Below are positions 1-45,830 of a stretch of 45,830 nucleotides of DNA, piece after piece (positions within the stretch are counted from its first letter, which is position 1; each line of letters starts with the position of its first letter). The stretch spans positions 1 through 45,830 of the forward strand of contig CAMYLP010000001.1 in the NCBI GenBank assembly GCA_947259245.1, in the 5' to 3' direction. Made by a program: the position numbers and the translations under genes. Source of the stretch: an uncultured Patescibacteria group bacterium (GTDB lineage: Bacteria > Patescibacteriota > Minisyncoccia > Phycocordibacterales > UBA12088). A model generated the notes under the pieces. The model made no database searches and was not told the DNA's origin. It was given only the letters and a program-made list of their open reading frames with translations.

Positions 1-1128
1 CGGCTTCCAAAAGACACGTGGGACGTGGCTGTGGCTTATGGTGGCACCGTCAGCAGGAGCACCAAGCTCGGTATGCTCGACACCAAGCTGTCCGAAGCTG
101 GAATTCGTACCGTGCCAATACAGCACTTCATGCGGGATATATCTCTGTGGGAGGATGTTCGTGCGTTCTTTGAGCTTGTGGCGCTTTTCCTTGACGAACG
201 GCCCGACGTTGCGCACGTCACCAGCTCAAAAGCGGGTGGTTTAGGAGCGGTAGCAGCACGTATCGCTCGGGTCCCTGTTGTCATCTTTACGAGCCACGGA
301 CTTGCGTCCGCTGAGTCATGGCGACCGCCGTGGCAGCGGACCTCTATACTTGTCTTCACGTGGTTGACGATGCTGTTTACGACCCACACTATACAAATAT
401 CGGAAGATACGACCAGACGTGCACGAGCGCTACCGTTCATGAACAAACGAGTTGCATTGGTACACAACGGCATAGAACGGCCACCCTTCAAAGAGCGGAC
501 CGTGGCACGTACCACGCTCTCGAGCATGGTGGACATACATCCTGAGCAACACCAGCCGTGGCTCGGCACCATAGCAGAGCTCCATCCGAACAAGAACCTC
601 TCTCTACTCATCGAGGCACAATCCCTACTGCACACAAAGGGCATACGCGCCCATCTGTGGCTCTTGGGTGAGGGAGAGGACCGTGCACGACTCGAACGCC
701 TGACACGTGAGCGTGACCTTCGTGGATACGTGCATATACCAGGGTACGTTCCACAAGCATCAACGCTGCTACAAGCGCTCGATGTGTTCATCTTGCCCTC
801 GAAAAAAGAGGGGTTGCCGTACGTACTTCTCGAGGCGGGCCACGCAGGGCTTCCTGTCGTTGTGAGTGACATTCCCGGAAACAGGGACATTGTGACGCAC
901 AACGAGACAGGCAACGTCGTAAACGACACAGCAGAGGCGTACGCTGACGTTGTGGCGAAGATATTGCGGAACAGTGCTCAGGCTGTTGCACGAGCAAGCG
1001 CACTCAATCAGTATGTACGAAAGGAGTTCTCACTCGACCATATGCTCGAACAAACTGTAGAGCTCTATACATCTTCAAAACCCTCGATCTCACGATCCAT
1101 GTCCTCACGACGTACCGAACGCTCGTAG
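1..1128 (+). CDS. Glycosyltransferase family 4/GT1-like, 5' end truncated by window edge
   Basis: Frame is open from base 1 (RLPKDTWDVAVAYGG...). GT-B features: GEGEDRARLERL, VFILPSKKEGLPYVLLEAGHAGLPVVVSDIPGNRDIV. Confidence 0.9.
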   Translation, partial: RLPKDTWDVAVAYGGTVSRSTKLGMLDTKLSEAGIRTVPIQHFMRDISLWEDVRAFFELVALFLDERPDVAHVTSSKAGGLGAVAARIARVPVVIFTSHGLASAESWRPPWQRTSILVFTWLTMLFTTHTIQISEDTTRRARALPFMNKRVALVHNGIERPPFKERTVARTTLSSMVDIHPEQHQPWLGTIAELHPNKNLSLLIEAQSLLHTKGIRAHLWLLGEGEDRARLERLTRERDLRGYVHIPGYVPQASTLLQALDVFILPSKKEGLPYVLLEAGHAGLPVVVSDIPGNRDIVTHNETGNVVNDTAEAYADVVAKILRNSAQAVARASALNQYVRKEFSLDHMLEQTVELYTSSKPSISRSMSSRRTERS

Positions 1129-2216
1129 CGCTGCATGGACAGTACCAAACCGAGTGCCGCAAACTCCGTCACCAGATGGCTACCACCGTACGAAAGAAAT
1201 GGTATCGTCGTACCGGTGACGGGCATGAGTCCAATGTTCATCCCGATGTGTATAGCTGCGTGTGCAAAGAACCATATGACGATCCCGGAACATATCAACG
1301 TTTCAAAGTTGGTGGACGCAAAGCGCGCGTGTTCTAGCAAACGCCAAAAGAGTAAACCGAAAAGAAAGAAGAGTACGAACACACCCACCAAGCCCCACTC
1401 TTCAGCAAATGCTGCGAAAATGAAGTCAGTCTCATATTCCGGGAGAAACTCCAATTTGGACTGCGAGCCATACCCAACTCCCTTTCCAACAATTCCCCCA
1501 GAGCCGACGGCAATGGTACTTTGATACGCGTTGTATCCTGTCCCCTGCACGTCAGCCAGCGGATGTAGAAAAGAGACAATGCGTTCCTTTTGATAATCTG
1601 CAAAGCCGAACATCCACAACCCCGAGGCGGCAAGCAATCCAGTGGTAAACACAAGCAATAGGTGTTTGCGTGATATGCCAGCAATAAGCACCATGCCAAG
1701 CCAGATACCAAACACTATCATCGCGGAACCGAAGTCCGGCTGCAGGAACAGCAGTATGAAAATCGCAAACATGTATGCGCCGGAAACAAGTATGTGCTTG
1801 AAGTGTCCTATCTCCATGTGCCGCCGAGCAAAGAACTTTGCGAGCACCAAAATCAATACCAACTGTGCTGGATCGGAGGGCTGAAATGCGAATAATCCTA
1901 AATCGAATCGATTTTGTGCTCCCATGACAACCGTGCCAAACACCAATACCAAAGCGAGCAAAGCAAGTGTGACGAGGAAGATGGTGAGTATCACGCTGCT
2001 TCGGTACAAGACACGCGCGTCGATACGGGAGACAATGAACATGACACCTAGAGACACAACAAGCCACAGTATCTGCCGTGTAAAGAAGGTGCTCTCGCCG
2101 GTGAAGGAGTTCATCGTCACAAGACCGAGACATGAGAGAATGACTGCAGCAGCGATAAGCGGCCAGTCGACCTTGTTTGATGAACTATCGCTGAGCAGAT
2201 TTTGAAACGGACCCAT
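1065..2216 (-). CDS. rodA: FtsW/RodA/SpoVE-family cell-shape/division protein
   Basis: Polytopic membrane protein with FtsW/RodA motifs (VGKGVGYGSQSKLEFLPEYETDFIFAAFAEEWG; GLMPVTGTTIPFLSYGGSHL). Overlaps the convergent GT gene by 64 bp. Confidence 0.92.
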   Translation of the reverse strand: MGPFQNLLSDSSSNKVDWPLIAAAVILSCLGLVTMNSFTGESTFFTRQILWLVVSLGVMFIVSRIDARVLYRSSVILTIFLVTLALLALVLVFGTVVMGAQNRFDLGLFAFQPSDPAQLVLILVLAKFFARRHMEIGHFKHILVSGAYMFAIFILLFLQPDFGSAMIVFGIWLGMVLIAGISRKHLLLVFTTGLLAASGLWMFGFADYQKERIVSFLHPLADVQGTGYNAYQSTIAVGSGGIVGKGVGYGSQSKLEFLPEYETDFIFAAFAEEWGLVGVFVLFFLFGLLFWRLLEHARFASTNFETLICSGIVIWFFAHAAIHIGMNIGLMPVTGTTIPFLSYGGSHLVTEFAALGLVLSMQRYERSVRREDMDREIEGFEDV

Positions 2217-2218
2217 GG

Positions 2219-2983
2219 TTAGTCCTGCACCGGAACACGCGCGACAAACTCTAGTCTCTCAGGCGCTGCAGGCATCTCGTGCGGCCATGAGAATGTTATG
2301 GTACGACGCTCTCGAGCCTCAATGCGATCAATGTATGTTTTCGAAGCTGCTATGGCATTTTCGGCATCGTCATAGAGAACCACGACAACCTCAACGTCAA
2401 GAACCGGTATGGGCGCACCATTGTTCAGTATCGCCTGGACCTCTGCACCAAACGTGGGTTGCATTATCTTTCGCTCTTCCACTGACAGTTCATGGTCCCG
2501 GCCCTTCCTGTACCAATCCACCCCGTCCTTGAACTCGAAGATTACCCGATAGGGCTCACGGTCCCCCGTCTCCAGACGTCCAACGTATATAGGTGCGGCG
2601 GGCTCACCTGACAGGAAAGTTTTATCGTTTCGCTCAAGTATCAGTTCTCCCTCCTGGTCGTAAAGCCGTACACTGTACGGCACATACGGTGCGTAGGCAA
2701 AGTAGTTTGGATTCTCGACATACGCGAGGACGCTATATAGACCGTCATCAACCTTGAATCCCCTAGTCCACGCAACGTTCACTGCCTCCGTTTGAAATGG
2801 GCAGAGGAGCTTGCATGACCCGCCGCAGTCAACACCAGATTCGTCTTGGTTTTGATACCCATCAAAGCATGTGGGCGGCGTATACAGTTGGATAAGGAAA
2901 TATACACCCAAGATGACGACGGTCGACGAAATTAAAAAAAAGCGTAACCGCGAACGACGTTTGTATGCCCACTCTGAGTCCAT
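2219..2983 (-). CDS. Membrane-anchored hypothetical protein with Cys-rich TCFDGYQNQDESGVDCGGSCKLLC motif
   Basis: Start placed at MDSEWAYKRR (2983) rather than the longer ORF start 3232. N-terminal TM helix followed by a Cys motif often seen in CPR proteins. Directly upstream of rodA. Confidence 0.75.
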   Translation of the reverse strand: MDSEWAYKRRSRLRFFLISSTVVILGVYFLIQLYTPPTCFDGYQNQDESGVDCGGSCKLLCPFQTEAVNVAWTRGFKVDDGLYSVLAYVENPNYFAYAPYVPYSVRLYDQEGELILERNDKTFLSGEPAAPIYVGRLETGDREPYRVIFEFKDGVDWYRKGRDHELSVEERKIMQPTFGAEVQAILNNGAPIPVLDVEVVVVLYDDAENAIAASKTYIDRIEARERRTITFSWPHEMPAAPERLEFVARVPVQD

Positions 2984-3068
2984 GGAGCTATTGTAGCAAA
3001 AAGGACCGCACTCCTCTATAATGTTGTCAGTTTTAACATTTGTATGAATCGGACAGGAGGGCGCTACC

Positions 3069-3260
3069 GTGAGTAGACAACTGAGAAAGAATGACAAGTA
3101 TGTTGTAGAAACGGCTGAGCAGTTCAGAAGCAGGTGTATGAGATACGGACTCTGTCCCGAGTGCCTGGCACGACTCATCGATACTGGCGATGAGTGGGAG
3201 ATCACTCTCATTTGCACCAACGGCCGATGCAACTTTAGTCATACAACGTTCATGTACTAA
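3069..3260 (+). CDS. Small Cys-containing hypothetical protein (63 aa)
   Basis: GTG start preceded by AGGAGGG (3054-3060), -10-like TATAAT near 3016, strong terminator immediately downstream. Confidence 0.65.
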   Translation: MSRQLRKNDKYVVETAEQFRSRCMRYGLCPECLARLIDTGDEWEITLICTNGRCNFSHTTFMY

Positions 3261-3289
3261 AACAAGCGGCGTGAGCCGCTTGTTTTTTT
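3261..3289 (+). terminator. Rho-independent terminator
   Basis: AACAAGCGGC-GTGA-GCCGCTTGTT followed by TTTTT. Confidence 0.9.
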
Positions 3290-3393
3290 GTTGTAGAAAA
3301 TTGCGCTATACATCCTGTTTAGCTATTGTTTCTTACACAAACTGTATACCATCCTGACATGTTATTTTGGCGAGCATTGTTGCACAATATAAT

Positions 3394-3464
3394 CCTACAT
3401 ATCCTGTGGAGAGACTAAGACCGGGCCAGCGCCCTCGGAGCGGTCGCTCCTCAGGATATGTAGG
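3394..3464 (+). repeat. Copy A of a 4-copy intergenic hairpin element
   Basis: CCTACATATCCTG...CAGGATATGTAGG outer stem, GGAGaGACT/GGTCgCTCC inner stem, apical AAGACCGGGCCAGCGCCCTCGGAGC. Confidence 0.8.
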
Positions 3465-3501
3465 ACATGCAACGATGTGAGAGATAAAAATTGCGCGCTT
3501 T

Positions 3502-3610
3502 GTCCTGGCGGATAGCTACTCTCCCCTTTCGAGTACCATCGCCTCAAGTAGGCTTAACTTCTGTGTTCGGAATGAGAACAGGTGTACCCCCACCGATAAA
3601 CCACCAGGAC
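3502..3610 (-). rRNA. rrf: 5S ribosomal RNA
   Basis: Minus-strand GTCCTGGTGG...CCGAACACAGAAG...GCCAGGAC pattern; closing arms TTGCGCG.../...CGCGCAA at about 3491-3622. Confidence 0.9.
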
Positions 3611-3719
3611 AAAACGCGCAATTTGATTGCACAAAGAATAGCGGAACAAATCTTGAAAATAGTGGCAACCTGAACGGTTGCCGATGATGCTCCGTCTGGA
3701 GCTTAGTTCGGGATTGCTC

Positions 3720-3786
3720 GGAGTCCCTGAGTCGAACAGGCCCTCCTCGCTCGGCGCGAGTTCTCTCCCCACGTGAGTTAAACTCC
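3720..3786 (-). other. Degenerate tRNA-like structure in the 23S-5S spacer
   Basis: Minus strand GGAGTTT...GGACTCC 7-bp acceptor-like stem, CTC/GAG D-like arm, CTCG-CGCCGAG-CGAG anticodon-like arm without U33, CCTG-TTCGACT-CAGG T-like arm. Short by several nt compared with a normal tRNA. Confidence 0.3.
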
Positions 3787-3995
3787 GGTTCGAAGCACCA
3801 TTTTCAAGACTGCAAACAAACTTTTTTCATACACATCACAACAACTCTTTTTCAGAGTAAGCGATTATCAGATTTCCTAACAGGAGATTTCGATGAATTA
3901 GTACACCTCGGCTCAATGTGTCGCCACACTTCCACCTAGTGCCTATCAACGTAGTCGTCTCCTACGGATCTCAAATGATTCCTAATCTTGGAGTT

Positions 3996-4028
<33 letters not shown>

Positions 4029-4285
4029 ATTCCCAACTTAGCTACTCAGCGATGCCACTGGTGTGACAGCTGATAGACCAGAGGTCAGTTCATCCCGGTC
4101 CTCTCGTACTAGGGACAAATCTCCTCAAGAATCGACGCCCACGGTAGATAGAGAACCAACCTGTCTCACGCTCCTTGTCTCCTGTTTCCAGAAGGGACGG
4201 ACTGTAACTTTCTCCTGGCGGGTACTTTTTGCCAGGATAGTTGACGTTCAGTCTCTACGGGCAGGTTATGAACTTCGTTGAGAAC

Positions 4286-4315
4286 CCTGAACACTTGATA
4301 AATCAAGTGTTCAGG
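4286..4315. repeat. 13-bp perfect hairpin downstream of the intron small ORF
   Basis: CCTGAACACTTGA-TAAA-TCAAGTGTTCAGG, without a T-tract. Confidence 0.85.
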
Positions 4316-4338
4316 ATCAGTTGAGCACGGCAAGACAT

Positions 4339-4497
4339 TCACTTGCCAGTGAGAATAAATCGCAGAATCTCCCCGAGTATTTTGAGGCACTGGTTTCCAA
4401 GGAACATGGCCACGGGCAATGTTACTGCGAAGATGGCTGCGTCTTGTAGTGATATCCCCATGGGACCAAAGTCTACAAACATAGCTAGTCTCCTCAT
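4339..4497 (-). CDS. Small hydrophobic protein encoded inside the L2593 intron (52 aa, or 47 aa from the ATG at 4482)
   Basis: MRRLAMFVDFGPMGISLQDAAIFAVTLPVAMFLGNQCLKILGEILRFILTGK. GAGGAG sits 7 nt upstream of the internal ATG at 4482. Not in the supplied ORF track (<60 aa). Lies between long inverted arms. Confidence 0.5.
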   Translation of the reverse strand: MRRLAMFVDFGPMGISLQDAAIFAVTLPVAMFLGNQCLKILGEILRFILTGK

Positions 4498-4736
4498 TTG
4501 TTCTCAACGAAGTGCACAACCTTTCCCTCGGTATTGCCCTTCCTTGTTTAAGGGGAGGATTTCACCGATATCAGTCAACTTTAGCTCCGAGCACTATGAA
4601 ATGCTCAGGACCGCCGTAATAAGATTGGTCTCTACACTTTCACTGCACACTTGAAGGATGTACAGTTTATAAGACAGAAAAACTAAAACTCTCAATGTGG
4701 ATTCAGACGGTTCAAAAGTCTCATAGAAACTCCTGA

Positions 4737-4815
<79 letters not shown>

Positions 4816-4872
4816 GTGAGCCGACATCGAGGTGCCGAACTCCGCCGTCGCTATGAACGCTTGGGCGGAACT

Positions 4873-4905
<33 letters not shown>

Positions 4906-5068
4906 AATCTCTGGCCGCATCTAAAGCGTACCATCGGTTCACTAGATTCTGCTTTCGCACCTGCTCGGGATGTCCCCCTTACAGTCAAGCTGGCTTTTGC
5001 TCTTGCACTATCGGCACGGTGTCCATTCGCGCCTAGCCAACCTTTGAACCCCTCCGTTACTCTTTAGG

Positions 5069-6007
5069 CATTTGTGTTATCCAATCTTGTACTTCATAGT
5101 TTCAAGGTGTCCAACGTGCTTCTCCAACAACCGCTTCATATGTGCTGCTGATTTCGTTATCACGTAGATACGCCACATGATTCTTTTTTGCCGATGCAAA
5201 CTGGAATCAATGCCATGAAGACCAAGTGCTTTTTGTAGTTCTGTAAGCTCTGTTTTTGTAAAACCATACGTATGGATGATATAGGTTCGATGCTGCGCTG
5301 ATTTGCGCGATCCATCGTCCATATACCACACAGCTATACTAAGTGGTTTTAGCAACTTACGAATGAGTCGTGGCACTACTTTCTTTTTACCGTCATAGAA
5401 TTGCTGACCGTAAAAGCGAAATGCACCATGTGAGTAGGTGGTAAAACCAATGAATGTTCGTCCATCTTTTCGTGTTCTCACACGAGGTTTCGTACGCACC
5501 CAATCTTTAAACTCTTCGTATAACCACATGACATATTCACGTTGCGCGATACCGTGCTCTATTTTGAGACGATATGTGCGCCCGTTGTTCTGTGACTCAA
5601 GGTGGCCATCTCCTAGGAGAGTGCCAACGAGAATTTCACGCTGTCGTGTAGTGAGCTTCAGACCTTCTTTGAGCTTGTGTATGTCACCATTGTTCATGAT
5701 GTTTTGGATCCCGGTTCTGTGACCGGACTCATGGTCGCCCATGAGATCGGACTATATCTTCCACCACTTTCGTGATGGTTCTGCGTGTAGTCTCTGAGGA
5801 TCCTCAATACTGAGTTTCCTGCTGATCGTCCGCACCGCATACATTTTTACCCTCTCGACCGAAGGTAGTAGCGGATACTTCAGGTTTTTCACCACGGATG
5901 TTCCAGCATATAGCAGAATGTTTGCTCTGTGATTGCTCACAGAGACCCCCTTTTATTCGCTTGCGCGAACTTCAACGGCACGGAGTGCACCATTTGGGAC
6001 GCCCTTA
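5069..6007 (-). mobile_element. Group I intron at position equivalent to E. coli 23S 2262 (939 nt) carrying a homing endonuclease
   Basis: Exon junction GGGGCGACACCCT|CCTAAAGAGTAACGGAGG has the same length as E. coli GGGGCGGUCUCCU|CCUAAAGAGUAACGG. R element CTCAGAGACTACACG and S element AAGATATAGTCC. Intron ends in G. Confidence 0.92.
5077..5742 (-). CDS. LAGLIDADG homing endonuclease (intron-encoded)
   Basis: Two LAGLIDADG-type helices: LVGTLLGDGHLE and LSIAVWYMDDGS. ORF begins right after the S element; actual start may be the ATG at 5697. Confidence 0.93.
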   Translation of the reverse strand: MGDHESGHRTGIQNIMNNGDIHKLKEGLKLTTRQREILVGTLLGDGHLESQNNGRTYRLKIEHGIAQREYVMWLYEEFKDWVRTKPRVRTRKDGRTFIGFTTYSHGAFRFYGQQFYDGKKKVVPRLIRKLLKPLSIAVWYMDDGSRKSAQHRTYIIHTYGFTKTELTELQKALGLHGIDSSLHRQKRIMWRIYVITKSAAHMKRLLEKHVGHLETMKYKIG

Positions 6008-6338
6008 AGGGTGTCGCCCCAACAAAACTGCCTGCCACGCACTGTTCCTCATAGGTTTTGCCTATGCAGGTTAGAATCTGCACGGTGTAAGAGTGGTATT
6101 TCACTGACGACTCCACAACCCCCAAAAGGGCCGCTTCAAAGTCTCCCACCTATGCTACGCATACAACACACAGACCCAATACGAAGCTGCAGTAAAGCTC
6201 CACGGGGTCTTTCTGTCTAACCGCGGGTAACCGGCATCTTTACCGGTATTGCGTTTTCACCGAGCTATTCCTCGAGACAGTTGCCCAGTCGTTACACCAT
6301 TCGTGCGCGTCGGAATTTACCCGACAAGGAATTTCGCT

Positions 6339-6609
6339 CTCCGTTTCCTTTTGTACGAAGGACCATATCTTCATCCACTACGTGTGGAGCACGGCGTATG
6401 GTCTCTGAGGGGTCACTACAACCTGTGTCATAGGACTTCCCTGCTGATCATCTTCTCCTCGTCTCAAAGGAGTCTGACTTCCCAGCATATAGCCATGTTT
6501 GTTTGGACAAACTATACATTACTGCATAGTAAGGCAGCTTCTTGGTGTTTTATATGTTTACCCCATAATCGTTCCAGTCCTTCACGAAACATCTCTCGAT
6601 GCGTCGTGA
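6339..6609 (-). mobile_element. Minimal ORF-less group I intron at position equivalent to E. coli 23S 1931 (271 nt)
   Basis: Exon junction TAACTATAATCGTTCTAAGGT|AGCGAAATTCCTTG. R-like CCTCAGAGACCATACG and S-like AAGATATGGTCC with compensatory P7 (ACCAT/ATGGT). Intron ends in G. Confidence 0.92.
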
Positions 6610-7394
6610 ACCTTAGAACGATTATAGTTATCGCTGACATTGACCAGGGCTTGTATCGGCCAGCAAAAGCACATTCTGCGCGCGACACGTTCGTGCGCAC
6701 AATGTGCTCTTACCACCAATATTTAACCTTCTGGCATTGGTCAGGTGTCACCCCCTATACATCCTCTTACGAGTTCGCAGGGAGCTGTGTTTTTGGTAAA
6801 CAGTCGCCAGGCATACTTTCGCTGCGGCCTCTGACGTGAATCAGAGGCAGGCCTTATCCCTAAGTTACGGCCGCTTTTTTGCCGAGTTCCTTGAGGAAAA
6901 ATCACTCGTTCGTCTTGGTCTTCTCGACCCTCCCACCTGTGTCGGTTTACGGTACGGACTCTACATAGTTAGAGCTTAGAAGCTTTTCTTGGAAGCGTGC
7001 TCCCCTGAATTGCCGTTGGCCGAAGCCGCCAGCTTTCCACTCCGCTTGGGCTATGGTACCCGGATTTACCTAAGTACCACCCTCACGGCATGGACGACAA
7101 ACCAATAAGTCGCTCAGAGTACAACACTCCGTCCCTCCTTCGCACTATGCAGAGGCGATGGAATATTAACCATCTGTCCATCGGGTCCCCCTTTCGGGAT
7201 CCCCTTAGGCCCGGCTAACCCTTGGCTGATCACCATAGCCAAGGAAACCTCGGGATTTCGACGTGCAGGGATCTCACCTGCAATGCGGTTACTCGCGCCG
7301 GCATTCTCACTTCCATACGCTCCACCATGGGTTACCCCTTTGGCTTCATCGCAGAATGGAACGCTCTCCTACCACTCGTATGCTTCATTGAGGA

Positions 7395-7796
7395 GGCAAA
7401 CACCGACGTGTTTGCCAAAATACTTTTCAGGATTTTGAACAGGGTAAGGATTTGAACCTTACTACCCTTCATCGCAGCGTGCGTGACGGCTCTTGCCCAC
7501 GAGCTACCTGCCCAAAACCCAGCTCTAAAAGAACATAGGGGCCCGGGGGGCCGCGTTCGACCCCATCCTACTCGAAGACGTGAAGAGCATACCTGCCGGC
7601 ATAGACGCGCGTCACCTGAGACACGACTCTTTGGTTTACACGACACTGTCGTGTCCTGGCCATTGAGTGTGACGTCGGCGTGGCGAACGCTGGTATGATT
7701 ACACATCTCGGTAGGCAACCTGCGCGGCATTTGGAGTGGCCTCTGGGGGACCCAACCTCACTCGGCGTTGCAGTATTGTTCCGGGCAAACTTAATT
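7395..7796 (-). other. ~400-nt intervening sequence in the 23S hairpin corresponding to the helix 45 region
   Basis: Flanked by perfect 18-bp complementary arms CGTATGCTTCATTGAGGA (7377-7394) and TCCTCAATGAAGCATACG (7797-7814), between conserved ACCGAAACTGCGGAT and GTGGTAGGAGAGCG blocks where E. coli has a short hairpin. Confidence 0.88.
7437..7513 (-). other. 77-nt tRNA-like structure inside the 23S intervening sequence
   Basis: Minus strand GGGCAGG-TA-GCTC-GTGGGCAA-GAGC-C-GTCAC-GCACGCT-GCGAT-GAAGGGTA-GTAAGG-TTCAAAT-CCTTAC-CCTGTTC. Acceptor, D and T arms pair, but the T stem is 6 bp, U33 is absent and there is no CCA. Confidence 0.55.
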
Positions 7797-8498
7797 TCCT
7801 CAATGAAGCATACGAATCCGCAGTTTCGGTACCATGCTTAAGCCCCGATCATCTTCGGCGCAAAATCTCTGGATCAGTGAGCTGTTACGCTATCTTTAAA
7901 GGATGGCTGCTTCTAAGCCAACCTCCTGATTGTCACAGAAATTTCACCTCCTTAAGATGCACTGAGCATGGATTTAGGGACCTTAACTGGCGGTCTGGGC
8001 TGTTTCCCTTTCGAACAGTGGAGCTTAGCCCCCACGTTCTGACTGCCACGCTATTAACTACTGGTATTCGGAGTTTGATAGAAATGACGAGGTTTCCCCC
8101 TATTCATTTCTTCCAGTGCTCTACCCCCAGTAGGAACACATGACGCTAGTCCTAAAACTATTTCGGAGAGAACCAGCTATTGCGAAGTTCGATTAGCTTT
8201 TCACTCCTTACCACAAGTCATCCGAGCGTGTTGTACAGCGCAACGGTTCGGGCCTCCACGGCTTGTTACAGCCGCTTCACCCTGCTCATGGTAAGCTCAC
8301 TTCGCTTCGGGTCTTGCGCGTGCGACTATTTGTTCGCCCTATTCAGACTCGGTTTCCCTGTGCCTCCGGGGGTCTCCCCTTAGGCAGCCACATGCGCAAA
8401 CTCGCCGGCTCATTCTTCAATAGGCATGCCGTCAGGGTGTAAACACCCCTCCGACTCCTTGTAAGCATACGGTTTCAGATCTATTTCACTCCCCTCCC

Positions 8499-8544
<46 letters not shown>

Positions 8545-9266
8545 TTGAAGAGTATTTAGCCTTGGGTGTTAGTCCACCCGGATTCACGCCAGCTATTCGT
8601 GTCCGACGCTACTCAGGTACGACAGCAAGAGAGACGTAATTGTTTTCGTGTACGGGGCTATTACCCGCTGGGGCCACGCTTTCCAGCGTGTTCCACTAAC
8701 AATCACATTTTGTGACTCTCCTCGTTAAGAAGCTGTCGCCCTACAACCCCAACACCCGAAAGTGTTGGTTTGGGCTCCTTCCGTTTCGCTCGCCGCTACT
8801 CAGGAAATGCCAGGATTTTTTACCGTATTGACAAACATCGTCAACACGGTAAAAAATCCGTATATTGGTCTCTATTCCTCTAGGTACTAAGATGTTTCAA
8901 TTCCCTAGGTATACTCTCGAACGCAAGGTTCGAGTGACCGAGGTCTACTCGGCCGGGTTTCCCCATTCAGATATCTCCGGATCAAAGGTTGCTAGACACC
9001 TCCCCGAAGCTTTACGCAGTCGTGCCACGTCTTTCATCGCCTCTTCAAGCCAAGGCATCCACCATATGCCCTTAGGTCTCCTGTTAGGAAACCTAACAAC
9101 CGCTTCACATACATCGGTGATTTAACGATGTACGCGTGTTGTGTCTGGCACGCTAAACGCTAACGCTACCAGACAGGTGTATGCTATTTCCTTCTTGCTG
9201 CTCCGAAGAACCTCAAGAAGAAGTTTGCTTGCGTTCGTAAGCACCACGCTTACGAACTTACCCGCT

Positions 9267-9286
9267 ATTCTGTTGTCAAAGTTCTA
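9267..9286 (-). promoter_or_regulatory. boxA-like antitermination motif in the 23S leader
   Basis: Minus-strand GAACTTTGACAACAGAATAG between promoter and 23S 5' end. Confidence 0.5.
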
Positions 9287-9354
9287 TCGTGCAACCGTTT
9301 GCTCTCCTTGCTTCCCCGTTTCAACACTCATACCTGAGTACTGTTCCGAGAAGT

Positions 9355-9378
9355 AAAAAACCGCCTTCGAGCGGTTCG
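9355..9378 (-). terminator. Intrinsic terminator/attenuator-like hairpin between the rRNA promoter and 23S
   Basis: Minus-strand GAACCGC-TCGAAG-GCGGTTTTTT. Confidence 0.65.
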
Positions 9379-9453
9379 GATGGGCACATGAAACAGCCCG
9401 GCTATCCGTTCCGCAAAACTTTTGAACTCATAATGCTCCCCATAGGTGAAAGA

Positions 9454-9481
9454 AGTATATAGGAGTATGGGTGCTTGTCAA
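9454..9481 (-). promoter_or_regulatory. Sigma70-type promoter for the 23S-5S transcript
   Basis: Minus-strand TTGACA-16 nt-TATACT. Confidence 0.75.
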
Positions 9482-9562
9482 CTCCCGCCGCCTTGTGGGT
9501 ATGCTGTGGATAGCTATGAAACAGCTCGTATTTGCGCCTCATACTACTGCGTATGGGTGAGC

Positions 9563-9591
9563 TTGACAAATGGCACAATATGAATTACAAT
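9563..9591 (+). promoter_or_regulatory. Sigma70-type promoter of ncRNA candidate
   Basis: TTGACA-17 nt-TACAAT. Confidence 0.8.
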
Positions 9592-9597
9592 CCCACA

Positions 9598-9785
9598 AGT
9601 TTTATAGGTGCCAATGCCACAGTGCTTCGGGATATGTCGGGAATACCCCACCCAACTAGTAGCGCCTGCGTATGTCGGCGATCTCTCGTGCAGCACCATT
9701 GGCATAGTGAGGGCAGTGCCCTCACGCGCTGGGTTTTCCCCACCCAGCTGTGCCGGTCCGATTATGGGCCGGCACTTTTATTTTA
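9598..9785 (+). ncRNA. Unassigned ~186-nt structured ncRNA
   Basis: Promoter immediately upstream. TGCCAATG...CATTGGCA closing stem, GTGAGGGC-AGT-GCCCTCAC, GCTGGGT...ACCCAGC and terminator GTGCCGGTCC...GGGCCGGCACTTTTATTTT. Overlapping ORFs look non-coding. Confidence 0.6.
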
Positions 9786-9798
9786 TACACGACCATCA

Positions 9799-10413
9799 CT
9801 ACGCAGCGGCGATCCGCCTGACGACGGCTGTGTGTGGAAAATCCATGACATCACGAACGAGCTTGTCTCGTACGCGTCTGCGGTATTTGTAGTCTGCAGT
9901 ATTCAATACTGCATATCGTATTTCCTGACCGCACTCAGCTTCCAAGAGTGACACGGCGTTCTTGAGTGCTGTCTCACTCAAACGATCGCCCACTACGAGC
10001 ATGTCGATACCTCGATCCTTTTCACCTATGAGGTGCCCCGTGAGCACGAGCAGTTTGATGGTCCCAGCACCACGTATACGTTTGCGCACATCGCTACCTG
10101 AAACAACAAGTGTCTTTCGTAGGAATGCGGTGAGCGCGTCCTGGTACGGATACTTTGCGCTCAGTACCCAACCGATGGTTTTTCGCTTCTTCATCTTCTT
10201 GCTGCCCGGGCGTACCACTTCCTTATAGAACGTTTTTCTTTGAATGATACCCGCACGTGCAAGCGCGGCGAGTTCTCTGCTTGCGGTATCCGGGGTCACG
10301 CGGGCCCGTGAGACCACGCCATCTCTGTCATACACGACATCCGGATTGAAGGCGAACAGCCGGAGGAGCTTTACTCGTGCCGGAGAGCCAAAGAGTTTAC
10401 TTAAATACTCCAT
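9799..10413 (-). CDS. Winged-helix DNA-binding protein with C-terminal nucleotidyltransferase-like domain
   Basis: N-terminal wHTH (LFGSPARVKLLRLFAFNPD...TPDTASRELAALARAGII). C-terminal VLTGHLIGEKDRGIDMLVVGD resembles an MNT-type fold. Confidence 0.7.
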   Translation of the reverse strand: MEYLSKLFGSPARVKLLRLFAFNPDVVYDRDGVVSRARVTPDTASRELAALARAGIIQRKTFYKEVVRPGSKKMKKRKTIGWVLSAKYPYQDALTAFLRKTLVVSGSDVRKRIRGAGTIKLLVLTGHLIGEKDRGIDMLVVGDRLSETALKNAVSLLEAECGQEIRYAVLNTADYKYRRRVRDKLVRDVMDFPHTAVVRRIAAA

Positions 10414-10554
10414 AAAATGGCATTGTACCGCTAAGCACGTGGGCTGAACAGTTGACGAGTCCCCGCCAAAGAGTGCTGCCAGACCACAATTTTATTGCAG
10501 CTGTAGTGAATGTTGTTATAATGTGGTCGGATACCAACCACAGGACACGTTACC

Positions 10555-10695
10555 ATGACATGGTTCTTCGTTGTGACTATTTTGTTGATAGTTGGATTTA
10601 TACCTATCGTTATGAGGATACAGCGGAACAGTAACGCCGAAAGCGAATTGCTCAACGACTACAACGACTGGCACCCGAGCGAACGAGAGCACTGA
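10555..10695 (+). CDS. Small single-TM protein (46 aa)
   Basis: MTWFFVVTILLIVGFIPIVMRIQRNSNAESELLNDYNDWHPSEREH; upstream TATAAT near 10517 and downstream terminator. Not in the supplied ORF track. Confidence 0.6.
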   Translation: MTWFFVVTILLIVGFIPIVMRIQRNSNAESELLNDYNDWHPSEREH

Positions 10696-10717
10696 CACGC
10701 CTTCACACTCAACAACA

Positions 10718-10742
10718 AAACCCCGTATGTACGGGGTTTTTG
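10718..10742. terminator. Bidirectional terminator between small TM gene and rplL
   Basis: AAAACCCCGTATGTACGGGGTTTTTG. Confidence 0.85.
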
Positions 10743-10759
10743 TGTAGTGGAATCCGAAC

Positions 10760-11278
10760 TTACTTGAGCTCCACTGAACCACCTGCCTCTTCGATCTTTG
10801 CCTTGATCTCTTCTGCTTCCTCCTTTGGTACGTTCTCCTTGAGTGGAGAAGGTGCGCCATCGACCATATCCTTCGCCTCCTTGAGGCCAAGGCCGAGTAC
10901 CTCCTTCACCACCTTGATGACGGCGATCTTGGCACCACCTGCTTCGGTGAGCTCGACCGTGAAGGCAGACTTCTCTTCCTCCTCTGCCCCACCCGTGGCT
11001 GCCCCCGGTGCAGCGACTGCAACTGCCGCTGCGGAAACGTCAAACTTCTTTTCGAGAACTTTCACGAGCTCGTGAAGCTCGAGGACACTCATCTTCTCTA
11101 CCTCCTCAACGAGCTTTTTGAACTTCTTAGGAACCTCCACTTCCTCACCAGCATCATCTGCTGCATCGGCTGCAGGAGCTTTTCCTTTTTTCTCCTCTGC
11201 AGGAGCTACTTCCTCTTTTGTCTCCTCTGTTGGAGCATCTGTTGACTCTTGCTCCTTCTTTTCTTCTTTGTCTGACAT
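10760..11278 (-). CDS. rplL: 50S ribosomal protein L7/L12 with N-terminal acidic/charged extension
   Basis: C-terminal [49 protein letters not shown] is diagnostic. ~50 aa precede the usual N-terminal domain. Confidence 0.97.
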
Positions 11279-11309
11279 AGTAATGATTCTAAAACTAATA
11301 CGATGCAGC

Positions 11310-11807
11310 TTACGCTGCCGCTTCCTTCTTCTGTGCGACTTGGTCGAGTGCCATCACCAGACCTTGTATCGGCGAGTTGATGACATTCACGAACTGTGCG
11401 TACAGTGTCTGCTGTGACGGGATAGATGCTATCTCGCTCATCTCTGCTGCGCTCATGTAGCGCCCTTCAAAGATACCACCGAGTATGAGAACCTTGTCCT
11501 TCTCACTCTTCACAAACTCCTGTACCTCACGGGCAGGTGTCACCATGTCCTCTCCCCAGGCAAGCGCAAGCTCGCCTTCGAACGGAGGCTGGTCGCCCTC
11601 GTACCCCTTGGCCTCAAGCGCACGTTTGATGAGGGTCTTTTTTGCTACGTAGTAGCTCACACCCTCCTCGCGCAGCTTGCGACGCATGCTTTGTGTCTCT
11701 TCCACGGGAAGTCCCTTGGCGTACACAAAGACGACAGAGTTCGCTTCATCGAGTGCGCTTTCCACTTTTGCGAATACTTCTTTCTTCTTGTCTTTCGTAA
11801 GGGCCAT
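11310..11807 (-). CDS. rplJ: 50S ribosomal protein L10
   Basis: [64 protein letters not shown]; next to rplL. Confidence 0.97.
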
Positions 11808-11817
11808 AAATAAAATA

Positions 11818-11945
11818 GCCTAATTGAACAATTAGGCACCGAAGTCATCCCGCGATCGACCCCTGCAAGATGTGAGTTTTGACCTAAGCTGGGTGTTCTT
11901 TTAACTGAAACCCTGTGTTTCAGCCCAACCGTCTTCGGTGCTATG
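11818..11945 (-). promoter_or_regulatory. L10 leader-like mRNA element plus hairpin before rplJ
   Basis: Minus strand GCACCGAAGACGGTTGGGC...AAAAGAACACCCAGCTTAGGTC...GACTTCGGTGC and GCCTAATTG-TT-CAATTAGGC + TATTTTATTT. Promoter TTGCAT-17-TATAGT at 11952-11980. Confidence 0.82.
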
Positions 11946-11983
11946 GAGAGCACTATACGGGAGTGTGGTACTGAATGCAAGCC

Positions 11984-12127
11984 CTAGCGCCCTTCGAGGA
12001 CACCTGCTGGCATGCTACGTGAATTGTCGATGTGAGAGACAACGGCTGCCACAGCAAAGGAGACCATGAGGATGCTGATGAAGCCAATGGCGAGGCGGAA
12101 AAAGTGCTTGTTGAAGAGATTCTTCAT
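11984..12127 (-). CDS. Small single-TM hypothetical protein
   Basis: MKNLFNKHFFRLAIGFISILMVSFAVAAVVSHIDNSRSMPAGVLEGR; longer ORF start is less likely. Confidence 0.5.
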   Translation of the reverse strand: MKNLFNKHFFRLAIGFISILMVSFAVAAVVSHIDNSRSMPAGVLEGR

Positions 12128-12175
12128 GTAGAGAAGCATAGCAGAGGAACACTGGCACGCAACCACACATATACA

Positions 12176-12206
12176 ACAAAACCCCCGCGGGTGCGGGGGT
12201 TTGTCT
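12176..12206. terminator. Hairpin terminator
   Basis: AACAAAACCCCCGCGGGTGCGGGGGTTTG. Confidence 0.7.
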
Positions 12207-12248
12207 ATGGTAGAGGTCGGACCTCTGTCCATCCCTGCCCCAGACGCA

Positions 12249-12277
12249 ACAAACCGCCCCGAAGGGCGGTTTGTTGT
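12249..12277. terminator. Hairpin terminator downstream of the S-layer-like gene
   Basis: AACAAACCGCCCCGAAGGGCGGTTTGTT. Confidence 0.8.
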
Positions 12278-12313
12278 TGACTAGACTTGAGAATCTAGAC
12301 CATCATCCTAAAC

Positions 12314-14374
12314 TTAAGCGTTAAGGAAGAGGTTGTCGGTCTCAAAGTCTTCATCTGGGCTAGCCGTGTGGATTGTTCCGTACGGAGTAGCCGCAGTCGC
12401 GCCGTACTCAACGGTGTTGAGCTGTGCACGATAGAAGTCATCGCTGGAAGGATTCACGGTGATTGTAAGCGTGAATGTCTCAGTATCACCTGAGTCAATG
12501 CGGTACGCATCACCCTCCTTCGTGGCTGTTGACGTGATAGCTGCATTTGCTGCTGCAGTTTCAGTTGTTGAAGCAACACCTGCGCCATCCTCTACGACGA
12601 ACGCAAAGACATCTGTGGTCGTTGCACTTACGTAGAATGTGTCGTCAAACGCTGTGAGATCGAACTTGATTTCGAAGTCACCAACGTCGTTGTCGTTGTT
12701 GTCACCAGCGGTCTTGGTCTCATCGACAGAAACAATTTCTGCGAAGATACCTTCACTGTAGAGTTGGTGCAACTCACCGATGGCTGAACCTGTGAGATCA
12801 TTAGCAAGAATGTCATCACCGCCTTCGGCAACAATATTCTTCACTTCTTGACCTGCACCACCGCGGAGCTCTGCCATAATGGTTTCGCCCTCAGCGTATG
12901 CTACGCCGTTGTTGTTAGAAGCGAAGTCAACAACAACCTTAACGGTCACACCACTGTCCTCGTCGATGACAGGGCGGTCACCACTTTCGATCTCGAATGT
13001 GGTTGTAGCGTTCGTAGTACCTCCACCAACGGTGGTGTAGTCATTGAACTCCTCACCGTTAATCTCAAGACTTACATCTGAGACAACGGCATCAAAGTTG
13101 GCTGTGCCAACTGTGAAGAAGACAGGAATCTCGCGAAGCTCAATGTCATTGCCCTCGGCATCAAGCTCGAAGACAAGAATTGTGACGTCATCAGTCTGGT
13201 TGTCAGTTTCAACCTTGATGATGCTTGAGTCAGGATTGCTGCTGTCGAGTGAAACCTTGAGTTCATCGTCAGCACCTGCACCCTCTGTGTCGAAGGTACG
13301 CTTGTCACCTGCTGCGTCGCTACCAGTGTACTGGTCGATACCAGCACCATCGATTGCGCGAACACCGTTTGCAGGAATGTTGACAGTCCATGTCTCACCT
13401 TCCTCATCTGTGTCGAGGTTGCCAAGCGTGGTAACGCTCACGAAGAGGTCTGCACGGTCATCCTCATCAACAGCTTCGCTGAGGCCACTGAAGCGCATCT
13501 GCCAGACATTGCCGGCGAGGTCGTTCCAGTCATCTTCATCGTCAGCATTCTCCTCGGCGATCATGTCGTCGCCAAGCCAGAGCTGTGCTGCGTCAAAGGT
13601 GTCCCATGGGTCGGTTGAAGCACCGGCACCAAGTGAGGTCTGCTCGAAGTTGACATCAACGCGGCGAATGGAGATATCACCATCCTCTACGTCGAAGTCC
13701 CAACCTGCGACTGCAACCTCATCTTCGTTCTCTGCTACATCGACACCTGAAGGTGAGCCCTTACGGTCGAAGTCTTCAAGTGAAGCCTCGGTGTCGGACA
13801 TACTCACATCATCGTCCATGTCCATGTCGTCGTCATCGTCCATGTCTGGAAGATCTGGGACGTCTGGCATGTCGTCTGCAGCGCAGAGGGTGTTTGCCTT
13901 TGCGCGGGTTGATGCGCCGAAGTAACCGGTACCTGCGGTAAGACCAAGCGGTGCGAGAATTTCAGAAGCGAAAGCCTCTTGCATCGCTGCTACTGCGGAA
14001 GCTGTACGCGAACCGAAGTAGTCGGTCTCACTGCCAGGAGCACCTGCACCTGAAGCTGAGACTGTGAAGCCATTGCCATTCAAAAGCTTCTGAAGGTCCA
14101 TCACATCAGCACCGGTGTCACCGACTGAAAGATTGCGGGTAAAGTTACAGGACATTGAAGCAGCTGGTGCCTCGTCATCCTGACCTGAGAGAACTGCGCG
14201 AGCTTCATCTGCTTTGTCCTCGGGGATAACCTCGAGAGCGATGAAGAGCTCAACGAGCTCTGAAAGGGTGATAGCGTGCGCGCGCTCTGCTGCGAAAGCA
14301 AAAGCGAGACCCGCCATCATTGCTACGCCGACCAAGCCGGCTGCAATTTTATTGAGTGTTAACTCTTTTGTCAT
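12314..14374 (-). CDS. Secreted, acidic surface protein with peptidoglycan-binding domain (S-layer candidate)
   Basis: Signal peptide (AAGLVGVAMMAGLAFAFAAERAHA), PG_binding_1-like NLSVGDTGADVMDLQKLLNGNGF...FGSRTASAVAAMQ, Asp/Met linker, long acidic beta-rich remainder. Confidence 0.8.
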   Translation of the reverse strand: MTKELTLNKIAAGLVGVAMMAGLAFAFAAERAHAITLSELVELFIALEVIPEDKADEARAVLSGQDDEAPAASMSCNFTRNLSVGDTGADVMDLQKLLNGNGFTVSASGAGAPGSETDYFGSRTASAVAAMQEAFASEILAPLGLTAGTGYFGASTRAKANTLCAADDMPDVPDLPDMDDDDDMDMDDDVSMSDTEASLEDFDRKGSPSGVDVAENEDEVAVAGWDFDVEDGDISIRRVDVNFEQTSLGAGASTDPWDTFDAAQLWLGDDMIAEENADDEDDWNDLAGNVWQMRFSGLSEAVDEDDRADLFVSVTTLGNLDTDEEGETWTVNIPANGVRAIDGAGIDQYTGSDAAGDKRTFDTEGAGADDELKVSLDSSNPDSSIIKVETDNQTDDVTILVFELDAEGNDIELREIPVFFTVGTANFDAVVSDVSLEINGEEFNDYTTVGGGTTNATTTFEIESGDRPVIDEDSGVTVKVVVDFASNNNGVAYAEGETIMAELRGGAGQEVKNIVAEGGDDILANDLTGSAIGELHQLYSEGIFAEIVSVDETKTAGDNNDNDVGDFEIKFDLTAFDDTFYVSATTTDVFAFVVEDGAGVASTTETAAANAAITSTATKEGDAYRIDSGDTETFTLTITVNPSSDDFYRAQLNTVEYGATAATPYGTIHTASPDEDFETDNLFLNA

Positions 14375-14855
14375 ATTTACTAATTTTATCCTCACCTAGG
14401 AGCGAATTACTTTATAAAGCTAGTAAGCTCTTTGGCTGGATCGTGCGATGAAGCGTTGTGGGTATCGACTACCCCGCTCCATCGACACGTGGTTATTAAT
14501 CTGGCCCCTCTCCCCGCCCACTACTAAAGGTTGCGGCGGGCGAGTGTGTTTGCCGTGTGACAAACGCGAAGGCCCTGACTATACCAACTATAAGTTCCTA
14601 TACATAGAATTTCGACCCTCCATATATAAGAAGTTGGCGACAAGAATATTGGTCTGTGTATCTGGTGGTTCGTGCGAGCCGTTGCCCCACATGCATGCGC
14701 GGGGTCAGGACGAGGTCGTGCAGAAACGTAACGTTCTACTCTGTATGTACGTTCTACCGTATATGCAATTGTCAAAGAGCTGTCTCGTGCACCCATCCCA
14801 GTCAAGCAGCGACTGTCGTGGAGCTATAAACAATAAAGCCCGTCACGACAGGTTC
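14375..14855 (-). promoter_or_regulatory. ~480-nt 5' leader of the S-layer-like gene with boxA-like motif
   Basis: Minus-strand promoter TTGCGT-18-TATAAT (14862-14891). GCTCTTTGACAATTGCATA (14762-14780) and CTGTCGTG/CACGACAG stem. No credible ORF. Confidence 0.5.
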
Positions 14856-15109
14856 AGACATATTATAGTGTGAAAATAGCGCGTAACGCAAACAAAAATG
14901 TGGATAAATCCAGACATCTAACGGTGCGTCAACATGCTCTATTCACCATGCCTTTCCCAGCATGCCGTATGTTGTTGCATATACACACAAAACAAGCGGC
15001 AGCTTCCTGCGTATTGAGACGCTAGGGATCGCGTCTCCTTACGACCATATAGAGTTAAAACGCATATAACACATACTGTCAACAGTGGACGCCGTGTGTT
15101 TCACTCGAA

Positions 15110-15934
15110 TTACACGAGTCTGTACGTACTCCACCTTCGTTCACCCTCTTTCCTAAGGACACCTTGGGACACAAGTGCCAGTAGCTCCCTCTGCAGTGTT
15201 TTCTCACTTACGTCCGTTATAACACGCGAAACGTCCTTTACTGTTATTCTGTCTTTCTTCTGCAACAATCCCAGTATAATTGCGCGTCTGTCCTTTTGCG
15301 ACTCCTGCACTCTCTCACGGTATGCTTGCGGCGCCCGTTGCACCGTGTCTGTTTGGCTCTGGGTCACAGGCTGTGCGTATCCTACTCTCTCAACACGCTG
15401 CACGGACGGCATCGTGCTCTTTACCTGTCCTTGTGGTGACGGTATGCGCAATTCTTGCCGTTCTCGCTCAAATAAACTCTCTGGTGCCCTCCCCTTCAGT
15501 TCACCCTCGTCAACAAAGATCCGTCCGTGCGACAGTTCCAACCTTCGAAAGGTGTCGGCAAGGTCGAGCAACTCATTTTCAATTAACGTAACGTTCATTC
15601 TGGAAAGTTTACCCGATAGTGCTGCCGTCTCAAGGAGTCCGGTGAGCGTCATGAGACCTGCAAGGAAGCTCCTGCGGGCCACTTCATCATTTAATAGGAC
15701 AGTCGCGTCTCTGACGAGACGTATAGATGTCCTATTCATTTCGCCAGCCAGAGCATCTTGCTTGTCCATGAGTTCTAACAGACGCGTACATGTTGATGCG
15801 ATGCGGTATGTCTTTTCAAGTATATAGGACGCTGCCTCGCTGTCTTTATAGGACATGCGAGAGTCTGCTTTATATAGGGATGTTAGCATGTCCTTTGTGG
15901 TTTGGTCCCTGTGTGCGTCGCTGTTGCTGACCAT
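15110..15934 (-). CDS. Coiled/helical protein with C-terminal DeoR-like winged HTH
   Basis: C-terminal DRRAIILGLLQKKDRITVKDVSRVITDVSEKTLQRELLALVSQGVLRKEGERRWSTYRL. Confidence 0.7.
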   Translation of the reverse strand: MVSNSDAHRDQTTKDMLTSLYKADSRMSYKDSEAASYILEKTYRIASTCTRLLELMDKQDALAGEMNRTSIRLVRDATVLLNDEVARRSFLAGLMTLTGLLETAALSGKLSRMNVTLIENELLDLADTFRRLELSHGRIFVDEGELKGRAPESLFERERQELRIPSPQGQVKSTMPSVQRVERVGYAQPVTQSQTDTVQRAPQAYRERVQESQKDRRAIILGLLQKKDRITVKDVSRVITDVSEKTLQRELLALVSQGVLRKEGERRWSTYRLV

Positions 15935-16137
15935 GAGAAAAATGACTTAGAAGCTATAGAGAGTGTCCGTGATGTATATGTGACCTATAGCTCATAGTGA
16001 GTTCAGTATAGCTTATGGACACATGTCTGCAACTTGTTTTTTTGTAACAGGTGTGTGCCTGCGCTGTACGCGCGAGATACCGTTATAGAGTGTAATTCTG
16101 GGATATTCTTGTGAAGAGTTGTGCTACAATATGGCCT

Positions 16138-18456
16138 ATGGCAAAGAAGAAAAAGGCTACGAAGGAGTCCAGAAGAAGGAAGGATGAAGAAGAGGATGAG
16201 GAACCAACAGGAATCCTGTCGAACATGGAGCCAGAGACAGTACGGGGCATCATAGGTGTCCTCTTGTTCGTAATGGCAATACTGCTTATTCTTTCGCCGC
16301 TCGGTCTTGCGGGTATAGTAGGTGACAAAGTGTACGATGGGGTGTACTGGCTGATTGGTATCGCATATTACCTTGTGCCTGTTCTGTTCGTTGCATGGGC
16401 GATATCACTCTTCAATCGACAGTACGAGGAGAGCTCGCTTCGATCCATACGCATGGCGGGCGCGTTGCTCTTTTTCGCATCTACACTTACCATGGTGGGC
16501 GTCCTTTCGCCGAACAGTGCCGGTATCGTCGGGAGACTGATCGCTGAACTATCTATCACCTATCTTGATCGTATAGCGACGATGGTCATACTCGCCGGGG
16601 GTATCATAGTGTCACTCCTGCTGCTGTTTGACAGTGAGCTGTGGGTGCTTCTCTTCAAGAAGGTGCTTCGCCTTTTTGGGCGTGGAAAGGAAGATGACGC
16701 TGAACTTGACGCTGATGAGTTCGCTGATGACGTACAAGATGTCGAAGACCTCGAGGAAGAGCTCGTGGAAGATGAGCCGGAGGAGGAAGAACCGGAGGAA
16801 GAGTACGAGGAAGACGACGAAGCTGAAGAAATGGACGAGCTCTTCGAACAAGAGAGCAAGAAAAAGCGTGGCAAAAAATCGGCTGCCCCTTTCGTAATGC
16901 CGAGCGAGTACATCCCTCCCCCACTGGACCTCCTTGAGGCAGACCGTGGGAAAGCAAATGTCGGCGACACTAAAGCTCGTGCAAACATAATCAAGAAGAC
17001 GCTGCAGCACTTCAATATTTCTGTGGAAATGGACGAAGTCACAGTGGGTTCCGCAGTGACCCAATACACACTAAAACCTGCCGCGGGTGTAAAGCTAAAC
17101 AAGATCCTTGGTCTTCAGCCCAACCTCGAGCTCGCTCTGGCTGCCTCCCCTGTCCGTATCGAAGCCCCTATTCCTGGCAGGTCGCTCGTTGGCATCGAGG
17201 TACCAAACCACGCACGGTCAATCGTGGGTCTTTCAGATCTACTGTCCTCACCTGAGTTCACCGAGGAGACGGAACCGCTGATTACCACTCTTGGTCGCGA
17301 CATTGCCGGATCGGCCCACTACGCAAACATCGGCAAGATGCCACACCTCCTCGTTGCCGGTACGACGGGCTCCGGTAAGTCGGTCATGATGCACACTATT
17401 ATCGCTTCCCTTCTCTACAAGAACGCACCAGAGCGCCTCCGCTTTATCATGGTTGATCCGAAACGAGTGGAGCTGACCCTCTACGATGGTATTCCGCACT
17501 TACTCACACCGGTCATCACTGAGGCAAAGAAAGCCATACTCTCACTTACCTGGACCGCAAAAGAGATGGACCGTCGCTATGACATACTGCGAGACCATGC
17601 TGCACAGAGTATCGCTCAGTACCACGAGGAGGTGGTCGCTCCTGCCTTTACCGCGTATGAGAAGCTCAAGGAGAAGGGTAAAGAGACTGACGATTTTGTC
17701 ATGCCCGATGCCATGCCGCACATCGTAATCGTCATTGATGAGCTTGCAGATATTATGTCAACGTACCCGCGTGAGCTTGAGGCAGCCATTGTTCGTTTGG
17801 CACAAATGAGTCGCGCAGTGGGTATCCATCTCATTCTTTCTACGCAACGGCCTGAAGCAAAGATCATCACCGGTCTCATTAAGGCAAATATACCAACGCG
17901 TATCGCACTAAAGGTAAACACGTTAATTGATTCCCGTGTGATATTGGACCAAGGTGGCGCCGAGAAACTCCTCGGTGCCGGTGACATGCTCTATCTCTCT
18001 GGTGAGATGCCAAAACCACGCCGTATTCAGAGTCCCTTCCTCACCAGCAAGGAGGTAAAGAAGATTGCCGCGTTTCTCAAGAAGAACAATGACTACATGC
18101 TCGACACACCTATCGATTTTGCAGCTGCCGACAGCGAGCACGCACAGAGCGGTGGTGGGATACCATTCGACACGATAGAAGCAGATGATGACCGCGACGA
18201 ACTGTACGAAGAGATACGAGAGTTCGTAATACGGGAGCGAAAGGCCTCCACGTCCCTCATACAGCGCCGATTCAAGGTAGGATATGGCCGCGCGGCACGC
18301 ATCATCGACCAGCTGGAAGATGATAGTGTCATAGGGGCATCGGATGGTAGCAACAAACCACGCGAGGTGTTGCTCGGAGCGAGCGCCATTGAAGAAATGG
18401 ACCTGCGTGAGGAAGACGCTGAGGAAGAAGGTGATGATGACGAGTATGAACGATAG
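16138..18456 (+). CDS. ftsK: DNA translocase FtsK/SpoIIIE
   Basis: 4-TM N-terminus, acidic linker, Walker A HLLVAGTTGSGKSVMMHT, IVIVIDELADIM, STQRPEAKIITGLIKANIPTRIALKV, gamma-like wHTH at C-terminus. Confidence 0.96.
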   Translation: MAKKKKATKESRRRKDEEEDEEPTGILSNMEPETVRGIIGVLLFVMAILLILSPLGLAGIVGDKVYDGVYWLIGIAYYLVPVLFVAWAISLFNRQYEESSLRSIRMAGALLFFASTLTMVGVLSPNSAGIVGRLIAELSITYLDRIATMVILAGGIIVSLLLLFDSELWVLLFKKVLRLFGRGKEDDAELDADEFADDVQDVEDLEEELVEDEPEEEEPEEEYEEDDEAEEMDELFEQESKKKRGKKSAAPFVMPSEYIPPPLDLLEADRGKANVGDTKARANIIKKTLQHFNISVEMDEVTVGSAVTQYTLKPAAGVKLNKILGLQPNLELALAASPVRIEAPIPGRSLVGIEVPNHARSIVGLSDLLSSPEFTEETEPLITTLGRDIAGSAHYANIGKMPHLLVAGTTGSGKSVMMHTIIASLLYKNAPERLRFIMVDPKRVELTLYDGIPHLLTPVITEAKKAILSLTWTAKEMDRRYDILRDHAAQSIAQYHEEVVAPAFTAYEKLKEKGKETDDFVMPDAMPHIVIVIDELADIMSTYPRELEAAIVRLAQMSRAVGIHLILSTQRPEAKIITGLIKANIPTRIALKVNTLIDSRVILDQGGAEKLLGAGDMLYLSGEMPKPRRIQSPFLTSKEVKKIAAFLKKNNDYMLDTPIDFAAADSEHAQSGGGIPFDTIEADDDRDELYEEIREFVIRERKASTSLIQRRFKVGYGRAARIIDQLEDDSVIGASDGSNKPREVLLGASAIEEMDLREEDAEEEGDDDEYER

Positions 18457-18802
18457 ACGTGGTCGTTTCGTCGCGCTAGGATTGATCCTTTTCACGCTTG
18501 CATACGGCCTGTTTCAGGCGCGGGTGCTTCTTGAGGGGCCAGAGCTTACCGTACGGGCCCCAGTGCCCGGCGCTTCTCTCACCGAGCCGCTCATGGAGGT
18601 TCGCGGTAAGGCACACAATGTCACGCGTGTCACAATAAACGGACGGCCTATCACCACGACTCCAGAGGGTGACTTCAATGATACGTTGGTCACGCCCAGC
18701 GGATATGGCGTCGTACTCGTGGAGGCGACTAATCGATTTGGATACCACATTGAAGAGCGTATCGAGATATATGGTGCACCCATGCACACTGAAGAAAGTT
18801 AA
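18437..18802 (+). CDS. Membrane-anchored Ig-like/glucodextranase B-like domain protein
   Basis: TM helix then ELTVRAPVPGASLTEPLMEVRGKAHNVTRVTINGRPITTTPEGDFNDTLVTPSGYGVVLVEATNRFG; overlaps the ftsK 3' end. Confidence 0.7.
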   Translation: MTSMNDRRGRFVALGLILFTLAYGLFQARVLLEGPELTVRAPVPGASLTEPLMEVRGKAHNVTRVTINGRPITTTPEGDFNDTLVTPSGYGVVLVEATNRFGYHIEERIEIYGAPMHTEES

Positions 18803-18817
18803 TTATCGTGTAACTAC

Positions 18818-19870
18818 ATGTCTATGCAAAAGAAAGCAGCAAAAAAAGAGCCCAAGACCGTCACGCCAAGAATACCAAAAGAAGAGAAAGATAAGGGAGC
18901 AGAGGTCGACGCAGCACTGAAAGCCATCAAGACCAAGTTTGGTGAAGAGGCCATCATGACCCTTGGTGAAGCACCACACATCGACGTCGACGTTATTCCG
19001 TCTGGCTCATTGGGACTCGACTGGGCACTCGGCATCGGCGGGTACCCACGGGGGCGCATCATAGAGATTTTCGGCCCCGAGAGCTCGGGTAAAACCACGC
19101 TGGCACTGCATGCTGTGGCCGAGGCGCAAAAGAAAAAGGGTGTCTGCGCCTTCATCGATGCTGAGCATGCACTGGACCCAGAGTATGCAAAACGCATAGG
19201 AGTGAGGCTTGACGAACTGCTGGTGTCCCAACCGGATACCGGTGAACAGGCGCTGGAAATAGTCGAGAGCTTGGTGCGTTCCGGAAAAATTGACATCATC
19301 GTGGTTGACTCCGTCGCGGCGCTCACGCCACGTGATGAGATTGAGGGTGACATGGGACAGCAACACGTCGGCAAGCAGGCGCGTCTTATGAGCCAGGCCC
19401 TGCGCAAGCTTACCGCAATCGTTCATAAAAGTAAGACCGTTGTCGTTTTCATCAACCAGATACGCATGCAAATAGGGGTGATGTTTGGAAATCCCGAGAC
19501 CACGCCTGGCGGTAAGGCGCTTAAGTTCTACACCAGTGTCCGCCTCGATATACGCCGCATCGCGCAGATCAAGAAAGGCGAGGAGGTTGTCGGCGGTAGA
19601 CACCGCGTGAAGGTGGTGAAAAACAAGGTTGCCCCTCCCTTCCGTGTGACGGAGTTTGACCTCCTGTACAACGAGGGTGTCTCACACCAGGGTGAGCTCC
19701 TCGCTCTCGGCGAAAAGCACGGCTTGGTCTCCAAGGCGGGTGCCTCGTACTCGTACGGCGAAGAAAAACTTGGTCGCGGGTATGACGCCGCACGTCGATA
19801 TTTACGTGAAAACAAGAAAGTTGCCAATGCCCTCTTCAAGGAGATTAAGCATAAACTGACGGAGCAGTAG
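18818..19870 (+). CDS. recA: Recombinase RecA
   Basis: [87 protein letters not shown]. Confidence 0.99.
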
Positions 19871-19945
19871 CACCTGCACACTGCATTGACCGACACTCAC
19901 CGTGCTGCTACATTTCCATTAGTTCAATAGCGTGGGAGGTGAATC

Positions 19946-20164
19946 ATGAACATCCAGACTGACCAGGTCATGCAATTCACAGCTTCGTTTGCTACAGGGA
20001 CGAGGGTTGTGATACTTGCAGAGCCAACCCTTGATGGCAAATACTACGACGTCCATCAGTTTCTGAAAGAAGGTGAGAAACTCGCAAAACTGTTGCGCGA
20101 TTCATTGCCGGCAGCCACATACTTGGCGCTTTGTGCTGAGTTGCAGAGGATCAGTAGACCGTAG
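19946..20164 (+). CDS. Small hypothetical protein (72 aa)
   Basis: GGGAGGTGAATC before ATG; downstream hairpin CAGCCGCC...GGCGGCTGTTT. Confidence 0.55.
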   Translation: MNIQTDQVMQFTASFATGTRVVILAEPTLDGKYYDVHQFLKEGEKLAKLLRDSLPAATYLALCAELQRISRP

Positions 20165-20212
20165 TTGCATCTACTACACAGACGATCCTCTCATGCAGCA
20201 CACACAGTAACC

Positions 20213-20242
20213 TACAGCCGCCCCCACGGGCGGCTGTTTCTA
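20213..20242. terminator. Hairpin terminator
   Basis: CAGCCGCCCCCACGGGCGGCTGTTTC. Confidence 0.7.
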
Positions 20243-20262
20243 GCCCTGTACGCTTTATAAGC

Positions 20263-20589
20263 TCACGCATGAAGATATCCATGCGAATCAGCCGGTCGCA
20301 TGGTTCGTAGAAAGTCACGAACAAAAAGTACCACCACCACCGCAAGTCCCAAAAGCAACATCTTTACAAGAAGCTCAGTCTGCACGAGTGCGCTTGTCAT
20401 GAACTGGAAGAGCGCCGCTGGACTCATGATAGAGGGCATATTGGCATAGATATTTGCCACAGATACAACCGACAGGAGTGCGAGCGAGAGTACGACGAGG
20501 CTATAGGCCTTCATGGCGGTTGGTCCTATGAGCTTGCGCATATAGTAAATGCGTTGTACGCGAGCCATGACTGTGTGTTCGAGAGTTTT
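20263..20589 (-). CDS. Two-TM hypothetical membrane protein
   Basis: AYSLVVLSLALLSVVSVANIYANMP... and LLVKMLLLGLAVVVVLFVRDFLR. Confidence 0.55.
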   Translation of the reverse strand, partial: KTLEHTVMARVQRIYYMRKLIGPTAMKAYSLVVLSLALLSVVSVANIYANMPSIMSPAALFQFMTSALVQTELLVKMLLLGLAVVVVLFVRDFLRTMRPADSHGYLHA

Positions 20590-20604
20590 CATACAATGTA
20601 ATTT

Positions 20605-20684
20605 AGCGGTCTGTTGTGCTTGCAAGAGACTAAGACTTGGGCAAGCGCCCCGGAGCGGTCTCTTGAAAGCACATCAGAACCGCT
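20605..20684 (+). repeat. Copy B of the 4-copy hairpin element
   Basis: AGCGGT...TGTGCTTGCAAGAGACT-AAGACTTGGGCAAGCGCCCCGGAGC-GGTCTCTTGAAAGCACA...ACCGCT. Confidence 0.9.
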
Positions 20685-20700
20685 CTCATTTTATATAACA

Positions 20701-21285
20701 CTAATAAGGTGAATATTGTTTCGCTAGCTTACGAAATGTTTTCTTTGCCCTATGCACCCGCGTCTTTACTGCCCCCACACTCACCTGCTCTCGTTCTGCG
20801 ATGTGGTGCTGTGGTAGACCTTGTATGAAGTGGAGTTCCAGTACCCGCGCGAGGTGTTCCGGCATCTTGGCGAAGATGGATATCACGTAGTCGGTGAGCT
20901 CCAGGCGAAATGATTCTTCGTGGTTGGTGTCCGGCAGTGACTCGTAGTACTCGGGGCTGAGCTCCACCGTCTTTCCATGCTCCTTCATGACCTTGCGATA
21001 CTTTGTGAAGGCGGTGTTCATGAGTATGCGATACCCCCAGCTCTTGAACGATGCTCCCTCAATGCTTCGGAACTTACTCGCATTGAGGTATATCTTTGTG
21101 AAGGTCTCCTGGACCACGTCCTCTACATCCTCCTCTCGGATGAGCACCGAGCGCGCTTTGCGCAAAAAAGCTTCCTCGTACCGCCGCACAATGAAAACAA
21201 ACAGATCTGGATTCTTGAGCGAGTTCTTCAGAACTATCTCGTCCGCCCAATCCTCGATGTTGGTATCCTTCTCAAGGGTGTACAT
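20701..21285 (-). CDS. ECF-type/sigma-70 family RNA polymerase sigma factor
   Basis: Region 2 EEDVEDVVQETFTKIYLNASKFRS...SFKSWGYRILMNTAFTKYRK; region 4 ARVLELHFIQGLPQHHIAEREQVSVGAVKTRVHRAKKTFRK. Confidence 0.88.
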   Translation of the reverse strand: MYTLEKDTNIEDWADEIVLKNSLKNPDLFVFIVRRYEEAFLRKARSVLIREEDVEDVVQETFTKIYLNASKFRSIEGASFKSWGYRILMNTAFTKYRKVMKEHGKTVELSPEYYESLPDTNHEESFRLELTDYVISIFAKMPEHLARVLELHFIQGLPQHHIAEREQVSVGAVKTRVHRAKKTFRKLAKQYSPY

Positions 21286-21395
21286 ATGTATATGGTACCT
21301 TCGCCTTCATATAGTGCAACTTCGCCGTATCAGTGAAGGTTACATGCACGTACTCAGTAGACAACATGCAGACATTTGGCTACAATGCTCGTCAT

Positions 21396-21965
21396 ATGCT
21401 TGCCTACAACGAGATAACAACAGGCAGGGTCATCGTATACAACAATGAGCCGTATAAAGTGCTCTCATACAAAGTATTCCGCATGCAGCAAAGTAAGCCG
21501 GTGAATGTCACAAAGCTCAAGAGTTTGAAAAATGGCAAGGTGGTGGAGAAATCGTTCCACGTGAGCGACAAAGTAGAGGAAGCTGAGCTTGAGAAGCAGC
21601 CGATCGTCTACATATATGAGAGCAAGGGTGATTGCATGTTCCACGAAGCTGGAAATCCTGGTGCCCGCTTCCCTGTTAGTGCGGAGCTCATTGGTCCAGG
21701 GACAAAGTTCCTCAATCCAAAGAGTGAGTATGAAGCACTCCTTTTCAATGACGAGATCATTGGTGTACTGATACCCATTAAGATGCAGCTGCGGGTCACG
21801 GAAGCGGAGCCGGCAGTGAAAGGCAACACTGCACAGGGCGCTACTAAGACGGTGACCCTTGAAACCGGCGCGACGGTACAGACTCCACTCTTCATAAACG
21901 AAGGCGATATAGTGGAGGTCAACACCGAGACAGGAGCGTACACCAGTCGTGTCTCGAAATCATAG
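21396..21965 (+). CDS. efp: Translation elongation factor P with non-canonical domain I loop
   Basis: MLAYNEITTGRVIVYNNEPYKVLSYKVFRMQQSKPVNVTKLKSLKNGKVVEKSF...; EF-P domain order and C-terminus TPLFINEGDIVEVNTETGAYTSRV. Confidence 0.93.
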   Translation: MLAYNEITTGRVIVYNNEPYKVLSYKVFRMQQSKPVNVTKLKSLKNGKVVEKSFHVSDKVEEAELEKQPIVYIYESKGDCMFHEAGNPGARFPVSAELIGPGTKFLNPKSEYEALLFNDEIIGVLIPIKMQLRVTEAEPAVKGNTAQGATKTVTLETGATVQTPLFINEGDIVEVNTETGAYTSRVSKS

Positions 21966-22051
21966 GGTGGCATGTTGCCACTGTTTACCGACATGATACA
22001 CTGCCATTGGTTCTGCACACGTTGACTACTGACATATGGAGGGGCGATGTT

Positions 22052-22333
22052 ATGGTGACAATGCGTAGTGATATAGCACGGCGAGTTGAGGAAATCGTGG
22101 TCACTGAAGTAAAGCCGATTTTGGCAGAAAAAGGTTCACCTTGGAAGTTCACCGAAGAACAGCGTCTTTACGACCCTATCGATGGTGCTCGGTTTAGGTT
22201 TGATGACTTTCTGGTGTTTGCCGACATCGTTCACGAAGAGTTCGGTGACTTCGAAGAAAATTGGAACAATGCGACCACGTTTGAAGATGTCATTGATGAC
22301 ATCTTGCAGGCATTAGAGGTGCAGTCCGCGTAA
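22052..22333 (+). CDS. Small hypothetical protein (93 aa)
   Basis: GGAGGGG upstream of ATG; terminator AACGCCGA...TCGGCGTTCTTTTTTTT at 22339-22373. Confidence 0.6.
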   Translation: MVTMRSDIARRVEEIVVTEVKPILAEKGSPWKFTEEQRLYDPIDGARFRFDDFLVFADIVHEEFGDFEENWNNATTFEDVIDDILQALEVQSA

Positions 22334-22338
22334 ACGCG

Positions 22339-22373
22339 CAACGCCGAGCCATTGGGTCGGCGTTCTTTTTTTT
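22339..22373 (+). terminator. Rho-independent terminator
   Basis: AACGCCGAGCCATTGGGTCGGCGTTCTTTTTTTT. Confidence 0.9.
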
Positions 22374-22387
22374 CTGCGTCCTGTTGC

Positions 22388-22594
22388 CTAGGTGATGGTG
22401 TACGGGAGAAATCCCATGAACCGTGCATTCTTGACTGCTGTCGCGAGCTTGCGCTGGTCGCCTGCGGAAAGCTTCGTGTGCTTGCGACCGGTAATGCGAC
22501 CGTGTGGGTTTAAGAACCGCTTCAGCGTGTCTACATCTTTGTAGTCGAAGTAGTGTACCTGTGGCAATTCGTCTGTTTGCTGTTTGTTTGTCAT
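22388..22594 (-). CDS. rpsR: 30S ribosomal protein S18
   Basis: FDYKDVDTLKRFLNPHGRITGRKHTKLSAGDQRKLATAVKNARFMGFLPY. Confidence 0.96.
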   Translation of the reverse strand: MTNKQQTDELPQVHYFDYKDVDTLKRFLNPHGRITGRKHTKLSAGDQRKLATAVKNARFMGFLPYTIT

Positions 22595-22614
22595 GATTTG
22601 TATATCTACAGATA

Positions 22615-23049
22615 CTAGAACGGTATGTCGTCTGGGTTGATCTCGTCTGCCGCAGGGTAGTCGATGGCGTCATCTTTGCTTGCGGCTGGCTTTTGCGCTA
22701 CCGGTGCTGCGGCACCACCTTCGCTACGCCGGTCGCCAAACTGGACACGGTCAGCGACGATCTCCGTGCGATAGCGCTTCTGTCCGTCCTGTTCCCACGA
22801 ACGTGTCTGTAGACGACCTTCAATGAGAGCGTTGGAGCCCTTGCGCAGGTACTGTGCTGTCGTTTCTGCCTGACGTCCGAACACCACTATATTATGGAAC
22901 TCGGTCGACTCCTGCTTGTTGCCCTCCTTGTCAGTATAGAAGCGGTTTGTCGCAAGACCAAAGGTGGTCACCTGGACGCCAGAAGGAAGCGACTTCAGTT
23001 CAGGATCACGAGTAAGGTTTCCAAGGACGTACACTTTGTTGAGATACAT
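22615..23049 (-). CDS. ssb: Single-stranded DNA-binding protein
   Basis: MYLNKVYVLGNLTRDPELKSLPSGVQVTTFGLATNRFYTD...C-terminal DEINPDDIPF. Confidence 0.97.
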   Translation of the reverse strand: MYLNKVYVLGNLTRDPELKSLPSGVQVTTFGLATNRFYTDKEGNKQESTEFHNIVVFGRQAETTAQYLRKGSNALIEGRLQTRSWEQDGQKRYRTEIVADRVQFGDRRSEGGAAAPVAQKPAASKDDAIDYPAADEINPDDIPF

Positions 23050-23077
23050 AGACTTTATGTTCTAGTGATAAGTATCG

Positions 23078-23575
23078 TTATTTTATCAGCTCCTCGATCT
23101 GTTTGTCGAGTTCCTCTTCGGATACCTCGCCCTTGGCCTCCTCATCACGCTTGTGCTCAAGCTCCTTGGCCTCGGTCTCTACTTCCTCTAGCTTGATGGG
23201 GCGCGGCTTGCGTACTTTTGGTGGAGTGAGCGCCGTCTTGTCGAGTTTCAGTAAAAGGTACCGTACCAACTGCTCATTGTGTTCGAGATCCTCCTTCAAC
23301 TCATCAACTTTATCGTGTGCGAGTGTAAAGCGGGTCCACCCAAAGAAGCTAGTGTCGTACTTCTCCCATTTGCCTGCGCGCATTTTGCGCATGGTGTATG
23401 TGAGCGAAAAGCTCTGTGGTGCGCCCTCAGAAACGATGGAACCTCCCAGTGAGGCAATCTTTTTCTGTAGTTCCTCCACACGAAGCGCTAGGTCATCCTC
23501 GCCCAGCGATGGAACAAGGTGGTAGCCCAGCTCGTAGTGCTGTACACCCTCCTTGTCTTCATGTTTTTCTGCCAT
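23078..23575 (-). CDS. rpsF: 30S ribosomal protein S6 with charged C-terminal extension
   Basis: HYELGYHLVPSLGEDDLALRVEELQKKIASLGGSI...; first gene of rpsF-ssb-rpsR. Confidence 0.9.
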   Translation of the reverse strand: MAEKHEDKEGVQHYELGYHLVPSLGEDDLALRVEELQKKIASLGGSIVSEGAPQSFSLTYTMRKMRAGKWEKYDTSFFGWTRFTLAHDKVDELKEDLEHNEQLVRYLLLKLDKTALTPPKVRKPRPIKLEEVETEAKELEHKRDEEAKGEVSEEELDKQIEELIK

Positions 23576-23681
23576 GTGTTATGTGCAATTTACTTATAAT
23601 GCCGAGTCACTGTACCACAGATTATAATGGCTAGCTAGCGGCACATATAGCTGATAACTCCTTACTGAGCGCACCTACCAA

Positions 23682-23736
23682 GTCATAAGGGGCACCGCTC
23701 CGGGGCGCTTGCCCAAGTGTTAGTGCCCCATATGAC
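23682..23736 (-). repeat. Copy D of the 4-copy hairpin element (opposite orientation)
   Basis: Minus-strand GTCATATGGGGCACT-AACACTTGGGCAAGCGCCCCGGAGC-GGTGCCCCTTATGAC. Confidence 0.9.
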
Positions 23737-23754
23737 CTGATATGTACCCTAGTT

Positions 23755-24591
23755 CTAGGTTCGAACAGCAAACATGTTCTCTGCATTCTGCAGCAGTACC
23801 AGAGCCCAGTCACTCGTAGATACGCCTCGTAGCTCCGCCATCTTCTTGACCACCTCGGCGACGTATAGTGGCTCGTTTCTTTTACCACGGTGCGGTGCGG
23901 GTGTCACATACGGCGCATCAGTTTCGGCATGGATGAGCTCTTTCGGCGCTGCCTTCACCACCTCGTCGTAGTCGCCTGCGAAGGTTATGACCCCAGTGAA
24001 TGATGTGCTGTAGTCCATGTCCCAAAAACCTTTTGCATCCTCAAGCGATCCCGCAAAGAAGTGGCTGTTGCCCCGTACCTTTGCCTGACGTTTCAGTATC
24101 TTTTGTGCATCACGGTAGGCGTTGCCACTCTTTCCACTCCGAAGGTGCAGCATGAGCGGTTTTTGAACCTCATTTGCCAGCGCTATTTGCATTTCGAACG
24201 CTTCTACCTGTTTTGTGTGCTGCTCGGTCTCGGGTGTGCGGAAGTAGTCGAGACCGCACTCTCCGATTGCCACCACCTTCGGGTGCGAGGCGAGCGCTTT
24301 ATATGCCTCATAGTCAAAGACCTCACCGCGTGATGTAAACGCCTTCCCTTCTTCTCCTACTTCATCTTTGTCATGAAAGCTTGACGACGTGTGTACCGGA
24401 TGAAGTCCGACTGTGGCATAGACACCCACTGGGAATTCATCGAGAAGTTCGACCGCCCGCTTGCTAGTGTCGTACTGCGTGCCGACATTTATCATCGACA
24501 CACCTGCTTCTAATGCGTGTTTGACTACGTCTTTATAGTCGTCATTATACGCTGCCAAATTCGCGTGGGTGTGTATGTCGATATAGTTCAT
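23755..24591 (-). CDS. tatD: TatD family metal-dependent hydrolase
   Basis: DIHTHANLAAYNDDYKDV, VGLHPVH, AIGECGLDYFR, MLHLRSG, HAETDAPYVTPAPHRGKRNEP. Confidence 0.96.
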   Translation of the reverse strand: MNYIDIHTHANLAAYNDDYKDVVKHALEAGVSMINVGTQYDTSKRAVELLDEFPVGVYATVGLHPVHTSSSFHDKDEVGEEGKAFTSRGEVFDYEAYKALASHPKVVAIGECGLDYFRTPETEQHTKQVEAFEMQIALANEVQKPLMLHLRSGKSGNAYRDAQKILKRQAKVRGNSHFFAGSLEDAKGFWDMDYSTSFTGVITFAGDYDEVVKAAPKELIHAETDAPYVTPAPHRGKRNEPLYVAEVVKKMAELRGVSTSDWALVLLQNAENMFAVRT

Positions 24592-24621
24592 GGTGTTTGT
24601 AGGCTAGACGGCGTGCCCCGC

Positions 24622-24661
24622 GAGAGACTAAGACTTGGGCAATCGCCCTGGAGCAGTCTCT
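24622..24661 (+). repeat. Copy C of the 4-copy hairpin element
   Basis: AGAGACT-AAGACTTGGGCAATCGCCCTGGAGC-AGTCTCT. Confidence 0.88.
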
Positions 24662-24691
24662 GATACAGACGTATCGTATCCTGACATGGCA

Positions 24692-26113
24692 CTATTCCGA
24701 AAACTCAATGCGTGGAAACATCGTTTCCGGCTTTTTATTCTCACAGACGGTGTGCTTCACACGCTTTGCTGTTTCCGGCAAGAATGGCGTGAGCATGCAG
24801 CCGATATGGAAGAGCTCTGTCGCAAGCTCTGCTATTATCTCCTTGCCCTTTTCCGGCTCGGACTTCACCACCTTGAACGGTGCCTCGTCGGTCATACGCT
24901 GGTCGGCCGCGCCGATGCGCGCCCATATAAGGTTCATTGCTGCGTTGAACTCATACGCTTCCATTGCCTGTTTGTACTCCTTGGGACAATCGACCTTCTT
25001 GGGTTTCTCTACGGGCGAGTCAAGGTGCGTCTCTGCAAGCTTCATCACGCGAGACACCAAGTTGCCCAGCCCGTTCACAAGGTTTGCGGTGTAACACTCA
25101 TGGAAGCGCTCCATCGTCATGTCTGAGTCCTCAAACGGGTGTATGTGTCGTAGCAGGAAGTAGCGCAGTGCGTCGGTACCATACACATCTACGACATCGA
25201 TGGGATTGATGACATTACCGATACTCTTGCTCATCTTTTGCCCACCGCTTGTGATGAAGCCGTGTATGAGTATTTGCTTGCTTGGCTCTATCCCAGCGCT
25301 CATGAGCATGGCTTGCCACATCGCACTCTGTTGGCGCAGGTTGTCCTTCCCTGCAAACTGAATGCTTGGCCACCACTCACTGTACTTTTCATCCGGCCAG
25401 CCCAATGTACTAAGGTAGTTGACGAGTGCGTCAAACCAAACGTACATCACATGTTCTTCATCACCAGGCACAGCGACACCCCACGGCATCTTTTTCTTGA
25501 GGCGAGAGATGCTGAAGTCCTGCAAACCGCGCTCCACGAAGTTGCGTATCTCAAGCTGCCTGTGGGCGGGCACAACAAAGTCAGGCCGTTCGTCGTAGAG
25601 CTTTAAAAGCTTTTCGGCATAGTTCGAGAATCGGAAGAAGTAATTCTCCTCCTCGATGAGCTCAAGCTCTTGTCCGGGGTGTATTGGACACTTCCCATCC
25701 TCAAGCTCAGAATCTGTTTTCTCAAGCTCACACCCCACGCAGTACTTCACTTGGTAGTGTTTCTTGTAAATGTCGCCGTTCTTGTCACAGCGCTTCCAGA
25801 ACTCTTGCGCTGCCTCGACATGGTGCGGCTCGGTCGTACGGATGAATGCATCATAGGAAAGGTCGAGACTCTCTTTCAAAAGACCAAAGTGTGCTGCGTA
25901 CTCATCTACATATGCCTGCGGGTCTCTTTCGGCCTCAAGCGCCTTTCTGTAGACCTTAACTCCATGCTCATCAGTGCCCGTGTTGAAGAATACGTCGTCT
26001 TTCATTAAGCGGTGGTACCTGGCAACGGCGTCTGCCTGCACTATTTCAAGCGCAAAGCCGACGTGGGGATCGGCGTTTACATATGGCAGCGTCGTTGTGA
26101 GTGATACCTTCAT
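24692..26113 (-). CDS. metG: Methionyl-tRNA synthetase (short form)
   Basis: TTTLPYVNADPHVGFALEIVQADAVARYHRLMKDDVFFNTGTDEHG; KMSKSIGNVINP. Confidence 0.98.
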   Translation of the reverse strand: MKVSLTTTLPYVNADPHVGFALEIVQADAVARYHRLMKDDVFFNTGTDEHGVKVYRKALEAERDPQAYVDEYAAHFGLLKESLDLSYDAFIRTTEPHHVEAAQEFWKRCDKNGDIYKKHYQVKYCVGCELEKTDSELEDGKCPIHPGQELELIEEENYFFRFSNYAEKLLKLYDERPDFVVPAHRQLEIRNFVERGLQDFSISRLKKKMPWGVAVPGDEEHVMYVWFDALVNYLSTLGWPDEKYSEWWPSIQFAGKDNLRQQSAMWQAMLMSAGIEPSKQILIHGFITSGGQKMSKSIGNVINPIDVVDVYGTDALRYFLLRHIHPFEDSDMTMERFHECYTANLVNGLGNLVSRVMKLAETHLDSPVEKPKKVDCPKEYKQAMEAYEFNAAMNLIWARIGAADQRMTDEAPFKVVKSEPEKGKEIIAELATELFHIGCMLTPFLPETAKRVKHTVCENKKPETMFPRIEFSE

Positions 26114-26115
26114 GG

Positions 26116-27174
26116 TTATACCACTGTCCCATCCTCTGCCGGATACGCAAGCTTCTGCTTCCCCCTCTGCACATCCTTCACGTACTCCTGTACAGCAGCG
26201 GCAATGGGGACCGCGATGAGCACACCCAAGAAACCGGCAAGCTGAAAACCAACAATGATTGCTAAGATGACCACCAGTGGTGACACGCCGAGGACCTTCT
26301 GTACGACTAGCGGATAGATGATGTTGCCCTGCAGTTGATTCACCACAACGTACATCAAAATGACCAACAGCGCCTTGGTCGTACCGGCATCTATGAACGT
26401 CAGCGCGACAGCAGGCACCGCAGCTATGATTGAGCCGAACACGGGTATGAGTTCAAGAATGGCAGCCGCAATGGCGAGCAGAAATGCGTACGGCACTCCC
26501 ATGATAAGCAGGCCGACATACACCATGACGCCTACGAGGAGCGAGAGTAGTAGCTGTCCCTGCAACCAACGTCCTATTTTATGTTGTGCCCTTTTCCAAA
26601 GGTCGAGTATGTAATCCTGCTTTCGCACCGGAGTGACCATGCGTAAGAAATCATCCAGTCCGCGTTCTTGAACTGCAAAATAGAAGGTGAGTACGAGAAT
26701 AAGCACAAAGGACATGAGTCCGCCAAAGACTACGGATGCCGCACTGAAGATGCCGCTCGTTGATGTTTTGAGGACATCCTGAAATTGTCCGAAGCGATCA
26801 CTGATAGCAGCACTGTCTGCCCCCCCTAGGAGTCCCTCGTCATTCGTGATCTGCAGCGTCTCGAGGTATGCAGGCAGCTGTGTTGCAAGCTGCTTTACCT
26901 CAGCGGTGAGCACCGGAACAAAAAAGTAAAAACCGACAGCTATCAACGTAAATACGATGAGATACAGTAGTACGACTGCAAGGACCCGTGGGAAGCCCCA
27001 TTTCATCATACGCTGTGTTGGCGGTTCGATTGCACTGGCGAGAATAACAGCGGTAAGTATGACCAGCAGAAGCTCGTAGAGAAAGAACGCCACCCAGAAC
27101 CCAAGTAGCACCAGGACGACCGTTGCGACGGTACCTGGTGTGATTGCTATCGTAATTGGTTCTCTCTCCTGCAT
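26116..27174 (-). CDS. AI-2E family transporter (PerM/UPF0118)
   Basis: Multi-TM; LLVGVMVYVGLLIMGVPYAFLLAIAAAILELIPVFGSIIAAVPAVALTFI. Confidence 0.9.
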   Translation of the reverse strand: MQEREPITIAITPGTVATVVLVLLGFWVAFFLYELLLVILTAVILASAIEPPTQRMMKWGFPRVLAVVLLYLIVFTLIAVGFYFFVPVLTAEVKQLATQLPAYLETLQITNDEGLLGGADSAAISDRFGQFQDVLKTSTSGIFSAASVVFGGLMSFVLILVLTFYFAVQERGLDDFLRMVTPVRKQDYILDLWKRAQHKIGRWLQGQLLLSLLVGVMVYVGLLIMGVPYAFLLAIAAAILELIPVFGSIIAAVPAVALTFIDAGTTKALLVILMYVVVNQLQGNIIYPLVVQKVLGVSPLVVILAIIVGFQLAGFLGVLIAVPIAAAVQEYVKDVQRGKQKLAYPAEDGTVV

Positions 27175-27228
27175 ATCACCTGATACTACCGTATAGAAGC
27201 TTTGCTGAAAAGAAGCGTCAACTATACA

Positions 27229-27258
27229 AAAGGTCCCTCCGGGGACCTTTTGTTGTGA
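27229..27258. terminator. Bidirectional hairpin terminator
   Basis: CAAAAGGTCCCTCCGGGGACCTTTTGTTG. Confidence 0.85.
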
Positions 27259-27270
27259 TACGCGTTGCGC

Positions 27271-28608
27271 TTAGTCGCTCGTAAAGCTCCGTAAGCCGCC
27301 AAGTCGTAGCGTTGGTTCGTCCTCCTGTGCGTCGTACTCGACGCCAATAGCGTAGTAGTACTTGGTGTCTTCGTTGAGCTCGTCAACATCCTCTGGAAAA
27401 CTGTCGCTGCCGTCGAGGTCATTCTGGACCAGTACTTTCTGCAGGGCATTTCCATCTTCTTCAATATCCTCGTACGTGTCATACGTACCCTCGACATCGT
27501 GTAGCAAAAGTGCATCCGTGCCGTACACGTAGAAGACCGTACCGTTGTCAAAGTCATTCATGTCGACGGACCCGTTAAGTTCGGCGCTTGTCTCGTCTAC
27601 CTCATGAGCACGGAGCGTCACCACATCTGGTTCATCATCATCATTCTCCTCGAGGACAAAGCTTCGGACCGAACCGAGTTCAAGCGTCTCATCACCATCT
27701 TCGTCCTCATACTCAACACCGATACGGTAGTAGTATGTCTCAGTCTCATCGAGGTTTGTTACTTCGCGCTCGTAACTTTCTGCACCATCGAGATCGCTAT
27801 CGACGCGTACCTTCTGCAAATCCTCACCGTCCTCCTCGATAGCTTCATAGGTATCCTTGTCTGCAACGTCTTCAACAAGGTCCTCATCGAGGCCGTACAC
27901 GAAGAACACGATGCCGTTGTCGAAGTCGTTCATGTCTACACGACCGCGAAGCTCTGCTGTGTCACTGTCGACCTCCAGGTATGCTTGTGTCACCGCCACT
28001 GGTGTCTCCTCGTCTGCATCACTGTCGTCTGTTACGAAGGTGCGAAGTGAGCCATAGTCACGCTCACCCTGTTCGTCCTCACCAACAGCGCGGTAGTAGT
28101 ACCGGTCGTTCTCGTTTAGGTCATCTATTTCCTCACTGAAAGTACCGTCATCGTCGTCATCGATGCGCATCGTGTCCGTGCGCTCTTCGAGGTCAGGATA
28201 CTTGGTACCATACACAAACCACACGTCTGCATAGTCACTGTCACCAAACTCAACGTCGCCACGTAATGTTGCGCTATCGTTCATTATGTCACGCGCAGTA
28301 AGCGTATCGACATCTATTTCTGCATCATCTTGGACACCATCGCGTACGTCCCGCGCCACGCGGTAGCGCCACTGGTGCATATAGCTCCTAATATGGTCTA
28401 TGAGCTCTTGAAAGTCGTCAAACTCCTCCCCACCCCATTTGTAGCTAAAGTGAGGGTTATGTAAGCGGCCGTAGAGTGAGTTGCCTGGAAACGAGTAGTA
28501 GCCATGCGCCTTACCCTTCGGAGCTGCTTGTGCAAGCGGCACCACGGCAAAGGCAGAAACAACCAGTGCAACCAAAACAACGGCGCTCACGATGTATTTC
28601 TTGGTCAT
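27271..28608 (-). CDS. Secreted acidic protein with tandem fibronectin-like repeats
   Basis: Signal peptide MTKKYIVSAVVLVALVVSAFAVVPLAQA; three ~100-aa repeats with VDMNDFDNG-VFFVYG...YYYRIGVEYE...LGSVRSFV. Confidence 0.8.
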   Translation of the reverse strand: MTKKYIVSAVVLVALVVSAFAVVPLAQAAPKGKAHGYYSFPGNSLYGRLHNPHFSYKWGGEEFDDFQELIDHIRSYMHQWRYRVARDVRDGVQDDAEIDVDTLTARDIMNDSATLRGDVEFGDSDYADVWFVYGTKYPDLEERTDTMRIDDDDDGTFSEEIDDLNENDRYYYRAVGEDEQGERDYGSLRTFVTDDSDADEETPVAVTQAYLEVDSDTAELRGRVDMNDFDNGIVFFVYGLDEDLVEDVADKDTYEAIEEDGEDLQKVRVDSDLDGAESYEREVTNLDETETYYYRIGVEYEDEDGDETLELGSVRSFVLEENDDDEPDVVTLRAHEVDETSAELNGSVDMNDFDNGTVFYVYGTDALLLHDVEGTYDTYEDIEEDGNALQKVLVQNDLDGSDSFPEDVDELNEDTKYYYAIGVEYDAQEDEPTLRLGGLRSFTSD

Positions 28609-28727
28609 AGTCGTGAGATTACTACTAATACGCGCATCGTACACCTTTTATGCTAGTTGTACATACGTTTCGTCGTGCCGTTTTCTTTCACTCAAAAACA
28701 GTGCGGCACGTTTATGGTGCATGTGCA

Positions 28728-28753
28728 AAAAAGCCCCGTTTGTGGGGCTTATT
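28728..28753 (-). terminator. Terminator overlapping the glyS stop
   Basis: Minus-strand AAGCCCCACAAACGGGGCTTTTTTG. Confidence 0.8.
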
Positions 28754-30110
28754 TCAAAACTGTGTCAAGTTCGCTTATCGGGACACGCTGTTGCTCTCCG
28801 CTGTCTCTATCTCGCACAGTCACCGTGTCATCTTCCAGTGTGTCAAAGTCGATGGTCACACATTGCGGAGTGCCTATCTCGTCCTGGCGTCGGTATCGCT
28901 TGCCGATGTTGCCGTTGTCATCGAACTCGGCGCGCGTACGTATTTTCAGAGCGTCATATACCTCACGCGCTTTTGCAACAAGGTCTGGCTTGTTCTTGAG
29001 TAGTGGAAACACCGCCACCTTGATGGGCGCGAGCTCCTTCGGGAAACGCATGACGGTGCGCTCTTCACCCCCAAGAGTGTCCTCGTCATAAAACTCGGTG
29101 AGTGCCGCAAGGAAGGTTCGGTCGACACCGACAGATGTCTCCACCACATGCGGCACATACTTCTCACCCGAAATAGGGTCACGGTATGAGAGATCGGTAC
29201 CCGAGAACTTCTGGTGCTGCGTCAGGTCGTAGTCACCCCGCGCATGTACGCCCTCAAGCTCTTTGAAACCGAAGGGGTACTGATATTCAATATCCCATGC
29301 TGCTTGTGCATAAAAGACAAGATTTTCGTGCTCGTGCCACTTGAGGTTGCTTTCCGCAAAACCGAGGTCGCGGTAGTACTGCATCCGCTTCTCCCGCCAC
29401 ACTTCATAGAGTTCCATCGCATTGTCTGGGTGGACAAAGAGCTGCATCTCCATTTGCTCAAACTCGCGCTTACGGAAAATGTACTGGCGGGGTGCTATCT
29501 CATTTCGAAAGGCCTTCCCTATCTGTGCGATACCAAACGGTACCTTCACCCGTGTGGTATCAACGACGTTCTTAAAGTTTATGTAAATACCCTGGCACGT
29601 CTCCCCACGCAAGTATGTAGGCTCCTTGGCCCAGTCCTCACTAAAGTTACCAAGATTACTCTGCACGAGCAGATTGAACTGGCGTACTGCAGAAAAATTC
29701 TTCTTCCCACAGTGTGGGCACACTACGTTTTCACGTAGCTCGTCGAAGACGCCATTGATCTCTTCGACGCTCATCTTTTCGTCCGCAAAACCACCAGCTT
29801 CCTCGATGAGGTGGTCCGCGCGAGACCGCGTATGGCACTCCTTGCACTCGACAAGCGGGTCTGAGAATCCTCCCACGTGCCCCGACGCTTCCCAGACCTT
29901 GGGGTGCGTGACTATGGAAGAATCCAAGCCAACGATATTGTCTTCAAGCTGCACCATCGCACGCCACCACGATGCCTTGATATTGTTGGCTAGTTCGACA
30001 CCGTACGGACCATAGTCGTAGAGTCCAACAAATCCCCCGTACACTTCGGATCCCGGATAAATGAAACCGCGTCTTTTTGCCAGCGCGGCTATGGCTTCAA
30101 GTGTATGCAT
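28749..30110 (-). CDS. glyS: Glycyl-tRNA synthetase, single-subunit class II
   Basis: GFIYPGSEVYGGFVGLYDYGPYGVELANNIKASWW; FGIAQIGKAFRNEIAPRQYIFRKREFEQMEMQLF; C-terminal anticodon-binding domain. Confidence 0.98.
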   Translation of the reverse strand: MHTLEAIAALAKRRGFIYPGSEVYGGFVGLYDYGPYGVELANNIKASWWRAMVQLEDNIVGLDSSIVTHPKVWEASGHVGGFSDPLVECKECHTRSRADHLIEEAGGFADEKMSVEEINGVFDELRENVVCPHCGKKNFSAVRQFNLLVQSNLGNFSEDWAKEPTYLRGETCQGIYINFKNVVDTTRVKVPFGIAQIGKAFRNEIAPRQYIFRKREFEQMEMQLFVHPDNAMELYEVWREKRMQYYRDLGFAESNLKWHEHENLVFYAQAAWDIEYQYPFGFKELEGVHARGDYDLTQHQKFSGTDLSYRDPISGEKYVPHVVETSVGVDRTFLAALTEFYDEDTLGGEERTVMRFPKELAPIKVAVFPLLKNKPDLVAKAREVYDALKIRTRAEFDDNGNIGKRYRRQDEIGTPQCVTIDFDTLEDDTVTVRDRDSGEQQRVPISELDTVLK

Positions 30111-30131
30111 GGTTTCTATGCTGCAGTGCCG

Positions 30132-32183
30132 TTATTGGGTGATAGACCCCCGATCCTTGGGGAAGAATGGATCATTTTCGAGTCGAGTGGTGATGCGACT
30201 GCCCTTCTGTTCTATCACGTCACCCGTGAATTGGTCAACGCCCCGGAAGACAATCCCGTCGAGCATGGCTGGTACGCTTGAGAGCTGCGATATGCTGGGA
30301 ATGTAAGAGATTTGGAATGAGACGGTACGATCCGGCTCATTGTACCCGGCACCTGCCTTCAGATCTCCTATTGCCCAGTTTACCTTTCGCGTTACAGGAT
30401 TGTAGTGTACTTGCTCAGTACTCGGGTCGGTCATATCGAGCCATGTAATATAGATGGGGAGTTGCGCCTCGAGCGTCACATCAGCCAGATCGTTGGTACT
30501 GTTCGCAACATCCATCGTGATAGTGTACGTTGTCTCCTGGTTCACGTGTGGCGGATGAGGTCCCACGTTCGTAAATGGTCCTACAGCGTAGAGGGCATAG
30601 ACGTCGACGTCGACATTCGAAATAAATTTCAGTGTACGCTGCGCCTGAGCAGTGAGGTTTTGCTGCACCGGCACATTGTCGCTTATACGACGTGCGTCAA
30701 CATCAAATGACAGGTCGAAGTGTGGCGACTCCGCGCTCGTAGATTCAACGAACGGATATGTACTGAAGCTGAAGGTGAGCGTGCCTGTTTCACCGGGTTC
30801 TATCTTTTCCAACTGCTTTTTAGTTTGTGGCGTCCACAGTATCGTGCTGTCGACAGAGCGGTAGAATCCGCTATCGACCTTGAACGTCTTGGCGTCAACA
30901 ATTATTCCCGGAAATTGTGCCTGTATCTCAACGTCGTGCAGTGCATAATCCAGGTTATTCTTCCACTCCAACCTTCCATTCACTAGATCGCCCAGCTCAA
31001 GGCTCACCTCAGGATCGTTGTTGTCATTAATATATAGGTCGAGCGCCAAGAACGGGTCAGTTACGAGCAGTGGGTGGTCCACGGTTTGCAGGACCGCGGA
31101 GACGTTTGAAGCGTCTGCCGGATCCTGCTCCCCGACATGGAACTTTATGTTGCGCTGCTCAGTGCCGATACCGGTAACGATACCGCGAAGGGTGATGGTC
31201 TGGTGGGTACCCGGCTCCACATCGCCCAGGTCCCACACCGAATCACCCGCTGTTGGTTTCGGCTCGGCAGCTATCGGATCATAGCCATACGGGTAGTCGA
31301 CCAACAGTCGCATGTTTGGAACCGTGGTCTCCGAGTTAGAGCTTACCGTGATGACCAGTTCTAGTTCCTGGTTGGAGCTTATCTCTGCAAGTCCATCTAC
31401 CTCAATGTTGACTGGCGCAGTAGCAATAACGATACGGTGTGGTCGTTCACAGTAGAATTCGTGGTTTGAGTCGACAACCGTAAATTGTAGTGCGGACCTG
31501 ATGACTAGCTCCTCTTGCTCCTTACCGAAGAGTGCTGCGCGTGTGACAGTACGTACTCTTTCGCCGGACTCGAGGGTGCCTATCGTCTGTCGTTCGCTCG
31601 GCAAGTGCACACTGACGTTGTCTGGGCTGCGCGTACCATCTGGATACTCAACGATCAGTACTGCATCGTGAATAGTGACAGGGTTACCATTGGTGACGCT
31701 TATGTTGAGTACCAATTCCTTACCACTTGCAATGGTAAGTGGTCCGGCGTGCTCTATGCGCACCTTGTCGCAGCTGATCTGTGTGGGGCCAAACCAAAAG
31801 ACGTACGCCGCGTACCCAGCCGCAATAAAAAAGAAGAAAGCAGATGCCGCTAATAGTGTTCTGATGAAGCGCCGCGTTAGTTTGCGCTTCTCAAGCACAG
31901 CAGCCTGTGCCGGTGTCATACTATACTCGCTTAACGAAACCCGTTTCTTGTGCTGATCGTCTTCACTCAGATTTCGTAGGACGGAATCGGGGTCCTGCTC
32001 AGCCCCCCCAATGGTAGGCGCTTCCGCTCCTTCATCCCACTCTGCAGAATACTGTTGCGGATCCTCGTCACTTCGAAGCTTCCGACGCGGGTGCACCTTA
32101 GAAGTTGCACCCCGGCGGTACAGGGCGTCTCGGACACGCTGAACACCGCTGTCTTTCTCCGGTATACCACTACCCTTCTCCAT
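30132..32183 (-). CDS. Single-TM protein with DUF11/conserved-repeat-like extracellular domains
   Basis: Cytoplasmic N-terminus, TM ASAFFFFIAAGYAAYVFWF, repeated beta-sandwich segments. Confidence 0.65.
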   Translation of the reverse strand: MEKGSGIPEKDSGVQRVRDALYRRGATSKVHPRRKLRSDEDPQQYSAEWDEGAEAPTIGGAEQDPDSVLRNLSEDDQHKKRVSLSEYSMTPAQAAVLEKRKLTRRFIRTLLAASAFFFFIAAGYAAYVFWFGPTQISCDKVRIEHAGPLTIASGKELVLNISVTNGNPVTIHDAVLIVEYPDGTRSPDNVSVHLPSERQTIGTLESGERVRTVTRAALFGKEQEELVIRSALQFTVVDSNHEFYCERPHRIVIATAPVNIEVDGLAEISSNQELELVITVSSNSETTVPNMRLLVDYPYGYDPIAAEPKPTAGDSVWDLGDVEPGTHQTITLRGIVTGIGTEQRNIKFHVGEQDPADASNVSAVLQTVDHPLLVTDPFLALDLYINDNNDPEVSLELGDLVNGRLEWKNNLDYALHDVEIQAQFPGIIVDAKTFKVDSGFYRSVDSTILWTPQTKKQLEKIEPGETGTLTFSFSTYPFVESTSAESPHFDLSFDVDARRISDNVPVQQNLTAQAQRTLKFISNVDVDVYALYAVGPFTNVGPHPPHVNQETTYTITMDVANSTNDLADVTLEAQLPIYITWLDMTDPSTEQVHYNPVTRKVNWAIGDLKAGAGYNEPDRTVSFQISYIPSISQLSSVPAMLDGIVFRGVDQFTGDVIEQKGSRITTRLENDPFFPKDRGSITQ

Positions 32184-32209
32184 CTGTTGAGTATAGCATG
32201 AGGTATGCG

Positions 32210-32773
32210 CTAGATGGCTGCCTGAAGTGCATTATTAACACGCCGTATCAGTGCCTGCCTGTGTGTTTCCACGTGCCCGAGCGTGGCAGCGTCTATGGCT
32301 GTATGATTGAGTGCTTCATTGAGCACTGTCGGTAGTGACGTTTGGTCAACATATCCCAGTATGCGTAGTAGTCTCAGCGCGGTGAGCAGTTCGGATAAGT
32401 CACCTGGCATCTCCTCATCGCGAAACGCCCGCTCTGCCTCAGCAAGCAGTTCATATATGTCATGGGAAGCGTCCTCCCTTGGTACGAGCGCAGTTGTAAG
32501 AGCAAGTATTCTCCTCATACGAGATGTTTGTGGTGCCACAGGGTGGGCGGTCGCCCCGGTGATGCGCCATATGTCCCTACCACGCACAAGGGTGACCGTC
32601 GTTTGTGTGCCGGTACTGAGCCCATAGCGATTGCGGTTCTTCAGCTCCCGGACACCCTGCCCATGCGCATATAAGAAGCCAAGTGTGTGCGTGAGCAGTT
32701 GATACACTCGATTACTTTCACCGTGTGGGTACGAGCTGACGACGAACGCGGAGGTCGTATGAAGTGTGTGCAT
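32210..32773 (-). CDS. recO: DNA repair protein RecO-like
   Basis: MHTLHTTSAFVVSSYPHGESNRVYQLLTHTLGFLYAHGQGVRELKNRNRYGL; RecO N-terminal OB-fold pattern. Confidence 0.75.
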   Translation of the reverse strand: MHTLHTTSAFVVSSYPHGESNRVYQLLTHTLGFLYAHGQGVRELKNRNRYGLSTGTQTTVTLVRGRDIWRITGATAHPVAPQTSRMRRILALTTALVPREDASHDIYELLAEAERAFRDEEMPGDLSELLTALRLLRILGYVDQTSLPTVLNEALNHTAIDAATLGHVETHRQALIRRVNNALQAAI

Positions 32774-32776
32774 AGG

Positions 32777-35700
32777 TTACATGCCCTGAAGCGAAAGCTC
32801 GAGCGTAGTGGTACCGAGCGTAAGCGTGCGCGTCTCCTTGCCCTTCTCATGCGCGATCTTCTTCACTCCTGCCACACGACGCAGGTCATCGTGTGCCAGA
32901 GCGACGAGCTGCTTACCCGTGTCATCACTATCTACCATGAGCGTCACAGTATCGTCTGGTTTGAGACCTGCATCCTTGCGCATAGCTTGTACCGAGCGCG
33001 TGAGCTCTCGCACATATCCTTCACGCACCAGTGTGTCGGTAAGCTCGGTATCTAGTGTGATTTCTTCAGGAAGTCCGCTACCAAAAACCACTTCCTTAAC
33101 ATTTACTTCATCAACGAGAAGCGCCAGGAGCTCTTCCTTGCCCTCTAGTGTGTCGGTGGTAAGTGTTACTTTTGCCAGCGGTTGGCGTACCTTGATGCCT
33201 TCACGCTGACGTGCCTCAAGTACCAGCGATGCTACGCGGCGTACCTCAGCCATGGCCTCTGTTAGAGATTTGTCGCTGTCACCCGTAGCTCGCGGCCAAC
33301 GTGCCAAGTGTACACTCTCCTTCTTTCCGCCAATACCTCGATACAGGCTCTCTGCGATGAAGGGCGTAATGGGTGCGATGAGCCGTGCGAGCGTCAACAG
33401 TACCTCACGCGTTGTGTGCAGCGCGGCTTGGGCGTCCTCTTCGGATTCTGACTTGAATCTGTCACGGGAACGTCGTACGTACCAGGTTGAAAAATCACTG
33501 ACAAACTCCCGGAGTGCACGGGCGCTTTTTATTGTGTCGTATGAATCCATGGATGTAGTAACATCCGAAACCACTTCTTCGAGTCGTGCCAGTATCCATG
33601 TGTCGAGGACGGTTCTCTTGATCTTTTCCTCCGGATCGTACCTGCTTTGGTGCAGTTCGTAGAACTTGTAGCTGTTCCAAAGCATGTTAAGAAACCTGTT
33701 ATGTGCTTCTCGTATCTCGTCATCGTTGAAAGCTAAGTCCTCACCTGCCATCACGACCGAGCCAAGGAGGTAGAAGCGAAGCGCGTCGGCGCCGTAGCGG
33801 TCGATGTTCTCAAGCGGGTCAGTGAAGTTGCCCTTTGACTTGCTCATTTTCGAACCATCAGATGCCAGTACGGTGCCCGTGGAGATACAATTTTTGTAAC
33901 TCGGTGCATCAAACAAGAGCACCCCGAGCGCATGCATGTAGTAAAACCACGTGCGTGTCTGTGCGATATACTCTGCAATGAAGTCGCCGGGGTAGCGTCG
34001 CTTCACGACATCCTTGTTTTCGTGCGGATAGTGCTCTGACGCGAACGGCATGGCACCTGACTCCACCCAACAGTCGACGACTTCGGGAACGCGAGTTAGC
34101 ACTTCACCGTCATCAGAAACCAGTGGTAGTTCGTCTATGTACGGACGATGCAGGTCCAATTCATACTCCCCATTGTGTGGAAGAGGAACAAACTCAAGCT
34201 CTTGCACTTGTCCGTTATCTACAAAGTCCTCATCCTCTCCACGTATGACGACGCACTGGTCAACGTCCGCTCCTGCAGCAACAGATTGCGCCAGCCAGAG
34301 TGTGTACTCGTGACCGACGATGAGTATTTTCTCATTTTGATACGTATCTTCATACTCATACAGCGCCTCGCCGATGCGGCGCTTCATGTCCACGAGCGTT
34401 TCAGCACCGGGCGCGCACTCCTTTTCAAAACGTTCACGCACACCCGGGCACACAGCATGCAGTTCCTTTACCTTTTTTGTGTGGAGCTCCGTGAGTTGCC
34501 ACTCCTGCAGCCGTGTATCAACGAGAATGTCATCTGTGGGTATCTCAAGTGCTTTGGCGATCAGGTCGGCTGTTTCGCGAGTCCGCATCAGGGGACTGGT
34601 GATGATACGTGTAATGCCTTCTTTTTTCAGTTTCTTCGCCAATTCCTCGACTTGTGTGCGTCCCTTTTTTGTCAGATGGTTCTTGTGTTCCGGTAAGGTG
34701 CTGATTATCTTTTTTACGTTGCTCTCCGCCTCACCGTGACGGGTCATGTAGTAGGTATTGCCGCTTTTTTTCGTACGAGCACGCAAGTCGTCGAGAGAAC
34801 CGATGATGTGCAGTGCGTCGGTCGCCGCATTTCGCCAAATGGGAAGAGGACTTGCCCAGTAGCGGTTACGGCTGATGGTCCAATCGGGTGCGGTCTCTAT
34901 AGTGTGCTTGAAGCGGCCGTGTTTGAGATGTTCGGGGTACCACGTAACTTCTTCATTACTCTCCAGTAGGTACTGCTTCACTGCTTGTATGTTGATGAAC
35001 CAAGATGTGAGGGCGTTGTAGATGAGTGCGGTACCGCAGCGGTAGCAGTGCGGGTAGCTATGTGTGTGCGGGTGTTTGGTGAGGATGAGGTCTCGCTGTT
35101 CTAGATCCTCCGTCACGTAGCGCCCACCCTTCTTGAAGTACATACCGCGTACAAGCTCTGGAGCATCGTCGTTGAAGTTGCCACTTTCGTTCAAAAGCGG
35201 TACGACGGGTAGCTCATACTCAAGGCCGAGGTTGTAGTCGTCCTCGCCGTACATCGGTGCGATGTGTACGACACCGGTGCCGTCTTCGGTTGTCACGAAA
35301 TCCGCTGTCACGACACTCCATGCGCGCTTGCTCTTCTGTCCTTCTGCCTTTGGCACCTCGTAGAGTGGCTCGTAGGTAAGGTCCGCAAGTTTCTCACCCT
35401 GCACCTCTTCGATCACGGTGTGCTTACCGCTGAGTATTTTCAGCCGTTCTTTTGCGAGCAACAGCTTCTCCTTGCCATGCTTAACGAGCACATAGGTAAC
35501 GTTTGGTCCCACTGCAAGCGCAACGTTGCCGGGGAGAGTCCACGGAGTGGTGGTCCATGCTAGGACATAGGTCGCATCATCCACTTTTGTCTTACCTATC
35601 TTTCCCTTCTCTGCGAGCTTGAAGCGTACGAAGACTGACTCGTCGGTGACATCTTTGTAACTGTTATCCATTGCGATCTCTGCTTTTGAAAGTGGTGTCT

Positions 35701-36262
35701 CGCAGTGCGGACAGTACATGAGTACCTTTCGGCCTTCGTAGAGCCGACCGTCGCTGTGTATCTTCTTGAGGGCCCACCACACACTTTCGATGTAGGTGTT
35801 ATCCATCGTTTTGTACGAATTGTCGAAGTCGACCCAGCGGCCGATGCGCTCAATGTAGTGCTTCCAGTCTGATACGTAGGTCAGAACTGAGTTCTTCGCT
35901 TCCTCATTGAAGCGTGCAACACCCAGCTCCTCAATGTCCTTCTTTGTCTTAAGATTGAGCTTCTTTTCGACAATGTTCTCTATGGGGAGGCCGTGGCAGT
36001 CCCAGCCCCAGCGACGCGGCACCGTATATCCTCGCATGGTTTTGTACCTGCCGATGGCGTCCTTGTACGAGGAAATGAGCAAGTGCCCCATATGTGGCAA
36101 GCCAGTAGCAAAAGGGGGTCCATCGTAGAACACGAACTCGCCCTCAGGTGCATCTTTCTCGACTGTCTTTTCGAAGATTGCTTCGTCGTTCCAAAAGGCG
36201 ATGACCTCTTCTTCACGAAGCGCTGCCTCACTTTTCTTCACCTCGTTCTGTTTGCCATTCAT
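32777..36262 (-). CDS. ileS: Isoleucyl-tRNA synthetase with inserted histidine-phosphatase domain
   Basis: GPPFATGLPHMGHLLIS, DGSKMSKSKGNFTDPLENIDRYGADALRFY; inserted YYMTRHGEAESN...ILIVGHEYTLW. Start chosen at MNGKQNEV (36262). Confidence 0.97.
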   Translation of the reverse strand: MNGKQNEVKKSEAALREEEVIAFWNDEAIFEKTVEKDAPEGEFVFYDGPPFATGLPHMGHLLISSYKDAIGRYKTMRGYTVPRRWGWDCHGLPIENIVEKKLNLKTKKDIEELGVARFNEEAKNSVLTYVSDWKHYIERIGRWVDFDNSYKTMDNTYIESVWWALKKIHSDGRLYEGRKVLMYCPHCETPLSKAEIAMDNSYKDVTDESVFVRFKLAEKGKIGKTKVDDATYVLAWTTTPWTLPGNVALAVGPNVTYVLVKHGKEKLLLAKERLKILSGKHTVIEEVQGEKLADLTYEPLYEVPKAEGQKSKRAWSVVTADFVTTEDGTGVVHIAPMYGEDDYNLGLEYELPVVPLLNESGNFNDDAPELVRGMYFKKGGRYVTEDLEQRDLILTKHPHTHSYPHCYRCGTALIYNALTSWFINIQAVKQYLLESNEEVTWYPEHLKHGRFKHTIETAPDWTISRNRYWASPLPIWRNAATDALHIIGSLDDLRARTKKSGNTYYMTRHGEAESNVKKIISTLPEHKNHLTKKGRTQVEELAKKLKKEGITRIITSPLMRTRETADLIAKALEIPTDDILVDTRLQEWQLTELHTKKVKELHAVCPGVRERFEKECAPGAETLVDMKRRIGEALYEYEDTYQNEKILIVGHEYTLWLAQSVAAGADVDQCVVIRGEDEDFVDNGQVQELEFVPLPHNGEYELDLHRPYIDELPLVSDDGEVLTRVPEVVDCWVESGAMPFASEHYPHENKDVVKRRYPGDFIAEYIAQTRTWFYYMHALGVLLFDAPSYKNCISTGTVLASDGSKMSKSKGNFTDPLENIDRYGADALRFYLLGSVVMAGEDLAFNDDEIREAHNRFLNMLWNSYKFYELHQSRYDPEEKIKRTVLDTWILARLEEVVSDVTTSMDSYDTIKSARALREFVSDFSTWYVRRSRDRFKSESEEDAQAALHTTREVLLTLARLIAPITPFIAESLYRGIGGKKESVHLARWPRATGDSDKSLTEAMAEVRRVASLVLEARQREGIKVRQPLAKVTLTTDTLEGKEELLALLVDEVNVKEVVFGSGLPEEITLDTELTDTLVREGYVRELTRSVQAMRKDAGLKPDDTVTLMVDSDDTGKQLVALAHDDLRRVAGVKKIAHEKGKETRTLTLGTTTLELSLQGM
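34160..34765 (-). other. Histidine-phosphatase/phosphoglycerate-mutase-like domain within IleRS
   Basis: RHGEAESN, SPLMRTRETADLIA, TRLQEW and VGHEYTLW motifs sit between SLDDLRART and DLHRPYIDE of IleRS. Confidence 0.93.
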
Positions 36263-36381
36263 ACGCTGCATCGTAGCACTTTTTGGCACAAAATCGAAGT
36301 AATATCCAACACGGTACTTTGCGTGTTATGGCTGAAACCAGTATCATACGGGCAGACAAACTCTGCTTACAGGAGGCAGTG

Positions 36382-36624
36382 ATGCGGGTACACCAAGTAC
36401 GTCACGATGGAAAGAGATACCACTTGTTTCTTACCGTGGAGCCCCATGAAGTCATCAATGCTGCGGGTGTGTGCGACATCTTACGCGCACATCATATTCG
36501 TCCAAAAACACATGTCACTGCAGCGGATCGTTGGTACTTGATCCTCACACTTCCAACCAGAACGACAAAGAAGCTTTTGGGGACATTAGTGACCGAAATA
36601 CACACTCTTCCGCCAGTGATGTAG
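36382..36624 (+). CDS. Small hypothetical protein (possible earlier start at 36328)
   Basis: ACAGGAGGCAGTG before ATG at 36382; terminator directly downstream. Confidence 0.6.
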   Translation: MRVHQVRHDGKRYHLFLTVEPHEVINAAGVCDILRAHHIRPKTHVTAADRWYLILTLPTRTTKKLLGTLVTEIHTLPPVM

Positions 36625-36628
36625 TCAG

Positions 36629-36665
36629 ATGAACAGCATGAATTCAGGTTCGTGCTGTTTTTTTA
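36629..36665. terminator. Terminator between small ORF and argS 3' end
   Basis: AACAGCATGAATTCAGGTTCGTGCTGTTTTTTT. Confidence 0.85.
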
Positions 36666-38339
36666 CATCCGCTGCGGGGCTTGGATGCCGAGGAGCCACA
36701 AACCATTTTGAAGTGTGTGATGCACCGCCTCTGCAAGTGCGAGCTTGTACGGCGCCTCGAGCGAACCGTCGAGTATCTTTTCGTCTCCGTACCACCTGTT
36801 CCATTCGGACGCTATGTCCACGAGATATGTTGTCACATGATGCGGCTCATTCTCACTGCGTGCACGCTCTACCACTTCGGGGAGACGATAGAGTAGTCGT
36901 TCAAGTGTCGTCGCTTCTTTCGGTGCAAGCTCGGTGCTTGGTGATGCCCGCTCGTGTTTAGCTTTCTCGAGGACCGAGGCCGCGCGGGTGTGTGCGTATT
37001 GCAAGTATGGACCGGAGTCACCGTCAAACGAGAGTGACGTCTCGGGGTCAAAGGTGATGTTCTTTCCTGCCTTTTGCTTCAGTATCGAATATTTTAGTGC
37101 GGCTATCGCAACTGCCTTGGAGATGTCCTTCTTTTCTTCAGCCGTAAGGTCGCGCTCTGCCACTTTCTCTGTAGCACGCTCGAGCATGTCCTCGACGATG
37201 GACTCGCCGGTGATGACATTGCCTTTGCGTGAGCTCATCTTTCCGCTTGCAAGAAGCATCATGCCATGTGAGATATGCACCATCTTCCCCGCAAGCTCGG
37301 GGCGCAGGAGTGACAGTGCCTTAAAGACCACTTTGAAGTACTCTTGCTGCTCAACCGCGGTCGTCGTAATCGATAAGTCGAAGTCCCACTTCTCCGCCTT
37401 CAGCTGGGCGAGGCCGAGCTCCTTTGCCTCATAGGTAGGTAGGCCTTGCTTATTCATGAACACCCGTGTATGCAGACCGTGCTCTTCTCCCTTGAAGACG
37501 GTCGCACCTTCGCTCTCCTCAAATACTCCTTCGGTAAGTCCCTCCTTCACCATCGCCCTTCCCGGCTTTTGCGTCTCGCTTTCAAAGAAATAGTAGTCAA
37601 ACGATGTGCCGAGCAGTACGTAGAGCTCTTCGAAGTGCGCAAGCGAGACCTCGCGCCCCTTTGAGTACTCCTCTGCTATCTCTGGCGCATGCTCATAGAC
37701 GAACGTGTTGTACTGTACTATTTCTTCCTTTGCGTGCTCGTCGTCTTCATATGCTCGATTGCCTTCGACATATCCCTGCGCAAGATGCTCAATATTTGCA
37801 GGGTCACCGTCTATCTTTCGTAAACCCCACAGACACTTCGCCACATGCAACCCAACGTCGCCCTGGTAGTTTGCCCTCCGCACCTCCGCGCCGGAAAACT
37901 CATACAAGCGAGACAGCGACTCGCCGATGGTGTTGCTCATGAGGTGCCCGATGTGGAAGGGTTTGAAGGGGTTTGGCTGTGTGTGCTCCACCAAGACATG
38001 CTTGCCTTTGAGCGCATCGTGCGCACCCCACTGCTGTCCTGCCTCAAGTACTTCTCGTATGGTGTCGCGTAGTGCGATACGCGAGACTCGAATGTTTATG
38101 AAGCCAGGACCAGCAACCTCGACGGACTGTATCGCACCATGTTCATCGTATGCAGTAACGATGTCCTGCGCTATCTCACGCGGTGACTTGCCCGCCTGTT
38201 TTGAAAGCACCAGTGCAACGTTCGTACTAAAATCACCGTGCGCGAGATCAGTCGGGTGCTCCAGCATGACCTCGTCTGTCTCATAGCCGGCTTTCACGAT
38301 GGCCTGTTGTAACGCATCTCGTACTGTGTCTCGTAACAT
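36663..38339 (-). CDS. argS: Arginyl-tRNA synthetase
   Basis: VLVEHTQPNPFKPFHIGHLMSNTIGESLSRLYEFSGAEVRRANYQGDVGLHV; start placed at MLRDTVRD (38339), 6 nt after a -10 TATAGT. Confidence 0.98.
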   Translation of the reverse strand: MLRDTVRDALQQAIVKAGYETDEVMLEHPTDLAHGDFSTNVALVLSKQAGKSPREIAQDIVTAYDEHGAIQSVEVAGPGFINIRVSRIALRDTIREVLEAGQQWGAHDALKGKHVLVEHTQPNPFKPFHIGHLMSNTIGESLSRLYEFSGAEVRRANYQGDVGLHVAKCLWGLRKIDGDPANIEHLAQGYVEGNRAYEDDEHAKEEIVQYNTFVYEHAPEIAEEYSKGREVSLAHFEELYVLLGTSFDYYFFESETQKPGRAMVKEGLTEGVFEESEGATVFKGEEHGLHTRVFMNKQGLPTYEAKELGLAQLKAEKWDFDLSITTTAVEQQEYFKVVFKALSLLRPELAGKMVHISHGMMLLASGKMSSRKGNVITGESIVEDMLERATEKVAERDLTAEEKKDISKAVAIAALKYSILKQKAGKNITFDPETSLSFDGDSGPYLQYAHTRAASVLEKAKHERASPSTELAPKEATTLERLLYRLPEVVERARSENEPHHVTTYLVDIASEWNRWYGDEKILDGSLEAPYKLALAEAVHHTLQNGLWLLGIQAPQRM

Positions 38340-38384
38340 AGGCGTACTATAGCGAGTTCCCTTATGATTCACAACCAGATTCTA

Positions 38385-39464
38385 CTATCGTATCCCATAC
38401 TGTTGTGGGGCGCTCTCGTCTACAGCTATCACTTCAAAGCGCGTTTCGCCGACGACGAGCCCCTTCTCTGTTTCGATGACGCAGCGCCACTCTCCCTCGG
38501 GAAGACTCGTCTTTATGGTGTATCCACGGTACCCAGCTTCGCGACCGCCCTGTATGGGATACGGTATGCGGGCTTCGCGTATCCATGCCCCATCCGCACT
38601 CTTACGCTGCCACGAGTGGTAAATGTTGGTACGCAAATCTGTTGGTGCAAATATCGAAGTGTAGCAGTATGCCGCTTCATGTTGCAGGCGATGGTACGTG
38701 TAGTCCGTACTTCTCCAAGGTGTGTACCATGATGGCTCTTCATACCTGACCTGATACGCCTCACCTGTTCGCACCACGTTATGGTATATGCCGATATCGG
38801 TCATAGCGAGCGGCACCGGCGGGATCGTGTTTGTGAAATACAAAATATGAAAACCCGCGAAGATTCCAAAGACGACCAGCCAGATGGTACGCATGCTCTG
38901 CTTATAGATGTCCGGGAACAGCCACATAATGAGTTGCAGAAGCATGCTCATAGTGAAGAGTGCGAGTATGGTAGAGAGTATGTAGGTGGAGGTGCTCACG
39001 GTACCAAGCACGACGGGCGTCACGAGAACCAGGTACGAGAGTAACGCAAAGAAAAAAATACTCACCTGAAAGGTCAGCCGCTCATACCGTCGTCGTAAGA
39101 ACTCATTACCAAAGAGAAGCGTGATGAGTATCACAAGAAAGGGCCACGAAACATAGAGCGCGGCGCTTTTGGTATAGAAGATGACAAAACCAGAAAAGAG
39201 TCCGCCAAGCGGAAACTGGACCAGAGCCGGCAGCCATGCCTTCGCTCTGATAAGGTACCGCGGTGCCCAGAGTTCCGTCTCAGCACTATGCACGAGAACA
39301 ATGCCAATGAACGCAATGACGAGGTACGAGGTGAAGACGACATTCTCGTAGACAAGGTCAATGCGCGTGAGTGTAAGCGTGTCCCACACAAACCCAGAAA
39401 TGAATGCGATTGACGAAATGTGTTGTCGTACCCAACGGTACGCACGCCCGAAGAACGTTTTCAT
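38385..39464 (-). CDS. Polytopic membrane protein with DUF2914-like C-terminus
   Basis: Multiple TM helices then IYHSWQRKSADGAWIREARIPYPIQGGREAGYRGYTIKTSLPEGEWRCVIETEKGLVVGETRFEV. Confidence 0.75.
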   Translation of the reverse strand: MKTFFGRAYRWVRQHISSIAFISGFVWDTLTLTRIDLVYENVVFTSYLVIAFIGIVLVHSAETELWAPRYLIRAKAWLPALVQFPLGGLFSGFVIFYTKSAALYVSWPFLVILITLLFGNEFLRRRYERLTFQVSIFFFALLSYLVLVTPVVLGTVSTSTYILSTILALFTMSMLLQLIMWLFPDIYKQSMRTIWLVVFGIFAGFHILYFTNTIPPVPLAMTDIGIYHNVVRTGEAYQVRYEEPSWYTPWRSTDYTYHRLQHEAAYCYTSIFAPTDLRTNIYHSWQRKSADGAWIREARIPYPIQGGREAGYRGYTIKTSLPEGEWRCVIETEKGLVVGETRFEVIAVDESAPQQYGIR

Positions 39465-39591
39465 GTTCAGCATTGTACCATTGGTGTCATTGCCTCGCTC
39501 ATCGAGCTGACTTTGGTGATACGACAAACGCGCATGGTAGTGCTCGTATCATGCGTGTTTTTTTGTGTGCAGTCGTGCTTCAGTGGTGGTC

Positions 39592-40857
39592 CTATGCTTG
39601 AGGAGTGTTATTCCCTTCATCACCCCCTTCAGGAGTGTTCTCATCAACATCGATATCCTCTGGACGCATGCGTACAGTAGCAACAAGCAAGCCTCCAAGC
39701 ACTCCGATCGCAATGACCATACCCACCCATGGTAGCCATGGATTTTGTTCTGTGAAACGGCTCTCGGCACTGTCGCACTCGTCACCGATGCCATCTGCGT
39801 CGGTGTCACGCTGGTCCCTGTTCGGCACTTGTGGGCAGTTGTCGTCTGTGGTCATGACGCCGTCTCTGTCAAAGTCGTCGCACGCGTCTCCTCTGCGGTT
39901 GCCGTCGATATCACGCTGGTCCTCGTTTGGGGTGTTGGGGCAGTTGTCGAGCGTGTCGGGTATACCGTCATCATCGGAGTCGGCGGGAATGTAGCGTGCA
40001 TTGTCTTGTAGGAGTTCCCGCTTGAGCATCAGTACACCTTCATCGCTCTGTAAGCTGACGCCACCATAGACCACGTTCCCGAAAGTGCGGTCTGGGTCAA
40101 GGTAGAGCGTATATGCTGTGTCCGGCTGCATGAGGAACCGTACTCCCTCTGTGCGCTCCGGTTGTTCGTTCGATACTACTCGTATCTCACTAATGCGCAG
40201 TGGTTGATTCAAGGTGAACTCGATGTTCACTGTGTCTACCATTGTCTGTGGGAAGCTTATGTAGCCGCTCATCATGTTGCGCTCTGAGACGAGTACACGT
40301 TCGTATGGCGAGCTGCCGCCCACGCTCACGTCCGTCACACGTACCGTCCGTGGCAGCGCAACATTCGGTGGGAAGAACACTTGTATCTGAGAGCTTTGTA
40401 CTGGATCCTCCATGCTGAGTATCACTGACACTCTGTTCTGTACACCTTCTTCGAATGGAAATTCTGCATACGTGGCCGTGTTGTTGTCGACGAGCATGGC
40501 ACTGTGCGCTGCACTGAGCTCCTCACTGCTGGCGGTACGTTTGTCTGACGCGCGTATGACCTCGGTGTTGAATGTGGCGGCGCTCACGTCACCGGCATCA
40601 GAGACGGCGACCATCTGCTTGTTCTTGAGTTGTGCGCCGTTCACCGGCATCTCTACAACGGTTGGTACTGCTATGTCATCACGTGCGTCTATATCTATAG
40701 CAAAGCGGAAGGCACCAAGGTCTATGTCTGACTCCAGACTCCAGGTGGGTACTGGTGGCGGTGCGACCGGTGAAAGAGGGGTAGCAGCCCATACAGCCTG
40801 CCCTACACCGAGTACTGCAAGCACCGCAAGCATGCGTATAAAATAAGACATACTCAT
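39592..40857 (-). CDS. Secreted/anchored protein with thrombospondin type 3 calcium-binding repeats
   Basis: Signal peptide; [71 protein letters not shown]-terminal TM. Confidence 0.85.
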
Positions 40858-40858
40858 A

Positions 40859-42721
40859 TTACTGTGTGTTAGGTGTGTCATCGTCCTGTTTTCGAATTTG
40901 TATTGTGCTACGTTCTATCCAGGCCACAGCTATGGCGAGCCCTCCAATGATAAAGAATGTCACAATGCGCATGCCCTGCGGCATCAACCACGCCTCCACA
41001 AAGACGAGTCGTGCTATTACGCCGCCAAAGAGTACCCCTGCTACCATGCGCTGCCACCACTCGCCGGTCACCTTACCGGCAAAATAGAAGCCAGCCGCGA
41101 TGAGGGTGTAGACCGTGAGCGCGACAAAGGTGCCAACTTCGTACATGAATAGTGCGTGTGTCACAAGCCAAATGAGCGTGAGATCGTAGAGGCCGGAGAT
41201 GATGTAGCCGGTGTGCTCAACGTTCTCGAGTGTCTCGTGGTCCTCCTTTGGACGCTTCGCTTTCTCTGACCCGAACGCGTAGGCAACCGAGGCAACGATG
41301 GTCGACATGATCACAAGTACCAGTGCATGTACGTGGATAATACTGTCGTGCCACTCATCTGCCATGACACTTCCGAGTGACAGAAGGAGAGGCACCACCG
41401 AAGGAATAGCGAGAAGTACGATACTCGAGGTGCGCCCGGTCACACGGTACCCGATAGCGAGGAGTGCGGCCGCCTCCAGTGCAAGTGCGATCGTGAGCAC
41501 GCCTCCCTCAAGCTCAAGCATGGTTGCGGTGCCAAGATACACCACACCCACCGCTACGTACGAGTAGAAGTAGTTCAGGGTCGCACCCCACCGTACCGCG
41601 AGAAACGCACCCCATGCAAAGACGACGGTCCATACCATGAGAAGCAGACTCCGCCAGTCGTTCCCCGTCTGCGCTTCGGTACCCTGGAGCGTAGCGTACG
41701 GTGAAGCGGGTGCAGCAGCGATGAGTATCCACACGAGAAGGAAGAGGCCCGTCCCGAGTGCAGTAAGGAGGTCGACGATGTTTGTCTTGTGTACCACGCG
41801 CATACCCATAATAGAGATGCCGAAGAAAAGCGCCGTGAAAATGTATGCAAAGACAAGACCGATGTCGAGCTCAGCACTTGCCCACCATGTACTCTCAATC
41901 TCCCCTATGCTGTACAGCCCCACCACGATGAGTGCAATAAGCGGCAACATGCGCCAGCCGGTAATGGCTGTCACCCACAGTGCCCCGATCGTAAACACGA
42001 GCAGGTACAGAAAAAGTTCGGTAATCGAAAGTGTGCTGTCAATCATCAAGGGTGCGATGCCGGCGAGGAGTACGTTTGCGTACGAAAGAGGGCGCTGCTT
42101 GAACACAATGCTCGATGCACCAAGGGTTGCGGCGGTAAGGAACATGACCACAAGTGCTGAGAGCGGGGTGAAGAAATCGTACAGTTCTCGTGCCGCAAAC
42201 ATTGCAAGAACAATGATCACAGCACCCACAAACTGCAGCACACTTCCCTGCGTAACAAAGCTTCGTATACGGAACCACCCCAGACCGAGCACAGCAGCAC
42301 CGGTCGTGAGCGCAAGCGTGATGCGGCCCATCTCCCCTATCCAACCCTGTGCTACCGCATAACTCACAAACCACCCGGCACCAAGTATCACCAAAAAACC
42401 GCCGAGCTTCATGAGCCAGTCTTCTTTGCACCATCCAAAGAAACGTTCCAGTACATTTGGTTCGCTTGGGGTGGTCTGGCGCCAACCCCCTGTTCGTTCG
42501 ACGGGTGGAGCTGCCTGTTGCTCGAGGAGGGTGTGGGATGCCACCGGTGCTTGCGATGCGGGCGTCGCTTGTGGGGCGCTTTGCTGCGCTTCTCCACGCG
42601 TTAGCTGCTCGAGGTAGCGCTCAATATGATCAAGACGTGCATTTGTTTTGCTCGTCCGCATGAAAAGTACGATCACCAGAACCAACGCGATGAATCCAAA
42701 GAACATATCTAACATGAACAT
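40859..42721 (-). CDS. DUF2339-type large polytopic membrane protein
   Basis: Coiled N-terminus, Gln/Ala/Pro linker, [36 protein letters not shown]..., many TM helices. Confidence 0.8.
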
Positions 42722-42803
42722 CTATACATATATAATAGTATCTCCATAGTAGCGCTAAAGTGCATGAAGGACACGCTCTTTGTGCACACGACTGCCCTGT
42801 GGG

Positions 42804-44072
42804 CTATGCAAAGGTCGAAGGTACCGGGTGTTCGTTCGCTAGCATGCGAACGGCGCTACGTACTTCATTAAGCTTGGCTTTGTCGCCAACAGCCTTCAGT
42901 GCTGAGACCATCAACGCTGCCACCTCAGCACTTTCACCCGTAGTGAAGCCGCGAGTAGTCATCGCGGGCGTACCGAAGCGTATACCGCTTGGGTCCAGTG
43001 GCTTCCTCTGGTCATCCGCTATCACGTTCTTGTTCACTGTAATGCCGACCTCATCCAGGAGCTTCTCTGCCTCGGCGCCTGTGACACCCAGCGAGCCGTA
43101 GACATCTGCGAGGATGAGGTGGTTCGACGTACCTCCACCGAGCATACGAATGCCCTCCTCACGAAAAACCTCTTCCATTGCCTTGGCGTTCTTGAGCACC
43201 TGCCCCGCATAATTCCTGAACGAAGGATGCAGTGCTTCGCCAAACGCCACCGCTTTAGCCGCGATATTGTTCATGTGCGGGCCGCCCTGAAGCCCGGGAA
43301 ATATTGTCTTGTCTATTTTGTTCGCTATGTCTTCACTCTTGTTCACCAGCACCATGCCCCCGCGTGGTCCGCGCAGCGTCTTGTGAGTAGTGGTGGTCAT
43401 GAGATCAAAGCCAGCGTCGAACGGATTCTTGTGTACGCCGCCAGCTATGAGTCCCGCAATGTGCGCTACGTCTGCCATGGTGAGCGCGCCAACCTCACGA
43501 GCGATGTTCACAAACTGCTCGTAGTCGAGCTCGCGGCTGTACGCAGAGAAACCCGCCAATATGAGCTTGGGCTTTTCGCGTTTTGCGATCTCTCGCATCT
43601 CGCCGTAGTCTATTTCCCCTGTCTCAACATCCTTCATTTTGTAGCGCACAAAGTTGAAGACCTTCGTCATCATGGTCACCGGGTGCCCGTGCGTCAGATG
43701 ACCGCCGTGCGAGAGGTCCATGCCGAGGACTGTGTCACCGGGCTCCAAGAGTGCAAAGTACACTGCAATGTTTGCCGGCGCACCTGAAAGAGGTTGCACG
43801 TTAGCATGATCACATGTAAAAAGTTTCTTCGCGCGATCTATCGCGAGTGTCTCCACTGCATCGGTATATTCCTGACCGCCGTAGTAACGTTTTCCCGGAT
43901 ATCCTTCCGCGTACTTGTTGGTGAGCACCGAGCCCAATGCCTCACGCACCGGGAGTGACACGTAATTCTCACTCGGAATGAGCTCAAGGCCCTCCGCTTC
44001 ACGTATTTCTTCACCCACAAGTGCTGCGTGCACGTCTTCATCATAACCTTCTGTGTGCGGGTACCCTTCCAT
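42804..44072 (-). CDS. glyA: Serine hydroxymethyltransferase
   Basis: LELIPSENYVSLPVREALGSVLTNKYAEGYPGKRYYGG; MTTTTHKTLRGPRGGMVL; start at MEGYPHTEG. Confidence 0.98.
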   Translation of the reverse strand: MEGYPHTEGYDEDVHAALVGEEIREAEGLELIPSENYVSLPVREALGSVLTNKYAEGYPGKRYYGGQEYTDAVETLAIDRAKKLFTCDHANVQPLSGAPANIAVYFALLEPGDTVLGMDLSHGGHLTHGHPVTMMTKVFNFVRYKMKDVETGEIDYGEMREIAKREKPKLILAGFSAYSRELDYEQFVNIAREVGALTMADVAHIAGLIAGGVHKNPFDAGFDLMTTTTHKTLRGPRGGMVLVNKSEDIANKIDKTIFPGLQGGPHMNNIAAKAVAFGEALHPSFRNYAGQVLKNAKAMEEVFREEGIRMLGGGTSNHLILADVYGSLGVTGAEAEKLLDEVGITVNKNVIADDQRKPLDPSGIRFGTPAMTTRGFTTGESAEVAALMVSALKAVGDKAKLNEVRSAVRMLANEHPVPSTFA

Positions 44073-44155
44073 AGACGCACAGTATATCACGCAGCTTCTC
44101 ACCTGCACGCATAAAAAGCCGGCACAGTGTGCCGGCTCATCGTCCTGTACGGATA

Positions 44156-44296
44156 TTATTTGTGGTGATGAGACTTTTTGTCCGTGTATTTTGTCCAACC
44201 CAGAGCTAAAACTACTCCGATGGCAAGAACGATCCACATGACCAAGTGTGCACCCATGACCTCCACATTTAACAGTTTTTGCAATAAATCCGGCAT
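44156..44296 (-). CDS. Small single-TM protein (46 aa)
   Basis: MPDLLQKLLNVEVMGAHLVMWIVLAIGVVLALGWTKYTDKKSHHHK; AGGGG upstream, terminator AGCCGGCACACTGTGCCGGCTTTTT at about 44113-44137. Not in the supplied ORF track. Confidence 0.6.
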   Translation of the reverse strand: MPDLLQKLLNVEVMGAHLVMWIVLAIGVVLALGWTKYTDKKSHHHK

Positions 44297-44483
44297 TTCT
44301 CATTTCCCCTAGTCCGTAGTATTAACAGAAGTTCCACTTTTAAGTCTATGCTTATTCCAACCGATTGTCAATTTTTGACATATGATAAGTGGCTTTATCT
44401 GTACGTCTATTCCTTACACAACTTGCATGTGACATATTTATGTTGTATGGTATGCGAGGAAACATAACGATAGGAGTAGTGCA

Positions 44484-44903
44484 ATGCCGTCTACCAGACG
44501 CAAAGATCCTGAACCGCCCATTACCTTCCAACTTCGCAAAAGAGGTGCCACATATATGCTGCGTGCATACGAAACGCGGTATCAACATGTCCTCTCGTGG
44601 GATACTGCACCAGCTAGCATCGCTCTCGCCACACGAACGACCGATTTGAACTCCAAATGCTGCGGCGTACGCATACGCCAGCCCCACAAACTCATAAATC
44701 GGGTAGGCGGTGCGTTACACCTCGATTACCTCGTCATGCGAGCGTACGTTCACTCCATTGCCGAAGGGCCCGACCTACAATACTATGTGCGGGAGTGTGA
44801 AAACTTTCGGCGTGCCGGTGAATGGCTCTTGTGCCATGAACGGATCGTCGTGCCAAATCAAATACGTGATCGTCTCCTTGTGCTCCTTCGCTCTGTCGTG
44901 TAA
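44484..44903 (+). CDS. Hypothetical protein (139 aa)
   Basis: AGGAG upstream; terminator ACACCCCCATACGTGAGGGGTGTTTTTTT downstream. Confidence 0.65.
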   Translation: MPSTRRKDPEPPITFQLRKRGATYMLRAYETRYQHVLSWDTAPASIALATRTTDLNSKCCGVRIRQPHKLINRVGGALHLDYLVMRAYVHSIAEGPDLQYYVRECENFRRAGEWLLCHERIVVPNQIRDRLLVLLRSVV

Positions 44904-44908
44904 CGACA

Positions 44909-44943
44909 AACCTGACACCCCCATACGTGAGGGGTGTTTTTTT
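44909..44943 (+). terminator. Rho-independent terminator
   Basis: ACACCCCCATACGTGAGGGGTGTTTTTTT. Confidence 0.9.
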
Positions 44944-44953
44944 ATTCAGCGTG

Positions 44954-45382
44954 TCACTTGCCTGTGCTTCCAAAACCAGCCACACCACGTTTGGTATCGT
45001 CGAGGGAGTCCACCTCCTCTATGGAGACATGTTCTATCCTCTGAACAACGAGCTGCGCGACCTTGTGGTGCTTTTCATATGTGTACGGTGTGTCGCTCAA
45101 ATTCACGACACCAACCTGCACTTCCCCACGGTACCCGGCGTCTATCACCCCACCGACGGTCTTCAGTCCATGCTTGTGCGAGAGCCCGCTCTTGTCCCAC
45201 ACAAAACCCGCGTACCCTTCGGGTATGGCCATGGCAAGGCCGGTCGGCACCTGTACGCGCTCGCCTGGCTGTATGGTGACCTCGTCACGCGCATAGAGGT
45301 CACACGCCGCATCGTCGTCATGGCCGTAGCTTGGGAGTGGTACCTCCGGGTCAAGGCGCTGTATTTGAAGTGAGAGTGTCAT
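44954..45382 (-). CDS. dut: dUTP diphosphatase
   Basis: DAACDLYARDEVTIQPGERVQVPTGLAMAIPEGYAGFVWDKSGLSHKHGLKTVGGVIDAGYRGEVQVGVVN; C-terminal GVAGFGSTGK. Confidence 0.97.
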   Translation of the reverse strand: MTLSLQIQRLDPEVPLPSYGHDDDAACDLYARDEVTIQPGERVQVPTGLAMAIPEGYAGFVWDKSGLSHKHGLKTVGGVIDAGYRGEVQVGVVNLSDTPYTYEKHHKVAQLVVQRIEHVSIEEVDSLDDTKRGVAGFGSTGK

Positions 45383-45477
45383 GGCACATATGGTACTATA
45401 CGAAAACCTTCGACGTAAGATTGACGTGACACATCGCTCACGTATTGTACGTTGAGACCATAACCGAGGAAAGATAC

Positions 45478-45830
45478 ATGAAAGATCAACCGATTGCTTA
45501 CAAACCCTACGGCAAGCGTTCACCAGACACACAGTACTACGACCTCCTTCGGCGGCTCCTGAAAGGGCGCGAGGTCATGCCGATACACGGTGAGGCATCG
45601 CACATGCTCGTTGGCCAACAGATGCGCTTTGACATGCGAAACGGCTTTCCGCTGCTTCCCATCCGAGACCTCACAAAGTCGTTCCCCGGTGCCCTCGGCG
45701 AGCTCATCGCCTTTATGCATGGAGCACACACGCTCGAGGAACTTAAAGAGTGGGGCTGTCCCAAGATCTTTTGGGAGCGCTGGGTCACCAAGGAGAAGTG
45801 CGATGTCTTTGGCCTTCCGGAGCACGAGCT
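45478..45830 (+). CDS. thyA: Thymidylate synthase, 3' truncated by window edge
   Basis: MKDQPIAYKPYGKRSPDTQYYDLLRRLLKGREVMPIHGEASHMLVGQQMRFDMRNGFPLLPIRDLTKSFPGALGELIAFMHGAHTLEELKEWGCPKIFWERW; not in ORF track because it has no stop in the window. Confidence 0.92.
   Translation, partial: MKDQPIAYKPYGKRSPDTQYYDLLRRLLKGREVMPIHGEASHMLVGQQMRFDMRNGFPLLPIRDLTKSFPGALGELIAFMHGAHTLEELKEWGCPKIFWERWVTKEKCDVFGLPEHE

Follow-up and report, generated by a model that had tools for sequence, protein, structure and literature searches.

A putative transcription unit between the 23S rRNA gene and a ribosomal protein block

The window analysed here (the whole stretch of DNA, 45,830 nt) belongs to an uncultured ultra-small bacterium (Parcubacteria/Kaiserbacteria) with a genome of 0.95 Mb. 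A putative RNA unit at positions 9598–9785 of this contig sits between the 5′ end of the 23S rRNA gene (3877–9085, minus strand) and the 3′ end of an open reading frame of 204 amino acids, ORF9799 (9799–10413, minus strand). ORF9799, the conserved convergent neighbour of the RNA unit, has no Pfam match and is part of an L10-L12-ORF9799 block; it stands after L10 and L12 and is present in nine of ten family genomes, and the order L10-L12-ORF9799-gap-23S is conserved through much of the order. The divergent 23S rRNA promoter (TTGACA-16-TATACT) stands at 9454–9481 on the minus strand, and an identical or very close site lies at a similar distance from the 23S gene in most of the relatives or gaps examined.

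The 23S gene itself is 5.2 kb long and carries large insertions, among them a group I intron (5728–5977) and a LAGLIDADG open reading frame (5077–5742); large insertions of this sort are common in CPR rRNA genes (PMC11270868). The 16S gene lies at G000:C17:37056–38566, on another contig than the 23S-5S genes of the window, and none is found upstream of this 23S gene, so that the 16S and 23S-5S genes of this genome look unlinked.

The RNA unit is preceded on the plus strand by a σ70-type promoter, TTGACA-17-TACAAT (9563–9591), which matches the consensus at 11 of 12 positions. A site this good is expected by chance on the given strand of a gap of the same composition with P 0.0046, and the two strands of 246 kb of this genome hold only eight sites of equal quality. 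One of the other seven is the rRNA promoter, and the two stand back-to-back here. At its 3′ end the unit has an intrinsic terminator (9750–9785, plus strand), in which the hairpin GTGCCGGTCC/GGGCCGGCAC is followed by TTTTATTTTA and which faces the plus strand only. Promoter and terminator thus lie on the same strand with no gene downstream, ORF9799 being convergent, which is the arrangement that marks a stand-alone small-RNA gene. The genome holds a single copy of the unit. The original prediction had described this promoter and a strong U-tract terminator; on re-check both were found, in the proposed orientation, and all of its coordinates, sequence and motifs were as claimed.

A stable 3′ hairpin array and a loosely closed 5′ domain

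The predicted RNA of about 188 nt (9598–9785, plus strand) has a minimum free energy (MFE) of –81.4 kcal/mol (z –4.46), and none of 200 shuffled sequences is as stable. Its architecture consists of a loosely closed domain of ~97 nt followed by two tandem hairpins and the terminator. The significance of the fold is carried by the three 3′ hairpins (9706–9785; z –7.62): hairpin 1 (GTGAGGGC/GCCCTCAC, 9707–9725, plus strand), hairpin 2 (GCTGGGT/ACCCAGC, 9728–9748, plus strand) and the terminator, in agreement with the initial proposal of a tandem array of three hairpins that closes with the terminator.

In the MFE structure the 5′ domain (9608–9705, plus strand) is closed by GTGCCAATG/CATTGGCAT and contains GTGCT/AGCAC and CGCC/GGCG pairings together with a C-rich loop. 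Within it, a C-rich, mostly unpaired stretch, AATACCCCACCCAACTAGT (9642–9660, plus strand), is the segment for which we infer a function, and the counterparts in two sister species (see below) have similar C-rich loops. The 5′ domain by itself is not more stable than shuffles (z –0.69); its existence therefore rests on comparison rather than on stability. The closed domain of the original prediction accordingly gained a matching closing stem in sister species but no backing from stability.

The locus matches no known RNA family and shows no coding signal

A search of all Rfam models, as the original prediction had proposed, returned nothing at 9598–9785 at gathering scores and no convincing family at E ≤ 10, where the only two matches at the locus were at chance level (E 1.6 and E 4.2). 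The RNA resembles tmRNA, RNase P RNA and bacterial SRP RNA only in being, like these housekeeping RNAs, stand-alone. An identity with either of the first two is rejected, as the locus has no match to them and both genes are found on another contig (tmRNA, G000:C6:35510–35892; RNase P RNA, G000:C6:18440–18785). Bacterial SRP RNA (RF00169) is likewise rejected: its covariance model has no match at the locus, and the domain IV hairpin motif is not seen. No small SRP RNA exceeds the Rfam cut-off in 31 genomes of the order, in agreement with a published survey that reports both ffh and 4.5S RNA as missing from Parcubacteria (PMC4508563). The 6S covariance model (RF00013) has no match at the locus even at E 10, and no 6S RNA exceeds the cut-off in 25 genomes. 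The earlier reluctance to assign the RNA to tmRNA, RNase P, SRP or 6S is thus borne out by the absence of a match to any of them at the locus.

The open reading frames that overlap the unit, described earlier as devoid of domain features, have no Pfam or PHROG match and no coding signal. Together, these observations support a stand-alone non-coding RNA gene, divergent from the 23S promoter and outside known families, as the best reading of the locus.

Counterparts at the same place in two sister species

The gap between ORF9799 and the 23S gene is assembled in five species of the genus, namely the present genome (G000) and G001, G002, G003 and G004, and two of the four others have a counterpart on the same strand. 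The G004 counterpart (L037 8143–8331, minus strand) is a 189-nt unit with a near-consensus promoter (TTGACA-17-TATTAT); the last of its three 3′ hairpins (z –5.8) finishes with GGCGCC-TTTTT. The G001 counterpart (L034 1224–1356, plus strand) is a 133-nt unit with a terminator, and its promoter combines an extended –10 element (TGCTATAGT) with a weak –35 element. The same placement beside the rRNA promoter, a check suggested at the outset, recurs in these two sister species, with promoter, closing stem and terminator.

No recognisable copy is present in the gap of G002, where a promoter-like site stands without a terminator, or in that of G003, which has neither. Although the resolution of the tree is poor, it joins G001 and G002 (bootstrap 83–90), which makes loss of the unit in G002 the simpler reading. 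In other families, the gap holds no recognisable copy and is usually occupied by an MscS-like gene, recognised by eye, or by other genes.

Homology suggested by architecture rather than by primary sequence

G000 and G004 share the same closing hexamer, GCCAAT/ATTGGC; it encloses 82 nt and 77 nt, respectively, and is followed in both by 82 nt, with the ends as cut by us. A random G004-like sequence would share such a closing stem with P 1.5e-4, a value that, like other probabilities attached to the CCAA/UUGG stem, is somewhat flattering because the stem was noticed after inspection. In G001 the closing stem is CCAAG/CTTGG, which amounts to one compensatory change from U-A to G-C; this is the only double-sided pair change among the three members, whose sequences are strongly diverged. 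A descriptor comprising the CCAA..TTGG stem and a terminator matches three of the five genus gaps and only three places elsewhere in 391 kb of sequence from other relatives and the own genome; on inspection, these three proved to be coding or IS200-like and were rejected as similar RNAs.

When 146 terminator-ended windows were ranked by structure-profile likeness to the G000 RNA, the G004 unit came second, with an energy-corrected z of about 3. The first rank is held by a window overlapping the L10 leader of a relative. The likeness to the L10 leader (RF00557) comprises the structure profile of this one leader and a shared genomic neighbourhood; however, the leader lies in cis upstream of rplJ, whereas the RNA unit lies downstream on the other strand and has no Rfam match to it at E 10.

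Beyond the closing stem, the sequences of the three units are not alignable. The identity between G000 and G004 is not above that of shuffles (62 of 500 shuffled G004 sequences align as well), and a MAFFT alignment of the members was not usable. A one-sequence covariance model run over the relatives recovered only itself and neither G004 nor G001; with filters off, the same model gave weak partial matches in both (5.3–8.7 bits). On this evidence, the units of G000, G004 and G001 are quite likely homologous, by architecture rather than by primary sequence.

Nucleotide searches of 60 relatives found only the unit itself and a 28-nt promoter-like match, a profile search with ORF9799 over genome contigs led to the same four sister species only, and viral contigs gave no match apart from one 16-mer that does not extend. 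A promoter plus CCAA pattern in 41 genomes yielded no convincing copy among the loci checked beyond the G000 and G004 sites; four loci inspected closely were rejected: the one in G003 is a small-ORF unit, those in G023 and G024 are coding or unclear, and the one in G005 is a hairpin unit with no relation to this RNA. In a search of 61 genomes, the GCCAAT/ATTGGC pattern occurs somewhat above a reversed control, mostly by chance among the matches listed, and no other site with both promoter and terminator was found in 30 loci checked among these. Along the way, an unassigned intergenic unit with a promoter, two strong hairpins and a terminator was noted at L148 1501–1700 (G005:C8:31365), and an IS200/REP-transposase-like open reading frame with a strong palindrome and terminator lies, as judged by eye, upstream of L10 in G003 (L035, about 4985–5730).

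Proposed role and alternative explanations

The unit is gene-like, with promoter and terminator signals, hairpins, a single copy and counterparts in the same place. It most likely specifies a genus-restricted, fast-evolving, trans-acting small RNA, and probably represents a new RNA family of a known kind, likewise fast-evolving and confined to the level of the genus. We would put about an even chance on the specific proposal of a stand-alone small-RNA gene whose promoter drives a ~188-nt RNA with a 5′ domain acting in trans. Here we infer transcription, stabilisation of the RNA by its 3′ hairpins and trans action of the 5′ domain, as follows. The strong promoter, divergent from that of the rRNA gene, would drive synthesis of a ~188-nt RNA; of the three tandem hairpins in its 3′ half, the last would end transcription, and the 3′ hairpins may protect the RNA from 3′ exonucleases. 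The 5′ domain, a predicted rod with a CCAA/UUGG closing stem and a C-rich unpaired stretch, is likely the working part and would act in trans, either through base-pairing with a small number of mRNAs or by binding a protein. In having its own promoter, an intrinsic terminator and a C-rich unpaired stretch, the unit resembles trans-acting small RNAs with C-rich single-stranded loops; it differs from them in that there is no sequence relation, this genome has few Shine-Dalgarno sites and the target is putative.

The strongest dull rival is a purely buffering transcript. The RNA itself would be inert, and the promoter together with the hairpin and terminator block would keep the region upstream of the rRNA gene active and stop read-through into the L10-L12-ORF9799 operon. 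This is consistent with the convergent arrangement with ORF9799, with the retention of promoter and terminator while the sequence drifts and with the hairpins being the significant part of the fold. We nevertheless consider it unlikely: the shared closing stem of the 5′ domain and the near-equal lengths in G000 and G004 (188 and 189 nt) are not expected of an inert transcript, a single terminator would be enough, and G002 and G003 manage without the block.

A divergent RNA polymerase-binding regulator, that is, an analogue of 6S RNA or of Ms1 of actinobacteria beside the rRNA promoter that it helps control, is attractive because the unit adjoins that promoter and no 6S RNA is detectable; with 6S RNA below cut-off in 25 genomes, a substitute is conceivable. 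The unit is stand-alone like 6S RNA (RF00013) and Ms1, is of similar length, and its ~188 nt and rod-like 5′ domain fit loosely. Ms1 too was tracked by gene synteny (PMC9130861), as the RNA unit is here, and provides a precedent for finding such RNAs in this way. Yet the locus gives no match to the 6S covariance model, and the conserved central bubble of the 6S type is not seen in the predicted folds: G000 has an asymmetric 30/3-nt loop, G004 and G001 have other loops, and no central bubble is common to the three. The unit is also missing at this place in two of the five sister species and has two extra hairpins between rod and terminator. To our knowledge, 6S RNA has no two additional hairpins at that position. 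An analogue of this kind is therefore quite improbable, and we assign a similarly low probability to a rapidly evolving RNA, confined to the genus, that would link rRNA output to the state of the cell by binding to ribosomal factors or RNA polymerase.

Less probable again is that the unit is what remains of a mobile element, or of the MscS-like gene found in the gap in other families. An MscS-like open reading frame, recognised by eye, does stand in the gap of several of these families, and an IS200-type palindrome with a terminator occurs elsewhere in G003; against this origin, the overlapping frames match no protein family, the unit is single-copy, and in three species the promoter and the terminator are combined in a single oriented unit. 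Finally, small RNAs with C-rich loops and UCCC motifs are known elsewhere, and all three members have C-rich unpaired stretches, but a broad anti-Shine-Dalgarno RNA whose loop masks the ribosome binding sites of many mRNAs is the least probable of all and is not supported, as in 216 start regions from crude gene calls (ten 20-kb stretches plus the window) the loop complement GGGTGG is absent (0/216) and GGAGG is rare (5.6%).

The preferred reading, a stand-alone small RNA acting in trans, concerns organisms for whose regulatory RNAs a limited literature search returned no description (Parcubacteria/Patescibacteria). If the RNA did couple rRNA output to cell state, a lineage with no detectable 6S or SRP RNA would have an RNA that nothing but its position next to the rRNA promoter gives away. 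More generally, synteny combined with promoter and terminator signals can reveal RNAs that are missed by Rfam-style searches, and a single-copy RNA gene that sister species keep beside the rRNA promoter, but that sequence search fails to detect, would offer a concrete point of entry.

Follow-up and report, generated by a model that had tools for sequence, protein, structure and literature searches.

A histidine phosphatase domain housed within isoleucyl-tRNA synthetases of Patescibacteria

Why should an isoleucyl-tRNA synthetase (IleRS) carry what appears to be an entire phosphatase within its catalytic body? The question is raised by a gene on a 45,830-nt stretch of DNA from an uncultured Patescibacteria group bacterium (contig CAMYLP010000001.1, positions 1 to 45,830 of the forward strand; this whole stretch is hereafter called the window), in which a first-pass annotation had recognized a complete histidine phosphatase domain of the phosphoglycerate mutase-like kind. 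Few enzymes are as conserved as the aminoacyl-tRNA synthetases, although examples bearing additional domains are already known. In the open-access literature of PMC, a scope outside which most subscription papers and bioRxiv fall, we found no phosphatase within IleRS or valyl-tRNA synthetase (ValRS). The gene, ileS, is laid out as follows.

32777..36289, minus strand: ileS, 1170 codons and a stop, encoding IleRS with a histidine phosphatase inside (Pfam, NCBIfam)
34766..36289, minus strand: IleRS N-terminal part, residues 1-508, with the first half of the Rossmann fold, CP1 editing domain, CP2 and start of CP3 (PF00133, TIGR00392, alignment to 1ILE residues 12-482)
36083..36094, minus strand: HIGH-type motif HMGH, residues 66-69 (sequence)
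34163..34765, minus strand: inserted histidine phosphatase domain, residues 509-709 (PF00300; AF2 model; PDB matches with Z about 19-23)
32780..34162, minus strand: IleRS C-terminal part, residues 710-1170, with the remaining CP3, KMSKS, anticodon-binding domain and C-terminal domain (Pfam, 1ILE alignment)
33836..33850, minus strand: KMSKS motif, residues 814-818 (sequence)

The frame is uninterrupted over all 1170 residues, as had been claimed, and opens with a GTG at 36289. The annotated boundary at 32777 stands, whereas the one at 36262 falls on an internal in-frame ATG, residue 10. With 828.8 bits, the protein exceeds the NCBIfam cut-off for ileS (TIGR00392, 621.4 bits) by 207 bits, and Pfam places tRNA-synt_1, Anticodon_1 and DUF5915 on the flanks of the His_Phos_1 domain. 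The HIGH and KMSKS motifs, CP1 and the anticodon-binding domain were all found; the synthetase motifs on either side of the insert (HMGH and KMSKS) are thus as intact as first described. In the source genome, 950 kb in size and 97% complete, PF00133 finds nine matches. Long frames besides the window IleRS lie on contigs C17 and C11, which we take, from reading them and not from a family search, to be ValRS and LeuRS, and in the window itself (a 586-aa frame, 25151-26101). Among these matches, the window protein looks like the genome's one IleRS and the best candidate for charging tRNA-Ile.

To locate the insert, the Thermus IleRS structure (1ILE) provides a ruler: the alignment stops at its residue 482, leaves about 200 window residues unmatched and restarts at 488. 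The insert therefore stands in place of the short CP3 loop, which agrees with the connector, normally short in IleRS, at which it had first been placed. The same alignment reveals a feature missed at that stage, namely, that the CP3 zinc cysteines of the Thermus enzyme are absent from the window copy. When the whole protein is modelled with AF2 (mean pLDDT 90.2, pTM 0.83), the synthetase body is undisturbed by its guest, 797 of its residues superposing on 1ILE at 2.0 Å. The body also overlays the type 2 IleRS of Priestia megaterium (8C9D; 929 residues, 3.3 Å). Both known structures differ from the window protein, however, in having a CP3 without a phosphatase.

The domain itself gives a PF00300 (His_Phos_1) match at residues 514-678 with E 1.1e-28 (6.6e-29 for the isolated segment), scoring 101.4 bits against a gathering score of 21.7. 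Modelled alone, it reaches a mean pLDDT of 96.3 and a pTM of 0.92, and its closest PDB structures are PspA, GpgP, PhoE, a riboflavin-pathway phosphatase and CobC (Z 21-23), all of them small-molecule phosphatases. Judged by profile, catalytic set and predicted fold, it is a member of branch 1 of the histidine phosphatase superfamily, and the Pfam check and the model both agree with the completeness first claimed for it. Branch-1 enzymes such as PhoE/YhfR (1EBB, Z 21.8) and PspA (4IJ6, Z 23.0) share its fold and catalytic residues at an identity of only about 24-26%; these enzymes and their relatives are stand-alone proteins. The domain missed the equivalog cut-offs for CobC (65.4 versus 162.9), PspA (45.7 versus 350) and SixA (35.5 versus 74.5). 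PADLOC returned no anti-phage defence match for either the insert or the whole protein, and no relative of the domain was found on viral contigs; unannotated phage records gave three weak matches at 26-34% identity. A role in phage defence and an origin from viruses were set aside on these results.

Isoleucyl-tRNA synthetases that bear an additional enzyme already have an exception family in NCBIfam, NF040702. Its extra domain is an N-acetyltransferase (GNAT) and not a phosphatase, and the window protein falls short of its cut-off (321.1 versus 1999).

Whether the inserted domain could work as an enzyme depends on its active site. Histidine phosphatases act through a phosphohistidine intermediate, and we presume that the residue roles of the superfamily mechanism (nucleophile, phosphate binders, acid) apply here by homology.

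34736..34738, minus strand: His518 of RHG, catalytic nucleophile by homology (kept in 167/169 inserts, the other 2 gapped)
34583..34585, minus strand: Arg569, second phosphate-binding Arg by homology (kept in 168/169 inserts, 1 gap)
34502..34504, minus strand: Glu596, general acid by homology (E in 164, D in 4 and a gap in 1 of 169 inserts)
34310..34312, minus strand: His660, second active-site His by homology (kept in 168/169 inserts, 1 gap)

These residues are intact in the window, as the first-pass annotation had reported, and are held in essentially all distinct inserts. The arginine and histidine of RHG are retained together in 167 of 169 distinct IleRS inserts, the two gapped rows being L190, where the domain is found as two pieces, and L123, whose sequence contains a stretch of N. 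In the 33 aligned inserts, Arg-His, Arg, Glu and His are invariant throughout, and all seven ValRS inserts (see below) have the entire set. Because this set is held at identities to the window domain of 27-62%, often only 27-45%, the pattern is that of a working active site. The loss of catalytic histidines in relatives, which had been named as grounds for doubt, was looked for and the residues proved to be retained; a degenerate domain is thereby ruled out.

The best NCBIfam match of the isolated domain is dPGM_arch (83 bits), and the window's genome has an enolase and no PF01676 match. Might the insert then provide a missing phosphoglycerate mutase activity? We regard such moonlighting as extremely improbable, as the score lies far under the dPGM_arch cut-off of 225 (GpmB is likewise missed, 67.4 versus 261) and the domain occurs irrespective of the pathway. 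That is, enolase is missing from 21 of 46 genomes of the order, and the IleRS-borne domain is found without it (e.g. G012, G014, G021-G023, G033, G034) as well as alongside enolase and PF01676, the iPGM type (e.g. G011, G013, G041, G045). Since it persists in genomes lacking enolase, it is not a general phosphoglycerate mutase, and a general substitute for that enzyme is ruled out.

How widespread is the arrangement? Whole-genome scans covered Patescibacteria (family, order, class and phylum) and DPANN. A long frame with the domain is present in 8 of 10 genomes of the window's family, and the survey of CPR IleRS that the first-pass annotation had called for finds the insertion to be common: 136 of 148 order genomes have it, counted from the match table by frame length, i.e., as a PF00300-type match inside a frame of ≥595 aa. 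Of the remaining order genomes, four have no match, and eight have matches that are confined to short frames or are weak and unlisted. At the loci that we fetched, the domain lies inside an IleRS frame in 106 wider-order genomes, the window's own, three of its genus and four of its family. Named loci carry the insert in 47 of 80 cases (among them Kaiserbacteria, Adlerbacteria, Wolfebacteria, Jorgensenbacteria, Yanofskybacteria, Spechtbacteria and Terrybacteria, some Doudnabacteria and one Uhrbacteria) and lack it in the other 33, which include Magasanikbacteria, Komeilibacteria, Saccharibacteria and archaea. At a few loci the IleRS is split into two frames; to L123 with its run of N we attach no meaning, and L137, L067/L011 and L279 may represent frameshift errors.

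Within the order, an intact uninserted IleRS is found in six genomes (G030, G037, G061, G062, G080, G145), and G037 had no PF00300 match at all in a census of 46 order genomes. G037 belongs to the same genus as the insert-bearing G115 and is its sister in the IleRS tree, so that gain or loss was clean and recent there.

With a PF00300 match at 1e-28, 136 of 148 order genomes and 33 of 33 inserts with invariant residues, the arrangement is far beyond chance. An assembly chimera, the other doubt raised at the outset, is contradicted and ruled out by the same arrangement in many independent genomes, some of them single-contig. The domain could still serve to hold the loop, given that the first CP3 cysteine pair is lost more often in inserted IleRS (missing in 75/161) than in uninserted ones (11/59). 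Against the near-perfect retention of catalytic residues and the many independent genomes, however, a purely structural insertion or an artefact is very improbable. The alignments show, on the level of sequence, a complete and catalytically conserved branch-1 histidine phosphatase in the CP3 loop of IleRS across the order.

IleRS is one of two synthetases to host the domain. Between matching ValRS motifs, a histidine phosphatase domain is present at L199, L200, L234-L237, L280, L287 and L290, with two in tandem at L234; seven of these nine proteins were scanned and all seven passed the valS cut-off (TIGR00422, 743.6-899.2 versus 612.1). Some IleRS hold extra copies: two phosphatase domains at L229, L230 and L232, and three at three different sites at L231. 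In a maximum likelihood (ML) tree, the main IleRS group excludes the domains borne by ValRS and most of the extra copies, so the domain has probably been recruited more than once. Four genomes (G020, G043, G423, G604) have the phosphatase in IleRS and ValRS alike, which argues for local action. In the 46-genome census, PF00300-bearing frames above about 400 aa were of IleRS length, cut by contig ends, or one of two ValRS (933 and 945 aa).

The phosphatase also occurs as a gene of its own. At least 12 class genomes among the matches listed (G170, G196, G220, G231, G240, G271, G280, G282, G298, G339, G349, G370) have a separate insert-like frame of about 183-227 aa, and in all 12 the IleRS is uninserted. 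In nine of these 12, again among the matches listed, the phosphatase gene immediately precedes ileS, in the same orientation.

L219-L222, L224, L225, L228, L276, L277, same strand: pairs of upstream phosphatase and ileS (fetched loci)

The named locus L124 shows the same order of phosphatase and ileS. At eight junctions read, the two genes overlap by 4-7 nt in four cases and are separated by 1-31 nt in the other four. In the other three genomes among the matches listed (G220, G282, G349), ileS is away from the stand-alone gene, and a second phosphatase copy in G298 is separated by 1.7 kb from a further ileS fragment (L226).

The history of these genes was read from two trees, for both of which short or partial rows had been dropped beforehand: one of the domain (92 of 195 histidine phosphatase stretches, fixed must-haves plus a random draw in which the window's own row was not drawn) and one of the IleRS core (61 of 217). 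In the ML domain tree, 11 stand-alone domains lie among IleRS inserts, with a 67-row group separating at 100/98 and two changes required for the stand-alone domains. The ML tree thus supports a placement of the separate genes within the inserts, but the AU test does not reject a single clade of IleRS inserts that excludes them (p 0.07); we make no claim as to the direction of change. The IleRS paired with these separate genes occupy at least four different positions in the IleRS tree, those of L222 and L228 being very deep. As the partners scatter while the stand-alone domains lie among the inserts, it seems that the phosphatase stays and the synthetase changes, as would suit an enzyme that acts in trans and is linked to ileS. 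The first-pass annotation had proposed that the domain might act on a phosphorylated ligand close to the synthetase active site or dephosphorylate the enzyme itself; with related phosphatases encoded as separate genes adjoining ileS, action within one polypeptide cannot account for everything.

A further idea is that the domain repairs or regulates, dephosphorylating either the synthetase (for instance after a HipA-like kinase) or damaged or capped tRNA ends. Kinases do modify aminoacyl-tRNA synthetases, the domain sits beside the catalytic core, and the phosphatases encoded by separate genes are basic (in 8 pairs, a median of 5.4 net charges per 100 aa more than the core of the IleRS they accompany), as would suit a nucleic-acid partner. 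The inserted copies, however, are not basic (median -0.6 versus their own core, 161 pairs), the nearest structures are small-molecule phosphatases, and tRNA-end repair would be useful to every synthetase and not to those for Ile and Val alone. We therefore consider such a role quite unlikely.

Residence in a synthetase loop need not mean a functional link, because similar loops hold unrelated enzymes and histidine phosphatases join other proteins elsewhere. A GNAT domain is found in the IleRS of L233 and a NUDIX domain in that of L281, and the ValRS of L235 also holds HAD and serine hydrolase domains. Among 148 DPANN genomes, one match in a frame of >800 aa appeared in the matches listed (E to about 2e-10). 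Three scanned long frames read as FtsY-like GTPases joined to divergent histidine phosphatases, and none of four fetched frames of >600 aa matched Ile-, Val- or LeuRS; DPANN was accordingly set aside as a further home of the synthetase fusion. The insert might then be a house-cleaning phosphatase for general metabolites, parked on an essential, well-expressed and loop-tolerant IleRS in a reduced genome. Such parking would accommodate the unrelated tenants, the FtsY-like fusions, the separate genes, which must act in trans, and those genomes in which the IleRS copy is the sole PF00300 match (e.g. G012, G021-G024, G028, G033, G034, G044). It sits poorly, however, with hosts that within the order are IleRS and ValRS only (46-genome census), with repeated recruitment and up to three copies per IleRS, redundant for a general activity, and with separate genes that mostly adjoin ileS. 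On balance, we find it somewhat unlikely, yet a strong rival that has to be taken seriously.

The reading that we favour over a purely structural role, and hold tentatively, is that the domain is an active small-molecule phosphomonoesterase tied to Ile charging, and in some lineages Val charging, where it would clear a phosphorylated by-product or inhibitor. In such a scheme, the synthetase would make or meet a phosphorylated ligand (AMP or PPi, a by-product that is phosphorylated or nucleotidyl, or an inhibitor of the aminoacyl-nucleotide type) which would bind in the phosphatase pocket. There, the phosphate would pass to His518 while Arg517, Arg569 and His660 keep it in place and Glu596 serves as the acid, and water would then free phosphate from phospho-His518. 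Since the phosphatase can exist as its own gene, its substrate is probably free to diffuse and not a residue fixed within the same chain. That this substrate would be a molecule connected with Ile/Val activation is suggested by the restriction to two synthetases, the repeated recruitment, the extra copies and the separate-gene form. The six order genomes with uninserted IleRS and the three of 12 separate genes (among the matches listed) away from ileS speak against a charging link.

A broader proposal, unlikely but in our eyes worth stating, is that the Ile and Val synthetases of Patescibacteria may be platforms for exchangeable loop enzymes that destroy by-products or Trojan-horse inhibitors on site, alongside aminoacylation and hydrolytic editing. 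Their tenants are above all the histidine phosphatase, and occasionally GNAT, NUDIX, HAD or serine hydrolase domains. Self-immunity to microcin C is described as resting on MccE2 (GNAT), MccF (carboxypeptidase) and MccH (phosphoramidase), which inactivate aminoacyl-nucleotide inhibitors of a synthetase (PMC9239234). By analogy, this set of GNAT, hydrolase and phosphoramidase kinds resembles the mix of domains seen here. The immunity proteins differ in being separate and directed against an AspRS inhibitor, and the likeness drawn here is one of enzyme kind.

An extra catalytic domain present across most of a large order, recruited repeatedly and also found as a neighbour of ileS, implies that an unrecognized reaction may accompany Ile and Val charging. 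If its substrate is a by-product or an inhibitor, the phosphatase would add a new layer of quality control or resistance to translation in Patescibacteria, a huge set of uncultured symbionts.

The IleRS of the window lacks the zinc cysteines of CP3 (residues around 485-495 and 722-730), the loop that carries its histidine phosphatase insert. By motif count, the first CP3 cysteine pair is missing from 75 of 161 inserted IleRS, as against 11 of 59 enzymes that do not bear the domain.

The ileS-linked phosphatases encoded as separate genes (loci L219-L228) are mostly strongly basic when compared with the inserted domains. Further histidine phosphatase genes lie in the window's own genome, where they form a tandem pair (G000:C3:13658-14818) in whose products the acid position is taken by another residue.

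Other enzyme domains were also seen within IleRS. One example is given by genome G177, from the window's class, in which a NUDIX domain (PF00293, E 7.5e-24) occupies residues 225-343 of the synthetase (L281:693-4280), placed in the CP1 region and standing in the phosphatase's stead. Another example is the IleRS of G423 (L233:1638-5990), in which a GNAT domain follows the HFPFG motif, while a histidine phosphatase precedes the anticodon-binding domain. The 1572-aa IleRS of G604 (L231:1667-6382) contains three histidine phosphatase domains, each at a different site, and the ValRS of the same genome (L290) likewise carries one. Three foreign enzyme domains, namely a HAD hydrolase, a serine hydrolase and a histidine phosphatase, are found in the ValRS of G593 (L235:327-4157).

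At several loci, IleRS is encoded in two overlapping frames, with the break near the insert or beyond it (L137, L067/L011) or in the CP1 region (L279), which may reflect either a frameshift error or a real split.

Finally, at three DPANN loci (L272, L273 and L275), a divergent histidine phosphatase, from which the first Arg of the RHG motif is absent, precedes SRP54_N/SRP54 GTPase domains; a serine hydrolase domain is present as well at L272. We read these GTPase proteins as FtsY-like.
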